From contig JAFUPC010000016.1 of assembly GCA_017481495.1 (NCBI GenBank), forward strand, positions 1 through 64,000: a stretch of DNA of 64,000 nucleotides. The letters run 5' to 3'. How positions within the stretch are numbered: position 1 is the stretch's first letter; the number at the start of each line of letters is the position of its first letter. Origin of the DNA: Clostridia bacterium. GTDB taxonomy: Bacteria > Bacillota > Clostridia > Oscillospirales > CAG-272. Under the pieces are notes generated by a model. It ran no database searches, was not told the DNA's origin, and saw only the letters and a program-made list of their open reading frames with translations. A program made the translations under genes and the position numbers. Below, one piece after another: positions 1-64,000 of this stretch.

Positions 1-139
1 ATCTGATCCTGGCCGGCAGACCCTCACGGGCGGCGGTCTGATTCAGTGCGCCTTTTGGAGCGATATCGGGGGATATACTCTGCCTTTCGGTGGTTTCCTA
101 CTGAGTTCGTTTTTCTTCTGCTCATTTATGCGGTGTTGC
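1..139. other. Left edge, no supported gene
   Basis: I see no gene I can defend here. On the plus strand a short open stretch ends in TGA near position 41 and could be the last codons of a gene entering from the left, but it is too short to judge. The minus strand continues past the truncated lipoprotein at 140-436 without resembling the rest of that family, so a recombination or deletion breakpoint probably lies near 170-180. Confidence 0.4.
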
Positions 140-436
140 CTAAAGTACCGGAGTCTGCTTTTGTTGTTTTGAATCGATGACCGATTCATAAATGAACAGT
201 TTGTTGTCAACAAGTGTGATATTACGACTGCCCAGTGCGGAACTTTCATAATCCAATTTTTCAACATCATACAGAAAAACAGATTGCGCAGAAGATGCGG
301 AACTGCTGTCTTCTGCGCATAAATCCGTATGTGTCGTTTTTACTGAATCGAGCATTTCCGTTTCGGTAGATGTTATGGTTATATTACATCCGCATAAGAA
401 CAAAGTAATGATTGTAATCAATAGAAAACGAAACAT
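140..436 (-). pseudogene. N-terminal fragment of a propeller/substrate-binding family lipoprotein
   Basis: The 98 residues begin with a lipoprotein signal peptide (hydrophobic stretch, lipobox LFLCGC, Cys at about residue 17). A low-complexity Ser/Thr linker follows, then a segment with the pattern VFLYDVEKLDYES...ITLVDNKLFIYES. This matches the N-terminus of the protein at 56721 (TVLYEECENVYE...ITAIDNSSLIYES). Full family members in this window are about 810 residues, so this copy stops just as the propeller-like domain would begin. The ribosome binding site AGAGG overlaps the stop of the zinc-ribbon remnant 9 bases upstream, as expected for a two-gene operon. Whether the short product is made is unknown; I read it as a remnant. 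Confidence 0.65.
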
Positions 437-445
437 TTTTACCTC

Positions 446-628
446 TTAGGGAAGTTGCGGATTATTGGTCTGATGGTTGCATACTGTACAACGGAACACC
501 ATTTCGCCTTTGATTGATACATACTCGTATGAATGCATTGTATCAACCAGATAAGCCATGATCCGATACGCACCACAGTCATCACATATGAAGACTGTGT
601 CGGCATATGTAATGATTTTACAACAAGT
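446..628 (-). pseudogene. Zinc-ribbon-like remnant without start codon
   Basis: An open frame of 60 codons ends in TAA nine bases before the lipoprotein fragment at 140-436. Its translation contains ICDDCGAYRIM, then HSYEY, then FRCTVCNHQ, a CxxC...CxxC pattern. Spacing and flanking residues resemble the secreted protein at 49706-50104 (RCLDCDEVF...NHEWS...ECGVCAKC). No ATG, GTG or TTG lies in frame before the first CxxC; the first in-frame ATG falls after it, and no ribosome binding site is visible. I infer a decayed copy of the small gene that precedes the intact lipoprotein at 47177, so both halves of that module are broken here. Confidence 0.5.
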
Positions 629-716
629 TTATTCTTAATATAATTATATCATATATTTCCAGAAATGCAATATCTCTGCAGAAATTTACAGGAAAGTTCA
701 CATTTTTGGGGTTTTA

Positions 717-2081
717 TCAGATCTTCACGATGCCGAAGAAGTCGAGAATCGACGAAACGAGAATCAGCACGATGCACACCGGGGCGATATAACGGATCAT
801 CACGGAGAACAGCTTCTTCTGCTTGAACGTACCGCCGTGCGCTTCGGCTTCCTCAATGACCGTTTTCGGCTTGAGAATGTAGCCGACGAGAATGCAGGTC
901 GCAAACGCGACGATGGGCATCAAGACGTTGTTGGAAATGAAATCAAAGAAGTCAAGGAACGTCATGCCGAACACCGTGACCGCGGAGAGGATGCTGTAGC
1001 CGAAGCAGGAGAGAAGCCCTAGTGCAACGGAAATGCCGAACACGAGAATGCACGCGGGGATGCGCTTCATTTTCAGCTTGTCACAGAAAATGGAGACGAT
1101 GGTTTCCATGAGAGAAATGGACGAGGTGAGTGCCGCGAACAGCACCATGACAAAGAACGCCGCGCCGATGAGGTTGCCGCCGGGCATCGTATCAAAGACC
1201 TTGGGCAGGGTGATGAACATCAGGCTGGGCCCCTTGCCGAGTGCCGACTGGTCACCGCCGGAGAACGCGAACACTGCCGGGATGATCATTAAGCCCGCAA
1301 GGAACGCAACACCCGTGTCGAACACTTCGATCTGGTGCGTGGAGTTTTCGATGCTGATGTCTTTTTTCATATACGAACCGAATGTGATCATGATACCCAT
1401 CGCAAGCGACATCGAATAGAACAGCTGTCCCATCGCCGCAACGACAGTCATAAGAGAAAAGTGCGAGAAGTCCGGCTTGATGTAGTAGACAACACCTTCC
1501 CACGCGCCGTCCATTGAAACGATGGTATAGACGGCGATGATGAGAATCAGGACGATCAGCACGGGCATCATGAATTTGGATACGTTTTCAATGCCCTTTT
1601 CGACACCGAGCATGACGACGACCGCCGTGATTCCGATGAACAGGAGAAACCAGAAAACCGGTTCTCCCGCTGTGGCGATATAATCGGTGAAATACGTATC
1701 CTGCGCCATCGCACTGCTCTGTCCCGCCACAAAGCCGGCAAGGTACTTCATGACCCAGCCGCCGATGACGGAATAGTACGGCAGGATGATGGTCGGGATG
1801 ATGGCGGCGAGATACCCGACAAACGAAAACCGACGGTTAAGCTGCCGGAACGCGCCGATGGCCGACTGTCCCGTCTTGCGCCCGATGGCGATTTCCGCCA
1901 CCATCAGCGAAAAGCCGAACGTCACGGCGAGGATGATGTAAACGAGCAGGAACATCCCGCCGCCGTATTTGGCCGCGAGATAGGGAAAACGCCAGATGTT
2001 GCCCAGTCCCACCGCAGACCCCGCGGCGGCAAGGACAAATCCGACTTTTCCGGTAAAGGAACTTCTGTTTTCAGATTTCAC
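717..2081 (-). CDS. Sodium-dependent neurotransmitter-symporter family (NSS/SNF) transporter
   Basis: This 454-residue polytopic membrane protein belongs to the Na+-coupled NSS family, which imports amino acids or related solutes. The TM1 signature GSAVGLGNIWRFPY lies near residues 20-35 and carries the family's unwound sodium- and substrate-binding glycines. About eleven or twelve hydrophobic segments follow, the usual number and length for bacterial members such as LeuT or MhsT. I chose the GTG at 2081 because AAGGAGG (2089-2095) sits 7 bases before it; an in-frame extension to 2144 has no such site. The gene stands alone with its own promoter. The substrate cannot be told from sequence. 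Confidence 0.9.
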   Translation of the reverse strand: MKSENRSSFTGKVGFVLAAAGSAVGLGNIWRFPYLAAKYGGGMFLLVYIILAVTFGFSLMVAEIAIGRKTGQSAIGAFRQLNRRFSFVGYLAAIIPTIILPYYSVIGGWVMKYLAGFVAGQSSAMAQDTYFTDYIATAGEPVFWFLLFIGITAVVVMLGVEKGIENVSKFMMPVLIVLILIIAVYTIVSMDGAWEGVVYYIKPDFSHFSLMTVVAAMGQLFYSMSLAMGIMITFGSYMKKDISIENSTHQIEVFDTGVAFLAGLMIIPAVFAFSGGDQSALGKGPSLMFITLPKVFDTMPGGNLIGAAFFVMVLFAALTSSISLMETIVSIFCDKLKMKRIPACILVFGISVALGLLSCFGYSILSAVTVFGMTFLDFFDFISNNVLMPIVAFATCILVGYILKPKTVIEEAEAHGGTFKQKKLFSVMIRYIAPVCIVLILVSSILDFFGIVKI

Positions 2082-2115
2082 GGGAAATCCTCCTTGTATA
2101 ATCAATATCTCATCT

Positions 2116-2144
2116 ATTATACCATATTCCGGGGAAAAAGACAA
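2116..2144 (-). promoter_or_regulatory. Promoter of the NSS transporter gene
   Basis: On the minus strand TTGTCT (2139-2144) and TATAAT (2116-2121) are separated by exactly 17 bases, upstream of the AAGGAGG site. The -10 is perfect and the -35 matches four of six positions. Confidence 0.6.
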
Positions 2145-2230
2145 TGATTTTTTGAAATTTTTCCAAAAAACGGTTGGGGTGTGCGGCGATGGATATACAG
2201 ATAATTGTTTTGGCGGTCGCGTGATGAAAG

Positions 2231-2313
2231 AAAATCTTGATTTCGTGCGAAAACGCAGGTATAAAAATCTTGATTTCGTGCAGAATTGGCGTTGAAAAAA
2301 TCTTGATTATGTG
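2231..2313 (+). repeat. Three direct repeats with 33-base period over a promoter
   Basis: AAAATCTTGATTTCGTGC occurs at 2231-2248 and 2264-2281, and a third copy, AAAATCTTGATTATGTG, at 2297-2313. Starts are exactly 33 bases apart, about three helical turns. The third copy fills the spacer between the -35 and -10 of the promoter for the downstream ATPase gene. The repeats are open in one plus-strand frame because 33 is divisible by 3, but I see no ribosome binding site, so I read them as DNA-level sites. Confidence 0.75.
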
Positions 2314-2320
2314 TTATAAT
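2292..2320 (+). promoter_or_regulatory. Promoter of the AAA_14/DUF4143 gene
   Basis: TTGAAA (2292-2297) and TATAAT (2315-2320) have a 17-base spacer. The spacer is itself the third copy of the 33-base-period repeat, so a protein bound to the repeats would compete with RNA polymerase. Confidence 0.7.
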
Positions 2321-2366
2321 AGTACCGGTAAAAGTTTCACATGGTATTTTGAGAGGAGATTCGGAT

Positions 2367-3719
2367 ATGAAAAGAAAGATATACGATAAACTGTTGGACT
2401 GGAAACACAGGGAAGGCGGGCGGACGGCACTGCTCATCGACGGTGCCAGACGTGTCGGAAAAAGCTATATTGCGAAAGCGTTTGCGGAAGCGGAATACAA
2501 AAGCTATATTCTGATTGACTTCAACCGGGCGCCGCGGGAAGTGGTCGAGCTGTTTGACTATTATCTGAACGACCTTGATACGCTTTTTATGTATCTGTCC
2601 AATTTTTACGGCACGAAGCTTTTTGCGCGGGAATCGCTGATCATTCTGGACGAAGTACAGCTGTGTCCGCGGGCGCGGTCTGCCGTCAAATATCTTGTGG
2701 CGGACGGACGGTACGATTATCTGGAAACCGGGTCGCTGATGTCCATCAAAAAGAACGTCCGGGATATTCTGATTCCATCCGAGGAAGAACACATCAAAAT
2801 GTATCCTTTGGATTTTGAGGAATTTCTCTGGGCGCTTGACAACGATATGCTGATGCCGTTCATCCGGGATTGTTATGAGAAAAAACAGCCGATGGGACAG
2901 GCAATGCACCGCAAGGCGATGGATTATTTCCGACAGTACATGATTGTGGGCGGAATGCCGCAGGCGGTGGAACGGTATGTGGAGACCCGTGATTTTGACA
3001 GCGTTGACCGTATCAAGCGTGCGATTCTGGAACTGTACCGTGCGGACATCGTCAAGCACGCCGAGGGATACGAAATGAAAGTGGAGCAGATTTTTGACGA
3101 TATTCCCGCGCAGCTGCAGAAGCACGACAAGAAATTCAAGCTGTCCTTGCTGAAAAAGGAAGCGCGCCTGCGGGCATATGAGGATGCGATGTTCTGGCTT
3201 TCCGATGCGATGATTGTGAATGTCTGCTACAATTCCACCGCGCCGAGCGTCGGGCTGAAACTGAACATGGATCGCATGACCTTAAAGTGTTACATGGCGG
3301 ATACGGGGCTTCTGGTCAGTCATGCGTTTGATGAAAACGGTATCGTCAGCGAAGAAATTTACAAGAAGCTTCTGTTTGATAAACTGGAAGTCAACAAAGG
3401 GATGATTGTGGAAAACATCGTGGCGCAGATGCTGGTGGCAAGCGGTCATAAACTGTATTTTTACGCCAATCCCGACCGTGACGATGTGACCGAGCGGATG
3501 GAGATCGATTTCCTGATTGCCAAGAGCAAGATCAGCAACCGGCACAACATTTCACCCATTAAGGTAAAGTCCGGCAAAAACTACACGCTGAACTCCCTTG
3601 AGAAATTCAAAACCAAATTTGACGAGCAGACGTATCTTCCGTATGTGCTTCATCCGGGTGACTATAAAGAAGAAAACGGGATTGTGTATCTGCCGCTGTA
3701 TATGACGCCGCTGTTGTAA
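2367..3719 (+). CDS. AAA_14 / DUF4143-type ATP-binding protein
   Basis: The protein has 450 residues starting at ATG 2367, preceded by AGGAG at 2354-2358. Walker A is GARRVGKS near residue 27 and Walker B is LIILDEVQ near residue 90, followed by the GSL.S sensor-like segment typical of AAA_14 P-loop ATPases. The C-terminal third (MKCYMADTGLL...EVNKGMIVENIVAQ and a terminal EIDFLI...IKVKSG stretch) matches the DUF4143 domain, which resembles a restriction-like nuclease fold. Family members are abundant in anaerobes, often many per genome, with no settled function; toxin-like or mobile-element-linked roles have been proposed. It is monocistronic, and its promoter is covered by three phased repeats that may mediate autoregulation. 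Confidence 0.85.
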   Translation: MKRKIYDKLLDWKHREGGRTALLIDGARRVGKSYIAKAFAEAEYKSYILIDFNRAPREVVELFDYYLNDLDTLFMYLSNFYGTKLFARESLIILDEVQLCPRARSAVKYLVADGRYDYLETGSLMSIKKNVRDILIPSEEEHIKMYPLDFEEFLWALDNDMLMPFIRDCYEKKQPMGQAMHRKAMDYFRQYMIVGGMPQAVERYVETRDFDSVDRIKRAILELYRADIVKHAEGYEMKVEQIFDDIPAQLQKHDKKFKLSLLKKEARLRAYEDAMFWLSDAMIVNVCYNSTAPSVGLKLNMDRMTLKCYMADTGLLVSHAFDENGIVSEEIYKKLLFDKLEVNKGMIVENIVAQMLVASGHKLYFYANPDRDDVTERMEIDFLIAKSKISNRHNISPIKVKSGKNYTLNSLEKFKTKFDEQTYLPYVLHPGDYKEENGIVYLPLYMTPLL

Positions 3720-3789
3720 GATACGGAAATTTCCCGATTTTCCGTAAATATTTTCCGTTTCCGCTTATCCTCCCCCCTCTTTTGCGTAC

Positions 3790-3798
3790 TGTTATAAT
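3790..3798 (+). promoter_or_regulatory. Extended -10 element before the sigma-factor gene
   Basis: TGTTATAAT gives a perfect TATAAT (3793-3798) with the TGn extension. No convincing -35 lies 17 bases upstream. It sits 34 bases before the ATG at 3832. Confidence 0.45.
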
Positions 3799-3831
3799 AA
3801 CCGACCAAAAAACAAAGGAGCCACACCAGCC

Positions 3832-5406
3832 ATGTACACCTGTCAGATGCTTTACGATCTCTTGACAACTGAATATTTACCCGCATTCCTTGCTTTTGCG
3901 CGCACAAGGACGGGGGACTTTCCGTCGGCGGAGGAGCTGGCGCAGGAGATCGCGTTCCGGTGTGTGACGGCGATTTCCGAGGGACGGATCCGGGAAAACC
4001 CTGATGCATATTTCCGCGGGGTCATGTACAACACCTGGAAGTCGCATCTTACGGCGAAAAAGAACCGTCCCGCCTCGCTGGATGCCGGGGATTTCGGGCA
4101 TTTTCTGCCCTCGGACGACGAGTCTCCCGAAGAGATCCTCATCCGGGAGGACGAGCTTGCCCGTGTCCGGGCGGCACTTTCCCGGCTGTCCGGAGAATAC
4201 CGGCGCGTGCTGGTCTCCCATTATTACGAAAACCGGTCGGTGAAAGAAACCGCGGCGGCACTCGGTCTGACCGAAGATATGGTCAAATTCTACCTGCGTG
4301 CCGGCCGCGGAAAGCTGAAGGAGGTCTTTTGTATGAAAGCACCCGTATCCGTTGCCCCCGTTGATTTTTACGTTTACAAAGCCGGGATCGACTTTTCCCG
4401 CGTCAATGTCTGGGAGGTCTTCCGTCGGAAACTGCCGGGACAGATCGCCGTTCTCTGCCACGACAGTGCAAAGACCGTGCAGGAGCTGTCCATGGAAAGC
4501 GGTGTTCCTGCCGTCTATCTGGAAGAAGAACTCGCACTTCTGCTCGATGCCGGAGTCATGGTGGAGCCAGCGCGGGGAAAGTACCGCACGAATTTCCACA
4601 TTCTGAAAAAGGAAGCGGCAGAACAGGTCCGCGTATTTTTTGAGCGAATGTTTGCGGATTACATTCCCGCGTACCGGGCGGCGTATGAAGCGGCACTGCC
4701 GCGCCTGCGGGAAAGCGGCATTTTCCGCCACGATGCAAACGAACAGGAGTACCGCTGGTACTTTTACGGTCACACCGAGTGCGTTGATTTCCGGAATATC
4801 TATCTTTCCGAGCGGGATTATCCGCAGATCCTTTCCTGCGGCTCGAAATCGTTTGTCTTTGCAATGGAAGCGCCGTGTCTGCGGTTTTCCGCTGGACATA
4901 CGCCGACCGCTCTTGACTGTGGTGCGGCGGTCTGGCCGTGCGACGTGACCGCGTTCGGGGACTATCACCGTCAAAACGAATTGCGGTCAAAGGAAAAATC
5001 TCAAGTGCTGTACGACATTGCCATGGGAAATCCGCTTCCCGACGATGAGAATACGTGCCTGCACGTCACCGCCCTTCTGGAAGAGGGCTATGTGGAGAAG
5101 ACCGATGCGGGATTTGTCTCGCGTGTCCCCGTGACGGACGGAAATGCCCGCGCGGTTCTCGCTTCCGTCAACGAAACGCTCGCCGAAGCCGTCGCCGCCC
5201 CGTCCGCCGTTCTCTGGCAGAAAATGAACGATCTTGTGGCAGCGACCATTGTTCCGCAGCTGTCAGAATATGCACGCGGCTTTGCGGTGCAGTGGATCTC
5301 TCTGCTCTCCGGAGCGTATTTCGCACAAGCGCTGTATGAAGACGGATTTCTGAGGATCCCGGAGGAGGGGGATGACAGGCCTTATGCCTGCGAAATTATT
5401 GTATAA
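3832..5406 (+). CDS. ECF-type RNA polymerase sigma factor with long C-terminal extension
   Basis: The protein has 524 residues; AAAGGAG lies 11 bases before the ATG. Residues about 10-75 resemble sigma region 2 (FPSAEELAQEIAFRC...NPDAYFRGVMYNTWKS). Residues about 105-165 resemble region 4 with its helix-turn-helix (SVKETAAALGLTEDMVKFYLRAGRGKL). A typical ECF factor would end there. Here about 360 further residues follow. They include a segment around 205-265 that looks like a winged helix (TVQELSMESGVPAVYLEEELALLLDAGVMV) and Trp/Tyr/Cys-rich and helical parts I do not recognise. I infer that the extension is a built-in sensor or regulatory domain replacing a separate anti-sigma factor. No partner gene adjoins it. 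Confidence 0.7.
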   Translation: MYTCQMLYDLLTTEYLPAFLAFARTRTGDFPSAEELAQEIAFRCVTAISEGRIRENPDAYFRGVMYNTWKSHLTAKKNRPASLDAGDFGHFLPSDDESPEEILIREDELARVRAALSRLSGEYRRVLVSHYYENRSVKETAAALGLTEDMVKFYLRAGRGKLKEVFCMKAPVSVAPVDFYVYKAGIDFSRVNVWEVFRRKLPGQIAVLCHDSAKTVQELSMESGVPAVYLEEELALLLDAGVMVEPARGKYRTNFHILKKEAAEQVRVFFERMFADYIPAYRAAYEAALPRLRESGIFRHDANEQEYRWYFYGHTECVDFRNIYLSERDYPQILSCGSKSFVFAMEAPCLRFSAGHTPTALDCGAAVWPCDVTAFGDYHRQNELRSKEKSQVLYDIAMGNPLPDDENTCLHVTALLEEGYVEKTDAGFVSRVPVTDGNARAVLASVNETLAEAVAAPSAVLWQKMNDLVAATIVPQLSEYARGFAVQWISLLSGAYFAQALYEDGFLRIPEEGDDRPYACEIIV

Positions 5407-5483
5407 TATCGTGGGCGTAATTGCAGTGTAAAAAACGGTATTTTCCGTTCATAAAAAATTTATAAAAATTTTTATGCGGACGG

Positions 5484-5512
5484 TTGCAAAATGGGTGGAA
5501 ATATAGTATAAT
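5484..5512 (+). promoter_or_regulatory. Promoter of the type III antitoxin RNA
   Basis: TTGCAA (5484-5489) and TATAAT (5507-5512) are separated by 17 bases. The predicted start near 5519 opens with a 6-base-pair hairpin (TGACAG, loop GGAA, CTGTCA; 5518-5533) that could cap the RNA. Confidence 0.75.
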
Positions 5513-5540
5513 ATTATTGACAGGGAACTGTCATAATTGC

Positions 5541-5694
5541 GGTATGTCTCCACCATTTAAGTGAGAACCGAAAAAGCGGTGTCTCTCCACCAATTGAAGC
5601 GGGAACTGAAAGAAGCGGTGTCTCTCCACCAATTGAAGCGGGAACTGAAAGAAGCGGTGTCTCTCCACCAACCGAAGTGGGAAAACAAAAAAGC
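5541..5694 (+). repeat. Tandem 39-base repeats of the antitoxin RNA
   Basis: Units are 5541-5577 (37 bases, diverged), 5578-5616, 5617-5655 and 5656-5694. The second and third are identical; the fourth is diverged in its second half. Each opens with GGTGTCTCTCCACC, whose ends are complementary (GGTG/CACC), and ends in GAAGC or AAAGC. Confidence 0.9.
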
Positions 5695-5720
5695 AGGGGA
5701 CGAGAAATCGTCCCCTTTTT
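5695..5720 (+). terminator. Terminator between antitoxin RNA and toxin gene
   Basis: A 9-base-pair stem (AGGGGACGA with TCGTCCCCT) around a GAAA tetraloop is followed by a T run ending at 5720. It lies 10 bases before the toxin ATG, the position such attenuating terminators occupy in type III systems. Confidence 0.9.
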
Positions 5721-5730
5721 CGGAGTTATT

Positions 5731-6222
5731 ATGAAGTTTTATTATATCAAGGATGAATATATTGAATTTCTGAAACGATACGATACAGCAGTCTCGGACA
5801 ATAAACACGAAAATCGTCCATATGTTGGAATTGTTCTTGAAATCAACGGTATCAAATATTATTCCCCATTTACTTCTCCGAAGGAAAAATATAAAACGAT
5901 GAAAAATGGGAAAGATTTCCGGAAGATACATAATGGTGAATACGGGGCAATCAATTTCAATAATATGATTCCTGTACTGGATTCTGTGCTGATTCCGATT
6001 GTTTTTGACAATGTTGAGGACAAAAGATACAGAAGATTACTGAAAGAACAATACCGTTGTATTCTGGCGGAGCAGACAGAAATTCGTAAAACTGCATCTG
6101 AATTGCGGGCATTGATCTTTTCTGAAGACCGTGTTCTGACCGCATATGATCGGAAAATCAAAGCACGCTGCTGCAATCTTCCGCTTCTGGAATCGGTTTA
6201 TCAACAATATGAAAACAGATAA
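5731..6222 (+). CDS. toxN: ToxN/AbiQ-family endoribonuclease toxin (type III toxin-antitoxin)
   Basis: The protein has 163 residues; GGAG lies 5 bases before the ATG. It opens with KFYYIKDEYIEFLKRYD, continues with YVGIVLEINGIKYYSPFTSPK (residues 31-51) and has IPVLDSVLIPIVFD in the middle, the conserved framework of the ToxN/AbiQ family (about 170 residues). The TSPK motif at 48-51 corresponds to the Thr-Ser-x-Lys active-site segment of ToxN, a sequence-specific mRNA endoribonuclease held inactive by its repeat RNA. Such systems can abort phage infection. The gene is clearly AT-richer than its neighbours, which suggests horizontal acquisition. I do not separate the toxIN, cptIN and tenpIN subfamilies. 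Confidence 0.9.
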   Translation: MKFYYIKDEYIEFLKRYDTAVSDNKHENRPYVGIVLEINGIKYYSPFTSPKEKYKTMKNGKDFRKIHNGEYGAINFNNMIPVLDSVLIPIVFDNVEDKRYRRLLKEQYRCILAEQTEIRKTASELRALIFSEDRVLTAYDRKIKARCCNLPLLESVYQQYENR

Positions 6223-6245
6223 AGGGTATCCTCAGATACCCTTTT
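6221..6245. terminator. Bidirectional terminator between toxN and the BlaR1-like gene
   Basis: Perfect 10-base-pair stem AAAGGGTATC / GATACCCTTT with loop CTCA, with A and T runs on the two sides. It overlaps the toxin stop codon and serves two convergent genes. Confidence 0.85.
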
Positions 6246-6275
6246 GTCATGCAGTTTTGTCTCTGCGGTGCCGGA

Positions 6276-7721
6276 TTATGTTTCAGCCACTTCGGTAAGT
6301 CGGTACATCCACCGTACAATAAAGTCCTCTCTGTCCGCCGATTTATGGGAATACAGAAGATAAACCGTGCCGTCTTCTTTGGCAAACAGCGTATAACGCT
6401 GTATCAGATCAAGCGCGGGATCGTCGTAAACGGTTTCCAGAACGTGTTCCGTGCCGGAAAGCAGTGTCCGGACATCCTCGCCGGTTCCGGATATGAGCAC
6501 CGCGCTGTCGGGGAAATGGGTCTCTGCTGTCGTGGGGGCGCATTCCGTCAGTGTACCGAGCCGGACGGCGGTTTCCGCGCCCGTTTCGCTGTCTGTCCGG
6601 ATCTCCCACAGAACGCCGTCGGAATCCACGCTGTAGCCGGGCGCGGCTTCGGCGGTCTGGACAAAGGAGAACATTCCGTTGGCCAGGACAAGTTCGGCGG
6701 CTTTGTAATGCGCGGAGAGGGAAGACACGGGGTCTGTATTTCCGGATGCGGTTTTCTCCACCGGATCCGTCCCGAAGCACATCGCAAACACTGCGCACAG
6801 CACAACCGCCGCCGCGATGATCCACACCGTCGGTTTTCTGTACGACAGAACAGACTTCACGCGGGTCTTCACGTCGTTTTCCCCGAACGTAAGCGGGCAG
6901 GCGGAAATGGCGGCGTGGGTTTTGGCGGATACGGAACAGCGGACAAGGGATGCGGCGTATCTGCGGCGTTCCGCATCGGAAAACCGCTTTGCCGCACGTT
7001 CGTCGCAGGCGGCTTCGATGTCCCGGCACAAAAGGAAATACGCGGCCCACAGAAGCGGCTGGAACCAGTACACGGTGAGCAGAAGAAACGCCGCCGGCTT
7101 GACGATGTGATCCCGCCGTGCAAGGTGCGCATATTCGTGGGCAAGCACGTCGGCGCGGGTCTCCGCTTCCATATTGTATGGCAGATAAATGCGCGGGCGG
7201 ATGATGCCGAGCACGAACGGAGATTGGACGGATTCGCATTCAAACACCCGGCTGTCGTCCGGGGTGCGGGTCGCAAACCGCACGCGGTGGTACAGAAGCA
7301 GGGTACTGATACAAAGATACAGAAGCATAACGGCGATGCCGCAAAGCCACGCATACGAAAGGACGGCAAGCAAAATCTGTATCGGGTTGGCACTGTATTG
7401 CGGGGTTGCCGCAAACCGTTCGGCTAAGATCGGGTTGACCGCCGCGTTGATGGAAGAAACACCGCTCCGGATGGCGGGGGTGGGGTCTGTGACGACGGTC
7501 AGCGGAACCGTTTCGCCCGACGGGAGCAGACTGAAATGCGTTTCCGGCGTGAACGGACACACGAGCCGCAGTCCGACCACCGCCCACAGAAGACAGACAC
7601 ACCATCGCGGAAAACGCCGGAAGCATGGCAGCTTCAGAAGAAGGCGCAGACCCATGATGGCAAGGGCGACCCATCCGGCATTGATGGCGAGATTGAGAAC
7701 GGAAACGAAAACGGCGGTCAT
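6276..7721 (-). CDS. BlaR1/MecR1-like M56 zinc metallopeptidase
   Basis: The protein has 481 residues. Membrane segments lie near residues 5-25, 35-55 and 115-140, and another near 205-225. The gluzincin motif HEYAH (near residue 193), followed by the downstream acidic helix DIEAACDERAAKRF, defines peptidase family M56. In BlaR1/MecR1 this domain, once triggered from outside, inactivates the cognate BlaI-type repressor. After a further membrane span (about 310-330) the last 150 residues look extracytoplasmic and do not resemble a penicillin-binding sensor, so the signal is probably not a beta-lactam. Its ATG overlaps the blaI-like stop (ATGA, 7718-7721), implying translational coupling. Confidence 0.85.
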   Translation of the reverse strand: MTAVFVSVLNLAINAGWVALAIMGLRLLLKLPCFRRFPRWCVCLLWAVVGLRLVCPFTPETHFSLLPSGETVPLTVVTDPTPAIRSGVSSINAAVNPILAERFAATPQYSANPIQILLAVLSYAWLCGIAVMLLYLCISTLLLYHRVRFATRTPDDSRVFECESVQSPFVLGIIRPRIYLPYNMEAETRADVLAHEYAHLARRDHIVKPAAFLLLTVYWFQPLLWAAYFLLCRDIEAACDERAAKRFSDAERRRYAASLVRCSVSAKTHAAISACPLTFGENDVKTRVKSVLSYRKPTVWIIAAAVVLCAVFAMCFGTDPVEKTASGNTDPVSSLSAHYKAAELVLANGMFSFVQTAEAAPGYSVDSDGVLWEIRTDSETGAETAVRLGTLTECAPTTAETHFPDSAVLISGTGEDVRTLLSGTEHVLETVYDDPALDLIQRYTLFAKEDGTVYLLYSHKSADREDFIVRWMYRLTEVAET

Positions 7722-8128
7722 GGGGTTTCCTCCTTTTCATCGGACGTTCGGGCGGACGGTTCGTCGGCACCGTCGGCGGCGTGCGCGATCATGGCGAGAA
7801 TTTCGTTTGCCTGCACATCGGTCAGATGTCCGCGGCGCGAAAATGCGGCAACGAACGCGGGCAGGGAACCCTCGAAGCGTTCCTCGACCAGCGCATCCAG
7901 CTCGGCATTCTGCGCTTCTTCCTTTGAGATGAGGGATGTCACGACTGCGTTTTCGTTTCGCAATACCCTCCGCTCCGCAAGCCGGCGGATGACGGTGTAC
8001 GTTGTCGCCTTGCTCCAGCCGAGCCGCTCCCGGCAAGCGCGGACGAGCACAGTGCTGTTGACCGGTTCCATCTCCCATAAAATGAGACAGAAGCGGTACT
8101 CGCTTTCAAAGATTTTCGGTGTTGGCAT
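7718..8128 (-). CDS. BlaI/MecI/CopY-family transcriptional repressor
   Basis: The protein has 136 residues; AAAGGAG lies 10 bases before the ATG. Residues 1-70 form the family winged helix (ESEYRFCLILWEMEPVNSTVLV...GWSKATTYTVIRRLAERRVL). The rest is the helical dimerisation region that the partner protease normally inactivates. It is the first gene of a two-gene operon with the M56 peptidase. A 17-base perfect dyad in the leader (8330-8346) is a candidate operator. The regulated targets may be only the operon itself; no beta-lactamase adjoins, although a serine hydrolase gene is divergently transcribed next door. Confidence 0.9.
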   Translation of the reverse strand: MPTPKIFESEYRFCLILWEMEPVNSTVLVRACRERLGWSKATTYTVIRRLAERRVLRNENAVVTSLISKEEAQNAELDALVEERFEGSLPAFVAAFSRRGHLTDVQANEILAMIAHAADGADEPSARTSDEKEETP

Positions 8129-8329
8129 TGGTTTGGTGCTCCTTTCATTTGAAAATATTCACTGCGGCTTTGCCACAACTTCACTGCGTCAGCAACTTCA
8201 CTTTGCGCAAAGCGCAAAACTTCACTGCGAAGCAACTTCACCGACTTTGATTCGACGAAAATTTTACTTTTGAGTGAATGCGGGCTGAATGGTTCGCACG
8301 AGAAGTCCAAACCGCTCATCTCCTCCCCA
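8129..8329. other. Repeat-like untranslated leader of the BlaI-like operon
   Basis: About 200 bases between the repressor start and its candidate operator contain a run of related 11-mers on the plus strand (ACTTCACTGCG, ACTTCACTTTGCG, ACTTCACTGCG, ACTTCACCG) and a perfect hairpin, TTTGCGC-AAA-GCGCAAA (8202-8218). Around 8276-8300 the sequence GAATGC...GGTTCGCAC..GAA recurs near 10063-10092. I see no gene with a properly spaced ribosome binding site. It looks like part of a dispersed intergenic repeat. Confidence 0.45.
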
Positions 8330-8346
8330 AACAGGTCTAACCTGTT
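8330..8346. promoter_or_regulatory. Candidate operator dyad for the BlaI-like repressor
   Basis: AACAGGTCTAACCTGTT is a perfect 7+7 dyad with a 3-base centre, about 13-30 bases downstream of the predicted transcription start of the repressor operon. The placement suits an autoregulatory site, but the sequence could also act as an RNA hairpin. Confidence 0.4.
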
Positions 8347-8365
8347 CAACCTCTTCTCGCTTATA

Positions 8366-8394
8366 AGTTTAACACATTCAACCTCTTTTGTCAA
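8366..8394 (-). promoter_or_regulatory. Promoter of the BlaI/BlaR1-like operon
   Basis: On the minus strand TTGACA (8389-8394) and TAAACT (8366-8371) have a 17-base spacer. The -35 is perfect and the -10 weak. Confidence 0.5.
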
Positions 8395-8444
8395 CCCCTT
8401 TTCCGAAAAATTCCGGAAAATTTTCGCAGAAATAGTGTCATCCC

Positions 8445-8473
8445 TTGCATTTCCCGGCGGAATATGGTATACT
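8445..8473 (+). promoter_or_regulatory. Promoter of the serine hydrolase gene
   Basis: TTGCAT (8445-8450) and TATACT (8468-8473) have a 17-base spacer, 44 bases before the ATG at 8517. Confidence 0.7.
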
Positions 8474-8516
8474 ATACCCAACGAAAATGCCCGAAAAAGA
8501 AAGGATGAACACCCAT

Positions 8517-10001
8517 ATGACCATCAACCACACCACCCCGGAGTCGCGCGGGGTTTCCTCCTCTCGCATTGAAGAATATCTCCGCCATCTGGAATCGCAC
8601 CATCTGGCGATGCACGATATTCTCATCGCGCGGGGAAATGACATTCTGGCGGAAATTTATTATCCGCCGTTTACAGCGGGGAAGCCGCACCGGCTCTATT
8701 CCGTGACGAAAAGCTTTGTTGCGCTGGCCGTCGGATTTGCTTTGCAGGATGGTCTTTTGTCGCTTGACGATCCGATGTCGAAGTATTTTGCGCGGGAGCT
8801 GGAAGCGGGCGGACAGAACGACGGCGAGTACGGTTTGCATATGCAGACCGTGCGCAATATGCTGATGATGAGCACCGCGAAATCCACGCAGGACTGGTTC
8901 ACCGCACGACACCTCGACCGCGTGCAGTTCTATTTTTCCAACACGAACCCCGCACGCAAGCCGGGCGAGAAATTTGAGTACGATTCCTCCGGCACCTTTA
9001 TCCTCGGTGCGCTCGTCGAACGGCTGACCGGGAAGACGCTGATGGACTATCTCGGCGAAAAGATGTTCTCAAAAATCGGCATCTCCGACCACCCGCGGGC
9101 ACTTTTCTGTCCCGGCGGACACACCTGGGGCGACTCCGCGTTTCTCATGTCGCCGACCGACCTTTACCGCGCGGCGCGGTTCGTTCTGAACGGCGGGACG
9201 TGGGACGGGGAACAGATTCTTTCCGCGGACTATGTGCGGGAAGCGACGTCGTGCCTCATACCGACGGGCGACGGAACGCACGTTGACGGAAACGGCTACG
9301 GATACTACATCTGGAAAGCATACGGAGAGGGATTCTTCTTCAACGGCATGGGATGCCAGTTTGCGCTGTGTGTGCCGGAAAAAGACTTGATTTTTGTCTG
9401 CAATGCCGACAATCAGGGCAATCCGGATGCCAAAAACCTCATTCTCGACGGTTTTTATGACATCATTGTAAAGAACACCGCGGATACGTTTCCAAAAGAT
9501 CCTGCCGCAGAAGAATCGCTTGCGGCGTATGTCTCCACCTTGAAGCTGTTTTCGGCATATGGGGATACAACCTCGACACTTGCCAAAACGGTCGGCGGCA
9601 GAACCTATGCGCTCGGGGAAAACCGCATGGGCATCCGGTGGATACGGCTGGACTTTAACGGCGATACCGGCGTTTTCCGGTACGAAAATGCGCAGGGCGA
9701 AAAAGAACTTCTGTTTGGAATGTGCCGCAATGCTTTCGCCGATTTCCCGCAGAGGGGATATTCCGATCTCGTCGGCAGTGAGCCGGGGGAACGCCTGTAT
9801 CACGGTGCGTATTCCGGCGCGTGGCGGGATGAGAAGACGTTCTGGCTCAAGGTTCAGCTGATTGATGACTATTTCGGCAATATGGATGCGGTATTTACGT
9901 TTACGGAAAACGGAGAATCCATGGAACTTGTCATGACGAAGACGGCGGAGGATTTTCTCCGTGAATACGAAGGTCGCGCGCAAGGCATACCGGTAAAATA
10001 A
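8517..10001 (+). CDS. Serine hydrolase of the class C beta-lactamase / DD-peptidase fold
   Basis: The protein has 494 residues. The catalytic SxxK motif is S62-V-T-K65 (HRLYSVTKSF), and the second motif YxS is Y155-D-S157 (KFEYDSSGTFILG), as in the S12 / beta-lactamase-related family that includes esterases and D-amino-acid peptidases. There is no signal peptide, so a cytoplasmic esterase or peptidase is more likely than an exported resistance enzyme. About 180 C-terminal residues beyond the catalytic domain form a separate, probably beta-rich domain. I chose ATG 8517, preceded by AAGGA; ATG 8505 lies directly on that site. It is divergent from the BlaI-like operon. Confidence 0.8.
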   Translation: MTINHTTPESRGVSSSRIEEYLRHLESHHLAMHDILIARGNDILAEIYYPPFTAGKPHRLYSVTKSFVALAVGFALQDGLLSLDDPMSKYFARELEAGGQNDGEYGLHMQTVRNMLMMSTAKSTQDWFTARHLDRVQFYFSNTNPARKPGEKFEYDSSGTFILGALVERLTGKTLMDYLGEKMFSKIGISDHPRALFCPGGHTWGDSAFLMSPTDLYRAARFVLNGGTWDGEQILSADYVREATSCLIPTGDGTHVDGNGYGYYIWKAYGEGFFFNGMGCQFALCVPEKDLIFVCNADNQGNPDAKNLILDGFYDIIVKNTADTFPKDPAAEESLAAYVSTLKLFSAYGDTTSTLAKTVGGRTYALGENRMGIRWIRLDFNGDTGVFRYENAQGEKELLFGMCRNAFADFPQRGYSDLVGSEPGERLYHGAYSGAWRDEKTFWLKVQLIDDYFGNMDAVFTFTENGESMELVMTKTAEDFLREYEGRAQGIPVK

Positions 10002-10229
10002 GAACGGCGGCGATTACAACAACGGTGTTGCACGTTGCTGTGGTTGAAACTTCGCTTTCGCGAGAATGCAGAGCGAAAGGTTCGCACAGAAAACTTTCCC
10101 CTTGGAGATTAAGGGGCGAAGATGCTTTGCATCTTCTGGGGACACGCGTTAGCGGTGGATGAGGTAAAACTCTATGAATCTTTCGCACCACTGTAAGTAC
10201 TCCCGCTGTATGTATCTGATACGCACAAT
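10002..10229. other. Intergenic region with hairpins and a repeat-like segment
   Basis: No gene. It contains two clean hairpins, CCCCTT/AAGGGG (10098-10116) and GAAGATGC-TTT-GCATCTTC (10118-10136). A segment near 10063-10092, GAATGC...GGTTCGCAC..GAA, is shared with the leader at 8276-8300. I read it as a member of a dispersed non-coding repeat. Confidence 0.4.
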
Positions 10230-10234
10230 AAAAG

Positions 10235-10288
10235 AAAGGCATTACAGCCCGTTTTCCCGTTTTTGGAAAATGTGACCGTAATGCCTTT
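10235..10288 (-). terminator. Terminator of the serC-serA operon
   Basis: Perfect 11-base arms, AAAGGCATTAC and GTAATGCCTTT, enclose a smaller hairpin. On the minus strand they are followed by CTTTTATT. Confidence 0.7.
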
Positions 10289-10307
10289 GTTCTGTTGTGT
10301 TTTTATA

Positions 10308-11477
10308 TTACTTGATGATGTTGACGCGGATGACGCTTTCCATGGTGGAAATGGTTTCTGCCGCGTTGTCCGGGATGGTGCCGCTGATCTCAAGGATCGT
10401 GTAGGCATAATCCTTCTTGGACTTGCTGATCATGTTCTCGACGTTGATGCCCTGGGAGGAGATGATGGCGGTGATGTTGTTGAGGACACCGGGAACGTTC
10501 TTATGGAACACGCAGATGCGCGCATCGCCCGTGTGCGGGATCTCCGCATCCGGATAGTTGACGGAGTTGCGGATGTTGCCGTTTTCCAGGAATTCGATCA
10601 GCTCGCGTGCCGCCATGATCGCGCAGTTGTCCTCGGATTCCTCGGTGGATGCGCCCAGATGGGGAAGCGCGACGATACCCGGGACGTTGACGGTCTCCTC
10701 GGTCGGGAAGTCGGTGACATAACGTGCGACCTTGCCGGAGGCGAGTGCTTCTTTCATGTCAGCGGCGTTGACGAGGTCTGCACGGGAGAAGTTCAGTATG
10801 CGGACACCGTCCTTCATCTTTGCAAAGGATTCTTTGTTGAACATTCCGCGTGTTTCGGGCGTGGAGGGAACGTGAACGGTGATGTAATCGCAGGTCTCGA
10901 AGATCTCATCCATGCTTGCTGCCTTTTCGATCTTGCGGGAGAGCTTCCATGCGGCATCGATGGTCATGAACTTGTCAAAACCGAGGACTTCCATATGCAG
11001 ATCCTCTGCGGCATTTGCAACGAGCGCACCGATGGCACCGAGACCAATGACACCGAGCTTCTTGCCCGCGACCTCACAGCCGGCGAACTTGCTCTTGCCT
11101 TTTTCGACCTGCTTGGCAACGTCTGCATCGGGGGTGTTGACAAGTGTCTTTGCCCATGCGGCACCCTCGGTGATGTCACGGGATGCGAGCATCAGACCGC
11201 AGATGACCAGCTCCTTGACGGCGTTGGCGTTTGCACCGGGCGTGTTGAAGACGGCGATACCGGCTTCGGAGCAGCGTTCCACCGGAATGTTGTTGACACC
11301 GGCACCTGCGCGGGCGATGGCCTTTAATTCGGGATTGAATTCCATATCGTGCATGGTCGCGGAACGGACCATGATGGCATCAGGGTTCTGAACGTCTTCC
11401 CCGACGGTGTAGCGGTCGGCTTTGAAGTTGTCCGTGCCGACCTTGGCGATTTTATTGTATAATTGAATGTTGTACAT
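10308..11477 (-). CDS. serA: D-3-phosphoglycerate dehydrogenase
   Basis: The protein has 389 residues and catalyses the first step of serine synthesis, oxidising 3-phosphoglycerate with NAD+. The Rossmann glycine motif GLGAIGALVANAA lies near residue 145, and the catalytic histidine is in ALPHLGAST near residue 270. A C-terminal ACT domain (from about 320, RICVFHKNVPGVLNNITAII) is the usual serine-sensing module, so feedback inhibition is plausible. It follows serC by 18 bases in one operon. AAAGGA precedes the ATG. Confidence 0.95.
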   Translation of the reverse strand: MYNIQLYNKIAKVGTDNFKADRYTVGEDVQNPDAIMVRSATMHDMEFNPELKAIARAGAGVNNIPVERCSEAGIAVFNTPGANANAVKELVICGLMLASRDITEGAAWAKTLVNTPDADVAKQVEKGKSKFAGCEVAGKKLGVIGLGAIGALVANAAEDLHMEVLGFDKFMTIDAAWKLSRKIEKAASMDEIFETCDYITVHVPSTPETRGMFNKESFAKMKDGVRILNFSRADLVNAADMKEALASGKVARYVTDFPTEETVNVPGIVALPHLGASTEESEDNCAIMAARELIEFLENGNIRNSVNYPDAEIPHTGDARICVFHKNVPGVLNNITAIISSQGINVENMISKSKKDYAYTILEISGTIPDNAAETISTMESVIRVNIIK

Positions 11478-11495
11478 GACATTTCCTTTCCTGAC

Positions 11496-12584
11496 TTACG
11501 CTTTCGGATTGTTTGCAGCGAAATCACGCATGAATTTCACAAGCGTTTCCACACCCTCGATGGGCATTGCATTGTAAATGGATGCGCGCATACCGCCGAC
11601 GGAGCGGTGACCCTTGATGTTCTTGATACCGGCGGCATCGGCTTCCTTGGCGAATTTCTTGTCAAGGTCGGCATCTCCTGTGACAAACGTGACGTTCATC
11701 ATGGAGCGGTATTCTTTTTCGACCGGTGCGATGTAATAATCCTGGCTGTCAAGGTAGTCGTAGAGAATTGCGGCTTTCTTTGCATTGTGCGCTTTCATGG
11801 CATCCAGACCGCCCATGTCGAGGATCCACTCGTAAACGAGCTTTGCCATATAGATGCAGTAGCAGGGGGGCGTGTTGTACATGGAATCGTTGTCTGCCAT
11901 CGTCTTCCAGTCGAGCATGACGGGCGTTTCGGGACGTGCTTTTCCGAGCAGATCCTCGCGGACGATGATGACGGTCAGACCTGCGGGTGCCATGTTCTTC
12001 TGTGCGCCGGCGTAGATGACACCGAACTTCGAGACGTCGATGGGCTCACTGATGATGCAGGAGGACAGATCGGCAACCAGCGGAATGTCGCCGGTGTCGG
12101 GAATGTAGTTGTACTTGGTGCCGTAGATGGTGTTGTTGAAGCAGATGTGGACATAGTCAGCATCGGGACGGATGTCGTCTTTCGTGATCTGCGGGATGTA
12201 GGTGAAGTTCTTGTCCTTGGAGGAGGCAACGACACGGACATCGCCGTACTTCTGCGCTTCCTCATAAGCTTTCTTTGAGAACTGACCGGAGACGATGTAG
12301 TCCGCCTTGCCGGAGCCGTTCAGAAGGTTCAGCGGAACAGCGGCAAACTGCGTGGATGCGCCGCCCTGCAGGAAAAGAACCTTGTAGTTGTCCGGGATGT
12401 TCATAAGCGTGCGGAGCTTTGCCTGTGCCTGTGCGATGATTTCTTCGTAGACCGGAGATCGGTGGCTCATCTCCATCACGGACATACCGGAATCCCCGTA
12501 ACAGATAAGCTCAGAAGCAGCCTTTTCAAGGACAGGAAGCGGCAGCATGGAGGGGCCGGCAGAAAAATTGAATACTCTGTTCAT
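11496..12584 (-). CDS. serC: Phosphoserine aminotransferase
   Basis: The protein has 362 residues and transaminates 3-phosphohydroxypyruvate to phosphoserine with PLP. The opening NFSAGPSMLPLPVLEKA and the segment YAGAQKNMAPAGLTVIIV, with the PLP lysine in AQKN, are diagnostic for class V aminotransferase SerC. AAAGGAG precedes the ATG. It is the first gene of the serC-serA operon. No serB-type phosphatase is adjacent; the PHP-domain gene downstream is not an obvious substitute. Confidence 0.95.
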   Translation of the reverse strand: MNRVFNFSAGPSMLPLPVLEKAASELICYGDSGMSVMEMSHRSPVYEEIIAQAQAKLRTLMNIPDNYKVLFLQGGASTQFAAVPLNLLNGSGKADYIVSGQFSKKAYEEAQKYGDVRVVASSKDKNFTYIPQITKDDIRPDADYVHICFNNTIYGTKYNYIPDTGDIPLVADLSSCIISEPIDVSKFGVIYAGAQKNMAPAGLTVIIVREDLLGKARPETPVMLDWKTMADNDSMYNTPPCYCIYMAKLVYEWILDMGGLDAMKAHNAKKAAILYDYLDSQDYYIAPVEKEYRSMMNVTFVTGDADLDKKFAKEADAAGIKNIKGHRSVGGMRASIYNAMPIEGVETLVKFMRDFAANNPKA

Positions 12585-12607
12585 AACGAATCTCCTTTGT
12601 GTTGCGC

Positions 12608-12628
12608 ATCTCCCGTCTGACGGGAGAT
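12608..12628. promoter_or_regulatory. Hairpin in the serC leader
   Basis: A perfect 9-base-pair stem (arm ATCTCCCGT) with the 3-base loop CTG lies between the predicted transcription start and the ribosome binding site of serC. It has no T run, so it is more likely an mRNA-stability hairpin or a dispersed mini-hairpin than a terminator. Confidence 0.45.
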
Positions 12629-12652
12629 ACAGAAAATGAAATTTACTTCTCT

Positions 12653-12681
12653 ATTGTACTACTTTTTGCAGGATTTGTCAA
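12653..12681 (-). promoter_or_regulatory. Promoter of serC-serA
   Basis: On the minus strand TTGACA (12676-12681) and TACAAT (12653-12658) have a 17-base spacer. Confidence 0.75.
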
Positions 12682-12759
12682 TAGCAAATTGCAAATTTTG
12701 TGAAAAAGATAACGAAAATGGCGGAAAAATGCGTGTTTTTACCATGTAAAACCGCAAAA

Positions 12760-13716
12760 TCACGAAAGGATGGGTGTCGCGTAGCCGTGTTTTCCGTTTT
12801 TGTCAACGATCTCGATGCGCACGAAGCGATCCTGGGGGCGGAGATTGAATTCCGCTTCCGTGATGCCGCTGCCGTCTTTTGCGGTGAGACTTCTCGCCGG
12901 ATGCCAGACAGAGCCGGTGTAGAAGATGACGGTTTCGACCGGGGCGTCTGCGCGATTGTCCCCAGCGACTGTGTCACCCGCGACAATGTCGCAGGACAGA
13001 TGCACGGTCTTGTCGGTGCCGTTGTCGGCGGGGGAAACCGTTACTGTGAACCGTGGCGCCTGCGTTGCCATGATACGGCCTGCGCGGAGCGCTTCCATGA
13101 TCGCCTCCTCTGTCAGCTCGTCTGCCTGCACATAAATATAGGAGAGGCAGTCCTCGCCGTCGTAGAAATGCGAATCGTCCGCCGCCATGCACGGATACAC
13201 GACCCCGCGTGCCGCCAGCTGGTCGATGACCTCGCCCGAATACGGACGGCAGTTGTGCGGAAGTCCGGAAACGGAGTTGTAGATCTCCACCCCGTCAAAG
13301 CCGTGGAGCGCCAGGATCTGCTCGCAGGTGTCAAGCGACCATGCGGGATGCGCAAGGATGGCGATTCCGCCGCAGGCGTGTACCGCATCAATGACCTCAT
13401 GCGCGCCGAGGTCGGGGTCTTTGCGGTCGAGAAGTGCTGTCGCAGAGTTTTTTTCTCCGATGGCGACGATGTGGAAAACGCCGCGTAGAATGTCCGCGCC
13501 GTGGACGTTGTACTCGCATCCGGGGAGCAGAAGCAGACCGTTGTCCGCCGTTTTGCCCTCGGAGGGGATCCAGTGGTCGGTCAGCGCAAGGAAATCGTAG
13601 CCGTGTTCCCTGTACAGCGCGATGACCTCCTCCGGCGTTTTCTTTCCGTCGGAAACTGTTGTGTGGGTGTGAAGATTGCCTTTGTACCAGGTTTTGCCGT
13701 TTTTGTCTGTGAACAT
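12760..13716 (-). CDS. PHP-domain phosphoesterase
   Basis: The protein has 318 residues. Metal-binding motifs of the PHP superfamily are visible: KGNLHTHTTVSDG near residue 15, ALTDHW near 45, ILAHPAW near 120 and ADDSHF near 180. The last 100 residues look like a beta-rich appendage that I cannot assign. Free-standing PHP proteins hydrolyse phosphoesters such as histidinol phosphate or short nucleotides; the substrate here is unknown. It is the last gene of the run from murD through manA, 53 bases after manA. Confidence 0.8.
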   Translation of the reverse strand: MFTDKNGKTWYKGNLHTHTTVSDGKKTPEEVIALYREHGYDFLALTDHWIPSEGKTADNGLLLLPGCEYNVHGADILRGVFHIVAIGEKNSATALLDRKDPDLGAHEVIDAVHACGGIAILAHPAWSLDTCEQILALHGFDGVEIYNSVSGLPHNCRPYSGEVIDQLAARGVVYPCMAADDSHFYDGEDCLSYIYVQADELTEEAIMEALRAGRIMATQAPRFTVTVSPADNGTDKTVHLSCDIVAGDTVAGDNRADAPVETVIFYTGSVWHPARSLTAKDGSGITEAEFNLRPQDRFVRIEIVDKNGKHGYATPILS

Positions 13717-13769
13717 AGTATGCCTTTCTTTGTTTGGAAACTCTCAGATTTTCGACAGAATCACGATCA

Positions 13770-14741
13770 TCATATCTTTGATAGGATGACGGTTACACTG
13801 CCGCCTGTGCCGCGCACGGAATACTCTCCCATGCCTGCGGGCAGGAAATAGCTTGCACCGGGGGTGAGCGCGTATTCTCCGCTGTTGTGAACGAGAACGC
13901 CGGAACCCGCTGTGACGAGCAGAGAAACGAACGAATCGTCGCCCACACAAAGCGCGGTTTCCGCCCGGGCGGTGACAGTCTCCACATGGAAATACTTGGA
14001 ATCCGCAAGACAGTCCCTGTCGCCGTTTTCGTATTGCAGGGCGGAAATTTCCTCTTCTGTGAAGTGCTTGGCGCATTTCACGGCATCGTCCACATGGAGC
14101 GCACGCAGAGAACCGTCTGCCTGACGGCGGTTGTAGTCGTAGACACGGTAGGTGGTGTCGCAGTTCTGCTGGACTTCCGCAAGCAGAATACCGCCGCCGA
14201 TGGCGTGGATGAGTCCCGCCGGAATGAAGAAGACATCCCCCGCCCGGACCGGAACGTAGTTCATCAGCTCTTCCAGCGTGCCGCCCTCGATTGCCGCACG
14301 GAGTTCGTCTTCGGTGAAATTGCGGTTTGTGCCGAAGATCAGCTCCGCGCCCATCGACGCTTCCAGAACGATCCACATCTCGGTTTTGCCGCGCGGGTCG
14401 GCACAGCCTGCCGCCTTGGCATACGCATCGTCCGGGTGAACCTGAATGGACAGCTTGTCGCGTGCATCAATGAATTTGATGAGCAGCGGGCAGGCGGGGT
14501 CTTCGTTGTTCTTCGCGATCATCGATGGGTATTTTTCCAGCAGTTTATGCAGACATTCGCCCATATATTCGCCGCCGACGATAAAGCCGGGGTTGTCCTC
14601 GCGCGCCGACAGCATCCACGCCTCGGCAATGTTGTCAAGCTTCGACTGAAAATCAAAGCAGTCCCGCATCCGGTTCCCACCCCAGATGGTCGACCGGCAA
14701 ACCGGCGATAATTGCATCGGATATAAAACAGGTGTATCCAT
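13770..14741 (-). CDS. manA: Mannose-6-phosphate isomerase, class I
   Basis: The protein has 323 residues and interconverts mannose 6-phosphate and fructose 6-phosphate in the cytoplasm. The zinc-binding cupin motif SIQVHPDDAYAK lies near residue 95, with the partner Glu in KTEMW and a further His in FIPAGLIHAIGGG. Its length fits the short Firmicutes form. It follows the GH78-like gene by 66 bases, which suggests co-expression of sugar release and entry into glycolysis. Confidence 0.93.
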   Translation of the reverse strand: MDTPVLYPMQLSPVCRSTIWGGNRMRDCFDFQSKLDNIAEAWMLSAREDNPGFIVGGEYMGECLHKLLEKYPSMIAKNNEDPACPLLIKFIDARDKLSIQVHPDDAYAKAAGCADPRGKTEMWIVLEASMGAELIFGTNRNFTEDELRAAIEGGTLEELMNYVPVRAGDVFFIPAGLIHAIGGGILLAEVQQNCDTTYRVYDYNRRQADGSLRALHVDDAVKCAKHFTEEEISALQYENGDRDCLADSKYFHVETVTARAETALCVGDDSFVSLLVTAGSGVLVHNSGEYALTPGASYFLPAGMGEYSVRGTGGSVTVILSKI

Positions 14742-14807
14742 AATAAATTCCTCTCGTATTCATTGTATACATCACACGATGGCCAGCCGCAGGCTGTCCA
14801 TTGGATA

Positions 14808-16814
14808 TCATTGCTTATCCGCCAGGATAAGTATGGGTGCTGCCGCCCACGGATGGCAGAGACTGGTGTTCCATTTCTGCTCTTTTCCCCATGCTTCAAA
14901 CAGGGTCGTCGCTCCCTCAGACAGCATATTGCACCACGCATCCGGGGATTTCAGCATCTCGATTGCATCTGCTTCATATCCGGCTTTTTTCAGTGCCGCG
15001 AGCATGAAGTAGGACATATAGACTCCCATGCAGAAGCCGCGTTCCTTTACCAGCTTCACAATGTCCGCCCGGATGTCACACGGTGCATACCGGTCAAGTC
15101 CGACGTACAGCGCAAGGAAGTTGGAGTGGGAAGCGGTGTGCTTCGTCGTTTTTGCATCGGTGAACAGGTGCTGCTCGGGGTCGTAAAATTCTGCGGTGAA
15201 CGCCCGCGCGACCCGTTCGGCATAGCCCTTGTCCGTCTTTTCGCCGAGCAGGGTGCGGATGTCGTCCATGTCGGTGAGCATTCCGTACCAGAAGGCATTC
15301 AGGACATTGTGCGCACCGGGGCCGATGGGCTTCTTTGCGGGGAAATCGTAGTTGTCGCGCAGGTTTTCCGGCCAGTCGATTAAGTTCCAGGTGTCAACGC
15401 ATTCCAGAAGACCGTCTCCGCGGTCAAAGCGGCGGAAATGGGCGACAGCTGCTTCACAGTAGGGGGCAAGCGCTTCCAGTGTCTCCCGGTCGCCTGTGTG
15501 GCGGTAATACCACAGAAGCTGATGCGGATACTGCATCGAGTAGTCGGCAATTTCCTGCATAAAGGCGCACGGCGCGACCGTCATGATGCCGTCGGTGATG
15601 AACGTGGAGCGGGCGTATTCCCACAGTGCCTTTTTCATCATCGCGCCGTCGCCCGTCAGAAGCAGATGCGCCGCGGAGGACACTGTGCCGTCGCCGAGAT
15701 ACTGTCCCTTTTCGCGTGTCGGGCAGTCCATGTAGACCTCCTGCACGGAGTATTTGATGGTGTCCGCGCAAAGCTTCCAGACGGCGCGCAGGGTCTCATC
15801 GTCCGCAGGACACGAAACGGCTTCTCTGTACGGATAATGGCGCACGCGCATCCGGATGTCCGCATCGTTTACGGTGCATCCTGCGGGCAGACGCAGGCGG
15901 AAATAACGCATTCCGCGGTAGTCGTAGGGGACAAGCGTGTCCTCGCCGCCGGACAGTGTCCAGAACTCCTCGTAGACACAGTTGCAGCGCATCTCGTGCC
16001 GCACGGTGCCGTCCGCGTTCAGTTCCTCACCGCAGCGGATGTTGATCTTCGTTCCGGCAAGCCCCTTTGCTTTCAAGGTGAGCATACCGATGCACTCAAA
16101 GCCGATGTCACCGTCGATATACACGCATCCGTCCGGGGCAGTGGTGCGCACAAGGGATGCGGGCGCAATATCGTAGATGTCGAGCTGTTCTGTCGGCTGT
16201 AAAAAGAAATTGTAGTCGGTGTTCTGCTTCGGCACGGCGGATTCCCACGCGCTGTCGTCGTAATCGGGCATCTCAAAGCCGACTTCGGGTGCACGGCTGT
16301 CGAAGTCCTCGGCAAACTGCGTGTCGTAGCCGAATTTGCGGGCGCCGGTGTAGCCGGAGTGCTCTGCGCATTTCCAGGCAGTATCGGAGACGAGTACCTC
16401 TTTTCCGTCGCAGACAAGGGAACAGACCATCATCTGCCGCAGGTCGGCGGAGACCCAGACACGGTTATAAAGCCCCTGATAATACGTATGGACGGCGATG
16501 ACGTTTTTGCCGGGTCTCAGATACGGTGTTACGTCGATGTCGTTGTAATAATAGTGGAACGGATATCCGGGCGCGGGTCCTTGCGTGACAAAGGTGCCGT
16601 TTACATACAATTTATAATAATCGTCGGCGGAAACGGACAGAACCGCTTTTGTGGGTACAGTGTCAAGGGAAAACGCGCGGCGGAAGAGGATGTGGCGGTT
16701 TTCGTATTCCGCCGGATGGGGATTTTGATACGGTTCCGCTTCGCGGTGGAAGACGTTGATGGGGGACGTCGCTTCAAAGCGTTTGTTTGTGATACAGATG
16801 GCGTTTTGAAACAT
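14808..16814 (-). CDS. GH78-type alpha-L-rhamnosidase-like protein
   Basis: The protein has 668 residues. The N-terminal region (about 50-170, ADDYYKLYVNGTFVTQGP) has the carbohydrate-binding-like beta domain seen in family GH78. The catalytic (alpha/alpha)6 barrel starts near 330 with the hallmark EVYMDCPTREKGQYLGD, which carries the acidic residues of the active site. There is no signal peptide, so it would act on imported oligosaccharides. It lies 21 bases after the methionine gamma-lyase family gene and before manA. The exact sugar is uncertain, since several GH78 relatives lack rhamnosidase activity. Confidence 0.8.
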   Translation of the reverse strand: MFQNAICITNKRFEATSPINVFHREAEPYQNPHPAEYENRHILFRRAFSLDTVPTKAVLSVSADDYYKLYVNGTFVTQGPAPGYPFHYYYNDIDVTPYLRPGKNVIAVHTYYQGLYNRVWVSADLRQMMVCSLVCDGKEVLVSDTAWKCAEHSGYTGARKFGYDTQFAEDFDSRAPEVGFEMPDYDDSAWESAVPKQNTDYNFFLQPTEQLDIYDIAPASLVRTTAPDGCVYIDGDIGFECIGMLTLKAKGLAGTKINIRCGEELNADGTVRHEMRCNCVYEEFWTLSGGEDTLVPYDYRGMRYFRLRLPAGCTVNDADIRMRVRHYPYREAVSCPADDETLRAVWKLCADTIKYSVQEVYMDCPTREKGQYLGDGTVSSAAHLLLTGDGAMMKKALWEYARSTFITDGIMTVAPCAFMQEIADYSMQYPHQLLWYYRHTGDRETLEALAPYCEAAVAHFRRFDRGDGLLECVDTWNLIDWPENLRDNYDFPAKKPIGPGAHNVLNAFWYGMLTDMDDIRTLLGEKTDKGYAERVARAFTAEFYDPEQHLFTDAKTTKHTASHSNFLALYVGLDRYAPCDIRADIVKLVKERGFCMGVYMSYFMLAALKKAGYEADAIEMLKSPDAWCNMLSEGATTLFEAWGKEQKWNTSLCHPWAAAPILILADKQ

Positions 16815-16835
16815 GGTCGTAATTCCTTTACTGTC

Positions 16836-18104
16836 TCAGTTCATGCCGGCAAGCATTTCGTCGGCGGCACGCATAATGGCATACTTGCCGGATTCATAGG
16901 TCAGACCGCCCTGCAGGTATGCGGTGTACGGCGGGCGAATGGGGCCGTCTGCGGACAGCTCAATGGAAGCACCCTGCACGAACGCGCCCGCCGCCATGAT
17001 GACCTCGTCCTTGTAGCCGGGCATTGCCCACGGTTCGGGCGTGACATACGCATCGACGGGAGAGCCGGACTGGATGCCGCGGCAGAATGCGCACAGACCT
17101 TCTTTCGTTTTGCACTGCACAGACTGGATGATGTCGTGCCGGTCGTCGTTCCAGCGCGGTTCGACCACGCATCCGAGTGCTTCAAAAAGATATGCGGCGA
17201 GCGCGGCGGTCTTCAGTGCCTGCGCCGTGGTGTGCGGCGCGTAGAAAAATCCCTTGTAGAGCGAACGGTTCTGCCCGAGCGTGGCACCGACCTCCAGTCC
17301 CGTGCCGGGGGACGTCAGACGGTAAGACGCCAGCTCCACCGCCCGTGCCGTTCCGGCAAGATACCCGCCGGATTCCGCCATACCGCCGCCGGGGTTCTTG
17401 ATGAGCGACCCGACGATGAGGTCTGCGCCGACCGCCGTCGGTTCTCTGTCCTCGGTAAATTCGCCGTAGCAGTTATCGACCATGACGTAAGCGGTATCGG
17501 AATGCGCGCGGACGACCTTGACAATTTCCCCGATCTCGTCAACGGAGAGGGTCTTGCGGTTCAAGTACCCCTTGGAACGCTGGATGAAGACGACCTTGAC
17601 TTTCTTTCCAAGGGTGTCAAGCGCATTTGCGATCGCGGGCAGGTCAACGCCGCCGTCGGGAAGCAGGTCGATCTGGTTGTATCCAACGCCGAAGTCACAG
17701 AGCGAGCCGTTGCCGTTGTGATCTTCCGCGCCGATGACCTCGTTTAACGTATCGTAGGGACGGCTGGTGACGGAAAGCAGGATGTCGCCCGGCCGGAGCA
17801 GACCGAACAGACCGATGGTAAGGGCGTTTGTGCCGTTGACGATGGAATGGCGCACGAATGCCGCCTCCGCGCCGAACACGTCGGCGTAGATTTTGTCAAG
17901 GGTATCGCGGCCCATGTCGTCGTAGCCGTAGCCGTTTGTTCCGGCGAAATGCGCCTCGGAGACCTTGTGCTCCGCAAACGCGGTCAGTACACGCTGTGTT
18001 CCGCGGAACGCCATGTCGTCAAACTGCGCAAACCGCTCGGCAAGTGCGGCTTCCGCTTCTTTGGTCAGGGATAGGATTTTATCGGAAAATGGAGTGAAAT
18101 TCAT
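16836..18104 (-). CDS. Methionine gamma-lyase family protein (aluminium-resistance-like)
   Basis: The protein has 422 residues. The glycine-rich and acidic features (FAGTNGYGYDDMGRDTLDKIYADVFGAE) and the probable PLP lysine in GSLIKNPGGG place it in the PLP-dependent family often annotated as aluminium resistance protein or methionine gamma-lyase family, common in Firmicutes. The true reaction is not established. It follows murD by 26 bases and precedes the GH78-like gene, so it appears to be cotranscribed with cell-wall and sugar genes. Confidence 0.88.
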   Translation of the reverse strand: MNFTPFSDKILSLTKEAEAALAERFAQFDDMAFRGTQRVLTAFAEHKVSEAHFAGTNGYGYDDMGRDTLDKIYADVFGAEAAFVRHSIVNGTNALTIGLFGLLRPGDILLSVTSRPYDTLNEVIGAEDHNGNGSLCDFGVGYNQIDLLPDGGVDLPAIANALDTLGKKVKVVFIQRSKGYLNRKTLSVDEIGEIVKVVRAHSDTAYVMVDNCYGEFTEDREPTAVGADLIVGSLIKNPGGGMAESGGYLAGTARAVELASYRLTSPGTGLEVGATLGQNRSLYKGFFYAPHTTAQALKTAALAAYLFEALGCVVEPRWNDDRHDIIQSVQCKTKEGLCAFCRGIQSGSPVDAYVTPEPWAMPGYKDEVIMAAGAFVQGASIELSADGPIRPPYTAYLQGGLTYESGKYAIMRAADEMLAGMN

Positions 18105-18130
18105 GGTATGTCAAAAAACCTTTCTTGTGT

Positions 18131-19588
18131 TCAGAAGTTCAGAACGTGTTCCTTGAATGCTTTTCCGCGTACCTCAAAATTCGGGAACGCATCAAAGCTG
18201 GTACACGCAGGGGAGAGGATGACGGTGTCGCCCGGAAGAGCAAAGTCCCGTGCGGCATCAATGGCGGCATGGAAATCGGGTTCCACTTTCACTGGAACAC
18301 CGGATGTGGCAAATTCCGCGCTGGCATTCAGGGCGGCGAGTATCTTATCCCGCGCGGCACCGGTGAGAACGACGGCTTTCGCGTGTGCGGCAAGCGGTGC
18401 GCAGAGCGCGTCAAACGGCACCCCTTTGTCGGCACCGCCTAAAATGATGATGAGCTTTTCGGGAAATGCATTCAGCGCGGCAATTGTGCGGGTGGGCGAG
18501 GAGTCGATGGAGCTGTTGTAGTATTTCACGCCGTTTCTGGTGCAGACGTATTCTTCTCTGTGCTCGACACCGCCGAAGGTCTTTGCGACCTCTGTGATGG
18601 TGTCGGCATCCACATAGCCGCGCACCGCCGCGATGGCGGTCATGTAGTTCTCAACATTGTGCCGTCCCGGCAGGAAAATGTCGGATGTGCGCAGGATGGG
18701 GAACGGTTCTTCCCGGAGATTTCCCCCTGCATCTGCCGAGAAGCAGATCTCCCCGTTTTGCTCAAAAATCGCGGCATCGCACCCCTTGCCCGGAGTCGGT
18801 TCGCCTTTGGAGGAAAACATCGTGACGTGTCCCGGGGCTTCTCCCGAAAGGGAACGGGTGATGTCGTTGTCAAAATTGAGAACGAGTCTGCCGCCGCGTG
18901 CCTGGAAGCGGAATATCTGCGTTTTCGCATCGGTGTATTCGTCCATGTCCGTGTGCCAGTTCAAGTGGTTGGGCGAAATGTTCGTAATGCACGCAACGTC
19001 GGGCCATGGGCGGAAGTCCCGTCCGGTCTTCAGTGCCTGCAATTGGAAGCTGGACAGCTCCAGCACGACGAAATCCTGCTCCGTGATGTCCGCAATCTCC
19101 GGCAGAAGCGGTTTGCCGATGTTGCCACCGACGTAAACTTTTGACGAAGAACCCTCTTTTTCGCACTGGGCAGAGAGCATTTTATAAATGAGCGTTGTCG
19201 TGGTCGTCTTTCCGTCAGAACCGGTGACAGCGAAGATCTGCGCGGGGCAAAGTGCCAAAAAGACCTCCATTTCCGAGGTCACAGCACAGCCGTTTTTCCG
19301 TGCTTCCTCGATCTCCGGCACGTCCGGCCGGATGCCGGGCGCCTTGAAGATGATGTCCTCGCGGATGTCACAAAGATAGTTCTCCCCAAGCGAGAGGGCA
19401 ACGCCCTTTTCTGCAAGGGTGTCAGAGAGCGCGCCGAGCTGTTCCTTTGTCTTTTTATCGCGCCCGACGACAGTAGCACCCGACGACAGCAGAAAGTCGA
19501 TGACCGGGGTGTTGGAAATGCCAAGCCCGATGACGGAGACGGTTTTCCCCGCAATGTCGCGGCGGAAGGTTTCAAGTTTCTCGTTCAT
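18131..19588 (-). CDS. murD: UDP-N-acetylmuramoylalanine--D-glutamate ligase
   Basis: The protein has 485 residues and adds D-glutamate to UDP-MurNAc-L-Ala in the cytoplasm. It begins VSVIGLGISNTPVIDFLLSSG (UDP-binding domain). The ATP loop is VTGSDGKTTTTTLIY near residue 120, with the central domain motif ISPNHLNWH and a C-terminal domain from about 330. I chose ATG 19588 over an upstream in-frame start because AAAGGA lies 11 bases before it and the extension is AT-rich promoter sequence. It is isolated from the usual dcw cluster and heads a five-gene minus-strand run. Confidence 0.92.
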   Translation of the reverse strand: MNEKLETFRRDIAGKTVSVIGLGISNTPVIDFLLSSGATVVGRDKKTKEQLGALSDTLAEKGVALSLGENYLCDIREDIIFKAPGIRPDVPEIEEARKNGCAVTSEMEVFLALCPAQIFAVTGSDGKTTTTTLIYKMLSAQCEKEGSSSKVYVGGNIGKPLLPEIADITEQDFVVLELSSFQLQALKTGRDFRPWPDVACITNISPNHLNWHTDMDEYTDAKTQIFRFQARGGRLVLNFDNDITRSLSGEAPGHVTMFSSKGEPTPGKGCDAAIFEQNGEICFSADAGGNLREEPFPILRTSDIFLPGRHNVENYMTAIAAVRGYVDADTITEVAKTFGGVEHREEYVCTRNGVKYYNSSIDSSPTRTIAALNAFPEKLIIILGGADKGVPFDALCAPLAAHAKAVVLTGAARDKILAALNASAEFATSGVPVKVEPDFHAAIDAARDFALPGDTVILSPACTSFDAFPNFEVRGKAFKEHVLNF

Positions 19589-19628
19589 GTATGGTGAAAT
19601 CCTTTCGGAAAAATAGCATATATATAAT

Positions 19629-19657
19629 ATTATATAGACTTTCCGTAATTTTATCAA
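19629..19657 (-). promoter_or_regulatory. Promoter of the murD run
   Basis: On the minus strand TTGATA (19652-19657) and TATAAT (19629-19634) have a 17-base spacer. Confidence 0.7.
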
Positions 19658-19781
19658 GTCTTTTTCGGAAAATTCTTCCCATCGGAGTGAAAAAATTTTT
19701 CATCGGGTGCTGGGCGACGTTCCCGCTCCAAAGTGTTCCGGCAGAATTCCCCGCCGCCAGCTCTTTTCCGGCAAATTCCGT

Positions 19782-20040
19782 TTTTCCACATTGTTCACAC
19801 TTTATTATAAAATTATCCGTAAATTTTAGGATTTCCGCCGCCGGGGTGTGGAAAAGTTCTGCGCAGCCGCCCGTTCTCCTGTGGAAAAACCTTTGGAAAC
19901 TGTGAAATTTCCGCTGATTTCCGGGAGTTGGTTTTCCACATTTTCCACAGAACGGGGTGTGGAAAACGGAAGAAAACTCCTGTTCGGAGAGGGCGTTTTG
20001 GCGATACCGTAAAACGATGCACAAGGAGAGGTTTTCCACA
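19782..20040. other. Cluster of seven TTTTCCACA DnaA-box-like 9-mers
   Basis: TTTTCCACA occurs exactly at 19782-19790, 19932-19940, 19941-19949 and 20032-20040 on the plus strand, and as TGTGGAAAA at 19857-19865, 19890-19898 and 19958-19966. TTGTTCACA abuts the first copy. Each differs by one base from the DnaA box TTATCCACA. An AT-rich stretch lies inside (about 19800-19830). No gene is present across 19589-20111. It could be an origin-like, DnaA-titrating or DnaA-regulatory region. No dnaA or dnaN is in the window, so I do not call it oriC. Confidence 0.6.
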
Positions 20041-20061
20041 GGAAAACAGTATTCCCAAACG

Positions 20062-20092
20062 CAAAAGGATTCACGCCGCAAAGCGTAAATCC
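20062..20092 (-). terminator. Terminator after the substrate-binding lipoprotein pair
   Basis: Ten-base arms at 20067-20076 and 20083-20092 (GGATTTACGC / GCGTGAATCC on the minus strand, one G-T pair) are followed by TTTTGCGTTT. Confidence 0.65.
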
Positions 20093-20111
20093 TCTGATTG
20101 GTTTATGGGAA

Positions 20112-21626
20112 TCAGGATTCCAGGTCAAGGAATTTCTCCATATATTTATCCAGTTTCTTCTGGGCGGATTTCTGGATGGATGCCGTCTTGGATGCCAGAT
20201 TGTCCTTGCCTGTCGTGATGATTGTGGTGATGGTCGATGCGAAATTCGTGATGCCGCACATATAGTCGAGGGAATAAACCTTGGATGCAAAGAGGATGTC
20301 GATCATTTCTTTGGATTGTTCGTCGCGCAGAATCTTTTCGTCAAGGAATACTTCATAAAAACTCGGTGTCAGCGTGAACATGGACTCATAGCCCATTGCT
20401 TCCGTGATGAGTGCGGTTTTATGTAGGTCGGGGACAGTGGTCGGGATGACGAGCGGCATGGAATCGTTGTGAACCATGCAGTAGTAGCCCTCCTGCGATT
20501 CGTCGTATTTCGGGATGGGAAGAACGCCGAAGTCCGTCTGCATATCGCGCAGGTCAACGGTATCGCCGAATGTGCCGGTACGGAACAGCGCGCGGTTCTC
20601 GGAGAAGATCTTCGTCGCTTCCGTCCAGACGGATTCCGTGGTCAGCTCGTTTGCGTGCGTGCCGTCGTCCATGACGATGACGGCGGTCTTGTCGCAGAGC
20701 AGCTCAAAAATATTCTCGAAAATATCGTAAACCTTGGAATCCTCAATATCAAAGACATAAGATTCGTTTTTCAGCGTGATGCAGTCGCGCCCGGATGCGA
20801 GATACAGATACCATCCGGCGAGGTTTTCCGTGATGAGACCGTACTGGTCGGCAACGGTCAGGTCGCCGTCACCGTCCACGTCCATCGTGACATCGCGCAC
20901 CATCGACTTCATCTGTTCCCACGTCCAGGTACCGTTTGCAACAAATTCATACGGGTCGGGATAATCGTAATCGGCGTACACCTTTTTGTTGTAGAGCACC
21001 GACATCTCGCGCAGCTCGTCGCGGATCTGGATGTCGCCTGTAAGGCAGTAAAGCTGTCCGAACACGGACAAGTCGTCCTGGATGCGCTGATCCCACCACG
21101 GTTGACTGAGCTGAAGCTCATCCACGGTATTCAGGTCCCAGAAACACCCTGCCTGTGCCAGTGTCATCGCATCGCCGATGGACGACGGGAACACGATGTC
21201 CGTAAAGTCGTCCGCCGCCTGGATGTTCTTTCTGACGACGGAATTGGTGTCGGAAAGCTCCTGCAATGTGATGGTGATGTTGTACGCTTCCTCCACCGCG
21301 CGGTTGCGGGCGTAGACGGCATCGTTCAGCGTGTCGCCGTTTTCTTCCTCCGTGTCATAAGCGACCTGCTTGAATACCAGTGTATTGTCCGTGAGCACCG
21401 ACATCCGGAACTCGTAGCCGCCGAAGTCTTCTGTCGGCGGTGCAAATGCCGCATACGCCTCCCGTGGGTCGGGCTCCGTCGTCTCCGCGGTGTCCGTTTC
21501 TGGGGCAGCTGTCGTTGTCACGGTTGTGTTGTCCACATCTGCGGCATCACCGCACGAGAGGAGAACAGCGGAGGAGGTACACAGCAGTGCCAGCATCCAA
21601 AGTAAGGGTTTTCGGGTTTGTCTCAT
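20112..21626 (-). CDS. Extracellular substrate-binding lipoprotein (ABC-type), first paralogue
   Basis: The protein has 504 residues. The signal peptide ends in the lipobox VLLSC (Cys near residue 25), followed by a Thr-rich linker. The body (from about 60, GGYEFRMSVL; NDAVYARNRAVEEAYNITI; VANGTWTWEQM near 250; DVDGDGDLTVADQYG near 275) is that of large family-1-like solute-binding proteins common in gut Clostridia. It would sit on the outer face of the membrane and bind a sugar or oligosaccharide. No permease or ATPase gene adjoins. ATG 21626 has AAAGGAG 12 bases upstream. It follows its paralogue at 21675. Confidence 0.85.
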   Translation of the reverse strand: MRQTRKPLLWMLALLCTSSAVLLSCGDAADVDNTTVTTTAAPETDTAETTEPDPREAYAAFAPPTEDFGGYEFRMSVLTDNTLVFKQVAYDTEEENGDTLNDAVYARNRAVEEAYNITITLQELSDTNSVVRKNIQAADDFTDIVFPSSIGDAMTLAQAGCFWDLNTVDELQLSQPWWDQRIQDDLSVFGQLYCLTGDIQIRDELREMSVLYNKKVYADYDYPDPYEFVANGTWTWEQMKSMVRDVTMDVDGDGDLTVADQYGLITENLAGWYLYLASGRDCITLKNESYVFDIEDSKVYDIFENIFELLCDKTAVIVMDDGTHANELTTESVWTEATKIFSENRALFRTGTFGDTVDLRDMQTDFGVLPIPKYDESQEGYYCMVHNDSMPLVIPTTVPDLHKTALITEAMGYESMFTLTPSFYEVFLDEKILRDEQSKEMIDILFASKVYSLDYMCGITNFASTITTIITTGKDNLASKTASIQKSAQKKLDKYMEKFLDLES

Positions 21627-21674
21627 TGTTATATCGCTCCTTTCGGATAAAACCGGGATTTTCTCTCCGGTCAA

Positions 21675-23159
21675 TCATTCCACATCGACAAACGACGTCA
21701 CCGTTTTTTCCATCGCGGAGGAGACCTTTGCAGAGACCTTTTCCACGCGGGAAACGATGTCGGTCTTGCCAAGGGACATCGCTTCTCTGATTTTCGTGAT
21801 GACGTCGCCCCACGAGTAAACTGCCGCCAGCTCCACGGTGCCATTGGAGAACATGATGTCGAGCATCGCCTGACCCTCGTCGTCCTGGATATATTTGAAG
21901 TCCAGTGTTTCGTCAAAGTAGGTCTGCATGACGGTCTCGTGCGAATACGCGGCGAGATATTCTGCGACAACACCGGTGCGTTCCGTGTCGGGGTTCGTCT
22001 TCGGGATACCCATCGCACTTGCACCATGGAAAATGTAGGAACGGTAGCCATCCTGCGATTCGTCGTATTTGGGGGTCGGAACGACGCCGATCTCGTAATC
22101 GACATCCCGCAGACGCTTGATGGAGCCGACCGGCTCAATATAGAAGAGAACCTGTCCCGACTGCATCATAACGTGGAGGATCTGACTGCCGTTTTCGGAG
22201 ATGAAGCCGTCGGCAAAGACGACGTTGTCCGATTTGTCGGCAAACATGGTCGAAACGAGCTTTCCGTAAACGTCGACGAATTTTTCGGTCAGACCGTTCC
22301 AGACGGGCATATTGTCCGCATCCTTTGTGATGATGTCGGTTTCTGCGGCGGTCGTCAGACTGGTGATATTGTGCGCATAAACACCGATGCCGTACCGGTC
22401 GGCGACCGTCCATTTTCCGTCGCCGTCCACATCGTTCTTCGCCGCTTTCGCCATTTCCGCCATGACATCAAGCGTCCATGTGCCGTTTCTGACGAGCGTA
22501 TAGGGGTCGTCAAGGTCAAGCTCCGTCAAAATCTGCTTGTTGAACACGACCGGGATGAAGCATTCGTAGTACATCAGGTGCAGATCGCCGAATGCGGCGT
22601 AAATGGGGTCGCCGATGGTCGCGGATTCGATGGCGGATTTGTTCCACCACGGATTGTCGAAATTGAGCGTGGAGACCTGCGACAGGTCGAGAAGATACCC
22701 GCTCATGGCATCATTGAGTACGAAGTGCAGTTCGTTGAAGTAAATATCGTAGGCATCCTCACCCGCCATGACGAAATTCTTGACGGTGCTGATGACGTCG
22801 TAATATTCCATATCCTTGATGGTAATGGTGATGTTCAGTGCCTCCTCCACGGCGGCATTGCGCTCGTAAATGGCATCGTCCAGTGTCTCGCCGGTCTGTC
22901 CGTTGCTGCCGAAATTGGTATAGGCAAAGTCCGAGATGTTGTTGAGCACGCGGAACTCATAGCCGCCATAATCCTTTTCCGGCAGGACGTCGTAAATAGA
23001 CGGTGCGGCGGTTTCTGTGACGGCGGTGGTGTCAGTCGCCGGTGCGGTGTCGTTCTGCGGTGTCTGTGCGCTGTCGGCGCAGGCGGTCATCAAGGCGGGG
23101 ACGGCGGATGCGCATAATAAAGTCAGGAGCCACGCGGCGGTTCTGCGGATTTTTTTCAT
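21675..23159 (-). CDS. Extracellular substrate-binding lipoprotein (ABC-type), second paralogue
   Basis: The protein has 494 residues. The lipobox is ALMTAC (Cys near residue 27), and the rest parallels the gene at 20112 motif by motif: GGYEFRVL, DDAIYERNAAVEEALNITI, VRNGTWTLDVM, DVDGDGKWTVADRYGIG and a PTPKYDESQDGY segment (IPKYDESQEGY in the partner). The pair are tandem duplicates separated by 48 bases and share one promoter. Ligand specificity probably differs, because the central regions diverge. No transport partner is visible, so they would rely on a permease elsewhere or act as sensors. Confidence 0.85.
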   Translation of the reverse strand: MKKIRRTAAWLLTLLCASAVPALMTACADSAQTPQNDTAPATDTTAVTETAAPSIYDVLPEKDYGGYEFRVLNNISDFAYTNFGSNGQTGETLDDAIYERNAAVEEALNITITIKDMEYYDVISTVKNFVMAGEDAYDIYFNELHFVLNDAMSGYLLDLSQVSTLNFDNPWWNKSAIESATIGDPIYAAFGDLHLMYYECFIPVVFNKQILTELDLDDPYTLVRNGTWTLDVMAEMAKAAKNDVDGDGKWTVADRYGIGVYAHNITSLTTAAETDIITKDADNMPVWNGLTEKFVDVYGKLVSTMFADKSDNVVFADGFISENGSQILHVMMQSGQVLFYIEPVGSIKRLRDVDYEIGVVPTPKYDESQDGYRSYIFHGASAMGIPKTNPDTERTGVVAEYLAAYSHETVMQTYFDETLDFKYIQDDEGQAMLDIMFSNGTVELAAVYSWGDVITKIREAMSLGKTDIVSRVEKVSAKVSSAMEKTVTSFVDVE

Positions 23160-23241
23160 GGGGATACCTCCTCTCGGTCGGAGCCGAATTGAAATATATC
23201 ATAATATGATGGGACATAGATGAAATTCCTTATTTATGAAT

Positions 23242-23270
23242 ATTATATCAGATATGAGAAGATTTGTAAA
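23242..23270 (-). promoter_or_regulatory. Promoter of the substrate-binding lipoprotein pair
   Basis: On the minus strand TTTACA (23265-23270) and TATAAT (23242-23247) have a 17-base spacer. Confidence 0.65.
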
Positions 23271-23300
23271 TGATTTTTTGCATATTTTTTTGAAAAGATA

Positions 23301-23338
23301 AAAAAAGGATACCTGCAAATCGGAAATTCGCAGGTGCC
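23301..23338 (-). terminator. Terminator of acpP
   Basis: The minus strand has imperfect arms around GG-ACCTGCGAA and TTTGCAGGT-TCC followed by seven T residues, just after the acpP stop codon. Confidence 0.75.
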
Positions 23339-23361
23339 CGGTCATCAGGGAACGGAATTGA

Positions 23362-23589
23362 TTATTTCTGAATGTTTTCAAGGTAAGCGACGACATCGCC
23401 GACGGTGACGAACTTTCTGTAGTCCTCCTCGTCGATCTCAATGTCGAACTTGGATTCGCAGCTGAAAATCAGGTCGGCAAGCTCCAGAGAATTGATGCCG
23501 AGGTCAGCGACAAGCTCGGCTTCGGGCTTGATGTCCGCCTCATCAATGTTCATCTGCTCCACAAGCAGGCTTTTGAATTCTTCAAACAT
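23362..23589 (-). CDS. acpP: Acyl carrier protein
   Basis: The protein has 75 acidic residues with the phosphopantetheine attachment motif DLGINSLELADL (Ser near residue 37). Length and charge are typical of the fatty-acid-synthesis carrier. ATG 23589 is used; AAAGGAT lies about 11 bases upstream. The gene is monocistronic and divergent from the genes that follow, including a pantothenate kinase whose pathway makes the cofactor this protein carries. Confidence 0.92.
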   Translation of the reverse strand: MFEEFKSLLVEQMNIDEADIKPEAELVADLGINSLELADLIFSCESKFDIEIDEEDYRKFVTVGDVVAYLENIQK

Positions 23590-23673
23590 GGTATATATGG
23601 ATCCTTTCTTTTCTTTGGCTGGTTTCATCCTTTTCGGAAAAGGATGGGAAATATTCAAACTGGTACAGCATAT

Positions 23674-23702
23674 ATGATACCGATTTTTCGCCGTTTTGTC
23701 AA
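23674..23702 (-). promoter_or_regulatory. Promoter of acpP
   Basis: On the minus strand TTGACA (23697-23702) and TATCAT (23674-23679) have a 17-base spacer. Confidence 0.7.
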
Positions 23703-23857
23703 CGAGTTTTTACAAAATGTAACATATAATTCAAAAATTGTTCACAAATAGAAATCAAAAAAGGTCTATACAGATTGAAAAATTTGTGGTATACTATTAT
23801 ATAGGAGTAACATACCCCCCACAAAAAACGCAGAAAGAAAGGAAGGTAACTGCCGAA

Positions 23858-24259
23858 ATGAAAATGCGTGTTATCTGCTACTCAAAAAAGAAGAAAATGG
23901 AAGGCTACTGCGAAGCGATTGCGAATGCCCAGGGCTGCAAATGGGACAAGCTGCCGCTCGCTTACCCGTGCGACAAGGAACGCCTGACCATTTTCGTTGC
24001 ATCTCTGCCCAATGACGACCTTTCCCGTATGGTTCCCGAAATGACCAAGGAAAGAAGCGCGAACGTCGCGTTCCTCGTGGACGGTCCGGAAGGCAGCGCA
24101 AATGAGCTCATCGAAACCGCAAAGAAGGCCGGCACCAACGTCATTGACAAGGTCATGTATGTCAAGTGCGGTGCCATTTCGTTCCTCGACAAGATCAAGG
24201 AAGACGACAAGGCAAAGGCAAAGGCATGGGCGGAAGAAATCATCGCCGCTATGAAGTGA
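23858..24259 (+). CDS. Small conserved-looking protein, unassigned
   Basis: The product has 133 residues. AAAGGAAGG lies about 11 bases before ATG 23858. The alternation of beta-like strands (MRVICYS, LTIFVAS, NVAFLVDG, KVMYVKCG) with helices suggests a flavodoxin-like alpha/beta fold, but I see no classical FMN-binding loop and do not assign a function. The C-terminus is Lys/Ala-rich and helical. It precedes the pantothenate kinase gene by 135 bases on the same strand, and its codon use is that of a well-expressed gene. Confidence 0.7.
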   Translation: MKMRVICYSKKKKMEGYCEAIANAQGCKWDKLPLAYPCDKERLTIFVASLPNDDLSRMVPEMTKERSANVAFLVDGPEGSANELIETAKKAGTNVIDKVMYVKCGAISFLDKIKEDDKAKAKAWAEEIIAAMK

Positions 24260-24394
24260 GTTTCACTTCATGATACCGGAGTGCGGCACGGGGGGGAAAG
24301 CCTTTCCGCGCCCGCTCTCTGATTTTTTGACCGGATGAGTACCTGCGCGCATCCGGCGCGGCATGGGGCATCCAGCCTGAAAGGAATTCTCAGT

Positions 24395-25252
24395 ATGAAA
24401 ACCATCATAGGGATCGACATCGGCGGATCCACCACGAAGATCGTCGGCTTTGCCGAAAATATGACCCTCATGGAACCGATGTCGGTGCGTGCGACCGATC
24501 CCGTCACCTCGGTATACGGGGCGCTGGGAAAGTTTTTGTCGCAGAATGCACTGGAGCTGGATGACGTGGAACAGATCATGATCACCGGCGTCGGCTCCGC
24601 GTACATCGACAAGCCGCTCTACGGCAGACCCTGTTCCCATGTCGGCGAATTTCAGTGTGTCGGCTACGGCGGCATTTATCTGTCCGGCCTGGAGGAAGCC
24701 ATTGTTGTCTCCATGGGGACCGGCACCTCCATGTCCCACTGCTCCTATACCAATGAAGCCATGCACCCGACCGTCACTTATCTCGGCGGCACCGGTGTCG
24801 GCGGCGGTACGCTTGTGGGACTGGCAAAGAAAATGCTCAACATGGACTCCATGGAGCATATCGTGGAGCTGGCGCGGGACGGGTCTCTTTCCAACGTCGA
24901 TTTACAGATCAAGGACATGACGAAAAAGGAGATCCTCAACTCCAACATGACCGCGGCAAACTTCGGCCGTGTCAGTGATGTCACCTCCCGTGCGGATTTG
25001 GCGCTGGGCATCATCAATATGGTATATGAGACCGTGGCGATGATGAGCATTTTCGCCGGACGCAGCTACGGGCTGAAAGACATCGTCCTGACCGGGAACT
25101 TAACCGGTCTTCCGCAGGCACAGCCGACCTTTGACAATCTGTCGCAGATGTTTGGCGTGAATTTCTGCATTCCGGAGCATTCCCGCTACGCGACGGTCAT
25201 CGGCGCGGCACTGTCCTATTTTGATACGATCGGAGCACTGCCCCATGAATGA
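24395..25252 (+). CDS. coaW: Type II pantothenate kinase
   Basis: The protein has 285 residues and phosphorylates pantothenate, the committing step of coenzyme A synthesis. It opens with the ASKHA nucleotide-binding motif IIGIDIGGSTTKIVGF, has the second phosphate loop VVSMGTGTSMS near residue 108 and LGGTGVGGGTLVGL near 130, and ends with the adenosine-binding VIGAALSYF. This is the eukaryote- and Staphylococcus-like type II family, normally insensitive to CoA feedback. AAGGAATT precedes the ATG. Its last 8 bases overlap the start of the HAD hydrolase gene. Confidence 0.88.
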   Translation: MKTIIGIDIGGSTTKIVGFAENMTLMEPMSVRATDPVTSVYGALGKFLSQNALELDDVEQIMITGVGSAYIDKPLYGRPCSHVGEFQCVGYGGIYLSGLEEAIVVSMGTGTSMSHCSYTNEAMHPTVTYLGGTGVGGGTLVGLAKKMLNMDSMEHIVELARDGSLSNVDLQIKDMTKKEILNSNMTAANFGRVSDVTSRADLALGIINMVYETVAMMSIFAGRSYGLKDIVLTGNLTGLPQAQPTFDNLSQMFGVNFCIPEHSRYATVIGAALSYFDTIGALPHE

Positions 25253-26060
25253 GGTTTTACAAAGCAAAAAGCTGTTCATCTTCGATATGGACGGCACCAT
25301 TTATCTTGGCGGCAGGGGCTTCCCGTTTGCCGTTGATTTCATCCGACGTCTGCGTCTCGCGGGCAAGCGGGTGCTGTTCTTCACCAACAACGCCTCCCAC
25401 TCGGGAGATTTTTATCTCGAAAAGCTGACGCGGCTCGGTTTTGCCCCCGATCCGACGGAAATTCTGTCGGCGGGCGACGTGACCATCGCGTTTCTGCGGC
25501 TCCACCGTCCGGGTGCTTCCGTTTATTTGATGGGAACACCGGAGCTGGAATCCATGTTCCGCGCATCGGGGATCGACCTGCTTGCGCCGGATGCGGAAAA
25601 AGCGGATGTCGTTGTCACCAGCTTTGACACCACCCTGACCTACGAAAAGCTCGATGCGGCGTGCAGGCTCATCCGGGGCGGCGCGGAGTATCTCTGCACC
25701 CATCCCGATTTCAACTGCCCGACCGAGAACGGTTTCATTCCCGATTCCGGCGCCATTGCGGCGGCGGTCACGGCATCGACCGGGGTCGCACCGCGGTATT
25801 TCGGAAAACCGTACCGGGACACCGTTGAGATGATCTGTGAGGTCACGGGATGCCGAAAAGAGGAGATGTGCATTTTCGGCGATCGTCTATACACGGACAT
25901 CGCCCTCGGCAGACATCACGGCGTCACGGCGACCCTGGTGCTCTCCGGCGAGACGACCGCGGCACAGCACGATGCGGCGGAGGCTGCGGACAAAGCCGAT
26001 TTTGTCTATCCGTCGCTTGCGGAAGTTGCGGACGATATGTCGCTTCCCGAATTGCTTTGA
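25245..26060 (+). CDS. HAD-superfamily subclass IIA hydrolase (NagD-like)
   Basis: The protein has 271 residues. Motif I is IFDMDGTIYLG (nucleophile Asp near residue 14), motif II FFTNN, and the late motif MCIFGDRLYTDIALG supplies the metal-binding Asp. A cap domain between them marks subclass IIA (NagD / phosphoglycolate phosphatase-like). Its ATG lies inside the pantothenate kinase stop region (8-base overlap), so translation is coupled. A role in removing damaged or excess phosphorylated pantothenate derivatives is possible but only inferred from that coupling. Confidence 0.88.
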   Translation: MNEVLQSKKLFIFDMDGTIYLGGRGFPFAVDFIRRLRLAGKRVLFFTNNASHSGDFYLEKLTRLGFAPDPTEILSAGDVTIAFLRLHRPGASVYLMGTPELESMFRASGIDLLAPDAEKADVVVTSFDTTLTYEKLDAACRLIRGGAEYLCTHPDFNCPTENGFIPDSGAIAAAVTASTGVAPRYFGKPYRDTVEMICEVTGCRKEEMCIFGDRLYTDIALGRHHGVTATLVLSGETTAAQHDAAEAADKADFVYPSLAEVADDMSLPELL

Positions 26061-26278
26061 GGTTTCCTCGCGCAGAGAACGTCTCTCTGTGTGACGGGAT
26101 TGCGAAAAACCACACTATTTTGTGAATGATTTGTTAATAATTGTTCAAAAAGAGCGGTATTTTTCCAATATTGGCCGCGGAATTTAGAGATTGCGAAGAG
26201 TGATTGGTGAAACTGCACAAAATTTCGAGAAATTTTTGTGCAAATCAATGAAGATGCAGATTTTATGCGAATATAATA
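26061..26278. other. AT-rich intergenic region
   Basis: I see no gene. An AT-rich hairpin with arms GCACAAAATTTC and AAATTTTTGTGC lies near 26215-26241 and might terminate the hydrolase transcript, though no T run follows. A shorter dyad, AGAGA-ACG-TCTCT, lies near 26075-26090. Confidence 0.35.
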
Positions 26279-26307
26279 TTGCTATTCTTTGAAAAAAATG
26301 ATATAAT
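26279..26307 (+). promoter_or_regulatory. Promoter of the OppA-like gene
   Basis: TTGCTA (26279-26284) and TATAAT (26302-26307) have a 17-base spacer. Confidence 0.6.
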
Positions 26308-26408
26308 AGACTGTAAAGAAATCATTGTTTTCCTGTGCGCCCTTTTTTGCCTTGAAAACAGGTGATTCTGAAAGCGCACAAGTTAATTTTTGAGGAGGAA
26401 ATTTCCAC

Positions 26409-28250
26409 ATGAAACGAATTCTGGCACTGCTGCTGGCAATGATGATGATTGCCGGTATGATGGTCGGCTGCGGTGGAACAGGGGAAGAGGAAGAAGAGGA
26501 CAAGGGTGCCGAGATCAGCATCTACCTCGGCTCCGAAATCCGTAACTGGGACCCCGCGCTGATGTACACCCAGGCATCCGCTGTCAAGTTCTTCAGCCTG
26601 GTTTACGAGGGTCTGACCCGCGTCAACGCTGAGGGTAAACTTGAACTCGCTCTGGCTGACAGCTACAAGGTTGTCGAGGACGAGGAAGAAAATGAATATT
26701 ATATGATCGTCTATCTCCGCGAAACCGCATGGTCCGACGGCCGTCAGGTTTCCGCAGACGATGTCATCTACGCATGGAAGCGTCTGCTTGAGCCGGACTA
26801 CCAGTCCACCGCCTGCTGTATGCTGTACGACATCAAGAATGCCCGTGCAGTCCGCAACGGTGATGCAACCATCGACGACCTTGGTCTCGAAGCACTCGAC
26901 ACCACCGAATTGAAGATCACCTTTGAGGGTCCGATCGACTACGATCTGTTCCTTGAATACTGCGCATCTCCTGCGCTCGTCCCGCTCCGTGAAGACGTTG
27001 TCGGCCGTTACAGCGACCTGTCCGCTGCGGAATACTGGGGCAAGAAGTCCGCGACCACGCTGTCCTCCGGTCCTTTCTGTGTCAAGAACATGGACCCCGA
27101 CTCCGCGGGTAAGACCCTGACCCTGCAGAGAAACGACTACTACAACTCCCTTGACGGTCATGAAGAAACCAAGATCGACAAGGACGTCAAGCCGTACAGA
27201 CTGAACATCAACTTCGGCTACGATGCTGAAGGTCGTACTACTGCGTTCAACTATGACTACACCACCGGTGTGGTCGAAATCACCGGCGGCACGCTGAACA
27301 CCATCGACGACCAGCTGATGTACCTCTCTGATGTCTCCACCGACACCGAAGGTGCGATCGTTCAGAACGGTTCTTCCGTTTATTCCCTGTATATCAACTG
27401 CAACAATGGCGTTCTCGAAAATGCAAAGGTCCGTCAGGCACTCTCTGTCTCCCTTGACAGAACCAAGATTGCAGGTATGCTGAATGCTACCGAAGCAGCA
27501 ACCGGTCTCGTTCCGAAGATGGTTTATGCAACCACGCTCGGCGGACAGACCTACCGTGAATTCGCAGGCGATGTCCTGTCCACCACCGGTGATACCGCAA
27601 AGGCACAGAGCCTCCTGTCGGAAGCAGGTGTCAAGTCCGGTTCCATCACCTACACCTATTACAAGGGACGTGACGGTGCTGCCGCTGTTGCCGAATATGT
27701 CAAGACCACGTGGGAATCCCTCGGCTTCTCCGTCACGCTTGACGAAAAGGGTATCAACCAGTACACCAACCGCTTCACCAAGGATGCTGATACCGGCGAA
27801 TATGACTTTGATGTCATCGCGCTCGACTTCCAGGCACTTTCCACCAACGCATATTCCATGCTCGCTCCGTTTGCTGTTCCGTTCTCCGGTTCCGCAAAGG
27901 ACATTGTGAACAACAACTTTAACGATGTTCCCTCCATGTCCGGCTTCGCAAGCGATGCTTACGATGCGCTTATCGAAGAAGCATTTGCCGCTGAAACCCG
28001 TGATGCAATGGCACAGAAGCTCGTCGAAGCAGAAAAGCTTCTGATGGAAGAAGCACCGATTATTCCGCTCGTTTTCAACATCGACACTTATGTCTATCAT
28101 GACGATGTGATCTCCAACATCGGCTCCAACATTTACGGCGGCCGTGTCTTCACGAAGACCAAGATGAAGGATTACGAGAACTATGTACCGGTTGAGACGA
28201 TGGATGAAGCAGATGCTGCTACCGCAGGTCTCACCGAAGCTGCATCCTGA
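26409..28250 (+). CDS. Peptide/oligopeptide ABC transporter substrate-binding lipoprotein (OppA-like)
   Basis: The protein has 613 residues; GAGGAGG precedes the ATG. The signal peptide ends in the lipobox MMVGCGG (Cys near residue 19), then a poly-Glu linker. The body is family 5 solute-binding: WDPALMYTQASAVKFFSLVYEGLTRVNAEGKLELALADSY near residues 45-85, then WSDGRQVSADDVIYAWKRLL. It captures peptides outside the membrane. Codon use is strongly biased (a highly expressed gene). No opp permease genes follow; a terminator comes at once, so it is encoded apart from its transporter. Confidence 0.92.
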   Translation: MKRILALLLAMMMIAGMMVGCGGTGEEEEEDKGAEISIYLGSEIRNWDPALMYTQASAVKFFSLVYEGLTRVNAEGKLELALADSYKVVEDEEENEYYMIVYLRETAWSDGRQVSADDVIYAWKRLLEPDYQSTACCMLYDIKNARAVRNGDATIDDLGLEALDTTELKITFEGPIDYDLFLEYCASPALVPLREDVVGRYSDLSAAEYWGKKSATTLSSGPFCVKNMDPDSAGKTLTLQRNDYYNSLDGHEETKIDKDVKPYRLNINFGYDAEGRTTAFNYDYTTGVVEITGGTLNTIDDQLMYLSDVSTDTEGAIVQNGSSVYSLYINCNNGVLENAKVRQALSVSLDRTKIAGMLNATEAATGLVPKMVYATTLGGQTYREFAGDVLSTTGDTAKAQSLLSEAGVKSGSITYTYYKGRDGAAAVAEYVKTTWESLGFSVTLDEKGINQYTNRFTKDADTGEYDFDVIALDFQALSTNAYSMLAPFAVPFSGSAKDIVNNNFNDVPSMSGFASDAYDALIEEAFAAETRDAMAQKLVEAEKLLMEEAPIIPLVFNIDTYVYHDDVISNIGSNIYGGRVFTKTKMKDYENYVPVETMDEADAATAGLTEAAS

Positions 28251-28296
28251 TAAGAAACAGCCGAAAAACCACAATCTGACAGTCTATGAAAAGTTT

Positions 28297-28326
28297 CCCC
28301 GTGTTTTGCGCACGGGGTTCTTTTTT
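28297..28326 (+). terminator. Terminator of the OppA-like gene
   Basis: CCCCGTG and CACGGGG arms with loop TTTTGCG, followed by TTC and a seven-base T run. Confidence 0.9.
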
Positions 28327-28337
28327 ACGCCGGACGA

Positions 28338-28366
28338 TTGACAGATATGCGGAAATGTGTTATAAT
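28338..28366 (+). promoter_or_regulatory. Promoter of the lipoprotein at 28403
   Basis: Consensus TTGACA (28338-28343) and TATAAT (28361-28366) with a 17-base spacer. Confidence 0.8.
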
Positions 28367-28402
28367 AAAAGGGAAAAACCAACTTTATGGAGTGATGATC
28401 TT

Positions 28403-29119
28403 ATGCAAAAATCTGTATTCCGTTTTCGTACTGTCATCCTTGTGTCTTTGCTGACCGCGATTTTGCTGACCTTTTCCGCCTGTTCCCTTGACGGAGTGCA
28501 GGACAAGCTTCAGAATCTTGCCGATACGCTGAACGCTGACGATGAACCTGCGCTGGAATCCCGCATCTGGGACATATTGACAAGCGGACCGTGGGAATTG
28601 TATGCCGTAAAAGATACAGACGGTTCGCTGATCATGGCAGAGCAGGGAACGCTTTCGTTCAATGCGGGACTTCAATTCTACGGATATGGATTCCAGAATT
28701 ATCTTGTCCGTATCGGGCAGGATACCGGGTATCAGTATGAATACTACGAGCTCGAAATGTCCTTGCAGGCACATGGATATTCTTATGTTGCAGTTGAGAA
28801 TCCGGACGTTGAGGGAGATTTTTATTCGCCCGAAGAATTTCCGATGTACGAAGATTGTCCGAACAAAGAATGGCACTACCGCATCCGTCCGTGGGCGGGC
28901 GCAGATCCTGAAACCGGTGAGACCGGGGAGGAAATGACCGCCGAACTGTGGATGTTCACCGTATACGATGAAACGCTGGAACTGTGGAAATGCGGCAGGG
29001 ATGAAAACGGTGATCAGACAGAGCCGTATGCGGTATGGTATTTCAGGTGCGATGCGTATCATCCTGCGGGGGAGACTACGGCATCCGCAAGTGAGAAAGA
29101 TCCGTTCGCGCCGCAATAA
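28403..29119 (+). CDS. Lipoprotein of unknown function
   Basis: The product has 238 residues. A signal peptide ends in the lipobox LTFSAC (Cys near residue 27). The rest is acidic and aromatic-rich, with no motif I recognise: a segment SGPWELYAVKDTDGSLIMAEQGTLSF near 55-80 and WYFRCDAYHP near the end. It reads like a single small beta domain. ATG 28403 is preceded by GGAG; upstream in-frame codons lie in the promoter. It is monocistronic, between its own consensus promoter and a terminator. Confidence 0.8.
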   Translation: MQKSVFRFRTVILVSLLTAILLTFSACSLDGVQDKLQNLADTLNADDEPALESRIWDILTSGPWELYAVKDTDGSLIMAEQGTLSFNAGLQFYGYGFQNYLVRIGQDTGYQYEYYELEMSLQAHGYSYVAVENPDVEGDFYSPEEFPMYEDCPNKEWHYRIRPWAGADPETGETGEEMTAELWMFTVYDETLELWKCGRDENGDQTEPYAVWYFRCDAYHPAGETTASASEKDPFAPQ

Positions 29120-29140
29120 ATAAACTATCCGGAGAAATAA

Positions 29141-29175
29141 AAAAACGCTGATGGCGCAGAACTGTCAGCGTTTTT
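29141..29175. terminator. Bidirectional terminator
   Basis: AAAAACGCTGA and TCAGCGTTTTT arms flank a 13-base loop. It can serve both the lipoprotein gene and the convergent tRNA synthetase gene. Confidence 0.85.
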
Positions 29176-29278
29176 CATTGGATTTGTCCGATGCTCCCAT
29201 TCTGACAGGGAAACGACACATGAAAATCCGCATCATTTCTGTGAAAAGGGACAAGGTATCGGATAAATTTGTTGTTTG

Positions 29279-30595
29279 TTACGGCGTCAGCCGTTTCACA
29301 TCCCGCGGGAACAGGGAAGCGTGCCGCACATTGTCAAAGCCGCACAGGCACGCGCAGAGCCGTTCCAGTCCCACACCGAAGCCGCCGTGCGGCGGAAGTC
29401 CGTTTTTATGTGCGGACAGATAGTCCGAAAACGCATCGGGGTCGATGCCGCATCGCCGCATTTTGGCGACCTGTTCGTGAAAATTGTGGATGCGTAAGCC
29501 CCCGGTCGTGATCTCCATGCCGCGGAACAATAAGTCAAAGCTCTCGGTGACAAGCGGGTTTTCTGCGTTTTCTTTTGCGTAAAAGGGGCGCTTGACCGTC
29601 GGGTATTCTGTGACAAAGACAAAATCGGAGTGCCAGACCTTATGTGCATGGGCGCACAGCGCTTTTTCCTCCGCCGGGGAGAGGTCGTTTTCCTCGCCGG
29701 GGGTGCCGTTTTCCGCAAGAATCGCTTTGGCATCGGCAAACGGGATCGCCGGAATTTCGCGTGTGTCCGGAAGTGTAATGCCGAGAAGCTGCATGGAAGC
29801 GGCGGCGTGTTCCGCCGAATAAGCGAGCGCATGGGTGAGCATTGCGCACTCGATTTCCATCAGCTCCCGCACGTCGGTGACAAATCCGACCTCGCAGTCG
29901 ATGCCGGTGTATTCGTTCAGATGGCGCGCGGTGTCGTGCGGTTCTGCGCGGAAAACGGGGCCGATTTCGTAGACACGCCCGAACACGCCGGTCATCATCT
30001 GTTTGTAAAGCTGTGGGGAGGTGGCGAGAAATGCATCCCGTCCGAAATAGTCCACGGGGAACACGCCCGCGCCGGATTCCGCAGTCCCGGCACAGATCTT
30101 CGGTGTGTGAATTGCGACAAAGCTGTTTTGCGAGAAAAATTCCGCGCACCCCTCGGAAAGTGCCGCCTGAATACGGAACACCGCGCGCGTTTCTTCCCGC
30201 CGCAGAGCAAAGGGACGATGGGAAAGGTCGGTTTCCATCGGCAGTCCGTTTCTGCCGTTGATGACGACGGGCGCCGGTTCCGCCGGAGCGGACAGGACGG
30301 TGAGTGAAACCAAATGCACCTCAAAGCCGCCGCGGACGCGCGCATCTTCCTTGACAACGCCGGTAACGGTCACAGCGGACTGCTCGCGGAGGGGGTGCAG
30401 GGATTCCCCCGGAAACGCAGACGTATCGGGTGACCAGACACACTGGATGAGCGTTTCACCCGTCTGCAAAAGAAGAAACGCAAAGCCGGACATCCGGCGG
30501 ATTTTATAGATCATCCCGGAGACGGTGACGGTTCTGCCGCTGTCAGCCGGCGTGGGAAGTGGTTGTATGTGGGGATTTTGTGTGATATGATTCAT
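29279..30595 (-). CDS. Archaeal-type aspartyl-tRNA synthetase (possibly non-discriminating Asp/Asn)
   Basis: The protein has 438 residues. An N-terminal OB-fold anticodon-binding domain (about 20-105) is followed directly by a class II catalytic core without the bacterial GAD insertion, the compact archaeal AspRS layout. Motif 2 is VFRAEPHDTARHLNEYTGIDCEVGF and motif 3 GGFGVGLERL. Such enzymes often charge both tRNA-Asp and tRNA-Asn for later amidation. A full-length bacterial AspS is also encoded at 50466, so the genome has two. A leader peptide with three Asp codons upstream supports aspartate as the sensed amino acid. ATG 30595 follows AAAGGAAT. Confidence 0.82.
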   Translation of the reverse strand: MNHITQNPHIQPLPTPADSGRTVTVSGMIYKIRRMSGFAFLLLQTGETLIQCVWSPDTSAFPGESLHPLREQSAVTVTGVVKEDARVRGGFEVHLVSLTVLSAPAEPAPVVINGRNGLPMETDLSHRPFALRREETRAVFRIQAALSEGCAEFFSQNSFVAIHTPKICAGTAESGAGVFPVDYFGRDAFLATSPQLYKQMMTGVFGRVYEIGPVFRAEPHDTARHLNEYTGIDCEVGFVTDVRELMEIECAMLTHALAYSAEHAAASMQLLGITLPDTREIPAIPFADAKAILAENGTPGEENDLSPAEEKALCAHAHKVWHSDFVFVTEYPTVKRPFYAKENAENPLVTESFDLLFRGMEITTGGLRIHNFHEQVAKMRRCGIDPDAFSDYLSAHKNGLPPHGGFGVGLERLCACLCGFDNVRHASLFPRDVKRLTP

Positions 30596-30702
30596 ATTCG
30601 GATTCCTTTCGTGTTGTAAAAAATAGCGGATACGAAAAGAATCCGTCACGACCGGCGAGATCACAGCGCCGCATGGGATCACCCTCTTTCAATGAAATTA
30701 CG

Positions 30703-30805
30703 AAAAACAAAAACCGCGCCCCCCCGGAGCACGACGAAAAGCGTCTGTACTCTCATAGGGGAACGCGGCAGAAACTGCTTTGTTCTCGTCAGATGCACAG
30801 ACGCC
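30703..30805 (-). promoter_or_regulatory. Transcription attenuator of the archaeal-type AspRS gene
   Basis: On the minus strand an 11-base-pair terminator stem is formed by CCGCGTTCCCC (30758-30768) and GGGGGGCGCGG (30714-30724), followed by TTTTTG and a second T run to 30703. A competing long-range helix is possible between GCGTCTGT inside the leader-peptide gene (30797-30804) and ACAGACGC in the terminator loop (30741-30748). With two wobble pairs and an extra C-G it reaches 11 pairs (30795-30805 with 30740-30750). That is the layout of ribosome-controlled attenuation. The pairing is read by eye, not folded. Confidence 0.65.
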
Positions 30806-30848
30806 GGATATCATCGTCACAAAGGGAACGCAAGGTCGCGGGCGTCAT
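30789..30848 (-). CDS. Asp-rich leader peptide of the AspRS attenuator
   Basis: This 19-residue peptide reads MTPATLRSLCDDDIRRLCI, with CAGGAG 10 bases before the ATG. Three consecutive Asp codons (GAC GAT GAT, 30810-30818) sit just before the segment able to form the alternative helix. If charged tRNA-Asp runs short, a ribosome paused there would leave 30797-30804 free to pair downstream and disfavour the terminator. When it reads on to the stop at 30789-30791 it would cover that segment and let the terminator form. The logic is that of amino-acid biosynthetic leaders such as trp and his; its use here is my inference. Confidence 0.7.
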   Translation of the reverse strand: MTPATLRSLCDDDIRRLCI

Positions 30849-30882
30849 GGTATTTTTCTCCTGTTGGAATTGGAATACGGAT

Positions 30883-30911
30883 ATTATAGCACACTCTGCT
30901 TGGAATGTCAA
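30883..30911 (-). promoter_or_regulatory. Promoter of the attenuated AspRS transcript
   Basis: Perfect consensus on the minus strand: TTGACA (30906-30911) and TATAAT (30883-30888) with a 17-base spacer, about 35 bases before the leader-peptide ATG. A promoter this strong suits control by attenuation. Confidence 0.85.
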
Positions 30912-30951
30912 GATGAGGACGGAATTTTCTTTGAAAATATACGAAAAGGTC

Positions 30952-30980
30952 TTGCCATCTGTCGGATTTCGTGGTATACT
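30952..30980 (+). promoter_or_regulatory. Promoter of the AraC-family gene
   Basis: TTGCCA (30952-30957) and TATACT (30975-30980) with a 17-base spacer; divergent from and close to the AspRS promoter. Confidence 0.65.
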
Positions 30981-31035
30981 GATAGGGAAACGGTGACAAA
31001 CATTCGACTTGTACATCAATACAACAGGAGCACAT

Positions 31036-32397
31036 ATGCCAGACAATAAATTTCCAAACCCCGATCCGATTCCCTCTGTCCCGATGGAAATGTGTCATTT
31101 CCCGGATGCTACCCAAAAAACCGACATCGCTTTCCTTGCCGCCGCGCTTGGACGGTCGCCGATGCAGCTGCACCGGGATTTTCTGAACCGGTACGGGTAC
31201 ACGGTCAATGAATATCTCCGCCGCCGCAGATTATCGGGGGCGCTTGCCTTGATACGGACAACTGCGCTTTCGCTGTCGGACATCGCGTATGCCTGCGGGT
31301 ATTCCTCCCAACAGGCGATGAGCCGGGACATCCGCGCGATCCTTGGCATGACGGCGACCGAATACCGGCAGGGGGATGCGTATTATTATCTGGCGGCGCC
31401 GGATGCGCATCTGCCATTCGTTACATCGGTCGGCGCGGTGCATCTGCCGGACACCGTCTGTCTGCGATATGATGCAAAATCCCCGACAGGACTGGAAACG
31501 GCGGCAGTGACGCAGTTTCTTTCACAGAATCCGAATTTTATGGGAAGAATCATCGGGCGGAACGCGTCCGACGGTGAGAATGGGTACGGGTTTGGCGCAC
31601 AGAAACGCTTTTCCTACTTATTATATGTGCAGGAAACGGAAACCATTCGCACGGATGGGTTTACCGTCTGCGGAAAACAGGCGGGGTATCAGGCGAACTG
31701 CGCGCAGATCCGCGTGAAATACGAGGAGCGGAAAATCAGCGCGGCATGGGACTATCTGTATGCGAAATGGCTTCCTGGAAGTATGTTTGCGTATGCGGGT
31801 GCGGACGATGCCTCCTTTGAAAGCGGTTATTTTGAAGAATATATTTATAAAAACGGCGAGATCCGGCGACTGCACCTCTGCCTGCCGGTGGTGCGGCAGG
31901 ATGCGGCTCTGCGCATCACTCTTGTCACTGAGACGATGTACATTCTTGCCGCACAGAAGATGGAAACGTGCGCCGCTGATACCTCCTCCGGAACAGCGGA
32001 AGCGGATGCCAGCCGCGAGATCGTCCGCGCACTGGCAAAGCACCGCCCGGGGCTTCTCCGGGGGGCACATCGGTTCTATTGCCGCCGTCGCGCGCATGAC
32101 GTGACGTGTGGTGTGGTTCTGCCGCGAGAAGTGAATCTTTCCGGGGATGATGGCTGGGGCGACCCCGGGTGTACCCGCACGGCGATCTCGTTTGAAGCAC
32201 AGCCGTTTGCAGTTCTGCATTTTTCGTCCATTCACGACACGGTGTCCGCCGGGACGATGCTTCTGCGCTGGGTAAGCGAAAACGGACTTTCCGCTGTGGG
32301 CGATGTGTTTGCCATTTACGATACCGCATCGGATTTTGATGCGCCGTCGATGCACGTTTATTGTCCAATTGAACAAATACCGGTGCGTAAATCATAA
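31036..32397 (+). CDS. AraC-family regulator with C-terminal ligand-binding-like domain
   Basis: The protein has 453 residues; AGGAG lies 6 bases before ATG 31036. Two helix-turn-helix units of the AraC DNA-binding domain fill residues about 15-115: IAFLAAALGRSPMQLHRDFLNRYGYTVNEYLRRRRL, then SLSDIAYACGYSSQQAMSRDIRAILGMTATEYR. Unlike most AraC proteins, the DNA-binding part is N-terminal. The long remainder resembles the GyrI-like effector-binding fold, possibly duplicated, as in Rob/SoxS-type sensors of small lipophilic ligands. It is the first of three plus-strand genes with two unassigned proteins. Confidence 0.8.
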   Translation: MPDNKFPNPDPIPSVPMEMCHFPDATQKTDIAFLAAALGRSPMQLHRDFLNRYGYTVNEYLRRRRLSGALALIRTTALSLSDIAYACGYSSQQAMSRDIRAILGMTATEYRQGDAYYYLAAPDAHLPFVTSVGAVHLPDTVCLRYDAKSPTGLETAAVTQFLSQNPNFMGRIIGRNASDGENGYGFGAQKRFSYLLYVQETETIRTDGFTVCGKQAGYQANCAQIRVKYEERKISAAWDYLYAKWLPGSMFAYAGADDASFESGYFEEYIYKNGEIRRLHLCLPVVRQDAALRITLVTETMYILAAQKMETCAADTSSGTAEADASREIVRALAKHRPGLLRGAHRFYCRRRAHDVTCGVVLPREVNLSGDDGWGDPGCTRTAISFEAQPFAVLHFSSIHDTVSAGTMLLRWVSENGLSAVGDVFAIYDTASDFDAPSMHVYCPIEQIPVRKS

Positions 32398-32459
32398 CAT
32401 TTCAAACAGAAGCAACACCCCAGTTTGTTAGAATCCGATAAGACTTTCCGGCGGAATTG

Positions 32460-32468
32460 TGGTATAAT
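32460..32468 (+). promoter_or_regulatory. Extended -10 promoter before the C39-like gene
   Basis: TGGTATAAT combines a TGn extension with a perfect TATAAT (32463-32468); the -35 region (near 32440) is weak. Confidence 0.5.
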
Positions 32469-32514
32469 GGTTACGAACCAAAAGATTATGAACCAAAAAG
32501 AAAGGAGCCATGGG

Positions 32515-34395
32515 GTGTTGCATTTACGTTTTCCACCCCAAAAAAGTACCATGAACAATCCGAATACAAAACCGGACACCGGCCGCCGGGGCGACCATAT
32601 GACACCTGAGGATTTCGGCCCGCGAGAACCGGAGATCGTCCGCATCACGCGCCATCTCCGCCGCGCATCCGCTGCCATTCTGCCTACAGCGCATACGCTT
32701 GACGGGATTCTCTCCCCGTATGAGCCGTGGTGCGGCAGCTGCGGGTTTCTTCTGTGCCTGACCTCGCTCTATATGTATGCGGAACGCGGCCGTGGTGGGC
32801 GAAATTATTATGATGACCGGACAACACTGGACGATTTCAATGACAACTTCGGGAACTCGGAAGACGATGCGACGATGGCAGACCTGAACCGGGAGCGAAT
32901 TTACAAGGTGCTTCTGACGGCATCCGGCATGGGGCTTGTCAACCACTACGACAAAAGCGGCGCACAGCATATGAACTACGAAGTGACACCGGGGTATCTC
33001 GACCGCGCGATGCGGTTTCTGGGTTACACATGGGAGGCGCTTCCGCCGGAAAACGCGGAGGAGCTGATGCTTTCCGTGCGGCTGTCCATCGGTGCTGAAA
33101 CCGGTATTCCCGTACTTGCGCAGTATAGGGACGGCTGGGCGCTGATCGTTGGATATGACACGGCGCGGAATATGTTTGTTTTGCGCAAGGGCGCACAGAA
33201 CGAGGAGCGGGAAAACGACCTGTCGGATCTTGTGCGGCTGGTCATTGTGACCGACACAAACGGCACATCCGCCGCTTCTGCCGATTGGAAATCGTTTGTC
33301 CGGGACATCATTTCCGTCATGGAAACGGATGCGCCGGGACTTGGAATGCAAGGCTACCGGAATGTCATCGCGGCTTTGCGGGACGATGCGTTTTTTGAAA
33401 ATATGACCGCCGAACAGTCGCTGAACTTTGGCAACACGCTTGTCTGGGGATGGTTTATTTCTCACAGTGAAGCAAGAGGCTTCTCCGGTCAGGGCTTTGA
33501 GTGGCGGTTTCTGAACCGATATCCGGAGGCGAACCGGCTGGCGGAATTGTGGTGTCAGTTAAGCTATTACGGCGATCAGCACCACCAGATCGGCTGGTGC
33601 GGCTACAACATTTTCACTGCTGCCGGAAACGACATTCGTCCGCGCAGTGTGCGTGAGAAGATGATCTGTGCGGTCTATCACATCATCGATAACGACCGGA
33701 TTATGTGCCGTATCTTAAAGCAGATTATCGGTCTGGATACGCCGGATGTCCTCTGTGTCGGGGATCCCGAAACCGGGGAGATCTTTGATACGCAGATCCG
33801 CGCAAGGGAGGAGGAGGTGTCTCATGACGAAATGATGGCAGGGATCCGCATCCACGGGACACGGGACATCGACCTTACAAAAGAGCTTGTACCGATCGGC
33901 GGAACAGAACCCGCATATGAGAACGGACGGCTTATGTTCACCGGAAACAACGGCATTGATGACCTCGCCGGAATGCAGCTGAAAACGCCAATCTCCGTGC
34001 CGTTCCTTGTCAGAATGCGCATGAAGACGACCCGCAACAATGTGCATATCTATTTCGGTGATGGCTGTATCACGTTCCGCAAGCACCCGCACACCTACGA
34101 CTCGCTGTATATCCGCGACAATGCCATTGGTCTGTATTACGGTTATGATCAGCGCGGAGAGGTGCCGGCAGATACATTTTTTGACCTGGAGTGGCTTGTC
34201 ACGGAAACACGGTTTGTCGTTGCGGTCGATGGAGAGGTGCGGCACTACGGCGAAAATTATCCCTATATGAAAATGCCCTCGCTTGGGACGGATGTCTTCC
34301 GCTTTGGAACGGCAGACGGCAACACGTTGACGGTGGAATCCCTTTCGGTATCGGAAGTAGGGGAAGTGGAGGAAACCGCACAAACGGAGAATTGA
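32515..34395 (+). CDS. Uncharacterised protein with C39-peptidase-like N-terminal domain
   Basis: The product has 626 residues if it starts at GTG 32515, which has AAAGGAG at the ideal 7-base distance; ATG 32551 has no site. Residues about 60-235 resemble the cysteine-peptidase C39/BtrH fold: YEPWCGSCGFLLCLTSLYMY supplies the cysteine, and DGWALIVGYDTARNMFVLR occupies the place of the catalytic-His strand. The His itself appears to be Trp, so catalysis is doubtful. The last 150 residues (VHIYFGDGCITFRKHPHTYDSLYIRDNAIGLYYGYD) look like a beta-sandwich. No signal peptide. A tiny overlapping frame (32510-32554) ends exactly at ATG 32551. Function unknown. Confidence 0.6.
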   Translation: MLHLRFPPQKSTMNNPNTKPDTGRRGDHMTPEDFGPREPEIVRITRHLRRASAAILPTAHTLDGILSPYEPWCGSCGFLLCLTSLYMYAERGRGGRNYYDDRTTLDDFNDNFGNSEDDATMADLNRERIYKVLLTASGMGLVNHYDKSGAQHMNYEVTPGYLDRAMRFLGYTWEALPPENAEELMLSVRLSIGAETGIPVLAQYRDGWALIVGYDTARNMFVLRKGAQNEERENDLSDLVRLVIVTDTNGTSAASADWKSFVRDIISVMETDAPGLGMQGYRNVIAALRDDAFFENMTAEQSLNFGNTLVWGWFISHSEARGFSGQGFEWRFLNRYPEANRLAELWCQLSYYGDQHHQIGWCGYNIFTAAGNDIRPRSVREKMICAVYHIIDNDRIMCRILKQIIGLDTPDVLCVGDPETGEIFDTQIRAREEEVSHDEMMAGIRIHGTRDIDLTKELVPIGGTEPAYENGRLMFTGNNGIDDLAGMQLKTPISVPFLVRMRMKTTRNNVHIYFGDGCITFRKHPHTYDSLYIRDNAIGLYYGYDQRGEVPADTFFDLEWLVTETRFVVAVDGEVRHYGENYPYMKMPSLGTDVFRFGTADGNTLTVESLSVSEVGEVEETAQTEN

Positions 34396-34397
34396 TC

Positions 34398-35561
34398 ATG
34401 AATTTCGATAAAGAACAAAAACGATTTCCGACCATGCAGCACAAAGACATTTATATGACTGCGCTTCGTGCAAGACCGCCGGAGATCACAACAGCGGAAT
34501 TGGAGAAGACGGATCCCGTCATGGCGGAAAGTGCGCGGCAGTATTATGCGTTCTATATGGACCTGCTTGGTGCCATGTATGAGGAGCCGGAGGCATTCGG
34601 CTTTCATCCCGGTGCATGGGAGGAATACGCGGCAGGAAGGAAATATACGCGCTGTCTGCGGGAAAATTTCACCCGGACGAAGATCATGTCCGACCGCTCG
34701 GGTGCGGAGCTGAACTATTATCTGTCGTTTCTGAACAATCTTGCGAGTCGCGCAAAGCCGGTGTCGGAGGGATGCGTTCTGTCGGCAGAGGATTTTGCGT
34801 ATGTGACAGGATATTCTTTTCTGCCCACCCGTGCGCGGGAATTTCCCGTTCCGACGGAAACGGTATTGACCATGCTCGCGCGGCAGGGATTGGAATTTTA
34901 CGAAAATCCGGACGGCGGCCGCATGGTGGTCTGTCATAAATATCCGGAGATGTTTCGCGCGATGATCGCTCTGCAGCGAGCAGTGGACGATTCGATTGCA
35001 CATCCGAAGTCCCCGAAGCTGAAATATTTCTTTGCCGAAAACGGCTGTTACCTCGATTTTCGACAGATCACGGGTAATTATGCGCCGGTCTATGAGGATA
35101 CCGCGCGGATTTTGCCTGAGGAAATGCGGGCGCGGATGGATACGCTCCGCGCATGGGCAAAGGCGTATAAATTAAAGGAACAGGTGATGCACTACGGTCT
35201 TGGTTATTACCACAAATCCGAGCGGATTATCCAGGTCTGGTGCGACTGGTATTCCGAGCCGCGCGGACATCAGAAGGACTGGCGGCGGAGTCTGCATTTC
35301 GGAATTTCCGGCTCATGGGATACGGTGTATACGGATGCCGTGCTTGCCCTGGGGGACGAATTCAAGTGGTATTTTATGCGGCATCTCAATTACTGCAGCG
35401 GATGTACACCGGAACATCTGACACGACCGTGGGTCGTCAGGGTCTTTGACCAGCCTGTCCGCATCTGCGGGGTACCGGGTGGTGTATTTGAGAATCCGAC
35501 GGAAGCGGATATGCCGTATGTGAAGGCGTATCTGGATCTGAAAATGCAGAAAGGACTGTAA
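34398..35561 (+). CDS. Uncharacterised protein
   Basis: The product has 387 residues; GGAG lies 8 bases before the ATG, two bases after the preceding stop, so it is cotranscribed with the C39-like gene. It is mostly helical in its first half, then aromatic-rich: YYHKSERIIQVWCDWYSEPRGHQKDWRRSLHFGISGSWD and HLNYCSGCTPEHLTRPW. A CSGC pair near residue 333 might bind metal. There is no signal peptide or membrane span. I recognise no family. The neighbouring AraC-type regulator and its partner suggest a small regulated module of unknown purpose. Confidence 0.65.
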   Translation: MNFDKEQKRFPTMQHKDIYMTALRARPPEITTAELEKTDPVMAESARQYYAFYMDLLGAMYEEPEAFGFHPGAWEEYAAGRKYTRCLRENFTRTKIMSDRSGAELNYYLSFLNNLASRAKPVSEGCVLSAEDFAYVTGYSFLPTRAREFPVPTETVLTMLARQGLEFYENPDGGRMVVCHKYPEMFRAMIALQRAVDDSIAHPKSPKLKYFFAENGCYLDFRQITGNYAPVYEDTARILPEEMRARMDTLRAWAKAYKLKEQVMHYGLGYYHKSERIIQVWCDWYSEPRGHQKDWRRSLHFGISGSWDTVYTDAVLALGDEFKWYFMRHLNYCSGCTPEHLTRPWVVRVFDQPVRICGVPGGVFENPTEADMPYVKAYLDLKMQKGL

Positions 35562-35565
35562 CAGC

Positions 35566-35721
35566 ATGAAAATCCTTCTTTTTCTCTGCGGCCTCAACGG
35601 TATCGGAAAAACGACGGTCAGCAATGCTTTGCTCGCCCGACCTTTGATACAGTCATACGGAGCTGCAGTTTTCATGGGCGGCAGAGGTTTTGCGTGCGGC
35701 AGGAGATTCTGCATGAAATAA
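35566..35721 (+). pseudogene. N-terminal remnant of a P-loop kinase-like gene
   Basis: An ATG four bases after the previous stop opens a 51-codon frame beginning MKILLFLCGLNGIGKTTVSN. The Walker A motif GLNGIGKT at residues 9-16 is typical of small-molecule kinases or zeta-toxin-like P-loop proteins, which are at least 150 residues. The frame degenerates after about residue 25 and stops. I infer a truncated gene. A purine-rich AAAGGA lies about 12 bases upstream. Confidence 0.45.
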
Positions 35722-35849
35722 ATGTGTTGCGAGGAGGTTTGCCGGGGATATTTTTCCGGCTTGATGGGCACATGGGTACGGGAAATTCGCATAATGCGCT
35801 TATTTTGAAAAAGAATGCGGATTTTTTCCGGAAATTTTCGCCGAACCAC

Positions 35850-35878
35850 TTGACAAACCGGCAAAAAAAAGGTATCAT
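35850..35878 (+). promoter_or_regulatory. Promoter of the EamA-type transporter
   Basis: TTGACA (35850-35855) and TATCAT (35873-35878) with a 17-base spacer. Confidence 0.75.
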
Positions 35879-35947
35879 ATAACATACGGTATTTTGTTCT
35901 GCATTGACCGATTTTTTATACACCCGAAAGGATTCCAAACTGATACC

Positions 35948-36862
35948 ATGAATGCATCCGGTTCTGTACTCGCCGTTCCGTTTCTATTACTGGCGATTCT
36001 GATGAGCGGCGTTTATTCCGTGGGGCTGAAGCCCGCGAACAGCCGCTGTAAGTCTCTTGCCGAGCTTGAGCTGTTCAACGGCTGTTTTTCCGCATCGGCG
36101 ATGGTCGGCGCGCTGATCTCCGCAGTGCTTTCCGCAGGAACGCTGTATATTCCCGTGTCGGGACTGTTGTGCGCGGCGATTTTCGGCTGTTTTTTCTCCA
36201 TCTGCGTCTTTACGAACCTGAAAGCCCTGGAGGACGGTCCTCTGTCGCTGACGACGCTGATCGTCAATTTCTCGCTTGTGTTCCCGCTCATTTACTCGTT
36301 CTGTTTTTTAAGTGAGCCGATCACCCCCCTGCGCGTTGCCGGGATCGTGATGCTCGTCATTTGTATGCTTCTGTTTACGAATCCCAAAGTAACGGGCGAG
36401 AAGAAGATCTCCGTCAAGTGGATCCTGCTTGCCGTCACGTCGATGCTGTGCAACGGTCTTCTGTCCGTCATCTCGAAGATCTACGCGATGGCGTCCGACA
36501 ATGCGTATGCATCGCAGTATCTGGCGTACTGCTATCTGTTTGCGACCGTGACCTCGCTTGTGCTGTTTGCCGTTCTCCGCGCAAAGCAACCCAAAACGGA
36601 ACGCATTCAGCCGAAAGCGTTCTTTACGCCTGTTATGATCGCGCTCATCGTTCTCATCGGACTTGCGAATTTCGGACTGAATCTGATGGTCGTCCTGCTC
36701 GCAACGATGATGGACGGCGCCATCGTCTATCCCGCAGTCCAGGGCGGCGGCCCGATGATCGCCGTGCTCGGTTCCCGCATTTTCTTCGGGGAACAGATCT
36801 CCTGGAAAAAGTGGACGGCGATTTTATTGGGCGTGGCGGCGATTGTGATGTTGAATCTGTAA
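35948..36862 (+). CDS. EamA-like drug/metabolite transporter
   Basis: The protein has 304 residues and ten hydrophobic segments in two five-helix halves, the DMT superfamily plan. It begins AVPFLLLAILMSGVYSVGLKPANSR. The second half ends DGAIVYPAVQGGGPMIAVLGSRIFFGEQISWKKWTAILLGVAAIVMLNL, the characteristic EamA close. It probably exports or imports small metabolites; the substrate is unknown. The nearest purine-rich site (AAAGGA) is 16 bases before ATG 35948, longer than usual, so the start is less certain than the product. Confidence 0.82.
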   Translation: MNASGSVLAVPFLLLAILMSGVYSVGLKPANSRCKSLAELELFNGCFSASAMVGALISAVLSAGTLYIPVSGLLCAAIFGCFFSICVFTNLKALEDGPLSLTTLIVNFSLVFPLIYSFCFLSEPITPLRVAGIVMLVICMLLFTNPKVTGEKKISVKWILLAVTSMLCNGLLSVISKIYAMASDNAYASQYLAYCYLFATVTSLVLFAVLRAKQPKTERIQPKAFFTPVMIALIVLIGLANFGLNLMVVLLATMMDGAIVYPAVQGGGPMIAVLGSRIFFGEQISWKKWTAILLGVAAIVMLNL

Positions 36863-37030
36863 AGGATTTTACTTTTTTCAAAGAATCGGCAGATCATTTT
36901 GCGAGCGTCTGTTTGAATAAACATCAATAACATTATATTTGTTCGATAACCCCATTTTGACCGAGATGATACTTATCAAGTATACACTGTTCCAATGGAT
37001 GGTGACAGGTTATTGAACATATCTGTTGAC
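36863..37030. other. Intergenic region with long imperfect inverted repeat
   Basis: No gene. TGTTCGATAACC (about 36941-36952) and GGTTATTGAACA (about 37007-37018) form 12-base arms with one mismatch, about 55 bases apart, and the arms continue with weaker similarity. It could be a structured RNA at the end of the transporter transcript or a remnant of a small mobile element. Confidence 0.4.
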
Positions 37031-37068
37031 CGGGGCACGGCACGAAAATGCGGCGCCCCGCCTTTTTT
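37031..37068 (+). terminator. Terminator before the pseudouridine synthase gene
   Basis: CGGGGC and GCCCCG close an 18-base inner region; a six-base T run follows two bases later (37063-37068). Confidence 0.7.
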
Positions 37069-37101
37069 GAAAAGCCCCGCTCTTTTTTTAAAACCAATCC
37101 C

Positions 37102-37130
37102 TTGACAGCCGTGTCCGGTTGTGTTATAAT
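37102..37130 (+). promoter_or_regulatory. Promoter of the RluA-family gene
   Basis: Perfect TTGACA (37102-37107) and TATAAT (37125-37130) with a 17-base spacer. Confidence 0.85.
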
Positions 37131-37168
37131 AGAGAAAGAAATCAAAAGTACAAAGGAGCAGTTTCATT

Positions 37169-38146
37169 TTGCGCACCTTAACCATCGGAAAAAACGACGC
37201 GGGACAGCGGCTGGACAAGTTTCTGTCGAAGAATTTCAAGACCATGCCGCCGGCACTCATGTACAAATATATCCGCCTGAAAAAAATCAAAGTCAACCGC
37301 AAACGTGCCGAGCAGAAGACTGTTCTGTGCGAGGGTGACACGGTGGAGCTGTTCATCAAAGAGGAATTCTTTGAAGCCGTCACGCCGGACAACGCCTATC
37401 GCCGCATCACGCCGAAGCTTACCATTGTCTACGAGGATGAAAATCTCATTCTCTGCGACAAAAAGCCGGGTCTCATCGTCCACGCGGACGACGGCGAGGA
37501 TGTGGATACGCTCATCAACCACATCAAGGCGTATCTGTGGCAGAAAGGCGAATACCGTCCCGAGGAAGAGCACGCATTTGCGCCTGCGCTCTGCAACCGC
37601 ATCGACCGCAACACCGGCGGCATCGTCATCGCGGCGAAAAGCGCGGAAGCTTTGCGTGTCATCAACGAAAAGATCCGCGCGGGAGAAATCGACAAGCGGT
37701 ATCTCTGTGCCGCGCACGGGATCTTTGACAAAAAACAGGGGATTCTACGCGGTTATCTCAAAAAGGACAGTGCAACGAACACGGTCTCCGTCTTTGAAAA
37801 GAAAACGACAAACAGTCGGGATGTCAAGGAGATCGTCACGGAATACACGGTGCTTGCGGAAAATCCGGCGGCTGACCTGTCGCTGTGTGAGGTGCATCTT
37901 GTCACCGGGCGCACGCACCAGATCCGCGCGCATCTCGCTTCCATCGGGCACCCCTTACTTGGCGACGGCAAATACGGCATCAACCGTGACGACCGTCACG
38001 GCGGCTACAAATATCAGGCGCTCTATTCGTACAAACTGACTTTTGCGTTCCGGACACCGTCCTCCCTTGATTACCTCGCCGGGAAAACGGTGGAAGCTGA
38101 CCGGGGGCATATCTGGTTTCTGCGGGAATTTCCGGGGGCAGAATGA
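37169..38146 (+). CDS. RluA/RluD-family RNA pseudouridine synthase
   Basis: The protein has 325 residues from a TTG start, with AAAGGAG 10 bases upstream and no better alternative. Residues about 1-70 form an S4-like RNA-binding domain (AGQRLDKFLSKNF...MYKYIRLKKIKVNRKRA). The catalytic domain has NRIDRNTGGIVIAAKS near residue 147, with the invariant Asp of the RLD-type motif, and the later GRTHQIRAHLASIGHPLLGD. It isomerises uridines in 23S rRNA or tRNA. The exact site cannot be assigned. It is monocistronic, on a consensus promoter. Confidence 0.92.
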   Translation: MRTLTIGKNDAGQRLDKFLSKNFKTMPPALMYKYIRLKKIKVNRKRAEQKTVLCEGDTVELFIKEEFFEAVTPDNAYRRITPKLTIVYEDENLILCDKKPGLIVHADDGEDVDTLINHIKAYLWQKGEYRPEEEHAFAPALCNRIDRNTGGIVIAAKSAEALRVINEKIRAGEIDKRYLCAAHGIFDKKQGILRGYLKKDSATNTVSVFEKKTTNSRDVKEIVTEYTVLAENPAADLSLCEVHLVTGRTHQIRAHLASIGHPLLGDGKYGINRDDRHGGYKYQALYSYKLTFAFRTPSSLDYLAGKTVEADRGHIWFLREFPGAE

Positions 38147-38189
38147 CGGTTTTTGTACAGGTTTACGAAAAGAAATTTCGCAAAACCTA

Positions 38190-38218
38190 TTGCAATTTCC
38201 GAAAAAATATGGTATAAT
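38190..38218 (+). promoter_or_regulatory. Promoter of rpmB
   Basis: TTGCAA (38190-38195) and TATAAT (38213-38218), 17-base spacer, with TGG directly before the -10. Confidence 0.75.
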
Positions 38219-38304
38219 ATTTAATGTGTCATGAATGGATACGAATCTTCCACTGTTCGTAATGAATTCGACGATATACAAAAATCACAGGAGGTGTCAG
38301 TCAC

Positions 38305-38493
38305 ATGGCAAAGTGCAGTGTATGCGGTAAGGGCGTTGCGTTCGGCCGCACGGTTTCTCACTCGAACCGCAAGGAAAACAGAACCTTCAAGCCCAACATC
38401 AGACGAGTCAAGGCTGTCGTCAGCGGTACACCCAAGACGGTGTATGTCTGCTCCCGTTGCCTTCGTTCCGGTAAGGTCGAACGCGCAAACTAA
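38305..38493 (+). CDS. rpmB: 50S ribosomal protein L28
   Basis: The protein has 62 basic residues: MAKCSVCGKG at the start and VYVCSRCLRSGKV near the end. The four cysteines mark the zinc-binding (C+) form. AGGAGGT lies 9 bases before the ATG. It is a component of the large ribosomal subunit. Its TAA stop is the loop of the first mini-hairpin of the array that follows. Confidence 0.97.
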   Translation: MAKCSVCGKGVAFGRTVSHSNRKENRTFKPNIRRVKAVVSGTPKTVYVCSRCLRSGKVERAN

Positions 38494-38613
38494 GTTTGCC
38501 TGCGAACTAAGTTCGCTCACATGAATCTAAGATTCATGCCAACCGCTGATGGAGAATCAGCACACCGGTAATAAAAGGCACGCTGATGGTATCAGCACGC
38601 TGGTGATACCGGC
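38485..38613 (+). repeat. Array of six mini-hairpins after rpmB
   Basis: In 129 bases: GCAAAC-TAA-GTTTGC (38485-38499), GCGAAC-TAA-GTTCGC (38502-38516), CATGAATC-TAA-GATTCATG (38520-38538), GCTGAT-GGAGA-ATCAGC (38545-38561), GCTGAT-GGT-ATCAGC (38582-38596) and GCTGGT-GAT-ACCGGC (38599-38613, one G-T pair). Loops are 3 bases except one; the first three share the loop TAA. No strong T run follows, so this is not an ordinary terminator. A weak A7/T7 dyad lies near 38625-38645; no gene occupies 38494-38807. Confidence 0.75.
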
Positions 38614-38737
38614 ACAAACAAAGAAAAAAATAACGCGTTTTTTTCCCTATTGCAATAGCGGATATCTCCCTTTCCGCCGGATTTCCGGTCGGATTGCGGA
38701 GATTTTTGCTTTTTCTGCACTTTTTCCCCGTAAGGGA

Positions 38738-38766
38738 TTGATTTTCACCGGGAAATGTGGTACAAT
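38738..38766 (+). promoter_or_regulatory. Promoter of the DivIVA-like gene
   Basis: TTGATT (38738-38743) and TACAAT (38761-38766), 17-base spacer. Confidence 0.65.
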
Positions 38767-38807
38767 GTTTACAGTATATTTTTTGAAAACAGGAAAGGAC
38801 GGACGGT

Positions 38808-39887
38808 ATGAACAGCGAAGTGAAATTCCGCTCGACTCTCGGCGGCGGATACAAAAAGGAAGACGTCAACGAATACATCACCTCCATGCAGGCGCAGTTT
38901 ACCAGCATTGAAGATACTCTGAAAAATACCATCAACCATCAGAAAGAGGAACTGGATTCCATACGGGCAGCGATTGAAGAAAACGATTCTCTGAAACAGC
39001 AGCTGGACACACAGCGTGCCATGCTTGACAATACCGTCGCGGAACTGGCATCGTGCAGGGAAGCACTGAATGCTGAGCAGACGGCGCACGCGGATGCGGA
39101 GAAGCGCGTTGCGGAAGCGGAAGCGCGTGTTTCAGCGGCGGATATCCGAGCGGCGGCAATGGAAGCCAAAGTATCCGAAGCAGAAACCAGAGTTTCCGAA
39201 GCGGAATCGCAGATGCAGGCACTGACACAGGAGCTTGACGACCTGCGCGCCCGCTGTGCCGCGATTGATGACGAAAACACCGCACTCACGGCGCAGCTTC
39301 AGGCGCTGAAAACGGATGCGGAGCTTGCAAAAGCGGATGATATCCGGACATTGGATGTGACCACAAGTGAAAATGGGGAAACGGTTCCCAAGGCGGAAAC
39401 GGAGAATCCCGCAGAAACTCCCGTAGCTGTGCCGGAGGTGCAGACGGTTACGGTCTATCCGGACGACTACGAAGCGCTGAAACTGAAAGCGGAGCAGTAT
39501 GACCGGATGTCCGCGCACGTCGGGGCGATCATGCTGAAAGCGAACGCGAACGCCGAAGAGCTGGTACAGAAAGCGCGCCGGGAAGCGGAAACGATGCTGT
39601 CCGGGGTCAATGCGGAGTTGTCTGCAACGCGCACGAAAGCGCAGTCAGATGCTGACACGCTCATCGACGGCATCCATGACCGTGTGGTCGACATCAACGC
39701 GACCTGCCATGAGGATATTCTTGTCGACCTGGAAGAGATCCGCGGCGCACTCGTCTCCATGATGGATGCGGTGCAGGCGAAATACGCCGAGATCGACAAA
39801 AAGATCGTCTATGCAAAGGACGAAATGGATGCGGCGGCAAAGGAGATCATCAACCGTGCGACCGCACAGCGTGTTCTGAAAAAATAA
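38808..39887 (+). CDS. DivIVA-like coiled-coil protein
   Basis: The protein has 359 residues. The N-terminus, KFRSTLGGGYKKEDVNEYITSMQAQF, matches the DivIVA/GpsB membrane-curvature domain (the GGYKKEDVN core). A long, highly charged coiled coil with alanine-rich heptads follows to about residue 170, then a Pro/Thr/Val linker (about 185-220) and a second coiled coil to the end. It would organise poles or septa in cell division, or act as a cytoskeletal scaffold. Monocistronic; the following oxidoreductase starts 33 bases later. Confidence 0.75.
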   Translation: MNSEVKFRSTLGGGYKKEDVNEYITSMQAQFTSIEDTLKNTINHQKEELDSIRAAIEENDSLKQQLDTQRAMLDNTVAELASCREALNAEQTAHADAEKRVAEAEARVSAADIRAAAMEAKVSEAETRVSEAESQMQALTQELDDLRARCAAIDDENTALTAQLQALKTDAELAKADDIRTLDVTTSENGETVPKAETENPAETPVAVPEVQTVTVYPDDYEALKLKAEQYDRMSAHVGAIMLKANANAEELVQKARREAETMLSGVNAELSATRTKAQSDADTLIDGIHDRVVDINATCHEDILVDLEEIRGALVSMMDAVQAKYAEIDKKIVYAKDEMDAAAKEIINRATAQRVLKK

Positions 39888-39920
39888 ATGCTTCTTTCAA
39901 CGAAAGGATTTTATCATACC

Positions 39921-40958
39921 ATGAAAAACGGAAAAATAGGATATGCCGTTGTCGGCCTGGGCATTGGCAAAGCGCACGTCGATGCGGCAATCAAAAACCC
40001 GAAATGCGACCTCATCGCTGTCTGCGACCTGATTGAAGAAAAGATGGCAAAGGTCGTCGAAAAGAGTCCCGAAACCCTGACCTACACGGATTTTGACGAA
40101 ATGCTCAAAAATCCGGACATCGACATCGTTTCCATCTGCGTACCGAGCGGTATGCACGCGGACTTCTCCGTCCGTGCGCTGGAAGCCGGCAAGCACATTC
40201 TCTGCGAAAAGCCGATCGAGCTGACCGTGGAACGCGCCATGCCCATTGAGGAGGCGCGTATCCGCACGGGCAAGAAAGCCGGCATCATCTTCCAGAACCG
40301 CAACAATGCGTGTATGCGCCCGATGAAGGAAGCCATTGACTCCGGACGACTCGGAAAGGTCTTCTGCGGCACGTTTGCGGTCAAGTGGTACCGCGACGAC
40401 AATTATTATGTCGGCTGGCACGGCACCTGGGACATGGACGGCGGCGGTTCTCTCATCAACCAGTCTGTTCACACGGTGGACCTCATGCAGTGGCTGCTCG
40501 GCGACGTCGAAAGCGTGACCTCCGAAATGCGCATTGTCGATCACGACATTGAAACCGAAGACTTCACCGCTTCGCTCATCAAGTTCAAGAGCGGCGCCGT
40601 TGCGACGTTCGTTTCCACGACCTGCGCGTATCCGGGCATCTGCACGGCGATTCAGGTCTACGGCACCGGCGGTTCCATTGAAGCGGACGGCGACTCCCTG
40701 ACCGCATGGAAGATGCGCGATGCCGATGACGACGAGGAAGAGGATATGCTCGAACGCTACGGGCAGGGCAACCGCATGGCGGCGGTTCTCGACCCCACGC
40801 TCGTTGCAGGACATCAGTCGATGGTCGATGACATCATTGATGCGGTGCTTGAAGATCGCGACCCGCAGATCATGCCGATGGAAGCCATCAAGGCGGTGCG
40901 CATCATCAATGCCGTTTACGAGTCGGCGAAGACCGGAAAAACGATTTATTTTGACTGA
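39921..40958 (+). CDS. Gfo/Idh/MocA-family oxidoreductase
   Basis: The protein has 345 residues. The N-terminal Rossmann domain (AVVGLGIGKAHVDAAIKNPKCDLIAVCD) binds NAD(P). The family signature ICVPSGMHADFSVRALEAGKHILCEKPIE contains the catalytic EKP lysine near residue 95, and GGSLINQSVHTVDLMQWLLGDV supplies the second conserved histidine region. It oxidises or epimerises a sugar or inositol-like substrate in the cytoplasm. ATG 39921 has AAAGGA about 13 bases upstream. It forms a pair with the sialidase-fold gene 8 bases downstream. Confidence 0.9.
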   Translation: MKNGKIGYAVVGLGIGKAHVDAAIKNPKCDLIAVCDLIEEKMAKVVEKSPETLTYTDFDEMLKNPDIDIVSICVPSGMHADFSVRALEAGKHILCEKPIELTVERAMPIEEARIRTGKKAGIIFQNRNNACMRPMKEAIDSGRLGKVFCGTFAVKWYRDDNYYVGWHGTWDMDGGGSLINQSVHTVDLMQWLLGDVESVTSEMRIVDHDIETEDFTASLIKFKSGAVATFVSTTCAYPGICTAIQVYGTGGSIEADGDSLTAWKMRDADDDEEEDMLERYGQGNRMAAVLDPTLVAGHQSMVDDIIDAVLEDRDPQIMPMEAIKAVRIINAVYESAKTGKTIYFD

Positions 40959-40966
40959 GTGCTGAT

Positions 40967-42376
40967 ATGAAACCGATTACCTCCTGGAACTTCACCCCCT
41001 ACACCCCGCTCGACCGTCCGGAGCGGGCGCAGAATCCCTATATCTGTCGCGTATCGCCCGGCATGACGACATTGGAGCTGGACTTCATTGACAACGGCGC
41101 GCCTGCCAAAGCCACGCACACGCTTTATTACCGCGAACGCGGCACGGCAGAGAAGCCGGCGGGCGACTGGACGGCAAGCTTTATGGAAAACGCCGACCGC
41201 GGACAGCTGTGCCGTCTCAAAAACCGCATGGACTACGAATTTTATGTTGAGCGTGACTGTGACGGGGCAAAAAGCGAGATACGGCTTGCGCGGACGGGCG
41301 CGGTTCCCGGACGGGTGGTCAATTATCTGCATCCGGATGACCCTACTTATGCGTTTTCGGGGCAGTATCTCTGCTCGCCGTGCCTGTGCAGACTACCCTC
41401 CGGACGGCTGTTGTCGTCGATGGACGTTTTCCGCGGCGGCGCGCCACAGAATCTGACGATTTTGTTCTATTCTGATGACGACGGGGAATCGTGGCATTAT
41501 CTGACGGAGCTGTTTCCGTGCTTCTGGGGGCAGATGTTCGTCTCGGGCGATCGGGTGTATATGCTTGCCTGCTCCGACGAATACGGCGATTTGCTCATCG
41601 GTGCGTCCGACAACGAAGGACGGGACTGGAGCATTCCGACGGTGCTGTTCCGCGGTGCGGCAAGCCCCGGAGAACGCGGTCTGCACCGTGCGCCGATGCC
41701 CCTCTGCCATTCGCACGGCAGAATCTGGACGGATGTGGAATATGGTGCGTGGGCGAAAAAGGAAATGAACAACGCCGTTCTCTCCGCGCCCGACGATGCG
41801 GAAGACTACACGGACCCCGCCGTGTGGACGATGACGGAATTCTGGCGGCATCCGGTCTTTGCCGAACGTGCAGAACCCGGGCGGACCGTTCCGGGCTGTA
41901 TCGGCGGCATTGAGGGCAATCTCGTGGAAGCGCCGGACGGAACACTGTACAATTTCCTGCGCTACGCACACAAAAAGTGCCTGCTTCTACGCGTGGATAC
42001 GGAACATCCGGATACGATGCCGGTCTATGACCGTCTGGTTGACATCGACATCACGACATCCAAATTTGAGATTCATTATGATGAAGCGTCCGGTTATTAC
42101 TATACGCTTGCAAGCCGCGCCTTGGACGCACCGAAGACGAACCGCAATCTGCTTGCGCTGTTCCGGTCACCCGATCTTATGCAGTGGGAATTTGTTGCCG
42201 ACATTCTCGATGCCAAAGCACTTGACCCGGCAGTCGTCGGATTTCAATATGTGTCGTTTCTGATCGACGGGGATGATATTCTGTTTCTGTCGCGCACGGC
42301 ATACGGAAAACCAGCGAATTTCCATGATTCCAATTATCAGACGTTTCATAGAATCAAGGATTTCAGAACGTTATAA
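40967..42376 (+). CDS. Sialidase-fold (BNR/Asp-box) glycosidase-like protein
   Basis: The protein has 469 residues. Asp-box-type repeats are visible (YSDDDGESWHYL near residue 170 and ASDNEGRDWSIP near 215), and CRLPSGRLL and VEAPDGTLYNFLRY are typical of six-bladed sialidase-like propellers. No signal peptide is present, so it would act inside the cell. With the adjacent Gfo/Idh/MocA enzyme it probably processes one imported sugar or uronic acid; sialic acid itself is not implied. Confidence 0.75.
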   Translation: MKPITSWNFTPYTPLDRPERAQNPYICRVSPGMTTLELDFIDNGAPAKATHTLYYRERGTAEKPAGDWTASFMENADRGQLCRLKNRMDYEFYVERDCDGAKSEIRLARTGAVPGRVVNYLHPDDPTYAFSGQYLCSPCLCRLPSGRLLSSMDVFRGGAPQNLTILFYSDDDGESWHYLTELFPCFWGQMFVSGDRVYMLACSDEYGDLLIGASDNEGRDWSIPTVLFRGAASPGERGLHRAPMPLCHSHGRIWTDVEYGAWAKKEMNNAVLSAPDDAEDYTDPAVWTMTEFWRHPVFAERAEPGRTVPGCIGGIEGNLVEAPDGTLYNFLRYAHKKCLLLRVDTEHPDTMPVYDRLVDIDITTSKFEIHYDEASGYYYTLASRALDAPKTNRNLLALFRSPDLMQWEFVADILDAKALDPAVVGFQYVSFLIDGDDILFLSRTAYGKPANFHDSNYQTFHRIKDFRTL

Positions 42377-42415
42377 TCAAAAAATATCCCGGAGCGGTAC
42401 GGTAACTGCTCCGGG
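42376..42415 (-). terminator. Terminator of the SLH protein gene
   Basis: CCCGGAGC (42388-42395) and GCTCCGGG (42408-42415) form a perfect stem; the minus strand continues TATTTTTTGATT. It may also act on the convergent sialidase-like gene. Confidence 0.8.
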
Positions 42416-42435
42416 ATGAACATTTTCAGGGTCTT

Positions 42436-45231
42436 TTATCCAAGCTTTGTAAACAGATTCATGAAAATCTGCGCCGCCTCCGACCGCATGGCGGTGTTCT
42501 GCGGGTTCAGCTTCGCTTCATCATTGCCCCGGTAAATGCCGACCTCCACTGCCCAGCGGCAGGCGGTCAGAGCATCGGGGGAGATGGAAGCGGTGTCAAC
42601 AAAGGCGTCAAGGGACTGCGTGCTGTTGGGGGAACCGGCATACCGCCAGAGGATGAGTGCGATCTCCTCTCGGGTGATCTCGCCGTTCGGGACGATGAGA
42701 CCGTCGCCGTCCGTGTCGAGGATATAGCCGTTCGCGGTCGCCCAGCGCATGGCATCATAGAACCAGTCGTCGGCGGTGATGTCCATATAGAGCGCATCTG
42801 TGTCAACGGCAGGTCTGCCGGCGCGGTTGTAGAGAACCTGTGCCAGCATCGCGCGGGAGATCTTCGCGTTCGGTGTGAACGTGGTGTCACCCGTGCCGTT
42901 CATGATGCCCATGGAAAGCGCGTAATCGACGGCTTCATGGAACCAGTCGCCGTAGCGGACGTCGCCGAATCTGCCGGAAAGACAATCTGCGAAGGGATTC
43001 TTTGCTGTGCCGAGGGCTTTCAGCTCGACTGTCTGCTGTGCGCCGCAGGTCGTGCAGGTGCGGATGCCTGTTCCCGCCTTGGTGCAGGTTGCGGCGGTAA
43101 CGGTTTGGGTCTCGCCGAACGTGTGGGCGCGGAACGTGTAGGACTTCGTGCCCGCATCCGTCAGACCGTTGTCCGCACGGAACGTCAGCGTGACGGTGCT
43201 CTCGTATTCCGGGGTTCCGGAGAGGGTGCCGTTTTCAAACGTCATGCCGGCAGGGAGCATTCCCGACGCAAGCGTCCAGGTGTTGGGGAGCGGAATGTCG
43301 GTCGTGAGCGTGACACTGTATTTCTCACCCACGCAGGCATCGGGGAGCACATCGGAGGCGGGAGAAATGACCGGCGCTTTGATCTCATCCACGATGGCAA
43401 GCACTGCGGAATTCATGACCAGGCGGTAATTGTCGCCCAACGACAGCGTGCCGCGCGTGATGGTATAAGAACCGGGTTCCTCGCCCTCCTTGCGGGAAAG
43501 ACTGCCCGTGAACACCGCGCCGTCGGAAATCTCGCCTGAATATGTGTAAGTCAGAACCGGGTCTGCCGTGCCGGTCTTCTTTATCTGATTGTCTGCTGTG
43601 ATGTTGATACGGGCTTTGTTGACCGTCAGCTTTTTTGTGACGATGCTTTCCATGTAGGTGCTGCTGCCAGGTTCCATGACGGTGATGTTGGTAGTACCCG
43701 CACCGACAATGGTCACACATCCGTCGGCGGAAACGGTTGCGACCGCTTCATTGTCGCTTTTGTAGGTAAAATTTTTCAGCCCTGAGGACTTGTCGGCGGT
43801 GACGGAAATCTTGAAAGAATCGTCGCCATAGGTCACAGATGTGGGCATCGAGACGGAGATCTGCTGTTTGAGCATATCCGCGGTCGTGTCGATGCGGTAG
43901 AACGTGCGAGTCTTTTCCGTGTCGGAATTGAGATACCACACGACCTCGTCGCCGATGAGGGTCGGTTCATCAGAGCAGGACAGGCGGGCATCGGGAAGCT
44001 TTGTGATGCCGGTCAGCGCTTTGCCGTTGCCGTCCACATAAATGTAGCGGACACCGACGCTTTTCGCGGAGCTGTACGAGGTATACTGGAAGGCTTCCCA
44101 GAGATATAAGAAGCGGTTTTCGGAAATTTTGACGAGATACGGCGTGCTTGCGAGCATTCCTTTGTCAACATAGTCGGAAAAATAGACCGTCTTGACCTTT
44201 CCTGTCGCAAGGTTGGAAACCAGAAGCACCGCGTCGCGCTCGTCGCGGCCGAGGCCGTACATATCAAACGACGTGTAGGAGGTGACTTTGGAATGGTCAA
44301 TGGTATTGATGGCGGCAAGCGCGGTTCCGGCGGTTTCGGATAGCTCAAAGCCGCCCAGCGTCACGCCGGTGCAGTTCGCGCCGGTCTCGCCGGGAATCTC
44401 AAACAGGTCGGGCAGAATATTACAGCCGAACCATCCGTCATCCAGGGTGGTGGTGTCGCAGTACTGCAGGGAAACCGCACGCGGATACGCATCGCCAAGG
44501 TCACAGAGATAGGCTTTTCCGTCGGAGGAGAAGCGCACGAACTGATTGAAGGAGTGACTGACGTGGCATCCCGGGAACGCACCCGTATCCGTGTTCAGAA
44601 TATCCATCGTATCGGTATCAATGTACAGAAGCAGATTGGACTGATGCCCGTCGAAGCGTTCACGGCAGGTATAGACGACAAGCTTATCGTTGAGCGAATC
44701 CATACGCAGCGATCCGGCATCGCAGATGTCGTAGGTATAACAGCCGTCCGAGCTTGCGGCGTCGATCCGTTTCAGATTCTTGTCGTATTTGACGATGCGG
44801 AGCATTTCGCGGTTGTCGTCATAATCGGCATTGTCGCTGTTTCCGAATGCGAGATAGAAATAGGTTCCGTCAAAATGCGCACCGCACCAAAGGGACAACT
44901 CGTAGGGAACGTTTTTGGTGGAGATGCGTTTGTACGTTCTGCTGTCGTAGGTGTCAAAGGAAATGACAGCATTTTTGTTTTCGTCTCCCGCAAGGTTGAT
45001 TGTGACGAACTGCGTATCGCTGATCTGATACTGATACGAAAACATTACATGACTCCAGCGGGCAGTGCTCAGACTTGCCGTCATCGGGAAACCGAAGCTC
45101 CGATAACCGCTCGTTGAGGATGTTATGGTCAGCGCATCCTCGGCGGCCTGCACACCGATGGGCGCAAGCAGGGATGTCATGCACAGAATGAGGGCAAGCA
45201 GACAGGACAGGGCCTTTTTTGTGGGTTTCAT
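42436..45231 (-). CDS. Secreted multidomain surface protein with SLH repeats
   Basis: The protein has 931 residues. A Sec signal peptide ends near residue 30 (APIGVQAAED). Residues about 35-440 look like a beta-propeller or lectin-like region with no clear family. About 455-540 resembles a BIG_2/Ig-like domain (VTYGDDSFKISVTA...NEAVATVSADGCVTIVGAGTTNITV), about 540-620 an MBG-like domain, and about 635-715 a putative Ig domain. A short CxxC segment follows (CTKAGTGIRTCTTCGAQQ). Three SLH repeats close the protein from about 745 (FGDVRYGDWFHEAVDYALSMGIMNGTGDTTF) and would anchor it to cell-wall polymers. AGGAG precedes the ATG. Confidence 0.85.
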   Translation of the reverse strand: MKPTKKALSCLLALILCMTSLLAPIGVQAAEDALTITSSTSGYRSFGFPMTASLSTARWSHVMFSYQYQISDTQFVTINLAGDENKNAVISFDTYDSRTYKRISTKNVPYELSLWCGAHFDGTYFYLAFGNSDNADYDDNREMLRIVKYDKNLKRIDAASSDGCYTYDICDAGSLRMDSLNDKLVVYTCRERFDGHQSNLLLYIDTDTMDILNTDTGAFPGCHVSHSFNQFVRFSSDGKAYLCDLGDAYPRAVSLQYCDTTTLDDGWFGCNILPDLFEIPGETGANCTGVTLGGFELSETAGTALAAINTIDHSKVTSYTSFDMYGLGRDERDAVLLVSNLATGKVKTVYFSDYVDKGMLASTPYLVKISENRFLYLWEAFQYTSYSSAKSVGVRYIYVDGNGKALTGITKLPDARLSCSDEPTLIGDEVVWYLNSDTEKTRTFYRIDTTADMLKQQISVSMPTSVTYGDDSFKISVTADKSSGLKNFTYKSDNEAVATVSADGCVTIVGAGTTNITVMEPGSSTYMESIVTKKLTVNKARINITADNQIKKTGTADPVLTYTYSGEISDGAVFTGSLSRKEGEEPGSYTITRGTLSLGDNYRLVMNSAVLAIVDEIKAPVISPASDVLPDACVGEKYSVTLTTDIPLPNTWTLASGMLPAGMTFENGTLSGTPEYESTVTLTFRADNGLTDAGTKSYTFRAHTFGETQTVTAATCTKAGTGIRTCTTCGAQQTVELKALGTAKNPFADCLSGRFGDVRYGDWFHEAVDYALSMGIMNGTGDTTFTPNAKISRAMLAQVLYNRAGRPAVDTDALYMDITADDWFYDAMRWATANGYILDTDGDGLIVPNGEITREEIALILWRYAGSPNSTQSLDAFVDTASISPDALTACRWAVEVGIYRGNDEAKLNPQNTAMRSEAAQIFMNLFTKLG

Positions 45232-45291
45232 TTTGAAAATGTCTCCTTACTGTAAATGATTATATGATTTGCGGGCTTTTATATCCCGATA

Positions 45292-45963
45292 TCAGCCATC
45301 GGAACAGGCGGAAACGAATGCTCGGAAGATCCGCGCATGATCTTCTTCATCGACCAGAAGCTCGGGATGCCATTGGACACCGACAAAGAACCGTTCGCCG
45401 GGGCGTTCCACGGCTTCCATCGTTCCGTCCGCGGCATACGCGGAAACGACGAATCCGGGCGCGGGGACTTTCACCGCCTGATGGTGGTAGCTGTTTGCGC
45501 TGATTTCTGTTTTTCCGAGAATGGTGTGGAGGTGCGTTCCCGCTTCGATTCTGACCGGGTGGCGGACATCGCGGTGTCCCGGAATGTCCTGATAGAGGGA
45601 ACCGCCCGCGAAGACGTTCAGCGACTGGATGCCGCGGCAGATGCCGAGCACCGGCAGTTCCGCCCGTTCGACCTCCGAAAAGAGCAGGGCTTCAAACGCA
45701 TCGCGTTCGGGGGCAATCGTATCGCATTCCGGCAGAACCTCCTCTCCGTAGAGATTCGGGTGAAGATCGCATCCGCCGGAAAACAGAATACCGTCCAGCC
45801 GGGTGCAGAGCTTTGCGACCGTATCGCGGTCGGTGTACTGGTCGAGCATCACGGGAATGCCGCCGGCGCGGATGACGGCATCCACGTAGACTTTCCGTAT
45901 CCAGACCTGTTTTGCGCTGGCATCATACTGCGGTGTGATGCCGATGAGGGGGGAGGTGGGCAT
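45292..45963 (-). CDS. Gamma-glutamyl-gamma-aminobutyrate hydrolase family protein (class I glutamine amidotransferase-like)
   Basis: The protein has 223 residues. It opens PLIGITPQYDASAKQVWIRKVYVDAVIRAGGIPVML, has ILFSGGCDLHPNLYGEE, the nucleophile elbow PVLGICRGIQSLNVFAGGSLYQD (Cys near 103) and the His in VGVQWHPE, as in PuuD-type peptidase C26 enzymes that hydrolyse gamma-glutamyl amides. ATG 45963 has AAAGGAG 9 bases upstream, so a long in-frame extension toward 46128 is rejected. Monocistronic. Confidence 0.9.
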   Translation of the reverse strand: MPTSPLIGITPQYDASAKQVWIRKVYVDAVIRAGGIPVMLDQYTDRDTVAKLCTRLDGILFSGGCDLHPNLYGEEVLPECDTIAPERDAFEALLFSEVERAELPVLGICRGIQSLNVFAGGSLYQDIPGHRDVRHPVRIEAGTHLHTILGKTEISANSYHHQAVKVPAPGFVVSAYAADGTMEAVERPGERFFVGVQWHPELLVDEEDHARIFRAFVSACSDG

Positions 45964-46056
45964 GAGGGTTACTCCTTTTATTGGGTTTGAAAGATGGGGA
46001 TTTTCTTTTGTATGGGAACGCTGTTGCTTAATTAAGAGAAACAGTATTCGGTACAT

Positions 46057-46215
46057 CTGTAGGGGTGCCCATTGGGCGTCCGTTTCCAAACGCTGTGCAG
46101 GCGTTATCGTTTGAAAAACATATAACAATGTTATTTTTCATAATACTTCGACATCTTACCGATATGTTACGAACGCAAGGTTTCGCGATGCGAAACCATA
46201 TGGGCGCCCCTGCAG
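46057..46215. repeat. MITE-like element with imperfect terminal inverted repeats
   Basis: CTGTAGGGGTGCCCAT (46057-46072) and, inverted, CTGCAGGGGCGCCCAT (46200-46215) match at 14 of 16 positions and flank about 125 bases with no gene. Inside lies a perfect hairpin, GGTTTCGC-GAT-GCGAAACC (46179-46197). No target-site duplication is obvious. It fits a small non-autonomous element or a dispersed intergenic repeat. The whole gap 45964-46275 holds nothing else I can identify. Confidence 0.5.
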
Positions 46216-46275
46216 GGATAGAGGAAGCACGCATTCGCTCTTAAACTGAAAGTATCGGACAGAATCAAAAAATTT

Positions 46276-47046
46276 TCACCCCAACAGCACATCCACTGCC
46301 AGCATAAAGCAGAATCCGATAAGCAGGGCATATGTCGCGCCGCGTTCGGAGCCGTGGGCGTGGGTTTCGGGGATCATTTCGTCGCTGATGACGTACAACA
46401 TCGTGCCGCCGGCGAATGCGAGCGCGAACGGCAGAATGGCGTTGGAAAGACTGACCGCGAAAAAGCCGATGAGCGTGCCGACGACTTCAAACAGACCCGT
46501 TGCCGCGGCAATGAGAAAGGTTTTTCCCGATTTTACGCCGGATGCCAGCATCGGGCTGATGATGACCATGCCCTCCGGCACATTCTGCAAGGCGATACCG
46601 CCCGCGATGAGCAGTGCCTGAGAAGCATCTCCCGCGCCGAAACCGACACCGGCGGCGATGCCTTCCGGCAGATTGTGGATGGCGATGGCAGTCACGAACA
46701 GAAGCACCTTCGACAGTCCCGAATCCGGGTGCGCTTCGATGTCGTCGCCGTCGGCGGAACCGATGAGCTTGTGCAGGTGCGGCACGATCTTGTCAATGAG
46801 ATTCAGGCACAAAGCGCCCGCGAAGATCCCGGCGACCGTCACAAGAACGCCGCCAAACCCGCCGCCCGCATAATCCACGGCGGGAAGAACGAGTCCCAGC
46901 ACCGCCGCCGACAGCATGACACCCGCCGCAAACGACAGCACGATGTCGGAAAACCGGTGCGAAATGCCTTTGAACAGAAAACCGATGACCGCGCCCAGCA
47001 CGGTTGCGCCGCCCACACCGAGGGCGGTCAGAAGTACCATTTCCAT
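46276..47046 (-). CDS. ZIP-family divalent metal transporter
   Basis: The protein has 256 residues and about eight membrane segments. The signature helix IAIHNLPEGIAAGVGFG (near residue 125) carries the metal-binding His, Asn, Glu and Gly of ZIP proteins; the second, IALQNVPEGMVI, follows near 155. A short acidic loop with HLHKLIGSADGDD may collect metal. It probably takes up zinc or a related metal. ATG 47046 is preceded by AAAGGA; the upstream in-frame part is promoter. Confidence 0.92.
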   Translation of the reverse strand: MEMVLLTALGVGGATVLGAVIGFLFKGISHRFSDIVLSFAAGVMLSAAVLGLVLPAVDYAGGGFGGVLVTVAGIFAGALCLNLIDKIVPHLHKLIGSADGDDIEAHPDSGLSKVLLFVTAIAIHNLPEGIAAGVGFGAGDASQALLIAGGIALQNVPEGMVIISPMLASGVKSGKTFLIAAATGLFEVVGTLIGFFAVSLSNAILPFALAFAGGTMLYVISDEMIPETHAHGSERGATYALLIGFCFMLAVDVLLG

Positions 47047-47079
47047 AGAATTGTCCTTTCGCGGTTCGTATCTGTAATT

Positions 47080-47108
47080 ATTATAGCACAAGGCCGTGCC
47101 TCTGTCAA
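47080..47108 (-). promoter_or_regulatory. Promoter of the ZIP transporter gene
   Basis: Perfect minus-strand TTGACA (47103-47108) and TATAAT (47080-47085), 17-base spacer. Confidence 0.85.
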
Positions 47109-47120
47109 GTCTTTTTCTCA

Positions 47121-47153
47121 AAACAAAAACACCGCGCCCAAAGACACGGTGTT
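47121..47153 (-). terminator. Terminator of the lipoprotein gene at 47177
   Basis: Minus-strand arms AACACCG and CGGTGTT are followed by TTTTTGTTTTG. Confidence 0.8.
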
Positions 47154-47176
47154 CTGTATATCATTTCGGAAAAATA

Positions 47177-49633
47177 TTACTGATGCTCGCTTAAATAGAT
47201 GCCGACCCGGCTCTGGATGCGGTCGGTGACGTCGGTGAGGGCGTTGACACCGGCGAAATAATACGCGGCTTCCTCAAAAATGATGTCCATGACGGCATCG
47301 TTTCCGGAATAGCGGCGGGTCGTCTGCGCAAGCAGGTCGGTGAGAATGCCGCGGACTTCGGTGTTTGCGGGGAGATAGTAGGGATTCTTCATGCCGTGGT
47401 CTTCGTATTCGGTGAATTCCTGGATGTCGACCGAGCCGGTCGAAAGATAGGTATATGTTTCGTAGGCATCGAGAAGCGCATCGAGTGCGCTTTCCGTGCA
47501 GGGCAGATACGGCACATTGTTCTCCGTCTGCTCCCGGTCGGACTGGTAATCGAGATACGATTTGACAAATTCCCACGCGCCGTCGACGTGTTCCGCGTTT
47601 GCGGTCAGACCCAGCTGAATCCACGGCGTGACCGCGGTGCCCGTTTCACCCGTTCCGTCCGGGAGCGGATAGCCGATGAACGTGACTTCGTCGTAGGTGT
47701 TGAAGAAATTGTCGAGAATGTTCATCACGTCCGAGGGATGCTTGACGGAATATTTGCCGTTTGCGCTATTGTCGCATTTGTTGAACAGGATCGTTTTGCC
47801 CTTGCGGTATTCGTTCAGAAGACCGCTGCTTTCGTAGAGGTATTCCACAATGCCGTCCGTGTGCTTGTACGCCGCGGTTTCGTGATTGATGAGCACTTGT
47901 GTACAAAGGGTCAGAAATTCGGCGAAGCTGTCGGAGTCAAAGGTGCAGGTGCCGGTCGTTTCGTCGATGTAGTCGTCGAGCACCATCGGCAGAAAGCTTT
48001 TCAGAACAAGCATCGCATCGCTGTTGTCGCCGTCCTTGTCAAGCTGCAATACAATCTGATCCCAGTCGAGCGTTTCGATGAAATCGGCACATTCCGCATA
48101 CGTCCACGCCGTTTTGCCGCCGAGATTCTCCGCCGCGCCGACCATCGTCGTCAGACCGAAATCGGTCGTCAGAACGGGAAGCGTGCCGTCCGCCGTTTCA
48201 TACGCTGCAAAAATGCAGTCAAGGAACGCATCGCGGGTATAAACGCTGTCGGAATCCATCAGCGGATACCAGTCGCCGAGAATGCCGAGGTTGACAAAAT
48301 ATTCCATCGTGACGTCCTTATGGAAGAGAATCAGGTCAATCTGCTTGCCGTTCATCATGTCGTTGGCGATTTGCTGGTTCAGCGAAAACGCGCTCTGATT
48401 TTCGGGGTCGTAGTAGGCGATGGTGACTTTATAGTCAGTGGATTTGCGGTTGAACAGCGTGACCGCCGTCTGAAGCGCGCGGAGCGAACCGTCTTCGTAC
48501 TCGGCGCAGGCGAGGGTGATTTCGGTTTTGGGGGTGACTTCAGATGCAGAGCAATAATTTATTTTTGCAATTTCCGGGTTTCCGTTAAACGGATCTTGTG
48601 TCATCACATAAAAACTGTTTTTATTCTCAATGTAGAGGGCATCAATACGCATACCAATGATTTCCTGCTCGGTCCAATCAAAGAGTTTCGTGGAATTTCC
48701 GTCCTTATCGTAACGATAAAAACTCAAACCGTCGGAAACAAAATAGATGTCTTTCGTAAAAAATCGAGTCAAATAATTAAACGAAGCGGAACCCGTATAC
48801 GGCAAAGTGACAGGTTCGCTGATTGTTCCGATGACAGGGTCGATGACTCGATATTCAACGGAAGTCATATCATTGTTTGCATACAGATAAATAATTGTTC
48901 CATCGGAGGCTTGCTGTAAACCGAACGATACTGCTGACATATCGTATTTATCTATTTTTTCTTGCAGAATCGCGTTACCGTCCGGGTCAAGGATGCAGAT
49001 GACACCGTTATTATCAATAATTACATAAGATTCATCGGTCAAAATTATATTGCGAAGGAATGTAGATGAAAAATTTGTATTGATATTATCATAATCGGAT
49101 GCATCTTTTACGTATTTAACACTTCCATCCGCATTCAGAACAAGCAATGTTTGTGTATTTGAAAAACCACTGAGTAAAAATGCCAATTCGCTCGAAGAAT
49201 TAAGGGAAGCCGCAGTCAGATTTCCGGAATGGACGTAATAAGATTCATTTGTTTCATCAGTGAATCTGTTGGGGAGAATATTTATTACAGATTCGCCTGT
49301 TGTCGTATCTATTTGACTGATTCCGATATGGTCGTTATATGTAACGGTAATTCCTGTATCGAGTGTTTCTGTTTTTGCTTCATCATGAAAAAAACATCCA
49401 ACATAAGAATTGTTTTTGAAAGTTGAATAAAACGGATATTCACCGATGTTTTCATAAAGATAAGTCAACTTTGTGTTGTCATAGGAATCAGGAAAAGAGA
49501 GAAATTCTGTTGTATAGACATAATGCATTTCGTCATCATACGCATTGTCGGGTGTTTCGACTGTATGATCGCAGGAAATCAAAAGAAAGAATGAGGTAAT
49601 AAAAATAAAAAATGTTAGTATGATATTCTTCAT
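47177..49633 (-). CDS. Large lipoprotein: propeller-like domain joined to a substrate-binding domain
   Basis: The protein has 818 residues. Signal peptide and lipobox LLISC (Cys near 21). Residues about 30-355 are strand-rich repeats that look like a beta-propeller (LLVLNADGSVKYV, GVICILDPDGNAIL, FYRYDKDGNSTKLFDW). From about 370 a family-1-like solute-binding domain follows (ALQTAVTLFNRKSTDYKVTIAYYDPENQ...DLILFHKD; IGYPLPDGTGETGTAV). It shares layout with 59204 and its broken relatives. The 3' part (47177 to about 48540) is GC-rich, whereas the 5' part is distinctly AT-rich. A small secreted zinc-ribbon-like gene lies 72 bases upstream on the same strand. No permease is linked, so sensing is as likely as transport. 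Confidence 0.8.
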   Translation of the reverse strand: MKNIILTFFIFITSFFLLISCDHTVETPDNAYDDEMHYVYTTEFLSFPDSYDNTKLTYLYENIGEYPFYSTFKNNSYVGCFFHDEAKTETLDTGITVTYNDHIGISQIDTTTGESVINILPNRFTDETNESYYVHSGNLTAASLNSSSELAFLLSGFSNTQTLLVLNADGSVKYVKDASDYDNINTNFSSTFLRNIILTDESYVIIDNNGVICILDPDGNAILQEKIDKYDMSAVSFGLQQASDGTIIYLYANNDMTSVEYRVIDPVIGTISEPVTLPYTGSASFNYLTRFFTKDIYFVSDGLSFYRYDKDGNSTKLFDWTEQEIIGMRIDALYIENKNSFYVMTQDPFNGNPEIAKINYCSASEVTPKTEITLACAEYEDGSLRALQTAVTLFNRKSTDYKVTIAYYDPENQSAFSLNQQIANDMMNGKQIDLILFHKDVTMEYFVNLGILGDWYPLMDSDSVYTRDAFLDCIFAAYETADGTLPVLTTDFGLTTMVGAAENLGGKTAWTYAECADFIETLDWDQIVLQLDKDGDNSDAMLVLKSFLPMVLDDYIDETTGTCTFDSDSFAEFLTLCTQVLINHETAAYKHTDGIVEYLYESSGLLNEYRKGKTILFNKCDNSANGKYSVKHPSDVMNILDNFFNTYDEVTFIGYPLPDGTGETGTAVTPWIQLGLTANAEHVDGAWEFVKSYLDYQSDREQTENNVPYLPCTESALDALLDAYETYTYLSTGSVDIQEFTEYEDHGMKNPYYLPANTEVRGILTDLLAQTTRRYSGNDAVMDIIFEEAAYYFAGVNALTDVTDRIQSRVGIYLSEHQ

Positions 49634-49705
49634 GTTATCTTTGTAATCTTTCTCAAAATAAGGGTATAAGGAAGGTATAAAAAATACCTTCCTTATGACG
49701 CATGT

Positions 49706-50104
49706 TTAGCTGTGTGTGCGTGTGTGCCATCCGCATTTAGCACAGACACCGCACTCTTGGTATGTGCCGTTAATCAACACGAGGTGAATTGACCATTCGT
49801 GATTCGTTGTTGTCGTATAAACCGTCCCATCCGTGAAAACTTCATCACAATCAAGGCATCTATACGTCACATGATATGTGTGAACGCACATTGTGGGGCT
49901 TAACCAATCGGAATCCACATAGAAAAAATCCTTGATTTCAAGTTCCTGACGGTCAACATGATTGCAGTCACTGCTAACGCTCGCAGTTTCCGCAACTTCT
50001 GTCACGATGGCAGTGTCTTCCACATCCGCTTCCACTGCCGAAACCGACACGCAGAGAGCGAACGAGAAAACGAGGACAAAGAGAACCATAAGTAATTTCT
50101 TCAT
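49706..50104 (-). CDS. Small secreted cysteine-rich (zinc-ribbon-like) protein
   Basis: The protein has 132 residues; GAAAGGAG precedes the ATG. A signal peptide (MKKLLMVLFVLVFSFALCVSV, cleavage near 23) is followed by an acidic linker, then paired cysteines: RCLDCDEVF near 80 and ECGVCAKCGWHTRTH at the end, with TNHEWS between. The pattern suggests a small zinc- or disulfide-stabilised domain exposed outside the cell. It precedes the large lipoprotein gene, and a similar remnant (446-628) precedes the lipoprotein fragment at 140, so the two genes appear to form a recurring module. Function unknown. Confidence 0.75.
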   Translation of the reverse strand: MKKLLMVLFVLVFSFALCVSVSAVEADVEDTAIVTEVAETASVSSDCNHVDRQELEIKDFFYVDSDWLSPTMCVHTYHVTYRCLDCDEVFTDGTVYTTTTNHEWSIHLVLINGTYQECGVCAKCGWHTRTHS

Positions 50105-50265
50105 GGTTTGTCTCCTTTCTTGACGGGGGCGGTATCAACTGTCGTTCCGTATTCCGTGATACCGTCGGGACATCTTACGCAGACCGTATCTGATACATAT
50201 GCATCTGCACGAATACAAAATCGGAACTCGCCTATCTTCGGAGAAAAGTGTACGGCTTTTCTCAA
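50101..50265 (-). CDS. Possible upstream small frame in the leader
   Basis: Between the promoter at 50324-50352 and the secreted protein gene, one minus-strand frame ends in DTVCVRCPDGITEYGTTVD and stops in TGA overlapping the next ATG (ATGA, 50101-50104). The only candidate start after the promoter is TTG 50265, with no ribosome binding site. The coupled stop/start and the CxxC are suggestive, but it may be a remnant. The remaining leader to 50420 holds only the promoter. Confidence 0.25.
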   Translation of the reverse strand: MRKAVHFSPKIGEFRFCIRADAYVSDTVCVRCPDGITEYGTTVDTAPVKKGDKP

Positions 50266-50323
50266 AAGTACAGAAACGCAGGAAAGGAAAAATGTGGAAA
50301 AACGCTCATCTTTTGTTGGTTCT

Positions 50324-50352
50324 ATTATATCATATTTGGATAAATTTGTCAA
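50324..50352 (-). promoter_or_regulatory. Promoter of the secreted protein / lipoprotein module
   Basis: Perfect minus-strand TTGACA (50347-50352) and TATAAT (50324-50329), 17-base spacer. It predicts an unusually long leader of about 210 bases. Confidence 0.8.
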
Positions 50353-50420
50353 TAAATTCGGAAGACATTTATGTGAATAAAAAGAAAAACAATGTGAAAA
50401 CAAAATTAAAACAACAAAAA

Positions 50421-50441
50421 GACACCGCACAGTACGGTGTC
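50421..50441 (-). terminator. Terminator of aspS
   Basis: GACACCG and CGGTGTC arms with a 7-base loop; the minus strand continues TTTTTGTTG just after the aspS stop. Confidence 0.85.
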
Positions 50442-50465
50442 TTTATCTGTCTCATGATCGGAGAA

Positions 50466-52274
50466 TTAAGCGTTCTCGGAATCGTTTTCTTCCTTTACAA
50501 TCGCAATCGCCAGCTCCTCCAGCCCCTTGGGGTCTGCAATGCCCGGTGCGCCGGACATCAGCTCGCTTGCGTTCTGCACCTTCGGGAACGCGATGACGTC
50601 GCGGATGTCCTCCTGTCCGAGCAGGAGCGCAACGAGACGGTCGAGACCGAACGCAAGTCCTGCGTGCGGGGGAACGCCATACTTGAATGCTTCCAGAAGA
50701 TAGCCGAATTTTTCTTCTGCATCCTCCTTTGTGACACCGAGCAGGTCAAACATATGCGCCTGCAGCTCGCTGTCGTGGATACGCACGGAACCGCCGCCAA
50801 GCTCCGTACCGTTCAGAACGATGTCGTATGCCTTTGCGCGGACGCGGCCGGGGGCGGAATCGAGGAATTCGAGGTCTTCATCCATCGGGGACGTGAAAGG
50901 ATGGTGCATCGCGTAGAAGCGGTTGTCCTCCTCACTCCACTCAAGGAGCGGGAACTCCGTGACCCAGAGGAACTTGAACTCGTGCGGGTCGAGCAGCCCC
51001 ATCTTCTTTGCGCAGTGACGGCGAAGTGCGCCGAGGGAATCGAACACGACTGCGTTCTTGTCCGCAACGATGAGGAGCAGGTCGCCGGGTTCGGCTTCCA
51101 GAACGGTCTTGATGGCTTCGTTTTCGGATTCGGTTAAGAACTTTGCGTAAGAGGAGGAAATGTCGCCGTTGTCCGCCCACTTCAGCCATGCCAGACCCTT
51201 TGCGCGGTACGACTTGACGAATTCGGTCAGCGCGTCGATTTCCTTGCGGGTCATCTTTGCGCCGCCCTTGACGTTGATGCCGCGGACGGAACCGCCCATG
51301 TCGATGGCACCGCGGAAGACCTTGAACTCGGTATCTCTGACCGCGTCGGACAGGTCATGCAGCTCAAAGCCGAACCGGATATCTGGTTTGTCGGAGCCGT
51401 AGCGCTCCATTGCCTCTTTCCACGGCATCCGCGGGAAGTCGTAATCGAGCTTCTGGCCGAAATAGCGTTCAAAGAGGTACTTGATGAAGCCTTCGTGCAT
51501 CTGCATGACGTCGTCTGCGGTCGCAAAGGACATTTCGGTGTCAAGCTGGGTGAATTCCGGCTGTCTGTCAGCGCGGAGGTCTTCGTCACGGAAGCAGCGC
51601 GCGATCTGGAAATAACGGTCAAAGCCTGCGCACATGAGCAGCTGCTTGTACAGCTGGGGTGACTGCGGGAGCGCATAAAACGATCCCTTGTGGACACGGG
51701 ACGGAACGAGATAGTCGCGTGCGCCTTCGGGAGAGGGCTTGATGAGGCACGGCGTCTCGATGTCGATGAAGCCGTTTTCCGCATAATAGTCGCGCGCGAT
51801 CTTGGTGATCTCGGAACGCGCAATGATGTTGCGGGCAAGGTCGGGACGGCGCAGGTCGAGGTATCTGTGCTTCAGACGGAGCTCCGGCTTGACGTCGCTG
51901 TTTTCCACAATGGCAAACGGCGGGGTCTGGGACTTGGAAAGCACCTTCATCGAGGTGACTTCGATCTCAATTTCACCGGTGGGGAGGTTCTTGTTGACCG
52001 CACCTTCACCGCGCGCGCGGACAGTGCCGTGTGCGCAGAGCACAAACTCCGCACGGACGTTGAACGCCATGTCGAAGATCTCTTTGTCGGTGGTCTCGCC
52101 GAACGCAAGCTGGACGATGCCCGTTCTGTCGCGCAGGTCAATGAAAATCAGACTGCCGAGGTCTCTCTGTCTCTGCGCCCAGCCCATGACACAGACGGTT
52201 TCGCCGATGTTCTTTGCGGAAAGCTCAGCGCAGTAACAGGTGCGCTTGTCTTCCGCGGTCAGATATGCTGCCAT
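50466..52274 (-). CDS. aspS: Aspartyl-tRNA synthetase, bacterial type
   Basis: The protein has 602 residues, the usual length for bacterial AspRS. An N-terminal OB domain (GETVCVMGWAQRQRDLGSLIFIDLRDRTGIVQLAF) is followed by the class II core with motif 2 FQIARCFRDEDLRADRQPEFTQLDTEMSF, a GAD insertion (about 290-410) and motif 3 GLAFGLDRLVALLLG near the end. It charges tRNA-Asp. AGGAGA precedes the ATG. It is monocistronic, and its leader shows neither a T-box nor an Asp leader peptide, unlike the second AspRS gene at 29279. Confidence 0.95.
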   Translation of the reverse strand: MAAYLTAEDKRTCYCAELSAKNIGETVCVMGWAQRQRDLGSLIFIDLRDRTGIVQLAFGETTDKEIFDMAFNVRAEFVLCAHGTVRARGEGAVNKNLPTGEIEIEVTSMKVLSKSQTPPFAIVENSDVKPELRLKHRYLDLRRPDLARNIIARSEITKIARDYYAENGFIDIETPCLIKPSPEGARDYLVPSRVHKGSFYALPQSPQLYKQLLMCAGFDRYFQIARCFRDEDLRADRQPEFTQLDTEMSFATADDVMQMHEGFIKYLFERYFGQKLDYDFPRMPWKEAMERYGSDKPDIRFGFELHDLSDAVRDTEFKVFRGAIDMGGSVRGINVKGGAKMTRKEIDALTEFVKSYRAKGLAWLKWADNGDISSSYAKFLTESENEAIKTVLEAEPGDLLLIVADKNAVVFDSLGALRRHCAKKMGLLDPHEFKFLWVTEFPLLEWSEEDNRFYAMHHPFTSPMDEDLEFLDSAPGRVRAKAYDIVLNGTELGGGSVRIHDSELQAHMFDLLGVTKEDAEEKFGYLLEAFKYGVPPHAGLAFGLDRLVALLLGQEDIRDVIAFPKVQNASELMSGAPGIADPKGLEELAIAIVKEENDSENA

Positions 52275-52335
52275 TTGATTGGTTCTCCTATATCGTAAAA
52301 TTCATTTTGATGGGATATTTTCTATCTATTATATT

Positions 52336-52364
52336 ATTATACCATGAGTGCAGGGAAATGTCAA
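52336..52364 (-). promoter_or_regulatory. Promoter of aspS
   Basis: Perfect minus-strand TTGACA (52359-52364) and TATAAT (52336-52341), 17-base spacer, about 60 bases before the ATG. Between it and 52543 I see no gene. Confidence 0.85.
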
Positions 52365-52543
52365 TTCTTTTTTCAAAAATATGGGAAACGATGAGGGGAG
52401 CTTTTGAAAAAGCCCCCCTTAAACTCCCCGCAAAACTTTTCTGGGAAGAATTTGTTTATTTACGACTAACAATTTGCATCAGCGGCGTTTAGGAAAGAAG
52501 CAGTTCTCCCCTTAAAACGCGCAGCAAGGCAAAATTCTATTTG

Positions 52544-52571
52544 CCTACTTTTTCTTATAAGAAAAAGTAGG
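52544..52571. terminator. 28-base perfect palindrome at the end of ahcY
   Basis: The half-site CCTACTTTTTCTTA is followed directly by its exact reverse complement. It abuts the ahcY stop codon. The A/T-rich stem may act as a terminator for ahcY; the absence of a loop is unusual. Confidence 0.55.
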
Positions 52572-53813
52572 TCAGTCTACTTGGTTCATGTAGGCTACTT
52601 GGGCTTCGGTGAGGGCATCGATGGTGATGCCCATGGAGGAGAGCTTGATGTTGGCGACTTCGGCATCGATTTCGCGCGGAACTTGATAGACTTTGTGTTC
52701 CAGCTCGCCTGCGTGCTTCACGAGATATTCCAGACACAGTGCCTGAATGCCGAAGCTCATGTCCATGATCTCGGCGGGATGACCGTTTCCGGCGGCGAGA
52801 TTCACCAGACGACCATCGGCGAGTAGATTGAGAACACGGCCGTCTGCCATGCGGTAGCCGCGGATGTTCGGCTTGCGTTCCCAGAGTTCTACAGCCTGCG
52901 CTTCCAGTTCCTGCTTGTTGATCTCCACGTCGAAGTGACCGGAGTTCGCAAGCAGTGCGCCGTCCTTCATCACAGCGAAGTGGCGGTCGCGGATGACGTC
53001 GGCACAGCCGGTCAGCGTGACGAACAGATCGCCCACTTTCGCCGCTTCGTCCATCGGCATGACCGTAAAGCCGTCCATGACTGCTTCGATCGCCTTGATG
53101 GGGTCGATTTCGGTCACAACAACAACGGCACCCATGCCTTTCGCGCGCATTGCCATGCCTTTGCCGCACCAGCCGTATCCGGCGATGACAACGGTCTTCC
53201 CGGCGATGATCAGGTTCGTCGCGTTCATAATGCCGTCGAGCGTGGACTGACCTGTGCCGTAACGGTTGTCGAACAGGTGCTTGCAGTCCGCGTCGTTGAC
53301 GTCGATCATCGTGTAGTCGAGCTTGCCGGCGTTCTGGCGGGAGAACAGGCGGTGAATGCCCGTCGTCGTTTCTTCACAGCCGCCGATCAGATTTTTGCCG
53401 TAGTCGCGGCATTCGCCGTGAAGCAGATGCGTCAGGTCGCCGCCGTCGTCGATCATCACGTCGGGGCAGAGGGAGAGGGTCTTTTTCAGATGCTCTTCGT
53501 ATTCTTCGTTTGTGACACCGCGCCATGCGTTGACTTCAAAGCCGGCATCCACCAGCGCCGCCGCAATGTCGTCCTGCGTGGAGAGCGGATTGCATCCGGT
53601 CACATAAACTTTGGCACCGCCGGCGGCAAGCGTCATCGCAAGATAGGCGGTTTTGGCTTCCAAATGAATGGACATCGAAATTTTCTTGCCCGCGAACGGC
53701 TTTTCTTCGGAGAAGCGTTTGTTGATGGCGTTCAGAATGGGCATATAACTTTTGACCCAGTTGATCTTGTCATAGCCGGACTTTGCCAGCGAAATATCTT
53801 TGATTGCACTCAT
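52572..53813 (-). CDS. ahcY: Adenosylhomocysteinase
   Basis: The protein has 413 residues and reversibly hydrolyses S-adenosylhomocysteine to adenosine and homocysteine, clearing the by-product of methylation. Recognisable are SIHLEAKTAYLAMTLAAGGA near 48, the catalytic region with DDGGDLTHLLHG and EETTTGIHRL, the NAD+ Rossmann motif VIAGYGWCGKGMAMRAKGMGA near 210 and SGHFDVEI near 300. It lacks the long insert of some homologues. Monocistronic, with no SAH riboswitch that I can see in its short leader. Confidence 0.95.
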   Translation of the reverse strand: MSAIKDISLAKSGYDKINWVKSYMPILNAINKRFSEEKPFAGKKISMSIHLEAKTAYLAMTLAAGGAKVYVTGCNPLSTQDDIAAALVDAGFEVNAWRGVTNEEYEEHLKKTLSLCPDVMIDDGGDLTHLLHGECRDYGKNLIGGCEETTTGIHRLFSRQNAGKLDYTMIDVNDADCKHLFDNRYGTGQSTLDGIMNATNLIIAGKTVVIAGYGWCGKGMAMRAKGMGAVVVVTEIDPIKAIEAVMDGFTVMPMDEAAKVGDLFVTLTGCADVIRDRHFAVMKDGALLANSGHFDVEINKQELEAQAVELWERKPNIRGYRMADGRVLNLLADGRLVNLAAGNGHPAEIMDMSFGIQALCLEYLVKHAGELEHKVYQVPREIDAEVANIKLSSMGITIDALTEAQVAYMNQVD

Positions 53814-53882
53814 GATTTGAAATTTTCCTTCCTTTTATTATATAAGGTGTGCAGAACGGTTATATACATCTTCACTGATAAT

Positions 53883-53911
53883 ATTATAACATATCCTGCG
53901 GCGGAATGCAA
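53883..53911 (-). promoter_or_regulatory. Promoter of ahcY
   Basis: Minus-strand TTGCAT (53906-53911) and TATAAT (53883-53888), 17-base spacer. Confidence 0.65.
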
Positions 53912-54022
53912 GGGGTTTTCGGAAAAATCGGGGGGAGCAGACCGGGCGACCGGCGTTTTATACAAAAACTGGATGGCGCTTTTGTACAAGATGCCGAAAT
54001 TATCGGAACTGTCCAAAACCCG

Positions 54023-54051
54023 TTGAAAAGTTTTGTGAAATATGCTATAAT
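54023..54051 (+). promoter_or_regulatory. Promoter of the lipoprotein / GH99-like operon
   Basis: TTGAAA (54023-54028) and TATAAT (54046-54051), 17-base spacer, 49 bases before the ATG at 54101. Confidence 0.75.
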
Positions 54052-54100
54052 ACAAACAATGAGAAAGAATCCCAATCTTCAACCGCAGGAGGTACCCCAA

Positions 54101-55675
54101 ATGAAGAAAACCGCACTTGCACTGTTTCTGTCCCTGCTGTCCATACTGAACTGCTTGCTCTGCGCCTGCGACGGGGGCGGTGATGCCGCAAATGTGGCTG
54201 TGACCGATGCCGGGAGCGCGCCCGATTACTGGGCGGAGCTGGTTTCGGAGACGGCGGGGGAGGATGAGGACGAGGATGCGGTGGTGTATGAGGCGTGTGA
54301 GAATGTGTACCGTCTTGTGAAGCTGCCGCTTGCGCATGATTTTTATACGATGGGGGTCACATATGACGATGATAAGATCAGTGTCAACTGTCTTATTTAT
54401 GAGGGAACGGCACTGATGGGAATTCACGATTATTACGATCCCGAAACGTATGAGCATCTGGAACAGGTCGGTCCGAGTAAACTGACGCGAAACGTTCAAA
54501 TCGGGTTGGAATGGTACACCGAAGACGGCGTAACGTATTACTTGCACGAGGAATTTGACAAAGACAGCGAGAGCGTTGTGTTCCAGGTCTATGACGGTGA
54601 AAACAACCTCATCCGGGAATCGGAACGGTTATACGGAAACTCCAAAGACAATTTCAGGGGAGAACTGTACGTTGTCGGCGATTATTTCGTTTACCATTTT
54701 GCAAACGGACGGAAGTTTTTCGTGTTTGACCGGTCTTTTTCGTATGCGGAGAGTGAGAAACTTCGGAATGACCCAATCAATGTCGTAGGTTTGGAGGACG
54801 GCAGGATTCTCGTCATCTATTTCAATGATGTCACTTATATCTTCACACCGGAGACCGGGCGTATCGAACAGGTCGGTTATTGCACGGAAACGCCCGCTTA
54901 TGTGCAGGCAGAGAAGCGCATCTTCACCGCGCAGGGGGTGTATTTTATCAGCAAGACCGGCATCACCGTTCAGCGTGACGGGGTCGATACACTGCTTTGC
55001 GATTTTCAGGAATCGGGTTATACACCGTCGGAAATGCAGATTTTTGACATTATGCCGGGCGACCGGTTTCTCGTTAAATTCACGGATGCGTTCACAGGGG
55101 AAATTTATCCCGCTGTTTTTGAACCGGGGGAAACGACCCGACCCGTGCGCAAGAGCATCCGTCTGGCAACGGTGGGCATTACAACACAGCTCTCCTACAA
55201 CGAGGATCTGAACACCATCGCCGCATCCGTTGCGTATTTCAACCGGAACAACAAAAAATACCGCATCGAATGGACGGATTACGATACCGCGGCGCAGTAT
55301 GACGAAAACGGACAGTACATTCAGGACGGATGGCTCTCCGACCGGATCAAGCAGAACTTTGAGATGGATTTGATTTCCGGCGTACAGTATGACGTGTTTC
55401 TCTTCGGCACCTGTTACGACAATATGGATGCGCTCGCGGAAAAAGGACTGTTCCGCGATCTGACAGCACTGACAAAGAAAGCGGATATGCTCACCTGCGT
55501 GCGGGAAGCGTTGTCCGTTTCCGGCGGCGGAACCATTACGGCGATTCCGTTTTCCGTCAGTCTGTCAACGCTTGTGACCACAACGGACATTCTGCCGACA
55601 GAAGAAGCGTTCACCTATGAAAAGCTGTATGAAATTTTTGACGGACTTGGCGAGGGGGAAGCTTTACATAAATGA
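54101..55675 (+). CDS. Propeller/substrate-binding family lipoprotein lacking its C-terminal third
   Basis: The protein has 524 residues; AGGAGG precedes the ATG. Lipobox CLLCAC (Cys near 23), acidic linker, propeller-like region to about 345, then the beginning of the substrate-binding domain (ASVAYFNRNNKKYRIEWTDYDTAAQYDENG). Relatives continue for about 290 residues after GLGEGE; here the frame ends GLGEGEALHK. Immediately after, in another frame, TAC ATA AAT GAA TGA (55665-55679) encodes YINE-stop, the exact last residues of relatives at 59149 and 61639. An internal deletion therefore joined mid-gene to the 3' end. The remaining protein would lack most of its binding domain. Confidence 0.8.
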   Translation: MKKTALALFLSLLSILNCLLCACDGGGDAANVAVTDAGSAPDYWAELVSETAGEDEDEDAVVYEACENVYRLVKLPLAHDFYTMGVTYDDDKISVNCLIYEGTALMGIHDYYDPETYEHLEQVGPSKLTRNVQIGLEWYTEDGVTYYLHEEFDKDSESVVFQVYDGENNLIRESERLYGNSKDNFRGELYVVGDYFVYHFANGRKFFVFDRSFSYAESEKLRNDPINVVGLEDGRILVIYFNDVTYIFTPETGRIEQVGYCTETPAYVQAEKRIFTAQGVYFISKTGITVQRDGVDTLLCDFQESGYTPSEMQIFDIMPGDRFLVKFTDAFTGEIYPAVFEPGETTRPVRKSIRLATVGITTQLSYNEDLNTIAASVAYFNRNNKKYRIEWTDYDTAAQYDENGQYIQDGWLSDRIKQNFEMDLISGVQYDVFLFGTCYDNMDALAEKGLFRDLTALTKKADMLTCVREALSVSGGGTITAIPFSVSLSTLVTTTDILPTEEAFTYEKLYEIFDGLGEGEALHK

Positions 55676-55707
55676 ATGAATATCAACGAACAAGAGAGGG
55701 CTTTATC

Positions 55708-56724
55708 ATGAGAATTGGTGTCATCAACTGGGACTGCTCCCTGCCGCCGGAGACGTATTTCGGCTATTATCAGACGAGAAATCTTTCGCCGGCAAAATAC
55801 CGTCCGGTCACGCCGTATTATGCGGACGTCTGCGGGACGGATGCCGTTTCGTACCACCGGCGCACACAGGAGGAATATGACCGCGAGCTGTCGTATGCCG
55901 TCCGGGCGGGAATCGACTATTTTGCGTATGTGTGGTATCCCGACGAGGGTTCCCGCACGCACGTCACAACGTCGCCCACGGACTGCTCCGCGCACGTCTT
56001 TGAATTGAATTATGCGCGCAGATTGCACGAGCACAGTGTTCTGCGGGATAAAATCGGGCTGTGTGCCATCGCGGGGGCACATCCGTTTTCAGACGGGGAC
56101 GTGGATGCGCTGGTTCGGGCGATGCAGGCACCGTATTACGAAACAATCGACGGGCGGCCGCTTCTATACGTCTACAACGGAAGCCGCACGGACTTCATCG
56201 AGCGGGTGCGCGCCGCCTGCGCGAAACGGGGAACGCCCGACCCTTACGTTGTCGCGATGTATCACAGCATCCACGGCGGGGAAGATTTGGACGCAAGTGA
56301 TGCGCTTTCCGCGTATGCGGCGGTGAAAAGCGGCGTGACGACGTACAGCGAACTGTTCGCGGAATGTCTGCGGGCAAACGAGACCCGCCGCGCCACGGGA
56401 AAACCGGTTATCCCGCTGTTCACGACCGGCTGGGATCCCTCCCCGCGTGTCGATCAACCGTCCCCGTGGGTCACCTATCCGGATAAGGATTACGCCGCGT
56501 TTGCATCGGCGGAAGAGCTGATGACCGGCGCACGGGGACTTGTGGACTGGATTCGCACGGCGTGCGGGGCGCAATTTGCGGGGCACATTCTCACGTTTGC
56601 GTGGAACGAGTTTGAGGAAGGCGGCATCATCTGCCCGACCGTCGGCGCGGACGGAAATCCCGATACCGCCCGGCTGGATGCGTTCGGCGCGGTGGGGAGG
56701 TATTGGAGAGAGGTGCTTGTGTGA
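55708..56724 (+). CDS. GH99-like / WbsX-type glycoside hydrolase-like protein
   Basis: The protein has 338 residues; GAGAGGG lies before ATG 55708. The YYADVCGTDAVSYHRRTQEEYDRELSYAVRAGIDYFAYVWYPDEG region and the late HILTFAWNEFEEGGIICPTVG are typical of GH99-like or WbsX-type TIM-barrel proteins, which act on mannose-containing or surface glycans; WNEFEEGG holds candidate acidic residues. There is no signal peptide. It lies between two propeller/substrate-binding lipoprotein genes in one operon, and its stop overlaps the next gene's GTG, hinting that the lipoproteins bind the glycan it processes. Confidence 0.75.
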   Translation: MRIGVINWDCSLPPETYFGYYQTRNLSPAKYRPVTPYYADVCGTDAVSYHRRTQEEYDRELSYAVRAGIDYFAYVWYPDEGSRTHVTTSPTDCSAHVFELNYARRLHEHSVLRDKIGLCAIAGAHPFSDGDVDALVRAMQAPYYETIDGRPLLYVYNGSRTDFIERVRAACAKRGTPDPYVVAMYHSIHGGEDLDASDALSAYAAVKSGVTTYSELFAECLRANETRRATGKPVIPLFTTGWDPSPRVDQPSPWVTYPDKDYAAFASAEELMTGARGLVDWIRTACGAQFAGHILTFAWNEFEEGGIICPTVGADGNPDTARLDAFGAVGRYWREVLV

Positions 56725-59149
56725 AGCCGCAAAAGCACAGAATGATCGGTTTCCTTCTGTCGGTCGGTATGCTTCTGACCGGATGCTGGATGCAGAACGG
56801 GGATGCACTGTCGGGTGATACACCGAAATCCCCCGTTTCGGCGACGTCGGAATATGGGGTTACGGTTTTATATGAAGAATGCGAAAACGTCTACGAAATC
56901 AAAGAAATCTCATCGGAGAAACAGACGATAACAGCAATTGATAACAGTTCCTTGATTTATGAAAGCAGAATTGCAAACTTTTATTATGACCGAATCTATT
57001 TCCGCGCCTGTGACAGTCAGGACAACGAATCGTTCCTTGTGTTTATGACACTGACGGAACATTCATCGCTGCAGTTCCGTATACGCCCGCGGAAAAAGGG
57101 TATTACCGATACGGTCTGACGAGTGCGGAAAACGGGACGTTCTTCACTGCCGTATCCGAAGAAGACAACAGCGGATACCGGTTGGTGATGAGTGATTCTG
57201 CCGGGAATGTGCTGATGCAGTCCGATGTGCTTCCCAAAGAAAGCACGTCGATGTCTGCGGCGGGGACGGTGCAGATGATTGACGATGAATGGTGCATCAC
57301 CTATTTCTATTTCGGCGGCGGCTCCGAAGTCTGGCTGGCGGATGCAGACCTGAATCTCCACGGCTCTTTTGCACTGTCATCGGATATCTGTACCGGCTAC
57401 CGCCGGGATGACGGCACGATCATTCTCGTCTGCGCCGATGATACGACCTACCGCTATGACCTGGAAACCGATCGTATCGAAGAAGTCGTTCTATACGAAA
57501 AAACCAACACGTTCCAACGCGCGGAAACGGTTCTTTACGCAGAAAACGGCGTGTATCTCATTGACAGAGAGGGCATCACCGTCCAGCGCGACGGAGAAGA
57601 GATTTTCCTCTGCGATTTTGCCGATTCCTATTACACCGCCGACCAGTTCGGGTTCATTGATGCCCTGCCGGGAGACAAATTCCTTGTCTGGTACACCGAC
57701 GATTTTTCCGGGGAAGAATACCCCGCCATTTTCGCGCCTGCGGAAGAAGCGCGGGTCGCGCGGACGGTGCTGCGGGCAGTCTCTGTTGGGAACAGTCTGA
57801 ACCATACGGCAACGCTGGACGACCACGAAGCCGTTTTGGATTCCGTTGCGTATTTCAACCGCACAAACAAAGATTATGTCATTGAGCTGACGGACTGCGA
57901 TGCGATGGCGCAGTACGCGGACGACGGTTCCTATCTTTCGGCAAATACGTCCGACCGTGCATCGACGTTGTTTGAACAGGAACTTCTGAATGGCGCGGCG
58001 TTTGATATTTATCTCATCGGGCAAAATTACGGCAACCGGAAAAATCTGGAAGAAAAAGGTCTCTTTGCCGACCTGTCGTCTGTGGCTGATAAAGCCAAAT
58101 TGATTGCGTGTGTCCGCGATGCACTGGACGGCGGCGGGGAAATTACGGCAATCCCGTTTTCGGTGGAGCTGTCAACGCTTGTCACAACAACGGACACGCT
58201 TGCCGTCGGGGAAGCGTTTACATACGAAAAACTGTACGAAATCATGGACGGGCTTGGCGAGGGAGAATCGCTGTTTGAATCGTTTGTGCGGGAGAAAATG
58301 CTTGACATCGCGCTGTATGATTTCGTCGATACGGAAAATAAGACCTGCTCTTATGACAGCGAAGAATTTATCCGCCTGATGGAATTCATGCAGGATTTCA
58401 AAAATTCCGTGCCGCAGAATCTTCTGATTGAAAACGTCAGCCGATATTTCAGCAACGCATACGGCGTTCTGAACATCGGCGGCAGTTCTCTGTCGATGTA
58501 CGGCGACGTCATCACGCCGTTTGCGGAAGGAAAAATCAAGTTTCTGGAAGTCAGCATCACACAGCCCGAGACCCTGCCGATGCTATATTATCTGTTTGAC
58601 AAAATCGGAAAAGATTATAACCTCTGCGGCTATCCGTCCGCGGACGGCGGCAGCATCCACATGGAAACGGGAATGCTGATGTCCGTCGGCAAAAACAGCG
58701 AAAACATTGCCGGCGCGCAGGCGTATCTTTCCATGATGCTGTCCGAAACCGTGCAGACCGTGGCGGCGGAAACGGCGTTTCCCGTCATCGGTGCGGCGGT
58801 TGAAAACCGCATCGGCTGGGGACACCAGTATTACAGCGTTCACTCGTCGGTGGACGATACTTCTCCGTATGTGTGGAAAACCACGCTTTCCGCGTTTTTT
58901 GTCCGTTACTCCGTATCACCGCTCCCCGCGCAGTCCGCAATCAATTATGATGCCGACATCACCGTCCTCAAACCCGAACACGACGCGCTCCTCTCCTACG
59001 TCTGCGACTCCAAAATGCGCGGCGCGGGGGACACGGTGATTCGCGGGATCATCGAGGAAGAGCTGTCGTATGCCGAAAGCGGGGTCAGAACGGTTGACGA
59101 GGCGGCGAAGATGATCCAGTCGCGGGTGTTTATTTACATCAACGAGTAG
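56721..59149 (+). pseudogene. Frameshifted propeller/substrate-binding family lipoprotein
   Basis: Translation from GTG 56721 (overlapping the GH99-like stop) gives a lipobox MLLTGC and the N-terminal family segment, then shifts frame and stops at 57119. The other frame is readable from about 57045 (TDGTFIAAVPYTPAEKGYY) through 59149 and matches the gene at 59204 throughout. One missing base near 57041-57052 explains it; restored, the protein would have 809 residues, against 811 for the neighbour. It may be a true pseudogene, a phase-variable state or a sequencing error. The 3' end is nearly identical in DNA to that of 59204, so the duplication is recent. Confidence 0.8.
58971..59146 (+). repeat. 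Near-identical 3' segment shared with the next paralogue
   Basis: This stretch matches 61461-61636 at an offset of exactly 2490 bases with only a few differences, far more similar than the central parts of the two genes. That suggests recent tandem duplication or gene conversion. Confidence 0.8.
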
Positions 59150-59203
59150 TGTTTATATACGCAAACGAATGACATATACCGTATCCGAAGGGGGGAACAG
59201 CAT

Positions 59204-61639
59204 ATGAAATGGTCAAGGTTGATTCTGCTGATGCTTTTGGTTCTGACCGTCTGCGGATGTACAGCGGAGAAGCAAAGCAGTCCGTCGGGAAATCCGGTGA
59301 AAAGCACCGTCGGGACGAGCGAAACCGGAGAAACCGTCCTGTACGAAGAATGCGAATATGTTTACACGATGAACAAAATCAAAGCCCCCGACGGCATCTA
59401 TATCCGCAATATGTCGAGTGCAATGCAGGGGCATGATGTTAACAATCAAGCAATCTATGCCGACAACAAACTCTATTTCATGGTATCCGACGGCAGGTAT
59501 AAGATTATGATTCTGGATACAGACGGGAATTTCTTATCTCTTGCACCGGAATTTTCGCCGGAGACGAACGCCACACAGTTCCGCGCGGTCAACACCGAAA
59601 ACCGGACGTGCGTAACGACTTTGACTGCAGAAGACGACTCCGGGTACTATCTGATGATGTATGATTTTGACGGAAACTTCATCAGACAGTCGGATTTGAT
59701 TCCGATATATTCCGAAAATCCATCAAGTGCGAATCCCAATGGGGAAATCGTGATGATTGACGAAACAACATACCTGACTTATTTTGGGTTTGATGTGGGG
59801 GTTCGTTTTTACGTTGTTGATGCGTCGCTGGGTTTACACGGACCGTTTGAGTTATCTGACAAAGTATATACCGGCTACCGCCGTGACGACGGAAAGATTG
59901 TTCTTGTATGTACGGATGAAACAACCTATTTATATGACCCACAAACCGATGAGATCGAAGAAATTATCCTATACGAAGAAACCAACGCCTACCGCCGTGC
60001 GGATACCGTTTTTTTCGCGGAAGACGGTGTGTATCTCGTGGATTACGAAGGCATTACCGTACAGCGGAACGGGGAAGAAATTTTCCTCTGCGATTTTGAG
60101 AAATCGTATTTTACCTCCGACCAGATCGGCTTCATTGATGCCCTGCCGGGCGACCGCTTCCTTGTCTGGTACACGGATGCGTTTACCGGGGAAGACTATC
60201 CCGCAATTTTTGCGCCGGACGAGGACGGCGTGCGGCCGATGAAAACGGTTCTGCGGGCGGCATCCATCGGAAACACAATCAGCAAAAGTCCGAATACCGC
60301 CGAAATGGACGACAACCGGCGCGTGCGGGAATCCGTGGCGTATTTCAACCGGACGAACGATGAATACCTCATCGAGCTGACGGATTACGATTATCTGGCG
60401 CATTATAAGGAAGACGGAACCTATCTTTATACCGGAACGGAGGGGCGGCGCGACCAGCTGTTTACACAGGATTTGTTGAACGGCGTGACCTACGACATCT
60501 ATCTTTTCGGGGAATACTATGACGGTTTTGATGCGCTGAACGAAAAAGGTCTCTTTGCTGACCTGTCGTCCGTGGCGGACAAAGCAAAGCTGATTGCGTG
60601 CGTCCGCGATGCGCTGGACGGCGGCGGGGAAATTACGGCGATTCCGTTCACGGTGCAGCTGTCAACGCTTATCACAACGACCGAGACACTTGCCGTCGGG
60701 GAAGCGTTTACATACGAAAAACTGTACGAGATTATGGACGGGCTCGGTGAGGGAGAATCGCTGTTTGAATCGTTCGTCCGTGATGAAATGCTCGACATCG
60801 CGCTGTACGATTTCGTCGATACGGAAAATAAGACCTGTTCCTACGACAGCAACGAATTTATCCGTCTGATGACGTTCATGCAGGAATTCAAGAATTCCGT
60901 GCCGGAAACGTATCTTGTGGAAACGGACAACCGGTATTTTACGAACGCATACGGCATCGGTTCTATTCAGGTCGATAATCTGTCTATGTACGGCGACATC
61001 ATCACACCGTTCGCAGAGGGGCAGATCAAATTTCTGCAAATGAAGATTACGGAACCGAAGACCCTACCGATGCTGTATTATCTGTTTGACAAAATTGACA
61101 AGGACTACAACATCTGCGGCTACCCGTCGGCGGACGGCGGCAGCATCCACATGGAAACGGGAATGCTGATGTCTGTCGGCAAAAACAGCGAACACCTCGC
61201 GGGCGCGCAGACGTATCTGTCGATGATGCTGTCGGAGACTGTGCAGACCGTGGCGGCGGAGACCGATTTTCCCGTCATCCGCGCGGCGGTGGAAAACATT
61301 ATCGGGTGGGGACACCAGTATTACATAGAAAGACGGATTACGAATTCCTATTCGCAGTACAAATGGGATTCCGAACTGTACGTTTCGTTTGCCGCCTACG
61401 CGGTCACTCCGCTGCCGGCAAAATTTTTGTTAAACTACAGTGCCGATATTATGGTACTGAAACCCGAACACGACGCGCTCGTCTCCTATGTCTGCGACTC
61501 CAAAATGCGCGGCGCGGGGGACACGGTGATTCGCGGGATCATCGAGGAAGAGCTGTCGTATGCCGAAAGCGGGGTCAGATCGGTTGACGAGGCGGCGAAG
61601 ATCATCCAGTCACGGGTGTTTATTTACATCAACGAATGA
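59204..61639 (+). CDS. Large lipoprotein: propeller-like domain joined to a substrate-binding domain
   Basis: The protein has 811 residues; AAGGGGG lies upstream of the ATG. Lipobox TVCGC (Cys near 19). Residues about 45-370 contain propeller-like repeats (MILDTDGNFLSL, MMYDFDGNFIRQSDL, LVCTDETTYLYDPQTDEIEEI). From about 375 a solute-binding domain follows (ESVAYFNRTNDEYLIELTDYD; GEAFTYEKLYEIMDGLGEG; ICGYPSADGGSIHMETGMLMSVG). It ends AAKIIQSRVFIYINE. It is the intact reference copy for its neighbours. The fusion suggests an extracellular receptor that couples binding of a glycan or peptide to another interaction, rather than a plain transporter subunit. Confidence 0.82.
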   Translation: MKWSRLILLMLLVLTVCGCTAEKQSSPSGNPVKSTVGTSETGETVLYEECEYVYTMNKIKAPDGIYIRNMSSAMQGHDVNNQAIYADNKLYFMVSDGRYKIMILDTDGNFLSLAPEFSPETNATQFRAVNTENRTCVTTLTAEDDSGYYLMMYDFDGNFIRQSDLIPIYSENPSSANPNGEIVMIDETTYLTYFGFDVGVRFYVVDASLGLHGPFELSDKVYTGYRRDDGKIVLVCTDETTYLYDPQTDEIEEIILYEETNAYRRADTVFFAEDGVYLVDYEGITVQRNGEEIFLCDFEKSYFTSDQIGFIDALPGDRFLVWYTDAFTGEDYPAIFAPDEDGVRPMKTVLRAASIGNTISKSPNTAEMDDNRRVRESVAYFNRTNDEYLIELTDYDYLAHYKEDGTYLYTGTEGRRDQLFTQDLLNGVTYDIYLFGEYYDGFDALNEKGLFADLSSVADKAKLIACVRDALDGGGEITAIPFTVQLSTLITTTETLAVGEAFTYEKLYEIMDGLGEGESLFESFVRDEMLDIALYDFVDTENKTCSYDSNEFIRLMTFMQEFKNSVPETYLVETDNRYFTNAYGIGSIQVDNLSMYGDIITPFAEGQIKFLQMKITEPKTLPMLYYLFDKIDKDYNICGYPSADGGSIHMETGMLMSVGKNSEHLAGAQTYLSMMLSETVQTVAAETDFPVIRAAVENIIGWGHQYYIERRITNSYSQYKWDSELYVSFAAYAVTPLPAKFLLNYSADIMVLKPEHDALVSYVCDSKMRGAGDTVIRGIIEEELSYAESGVRSVDEAAKIIQSRVFIYINE

Positions 61640-61700
61640 TGTTCACAAATGAAACCAAAAAAATTCACAAAATCCGCATAAAAATTCTTTTGCGTACCTA

Positions 61701-61729
61701 TTGACTTTTCCGCGATAAAGTGGTATAAT
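61701..61729 (+). promoter_or_regulatory. Promoter of the ilv operon
   Basis: TTGACT (61701-61706) and TATAAT (61724-61729), 17-base spacer. Confidence 0.8.
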
Positions 61730-61735
61730 ATATAC

Positions 61736-62089
61736 TGTTAAAACACAGTGAAATGGAGCAGTAAACAAAAGGCTTCCCACACAGAGAGGTGTCGGTCGGT
61801 GCAAGACACGGAGGGAAAGGTTTGTTGAACTCACCATGGAGTGGCTGCAATAAAATCCGGGGTCTGACTTCGGAAAGTAAATGCAGACGGGTGCTCCCGT
61901 GACAGGGCAAGGGTGTTGGGCACCCCGAGCGCATCCAATTGGGATGGCATCCGGAACGGAAAATTTTCGTCGGATCTCATCCGGGATGAAAAAGAGTGGT
62001 ACCGCGGAAGCGAAAATCGAATTTTTCAGTGCTTTCGTCTCTTTGTTATCAAACGTATGGATAACAGAGGACGGAAAGCGCTGTTTTTT
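61736..62089 (+). promoter_or_regulatory. T-box leader, probably leucine-specific
   Basis: The T-box sequence AGTGGTACCGCGG lies at 61995-62007. In stem I, AACAAA (61764-61769) pairs with TTTGTT (61821-61826); AGTA at 61760-61763 faces GAA-CTC-A, placing the specifier codon CTC (Leu) at 61830-61832. A strong terminator follows: CAGTGCTTTCGTC (62027-62039) with GACGGAAAGCGCTG (62070-62083), then six T residues. Uncharged tRNA-Leu would bind and favour the antiterminator, inducing ilvB when leucine is scarce. The specifier is read from alignment by eye. Confidence 0.88.
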
Positions 62090-62132
62090 GTTGTCCACAT
62101 CCCCAAAACAGGAGGTATCCAATCAAAACCGT

Positions 62133-63848
62133 ATGGCAAACGAAAAAGAACCGCAGGGCAGAATGATGTCCGGCGCCCAGATCGTCGTTGAGACCCTCAT
62201 TGAGCAGGGCGTGACCGATGTGTTCGGGTATCCGGGCGGTCAGGTCTTGAATATTTATGACGAATTATACAAAGCGGGCGACCGCATCAACCATGTGCTT
62301 GCCGCACATGAACAGGGTGCATCCCACGCAGCAGACGGCTATTCCCGTGTGACCGGCAAGGTCGGCGTTGTGATTGCGACGTCCGGCCCCGGCGCGACCA
62401 ACCTTGTCACCGGCATTGCGACCGCGATGCTGGACTCCATTCCGATGGTCGCCATCACTGGCAACGTGCCGACATCTCTCATCGGCCGCGACAGTTTCCA
62501 GGAAATCAACATCACCGGCGTGACCCTGCCGATTACTAAGCACAATTATTTTGTCAGCGATGTGCATGAGCTTGCCGACACCATCCGCGAGGCGTTCCGC
62601 ATCGCAAAGTCCGGCAGACCCGGCCCTGTCCTCATCGACATTCCGAAAGATGTTCAGGTCGCGCAGTGTGCGTTCACGAGAGGCGACATCGTTGACCACA
62701 TCCCGCAGGAGACCGCGGACGATGCGGACATCGACCGTGCCGTGGAGCTCATCAACGCATCCAAGCGCCCGTACATCTACATCGGCGGCGGTGCCGCAGG
62801 ACGCGGCATGACCGAAGACATCATCGCGCTTGCCGAAAAGATCGATGCGTATGTCGGATGTACGTTCATGGGTCTGTCCGCAATGAAGAACAGTTATCCC
62901 CGCTTCCTCGGCATGGAGGGTATGCACGGCAGATACGCATCGTCCATGGCAAACAAGGAAGCTGACCTTATCATCGGCATCGGCGTCCGGTTCAGCGACC
63001 GCGCGACCGGCAACGTCGCAAAGTATGCAAAGAACGCAAAGATCATCCAGCTGGACACAGATTTGTCCGAAATCAACAAGAATGTCCGCGTGGATGTGGG
63101 TCTGATCGGCAGCATCGTTTCGTCGTTCTCCCGCATTCTCAAGCGCTGTGACAAGCAGTCGCATCCCGAATGGCGTGCGACCGTCGAAGCGTTCAAGACA
63201 GAAGAACGTCTCATCGCTGACGAAGCGGAACGCATGGCAAACGGCGCGATGACCCCGAAGAAGATTTTCGACGTCATCAATGAAGTCAAGGACGAGCGCA
63301 CCGTCATTGCGACCGACGTCGGTCAGCACCAGATGTGGGCGGCGCAGTATACCGACTTTGAAATGCCCCGCAGATTTGCATCCAGCGGCGGTCTCGGAAC
63401 GATGGGCTACGGTCTCGGTGCCGCCATCGGTGCGCAGATCGCTTCCGGCGACCGCACAGTTCTCATCACCGGTGACGGCAGCTTCGGCATGAACTTAAAC
63501 GAAATGGCGACCGCTGTTTCCTACAACACCCCTATCGTCATCGTGCTGATGAACAACGGCGTGCTCGGCATGGTTCGCCAGTGGCAGACCCTGTTCTTTG
63601 GCAAACGGTATTCCAATACGGTCTTGAACCGGCAGACCGATTTCGTGAAACTGGCGGAAGCGTTCGGCGCAAAAGCCCGGTGCGTGGACAACATCGCCGA
63701 TTTCCGTGCCGCGTTTGAGGAAGCGATGCAGCATGATGGGCCGTATCTCATTGATACACTCATCGACATGGACGAATTTGTCCTCCCGATGCTCCCGCCC
63801 GGCGGCTCGATCGACGACATCATTACCGTAAAACCGGAGGTGAAGTGA
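62133..63848 (+). CDS. ilvB: Acetolactate synthase large subunit
   Basis: The protein has 571 residues and is the first common enzyme of branched-chain amino acid synthesis, a ThDP/FAD enzyme. VFGYPGGQVLNIYDELY and the catalytic Glu in LAAHEQGASHAADGYSR near 60 are standard; ITGNVPTSLIGRDSFQE follows, and the ThDP motif GDGSFGMNLNEMATAVSYNTPIVIVLMNN lies near 450. AGGAGGT is 16 bases before ATG 62133, long but the best available start. It is controlled by the T-box leader and followed after one base by ilvN. Confidence 0.95.
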   Translation: MANEKEPQGRMMSGAQIVVETLIEQGVTDVFGYPGGQVLNIYDELYKAGDRINHVLAAHEQGASHAADGYSRVTGKVGVVIATSGPGATNLVTGIATAMLDSIPMVAITGNVPTSLIGRDSFQEINITGVTLPITKHNYFVSDVHELADTIREAFRIAKSGRPGPVLIDIPKDVQVAQCAFTRGDIVDHIPQETADDADIDRAVELINASKRPYIYIGGGAAGRGMTEDIIALAEKIDAYVGCTFMGLSAMKNSYPRFLGMEGMHGRYASSMANKEADLIIGIGVRFSDRATGNVAKYAKNAKIIQLDTDLSEINKNVRVDVGLIGSIVSSFSRILKRCDKQSHPEWRATVEAFKTEERLIADEAERMANGAMTPKKIFDVINEVKDERTVIATDVGQHQMWAAQYTDFEMPRRFASSGGLGTMGYGLGAAIGAQIASGDRTVLITGDGSFGMNLNEMATAVSYNTPIVIVLMNNGVLGMVRQWQTLFFGKRYSNTVLNRQTDFVKLAEAFGAKARCVDNIADFRAAFEEAMQHDGPYLIDTLIDMDEFVLPMLPPGGSIDDIITVKPEVK

Positions 63849-63849
63849 G

Positions 63850-64000
63850 ATGCGTTCTGTCATTGCCATCTATGTGGAAAACAAATACGGCGTTCTGACC
63901 CGCGTTTCCGGTATGTTCATGCGCAAGGGCTTCAACATCGACTCCCTGACCGTCGGCGAAACGGACGATCCGGCATATTCCCGTATCACGATCACCCTGA
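63850..64000 (+). CDS. ilvN: Acetolactate synthase small (regulatory) subunit, partial
   Basis: The first 50 residues are visible: MRSVIAIYVENKYGVLTRVSGMF then KGFNIDSLTVGETDD, the N-terminal ACT domain that binds valine for feedback control. GAGGTGAAG lies upstream, within the end of ilvB. The gene runs off the right edge. Confidence 0.93.
   Translation, partial: MRSVIAIYVENKYGVLTRVSGMFMRKGFNIDSLTVGETDDPAYSRITITL

Follow-up and report, generated by a model that had tools for sequence, protein, structure and literature searches.

A near-fixed array of seven DnaA boxes, probably a DnaA-box cluster outside oriC, in a genus of Clostridia

The closest described systems to the locus studied here are the DnaA-box clusters (DBCs) of Bacillus subtilis and the datA and DARS sites of Escherichia coli. 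In B. subtilis, six DBCs are reported outside oriC, and the removal of all six leads to early initiation (PMC5295017, PMC13220808), no cluster being significant singly according to one review (PMC5295017 / PMC13220808). These clusters are termed oriC-proximal in the title of Okumura 2012, and the regions bound strongly by DnaA in vitro include gcp/ydiF, ywlC, ywcI, yydA and yqeG-sda (PMC4447404). YabA is a main negative regulator in the same organism. In E. coli, DnaA is driven to hydrolyse its ATP by datA and is reactivated by DARS1/2, the boxes of both kinds of site being spacing-critical (PMC5742627), and titration of DnaA by chromosomal boxes has received recent support (PMC12371093). A 2026 review gives datA and DARS as absent from B. 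subtilis, and the regulators balancing ADP- and ATP-DnaA there as unknown (PMC13220808). Our literature search found nothing on the element reported below, the central study of the B. subtilis clusters, Okumura 2012, being reached via reviews only; in these reviews, through which alone that paper is represented here, we found no report of a fixed architecture for the B. subtilis clusters.

The window, which is the whole 64-kb stretch of DNA analysed here, is part of contig C90 of the fragmented genome of an uncultured gut bacterium of the Clostridia (G000; 3.23 Mb, 126 contigs, 86% complete). Within 259 bp (19782-20040) it contains seven exact copies of the 9-mer TTTTCCACA, intergenic and in both orientations, at a distance of 0.2-0.45 kb from murD on its upstream side (Table 1). 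All seven DnaA-box-like 9-mers listed in the preliminary description are present, and the direct tandem pair is formed by boxes 4 and 5, with zero gap. Boxes 4 and 6 are 26 bp apart with their CACA ends facing. Matches with two mismatches are located at 19791 (+), 19813 (+) and 19892 (-); in some relatives the +12 or +21 position has a full or one-mismatch box, TTTTCAACA being the weak box at +21 in several of them. The AT-rich core of the preliminary description corresponds to a real A/T-rich stretch (25 of 30 A/T at 19800-19829, counted by eye), but one that flanks box 1 and is not central.

Table 1. Features of the element and its neighbours (positions in the window; identity is that of alignment columns in G000, G008, G002 and G001)
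Feature	Position	Strand	Start relative to 19880	Identity	Remarks
DnaA box 1, TTTTCCACA	19782..19790	+	-98	100%	exact
Weak DnaA box, TTGTTCACA	19791..19799	+		85%	2 mismatches; adjoins box 1
AT-rich stretch	19800..19846			62%	interval of boxes 1-2; 62% A/T
DnaA box 2, TTTTCCACA	19847..19855	-	-33	100%	exact
DnaA box 3, TTTTCCACA	19880..19888	-	0	100%	exact; reference
Weak boxes +12, +21	19889..19909	-		88%	GTTTCCAAA at +12 here
DnaA box 4, TTTTCCACA	19932..19940	+	+52	100%	exact; +51 in most relatives
DnaA box 5	19941..19949	+	+61	94%	exact here; adjoins box 4; relatives have TTTCCCACA or a close form
DnaA box 6, TTTTCCACA	19958..19966	-	+78	100%	exact
DnaA box 7, TTTTCCACA	20032..20040	+	+152	94%	exact
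murD	18131..19588	-			TIGR01087, 339.6 bits vs cut-off 211.95; neighbour, outside element
murD leader	19589..19672	-			conserved with murD in congeners; conservation ends before element
Predicted secreted lipoprotein gene	20112..21674	-			3' end faces element; lipoprotein nature predicted from sequence alone

Such a concentration of sites is far beyond random expectation. The window has 13 TTTTCCACA sites; 100 dinucleotide shuffles average 0.74 and never exceed 4. Genome-wide, the 9-mer occurs 116 times and its reversed pattern 32 times. Under a Poisson model that takes its site density from this genome, about 1e-13 clusters of seven in 259 bp would be expected, which bears out the claim that chance occurrence is negligible. 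Of the 116 sites, 100 were listed, and within these the largest cluster after the element comprises three sites (C68:26187-26326); equal clusters at many unrelated genes, one half of what the preliminary description had said would refute its reading, are not seen among the sites listed.

To describe the element in its relatives we searched the nine genomes of the genus at the DNA level with window 19600-23700 as query; this and all other results below are sequence comparisons, of genomes that are mostly MAGs. The cluster (window about 19776-19970) is matched at 71-81% identity in other species, away from murD. On the whole, six of the nine genomes carry the element, two of the six with a partial array, and the search gives no match in G003, G005 and G007 (83, 74 and 58% complete, respectively). 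The array spacing is equal within 1-2 bp in G000, G002, G008 and G001. In G002 the boxes start at -97, -33, 0, +51, +60 (TTTCCCACA), +77 and +151, in G008 at -97, -33, 0, +51, +60 (a variant box), +77 and +150, and in G001 as in G008, the last box there having one mismatch. The partial arrays are those of G004, with boxes 2-6 kept as a mixture of TTTTCCACA and TTATCCACA, and of G006, with boxes 3, 6 and 7 kept (7 as TTATCCACA), box 4 degenerate and the left part lost. When G000, G008, G002 and G001 are aligned, identical pairs make up 372 of 378 (98%) in the box columns and 691 of 1176 (59%) in the other columns; by segment, the identity is 94-100% for the boxes, 85-88% for the weak boxes, 62% for the AT-rich stretch, 36-63% for the spacers and 20-42% for the outer flanks. 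This column pattern, with boxes kept and spacers not, is the footprint that a set of protein-binding sites would leave.

Beyond the genus, an exact search with a three-box pattern over 84,980 genomes returned 19 stretches. Four of them belong to congeners (L103, L105, L108 and L109), and three more share core sequence beyond the boxes and were kept as homologs along with these: L104 from an Oscillospiraceae MAG, L116 from Candidatus Flemingibacterium merdigallinarum and L118 from a horse-faeces Clostridia MAG. The gene contexts of L104 and L116 are unrelated to murD, and L118 lies at a contig end. Four other stretches (L102, L106, L114 and L120) were rejected as homologs, being beside dnaA- or rnpA-type genes as read from their ORFs; L107 and L112, with neither type of context, were also left aside, as were L110, L111, L113, L115, L117 and L119 on box pattern and model score. 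The core model R1 was built from nine sequences including L104, L116 and L118, which score 64.8-72.4 bits, high by construction as they are members, against 35.6 bits for the best non-member. Over 196 genomes of the family, R1 matches 119 at E<=0.001, mostly with low scores and often over part of its length, as is also the case at origins; matches under about 40 bits, a range that origins reach as well, were not counted as homologs. Strong full-length matches outside the genus are few. Since R1 matches no more than 10 of the 394 genomes searched in the order at E<=1e-8, the element as such is, as far as the model detects it, lineage-limited. Separately, MAGs G135, G024 and G379, of three species in two families, turned out to share a single contig (L126, L127 and L171; about 3.1-3.7 kb, identity 99.9-100%); this is probably mis-binning, and the three were left out of the counts.

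From the array and its conservation, we consider it fairly probable that the locus is a non-coding DnaA-binding element outside oriC, that is, a DBC, on which an ordered DnaA complex limits or resets the free active DnaA. DnaA would bind the seven strong boxes and the few weak ones, and with the order, orientation and spacing of the boxes kept, it would assemble into one defined complex; this complex would titrate DnaA and perhaps alter its nucleotide state, so that active DnaA would be limited at oriC, which in congeners is the stretch between dnaA and dnaN, and the timing of initiation would be set. We infer the binding and the complex formation from the pattern of the sites; that initiation would on balance be held back rests on the analogy of the B. 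subtilis DBCs. An ordered assembly is proposed because related species keep this arrangement of the boxes, and the near-fixed spacing over 250 bp suggests a defined, ordered DnaA complex rather than a loose sink. Among the three possibilities in the preliminary description, a datA-like titration site is the best in its broad sense of an extra-oriC DnaA-box cluster; of the detailed features of such sites, the DARS spacing is unmatched and the datA box pattern differs. YabA (PF06156) was detected in none of the nine genus genomes, with B. subtilis and L. lactis controls positive, and its absence from the genus is likely rather than proven because these genomes are incomplete.

A doubtful possibility is that the element acts as a DARS- or datA-like switch, in which the nucleotide of ADP-DnaA or ATP-DnaA assembled on the boxes is exchanged or hydrolysed, changing its activity beyond the free amount. 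The near-fixed spacing would fit such a switch, and so would the arrangement of boxes 4, 5 and 6, two one way and one facing, which when reversed read +0, -17 and -26, compared with +0, -14 and -26 in E. coli DARS1. In the published description of the DARS core, box I points against boxes II and III and the spacing is equal at both DARS; the essential datA boxes are given as co-directional (PMC5742627), as boxes 2 and 3 are here. However, the DARS spacing of box I facing II and III is not reproduced, the topology and the outer distance of 26 being equal and the middle box lying 3 bp off the DARS1 pattern (17 vs 14), and the motif used does not resolve the DARS2 core. Furthermore, datA and DARS2 are reported to require IHF, with HU no substitute (PMC5742627), and the reported absence of datA and DARS from B. 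subtilis (PMC13220808) also stands against a switch. That the element is a Bacillota counterpart of DARS/datA, switching the nucleotide state of DnaA without YabA and perhaps without IHF/Fis, is unlikely.

Control of a neighbouring gene, with DnaA acting through the element on the promoter of either murD or the lipoprotein gene, was suggested by the position of the array, 0.2 kb upstream of murD in G000, where the neighbour is confirmed as murD by TIGR01087. We find this quite improbable. Window 19600-19672, or the right part of it, aligns upstream of murD in five congener loci at 71-83%; this conservation of the murD leader ends at about 19672, and the element starts about 110 bp beyond. A serA-type dehydrogenase gene is next upstream of murD in seven of the nine genus loci read (G001-G006 and G008), followed by a serC gene in G006; G007 has other genes there, and G000 is also without the serA-type gene. 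In G001, G002, G004 and G006 the element is on the same contig as murD, about 3-7 kb off and in opposite relative orientation to that in G000, with the serA-type gene between them, so that among the five genomes with both on one contig the adjacency is found in G000 only. On the other side, the lipoprotein gene is oriented with its 3' end facing the element, as is a related gene that abuts the element in G002, G006 and G008. The product of 20112..21674 has zero Pfam, NCBIfam or PDB matches. Window 20112-23159 holds two adjacent lipoprotein-like genes without Pfam or NCBIfam match, and related gene pieces recur often in the genus. The flanks of the element are unconserved, the neighbours vary among murD/lipoprotein, lipoprotein/BlaI-type repressor and ABC exporter, and the element is kept independently of its adjoining genes. 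As the murD leader ends before the element and the congener synteny separates the two, the element is not a murD promoter element, and the DnaA control of murD proposed at the outset is abandoned on synteny. A local inversion probably brought the lipoprotein gene and the element beside murD in G000, because in congeners the element lies kilobases from murD, on the opposite strand and, in some of them, still abutting a lipoprotein gene. The junction of murD leader and element, window 19672-19782, is the rearrangement point, probably of this inversion, relative to the congeners.

A further reading takes the element as a replication origin, main or second, or as a former oriC half moved from dnaA, and we regard it as highly improbable. 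The many boxes in both orientations together with an AT-rich stretch would suit an origin, and dense box mixtures also occur in the dnaA-linked regions matched by the pattern and the core model; in G000, moreover, dnaA is not beside rpmH, which is located without adjoining dnaA on another contig than the element (C107; L006:11415-11543). The GC skew, however, speaks otherwise. In the congener G006, contig C32 has mostly negative skew to about 147 kb and positive skew beyond, with the switch at dnaA-dnaN, whereas the skew around the element (at 137.2 kb of contig C44) is negative in 17 of 17 bins from 50 to 220 kb; in the window of G000, it is positive in 13 of 13 five-kb bins, on both sides of the cluster. 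In G006 the element and oriC lie on separate contigs, whose ends give a lower bound of about 203 kb for the distance, and the skew of this congener places the element outside the functional origin. The dnaA gene was found in seven of the eight other genomes of the genus (53 of the 59 genomes searched), and it is on another contig than the element in G001, G002, G004, G006 and G008; a dnaA-linked origin elsewhere, the other half of what the preliminary description had said would refute its reading, is found in congeners. The dnaA-dnaN regions of six congeners have boxes of their own; five of these regions include two facing boxes at a distance of 24 bp, against 26 bp for the facing pair of the element. 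Neither dnaA nor dnaN was found in the G000 assembly, which is most simply explained by an assembly gap, and the single Bac_DnaA match of G000, considered as DnaA, proved to be a helicase-loader-like ATPase; the rejection of an origin rests for this reason on the congeners, by skew, linkage and architecture.

That boxes accumulated by chance or neutrally at the inversion breakpoint is hardly credible, since the murD side of the element is indeed the rearrangement junction in G000 but the same array and spacing are found in congeners without that junction, with box columns far better kept than spacers. A 169-aa ORF over the cluster was rejected as coding, the spacers being unconserved and the copies differing by 1-nt indels. 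Likewise rejected was a structured RNA, the only Rfam match being BTnc231 with 19.4 bits, where the cut-off is 80.4. As for RNA pairing of the facing boxes, TTTTCCACA and TTATCCACA vary independently in some relatives, which fits protein binding, and the mixture of TTTT and TTAT forms at kept positions argues for DnaA binding rather than RNA pairing.

Other box clusters were observed besides the element. At G006:C32:213505-213585, about 68 kb from oriC, there is a cluster of four boxes, at which starts a gene that we take to be YfiH-like. Of 26 readable tsaD (gcp) loci, 8 have at least three boxes in the 600 bp that follow the gene, and none has as many as two upstream; for this count 30 loci were fetched from the 59 genomes searched, and four of the 30 were dropped as the gene was missed by the motif. 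Clusters directly 3' of tsaD include L002:6188-6327, which is the three-site cluster of G000 on contig C68 (G000:C68:26187-26326), G006:C32:200758-200885, and those at L186, L190, L191, L193, L195, L199, L203 and L207. The gene following the cluster is rex at L130, where it was checked, and some other loci read alike. In four other genomes of the family (L124, L129, L131 and L139), the gene immediately preceding a box cluster is of the YifB/ComM Mg-chelatase-like type, an identity confirmed for L129 by TIGR00368 and a candidate assignment for the other three. B. subtilis DnaA binds strongly at gcp/ydiF, with 10 sites (PMC4447404 Table 1). This suggests that the cluster position 3' of tsaD is old and common to B. 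subtilis and some Clostridia; the match is one of position, and the clusters themselves need not be homologous.

With its near-fixed spacing, kept between species in which YabA was not detected, the cluster is a specific DNA site at which it can be asked whether Bacillota clusters act by titration alone or through a defined, perhaps catalytic complex. If the element were indeed a counterpart of DARS/datA, these Clostridia would possess a cycle of DnaA activity for which no equivalent is known in B. subtilis.

Compared with the Bacillota oriC (the region upstream of dnaA and the dnaA-dnaN region), the element has the same 9-mer boxes in both orientations but is without the dnaA linkage, the skew change or the 24-bp facing pair of the congener dnaA-dnaN regions. 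It resembles E. coli datA in size (262 bp for the minimal datA), in being a box cluster and in having some co-directional boxes (PMC5742627), and differs in its box pattern; datA is IHF-dependent and B. subtilis is given as without IHF (PMC13220808). With E. coli DARS1 and DARS2, as these are described, it shares a non-coding nature, a conserved spacing and a core in which two boxes are faced by a third, the outer boxes being 26 bp apart in DARS1 and here; it differs from DARS1 in having the middle box 17 (vs 14) bp from the facing box and in having more boxes. DARS2 is IHF/Fis-dependent. Finally, like the DBCs of B. subtilis, it is a cluster outside oriC on a Bacillota chromosome, with 7 boxes here and 7-11 sites there (PMC4447404 Table 1), and unlike them it has another location and a spacing that is kept between species.

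Follow-up and report, generated by a model that had tools for sequence, protein, structure and literature searches.

A predicted leader-peptide attenuator with conserved Asp codons upstream of an auxiliary archaeal-type aspartyl-tRNA synthetase gene in Clostridia

The aspS2 gene and its genomic setting

The window, the whole 64,000-nucleotide stretch of DNA that was analyzed, belongs to a 3.2-Mb Clostridia genome, a metagenome assembly with a completeness of 86%; many of the loci compared with it are likewise from metagenome assemblies. The gene on which this study is centered is:

29279 to 30595, minus strand: aspS2, archaeal-type aspartate--tRNA ligase, 438 amino acids (NCBIfam NF003483)

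The reading frame of aspS2 is open from its start at position 30595, and the deduced protein scores 483 bits against the NCBIfam model NF003483 ('aspartate--tRNA(Asn) ligase'; cut-off 353), which bears out the archaeal-type AspRS that a first-pass annotation of this DNA had recognized downstream of the leader. Since a standard bacterial aspS gene is also present within the window (52274-50466), we regard AspRS2 as an auxiliary (spare) enzyme. This auxiliary status, like the longer terminator, the second leader ORF with its Shine-Dalgarno helix and the Arg-type leaders on argS genes that are described below, had no place in the first-pass annotation. A bacterial AspRS is likewise encoded in 46 of the 48 leader-bearing genomes, and a bacterial-type enzyme is found in 29 of the 30 genomes whose aspS2 orthologues fall outside the leader clade; the notion that only leader-bearing aspS2 genes are auxiliary was therefore rejected, and the spare status of the enzyme is general and not tied to the leader. 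No close relative of aspS2 was found in eight other genomes of the same genus.

Two minor features lie elsewhere in the window. On the plus strand at 28338-28366, another promoter that matches the consensus at 12 of 12 positions (TTGACA-17-TATAAT, with TG) is situated early inside an ORF listed from 28286; the true start of this ORF is therefore probably farther downstream. The only T-box of the window, an ordinary one that scores above the gathering score (61739-62045, plus strand), lies 5' of an ORF for an acetolactate synthase (ilvB-like).

Organization of the leader

From 5' to 3' on the minus strand, the leader consists of a promoter, a ribosome-binding site, a first short ORF (sORF1), a terminator with its U tract, and a second short ORF (sORF2) that precedes aspS2. 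The elements up to the terminator are:

30883 to 30911, minus strand: putative sigma-A promoter TTGACA-17-TATAAT with TG before the -10 region; 12/12 consensus positions, predicted from the sequence
30789 to 30848, minus strand: leader ORF 1 (sORF1), 19 codons, MTPATLRSLCDDDIRRLCI; ribosome-binding site AGGAG 9 nt upstream; the Asp-run ORF is conserved
30810 to 30818, minus strand: putative regulatory codons GAC GAT GAT (Asp-Asp-Asp); Asp run kept in 63 leaders
30795 to 30805, minus strand: P1 segment 1, GGCGUCUGUGC; starts 13 nt 3' of the first base of the Asp run
30740 to 30750, minus strand: P1 segment 2, GUACAGACGCU; from folds and from P1 covariation in alignment A2
30713 to 30769, minus strand: terminator hairpin GCCGCGUUCCCC...GGGGGGCGCGGU, 57 nt, -36.8 kcal/mol; encloses P2 (GAGUAC:GUGCUC)
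30703 to 30713, minus strand: terminator U tract; from the sequence and a terminator scan

Most of the parts named in the first-pass annotation are present as described: the perfect promoter at 30911-30883, the 19-residue peptide with its DDD run encoded between the ATG at 30848 and the stop codon that ends at 30789, and the alternative helix of 11 pairs, which is identical with P1 (30805-30795 with 30750-30740). The 11-bp terminator with a T run stood in part, as a terminator and a U tract are indeed found, but the most stable form is the 57-nt hairpin at 30769-30713. This hairpin is far more stable than the short stem of 10-11 bp, which was therefore rejected as the main terminator; with the short stem in that role, the predicted sign of the response would come out reversed.

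No T-box was detected in the window leader, either at the gathering score or at E<=10, and no Rfam family matched the leader above its gathering score, whether in the window or in 14 orthologous loci. Searched against the 3.2-Mb genome of the window, a covariance model of the leader built without the window (R1) gave the window leader as its top match (18.2 bits, E=0.016), a weak match when compared with the scores of about 34-141 bits reached elsewhere.

Conservation of the Asp run and its register

A one-genome-per-species search with an alignment of three orthologues recovered 80 loci, to which order-level searches added more, and the putative leader switch is conserved in about 65 Clostridia relatives of aspS2. 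A short ORF precedes most Lachnospiraceae and several Oscillospirales-type orthologues, and its peptide closes with a motif such as LNRDDD(R/I/L). In all 63 recovered leaders, codons 1 and 3 of the run specify Asp; the middle codon specifies Asp in 57 of them, Asn in four, and Glu and Met in one each. Counted from the first Asp codon, RNA segment 1 ([A/G]GC[G/A]..) starts at +13 in 63 of 63 leaders, with the register of one leader that carries an extra codon (L116) taken from its second Asp codon. The stop codon of sORF1 is found at +9, +12, +21, +27, +33 or +36. What stays constant is how far segment 1 lies from the Asp run, and not how long the peptide is. A chance occurrence of the DDD run in the window is ruled out by the orthologues, in which the Asp run, the register and the helices recur.

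The features by which ribosome-mediated transcription attenuators of the trp/his/pheST kind are recognized occur together in this leader: a short ORF with its ribosome-binding site between the promoter and the structural gene, a conserved run of codons cognate to the synthetase encoded downstream, a fixed spacing between the regulatory codons and the putatively ribosome-controlled helix, and an intrinsic terminator with mutually exclusive helices that show covariation (P1, P2 and P4; weak for P3).

Mutually exclusive helices

In an alignment of 33 leaders, mostly from Lachnospiraceae (A2), the region 3' of the Asp codons contains four helices: P1 (segments 1:2), P2 (2:3), P3 (3:4) and the terminator P4 (4:5). 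Because neighboring helices share a strand, P1 excludes P2, P2 excludes P3, and P3 excludes P4. For P1 and P4 together, 20 pairs exhibit double changes and 90.5% of the cells are paired, values that none of 500 shuffles equaled; slid controls gave 30-49% pairing. P2 is paired in 97.5% of the cells, with 23 double-change cells and again no equal among 500 shuffles. The antiterminator P3 is paired in 85% of the cells, with little covariation and one mostly mismatched position, and is, as judged from this alignment, the weakest link of the predicted chain. The comparison of orthologous leaders that the first-pass annotation had called for hence yielded conserved Asp codons and covarying P1, P2 and terminator stems, and its reading as an Asp-sensing attenuator is supported by same-clade orthologues that keep both the Asp run and the paired helices, in addition to the lack of a T-box in the window leader.

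The window copy has P1 in the common register and no separate P3/P4 pair. Here, the 5' arm of the terminator lies inside the loop of P1, with P2 at the center of the hairpin, and folding with the competing helices, also recommended by the annotation, showed that the 11-bp P1 and the 57-nt terminator hairpin exclude each other. As P3 is absent, P1 must act directly on the terminator in this copy, and in these folds it would itself serve as the antiterminator.

Arg-type leaders on auxiliary argS genes

When 20 of the genomes under comparison were searched with R1, leaders located 5' of argS were also found (L160, L162, L164, L165, L167, L168, L170). Their leader peptides carry Arg runs (MTSLVLSNLRRRDRRKLL, MTALIIINLRRRNRRRLL, MNHYFTNQIRRRYRYLLV, MSQLFSLSIRRRR and others; for example, SLRRRERRKLL and SIRRRR), with the first Arg run upstream of P1 and the stop codon inside P1. 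The genomes in question possess two ArgRS genes, only one of which bears the leader. Folds of L162, L168 and L170 exhibit the same alternation between stall and stop states as those of the Asp leaders; L165, the row of which was misplaced in this comparison, was left out. The putative Arg leaders on auxiliary argS genes repeat the design independently, with a different amino acid and the synthetase that handles it.

Other leaders with a similar appearance were noticed as well. In three Eisenbergiella-type genomes, a Met-rich leader peptide (for example, MDKKMTKTADFMMPAVMSMNFRCL) with a similar terminator (L158, L159, L161; about 180-395 of the oriented locus) is located some way 5' of a gene for a GNAT acetyltransferase. 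L163 and L174 have a leader peptide and a similar attenuator 5' of an operon for an ABC-2 type exporter, perhaps an antibiotic-sensing attenuator.

Stall and stop states and the proposed mechanism

The leaders were folded as RNA outside the ribosome, before the 3' arm of the terminator emerges. For P2, a probability of 0.01 was predicted when the edge of the ribosome stood at the Asp stall, as opposed to 0.70 when the ribosome was at the stop codon, and the value was higher at the stop than at the stall in 56 of 61 leaders, although any competing upstream sequence is partly expected to lower this probability. When segment 1 was shuffled in the stalled state, the predicted P2 probability was 0.65, which argues against generic competition as the whole reason for the modeled decrease. 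In 46 of 63 leaders, stalling increased the sequestration of the 5' arm of the terminator, and in two it decreased it. Taken together, the P2 probabilities and the sequestration of the terminator 5' arm indicate that stalling should favor read-through. In the folds of the window copy, P1 forms first with the ribosome on the Asp codons (-27.9 kcal/mol before the 3' arm emerges), and the terminator forms with the ribosome at the stop codon (-37.3 kcal/mol); the response of this copy is thus predicted to have the sign that is predicted for the relatives. Full-length equilibrium folds favor the terminator in most states, and the switch must hence be kinetic and decided during transcription. It should be noted that in leaders whose stop lies at +9, a stall on the third Asp codon and the stop position differ by only 3 nt.

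In our view, the leader is very probably a ribosome-mediated transcription attenuator that senses the charging of tRNA-Asp and controls the auxiliary AspRS. Toeprint studies have established that a ribosome protects about 12-13 nt downstream of the codon in its A site. From this geometry and from the folds, we infer the positions of the ribosome and the direction of the response as follows. When Asp-tRNA is short, the ribosome translating sORF1 would stall with an Asp codon in its A site, and its front edge, about 12-13 nt ahead, would end just short of segment 1, so that P1 could form. P1 would then block the helix that leads to termination, which is P2 in the relatives and the P2-containing terminator itself in the window, and RNA polymerase would read through into aspS. 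When Asp-tRNA is plentiful, the ribosome would reach the stop codon, in or just after segment 1, and would cover this segment; P1 would not form and the terminator would. In the relatives, the signal would pass along a chain of five segments in which P1 excludes P2, P2 excludes P3, and the antiterminator P3 excludes the terminator P4. The proposed placement differs from trp-type logic: there, a stalled ribosome lies on segment 1, but in the present leaders it would halt just before this segment, and the one that has finished would lie over it. The benefit would presumably consist in a rescue when the main AspRS or the supply of aspartate fails.

The opposite sign of the response has to be weighed against this proposal. 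A ribosome stalled on Asp might cover segment 1, so that P1 would not form, the terminator would win, and a shortage of Asp-tRNA would turn aspS off. The Asp codons do lie immediately 5' of segment 1, part of which would be covered if the footprint were wider or if the ribosome stalled on the third codon. Nevertheless, we consider the opposite sign improbable: the start of segment 1 at +13 in every one of the 63 leaders corresponds to the expected front edge of a stalled ribosome, a ribosome at the stop codon would in every case lie on segment 1 or beyond it, and the Arg leaders, too, have their first Arg run 5' of P1 and their stop within it. Moreover, there is no obvious use in switching a synthetase off when its product is short.

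A second leader ORF next to the aspS ribosome-binding site

In 62 loci, the interval between the terminator and aspS contains an extended Shine-Dalgarno sequence (about AAGGNNGTGAT) and a short ORF. The corresponding elements of the window are:

30543 to 30674, minus strand: leader ORF 2 (sORF2), MRRCDLAGRDGFFSYP..., with extended Shine-Dalgarno sequence AGAGGGTGATC; conserved in 62 loci
30653 to 30671, minus strand: hairpin inside sORF2 (CGGCG...CGCCG), from covariation
30632 to 30645, minus strand: 5' strand of the predicted SD-sequestering helix, CGGAUUCUUUUCGU, located at the Asp-10 codon of sORF2 and immediately beyond it (MFE fold)
30599 to 30612, minus strand: 3' strand of the predicted SD-sequestering helix, ACGAAAGGAAUCCG, which contains the aspS Shine-Dalgarno sequence (MFE fold)

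The sORF2 of the window has Asp at codons 5 and 10 and overlaps the start of aspS; these two codons are GAY in every row of an alignment of this region (A3). Codons 2-3 pair with codons 6-8 in a hairpin of 6 bp with a 7-nt loop (NNNGAYN), for which compensatory double changes occur in five of the six pairs and 94.7% of the cells are paired (0 of 500 shuffles). A mimic of the tRNA-Asp anticodon loop was considered for this hairpin and is not supported, as the loop has GAY at positions 4-6 and not GUC at positions 3-5. The SD-sequestering helix of the window comprises 14 bp (-21.3 kcal/mol), and none of 200 shuffles was as stable. Among the relatives, the codons that follow the hairpin are often complementary to the aspS Shine-Dalgarno region (p<=0.05 in 24 of the 62 loci, with three expected; z<0 in 51 of 62), a count in which related species are not independent. 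One orthologue (L054) has lost sORF2 through a stop immediately after the start codon.

Translational attenuators of the ermC type consist of a translated leader ORF adjoining a helix that hides the downstream ribosome-binding site, and a helix of this kind overlaps or adjoins sORF2. The read-through message would carry sORF2, whose Asp codons and hairpin adjoin the helix that would hide the aspS ribosome-binding site; we infer that stalling at Asp codons 5 or 10 may open this helix, and sORF2 would then probably add a further control step, at the level of translation, that responds to the same amino acid.

The conserved elements of the leader could also be read as an RNA structure that is bound by a protein, for instance by AspRS itself, with the Asp codons incidental to the RNA motif. 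The conservation of GACGACGAU even at synonymous positions in most Lachnospiraceae (A2) and the covarying sORF2 hairpin with its NNNGAYN loop would be in keeping with such an element. It is, nevertheless, very improbable given how the leaders vary, since codon changes at positions 1 and 3 stay within the Asp codons GAC and GAT, the codon between them is replaced by those for Asn, Glu or Met, the stop codon moves among six positions with no change in the register, and the sister class exchanges Asp for Arg along with the downstream gene.

Relation to known systems

Firmicutes are usually thought of as T-box organisms. Ribosome-mediated attenuation, with a leader peptide in which the cognate amino acid is abundant, controls the synthetase genes pheST of E. 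coli and trpRS1 of Streptomyces coelicolor, the latter of which encodes an auxiliary, inhibitor-resistant enzyme; these systems differ from the aspS2 leader in amino acid and phylum. The T-box (RF00230) resembles the leader in that it controls orthologous aspS2 genes in a sister clade, and differs from it in that its RNA senses the tRNA directly. According to a T-box survey (PMC2494555), some Firmicutes with more than one copy of aspS or argS have a T-box on one of these copies.

The closest precedent is a prediction by Naville and Gautheret in 2010 (PMC2965389), which proposes His leader peptides 5' of hisS* and hisZ in Bacillus and states that T-boxes can be swapped for leader peptides. Like the aspS2 leader, these systems combine a predicted peptide with cognate codons and a premature terminator in front of a paralogous synthetase gene of Firmicutes; unlike it, they concern histidine and Bacilli, and neither a system for Asp or Arg nor a second leader ORF was found in the passages of that article that were searched. 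It holds the only printed Firmicutes leader-peptide attenuator on a synthetase gene that we found. Tandem attenuators with two leader ORFs in one leader are described in a study of Salmonella mgtCBR (PMC3641672). In comparison with this system and with ermC, sORF2 is distinguished by its invariant Asp codons and by its location after a transcription attenuator for the same amino acid, a comparison in which the function of sORF2 is the putative one outlined above. A prediction for aspS of Shewanella (PMC2659441) is termed only a tRNA synthetase leader. In the open-access literature, no Asp or Arg leader peptide of this type was found in Clostridia; the Asp and Arg versions hence appear to be undescribed, with ribosome-mediated attenuation itself already known.

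The predicted leaders add to Firmicutes a widely conserved Asp system and an Arg sister system, together with a case in which a T-box and a leader peptide serve orthologous genes in sister clades. Given that aspS2 is auxiliary, the switch would directly predict when the cell deploys its spare synthetase, and the leader is a candidate reporter for a shortage of aspartyl-tRNA or an inhibition of AspRS. On a broader view, which we judge to have an even chance of being correct, the locus is under Asp-specific two-stage control, with sORF1 as a transcription attenuator (stall just before segment 1) followed by sORF2 as a translational attenuator, and belongs to a wider Clostridia set of leader-peptide attenuators on auxiliary AspRS and ArgRS genes that would deploy the spare enzyme upon starvation or inhibition of the main one and might serve as a means of resistance to synthetase inhibitors.

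Evolution of the leader and its relation to T-boxes

The tree built from 106 AspRS2 proteins places the leader-bearing genes in one supported clade that includes the window gene, the branch of which is long. One member of this clade labeled 'leader' in the tree (L038) lacks sORF1 on inspection; in L055 and L088, sORF1 is seemingly missing only because the contigs end close upstream. The sister groups have T-boxes or neither device. Among the loci tested, T-boxes were detected 5' of eight aspS2 orthologues (L013, L124, L128, L129, L130, L133, L134, L136) with E values from 1e-16 to 3e-5, below the Rfam gathering score but clear, and these orthologues belong to one family of the same order.

That the window copy is a horizontally acquired gene with a decayed leader that no longer switches, as its low model score (18 bits versus about 34-141 elsewhere), its missing P3, its long branch and the eight same-genus genomes without a close aspS2 relative might suggest, is the least probable of the alternatives, since the promoter, the ribosome-binding site, the Asp run, the exact register, the 11-bp P1, the strong P1-excluding terminator, sORF2 with Asp at codons 5 and 10, the 14-bp SD helix and the open aspS frame are all intact.

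Among the relatives, the aspS2 gene of one genome (G047; L027, 1501-2760) is split by frameshifts and represents either a pseudogene or assembly errors; its leader (MSVFFSHKDNDI) and sORF2 look intact.
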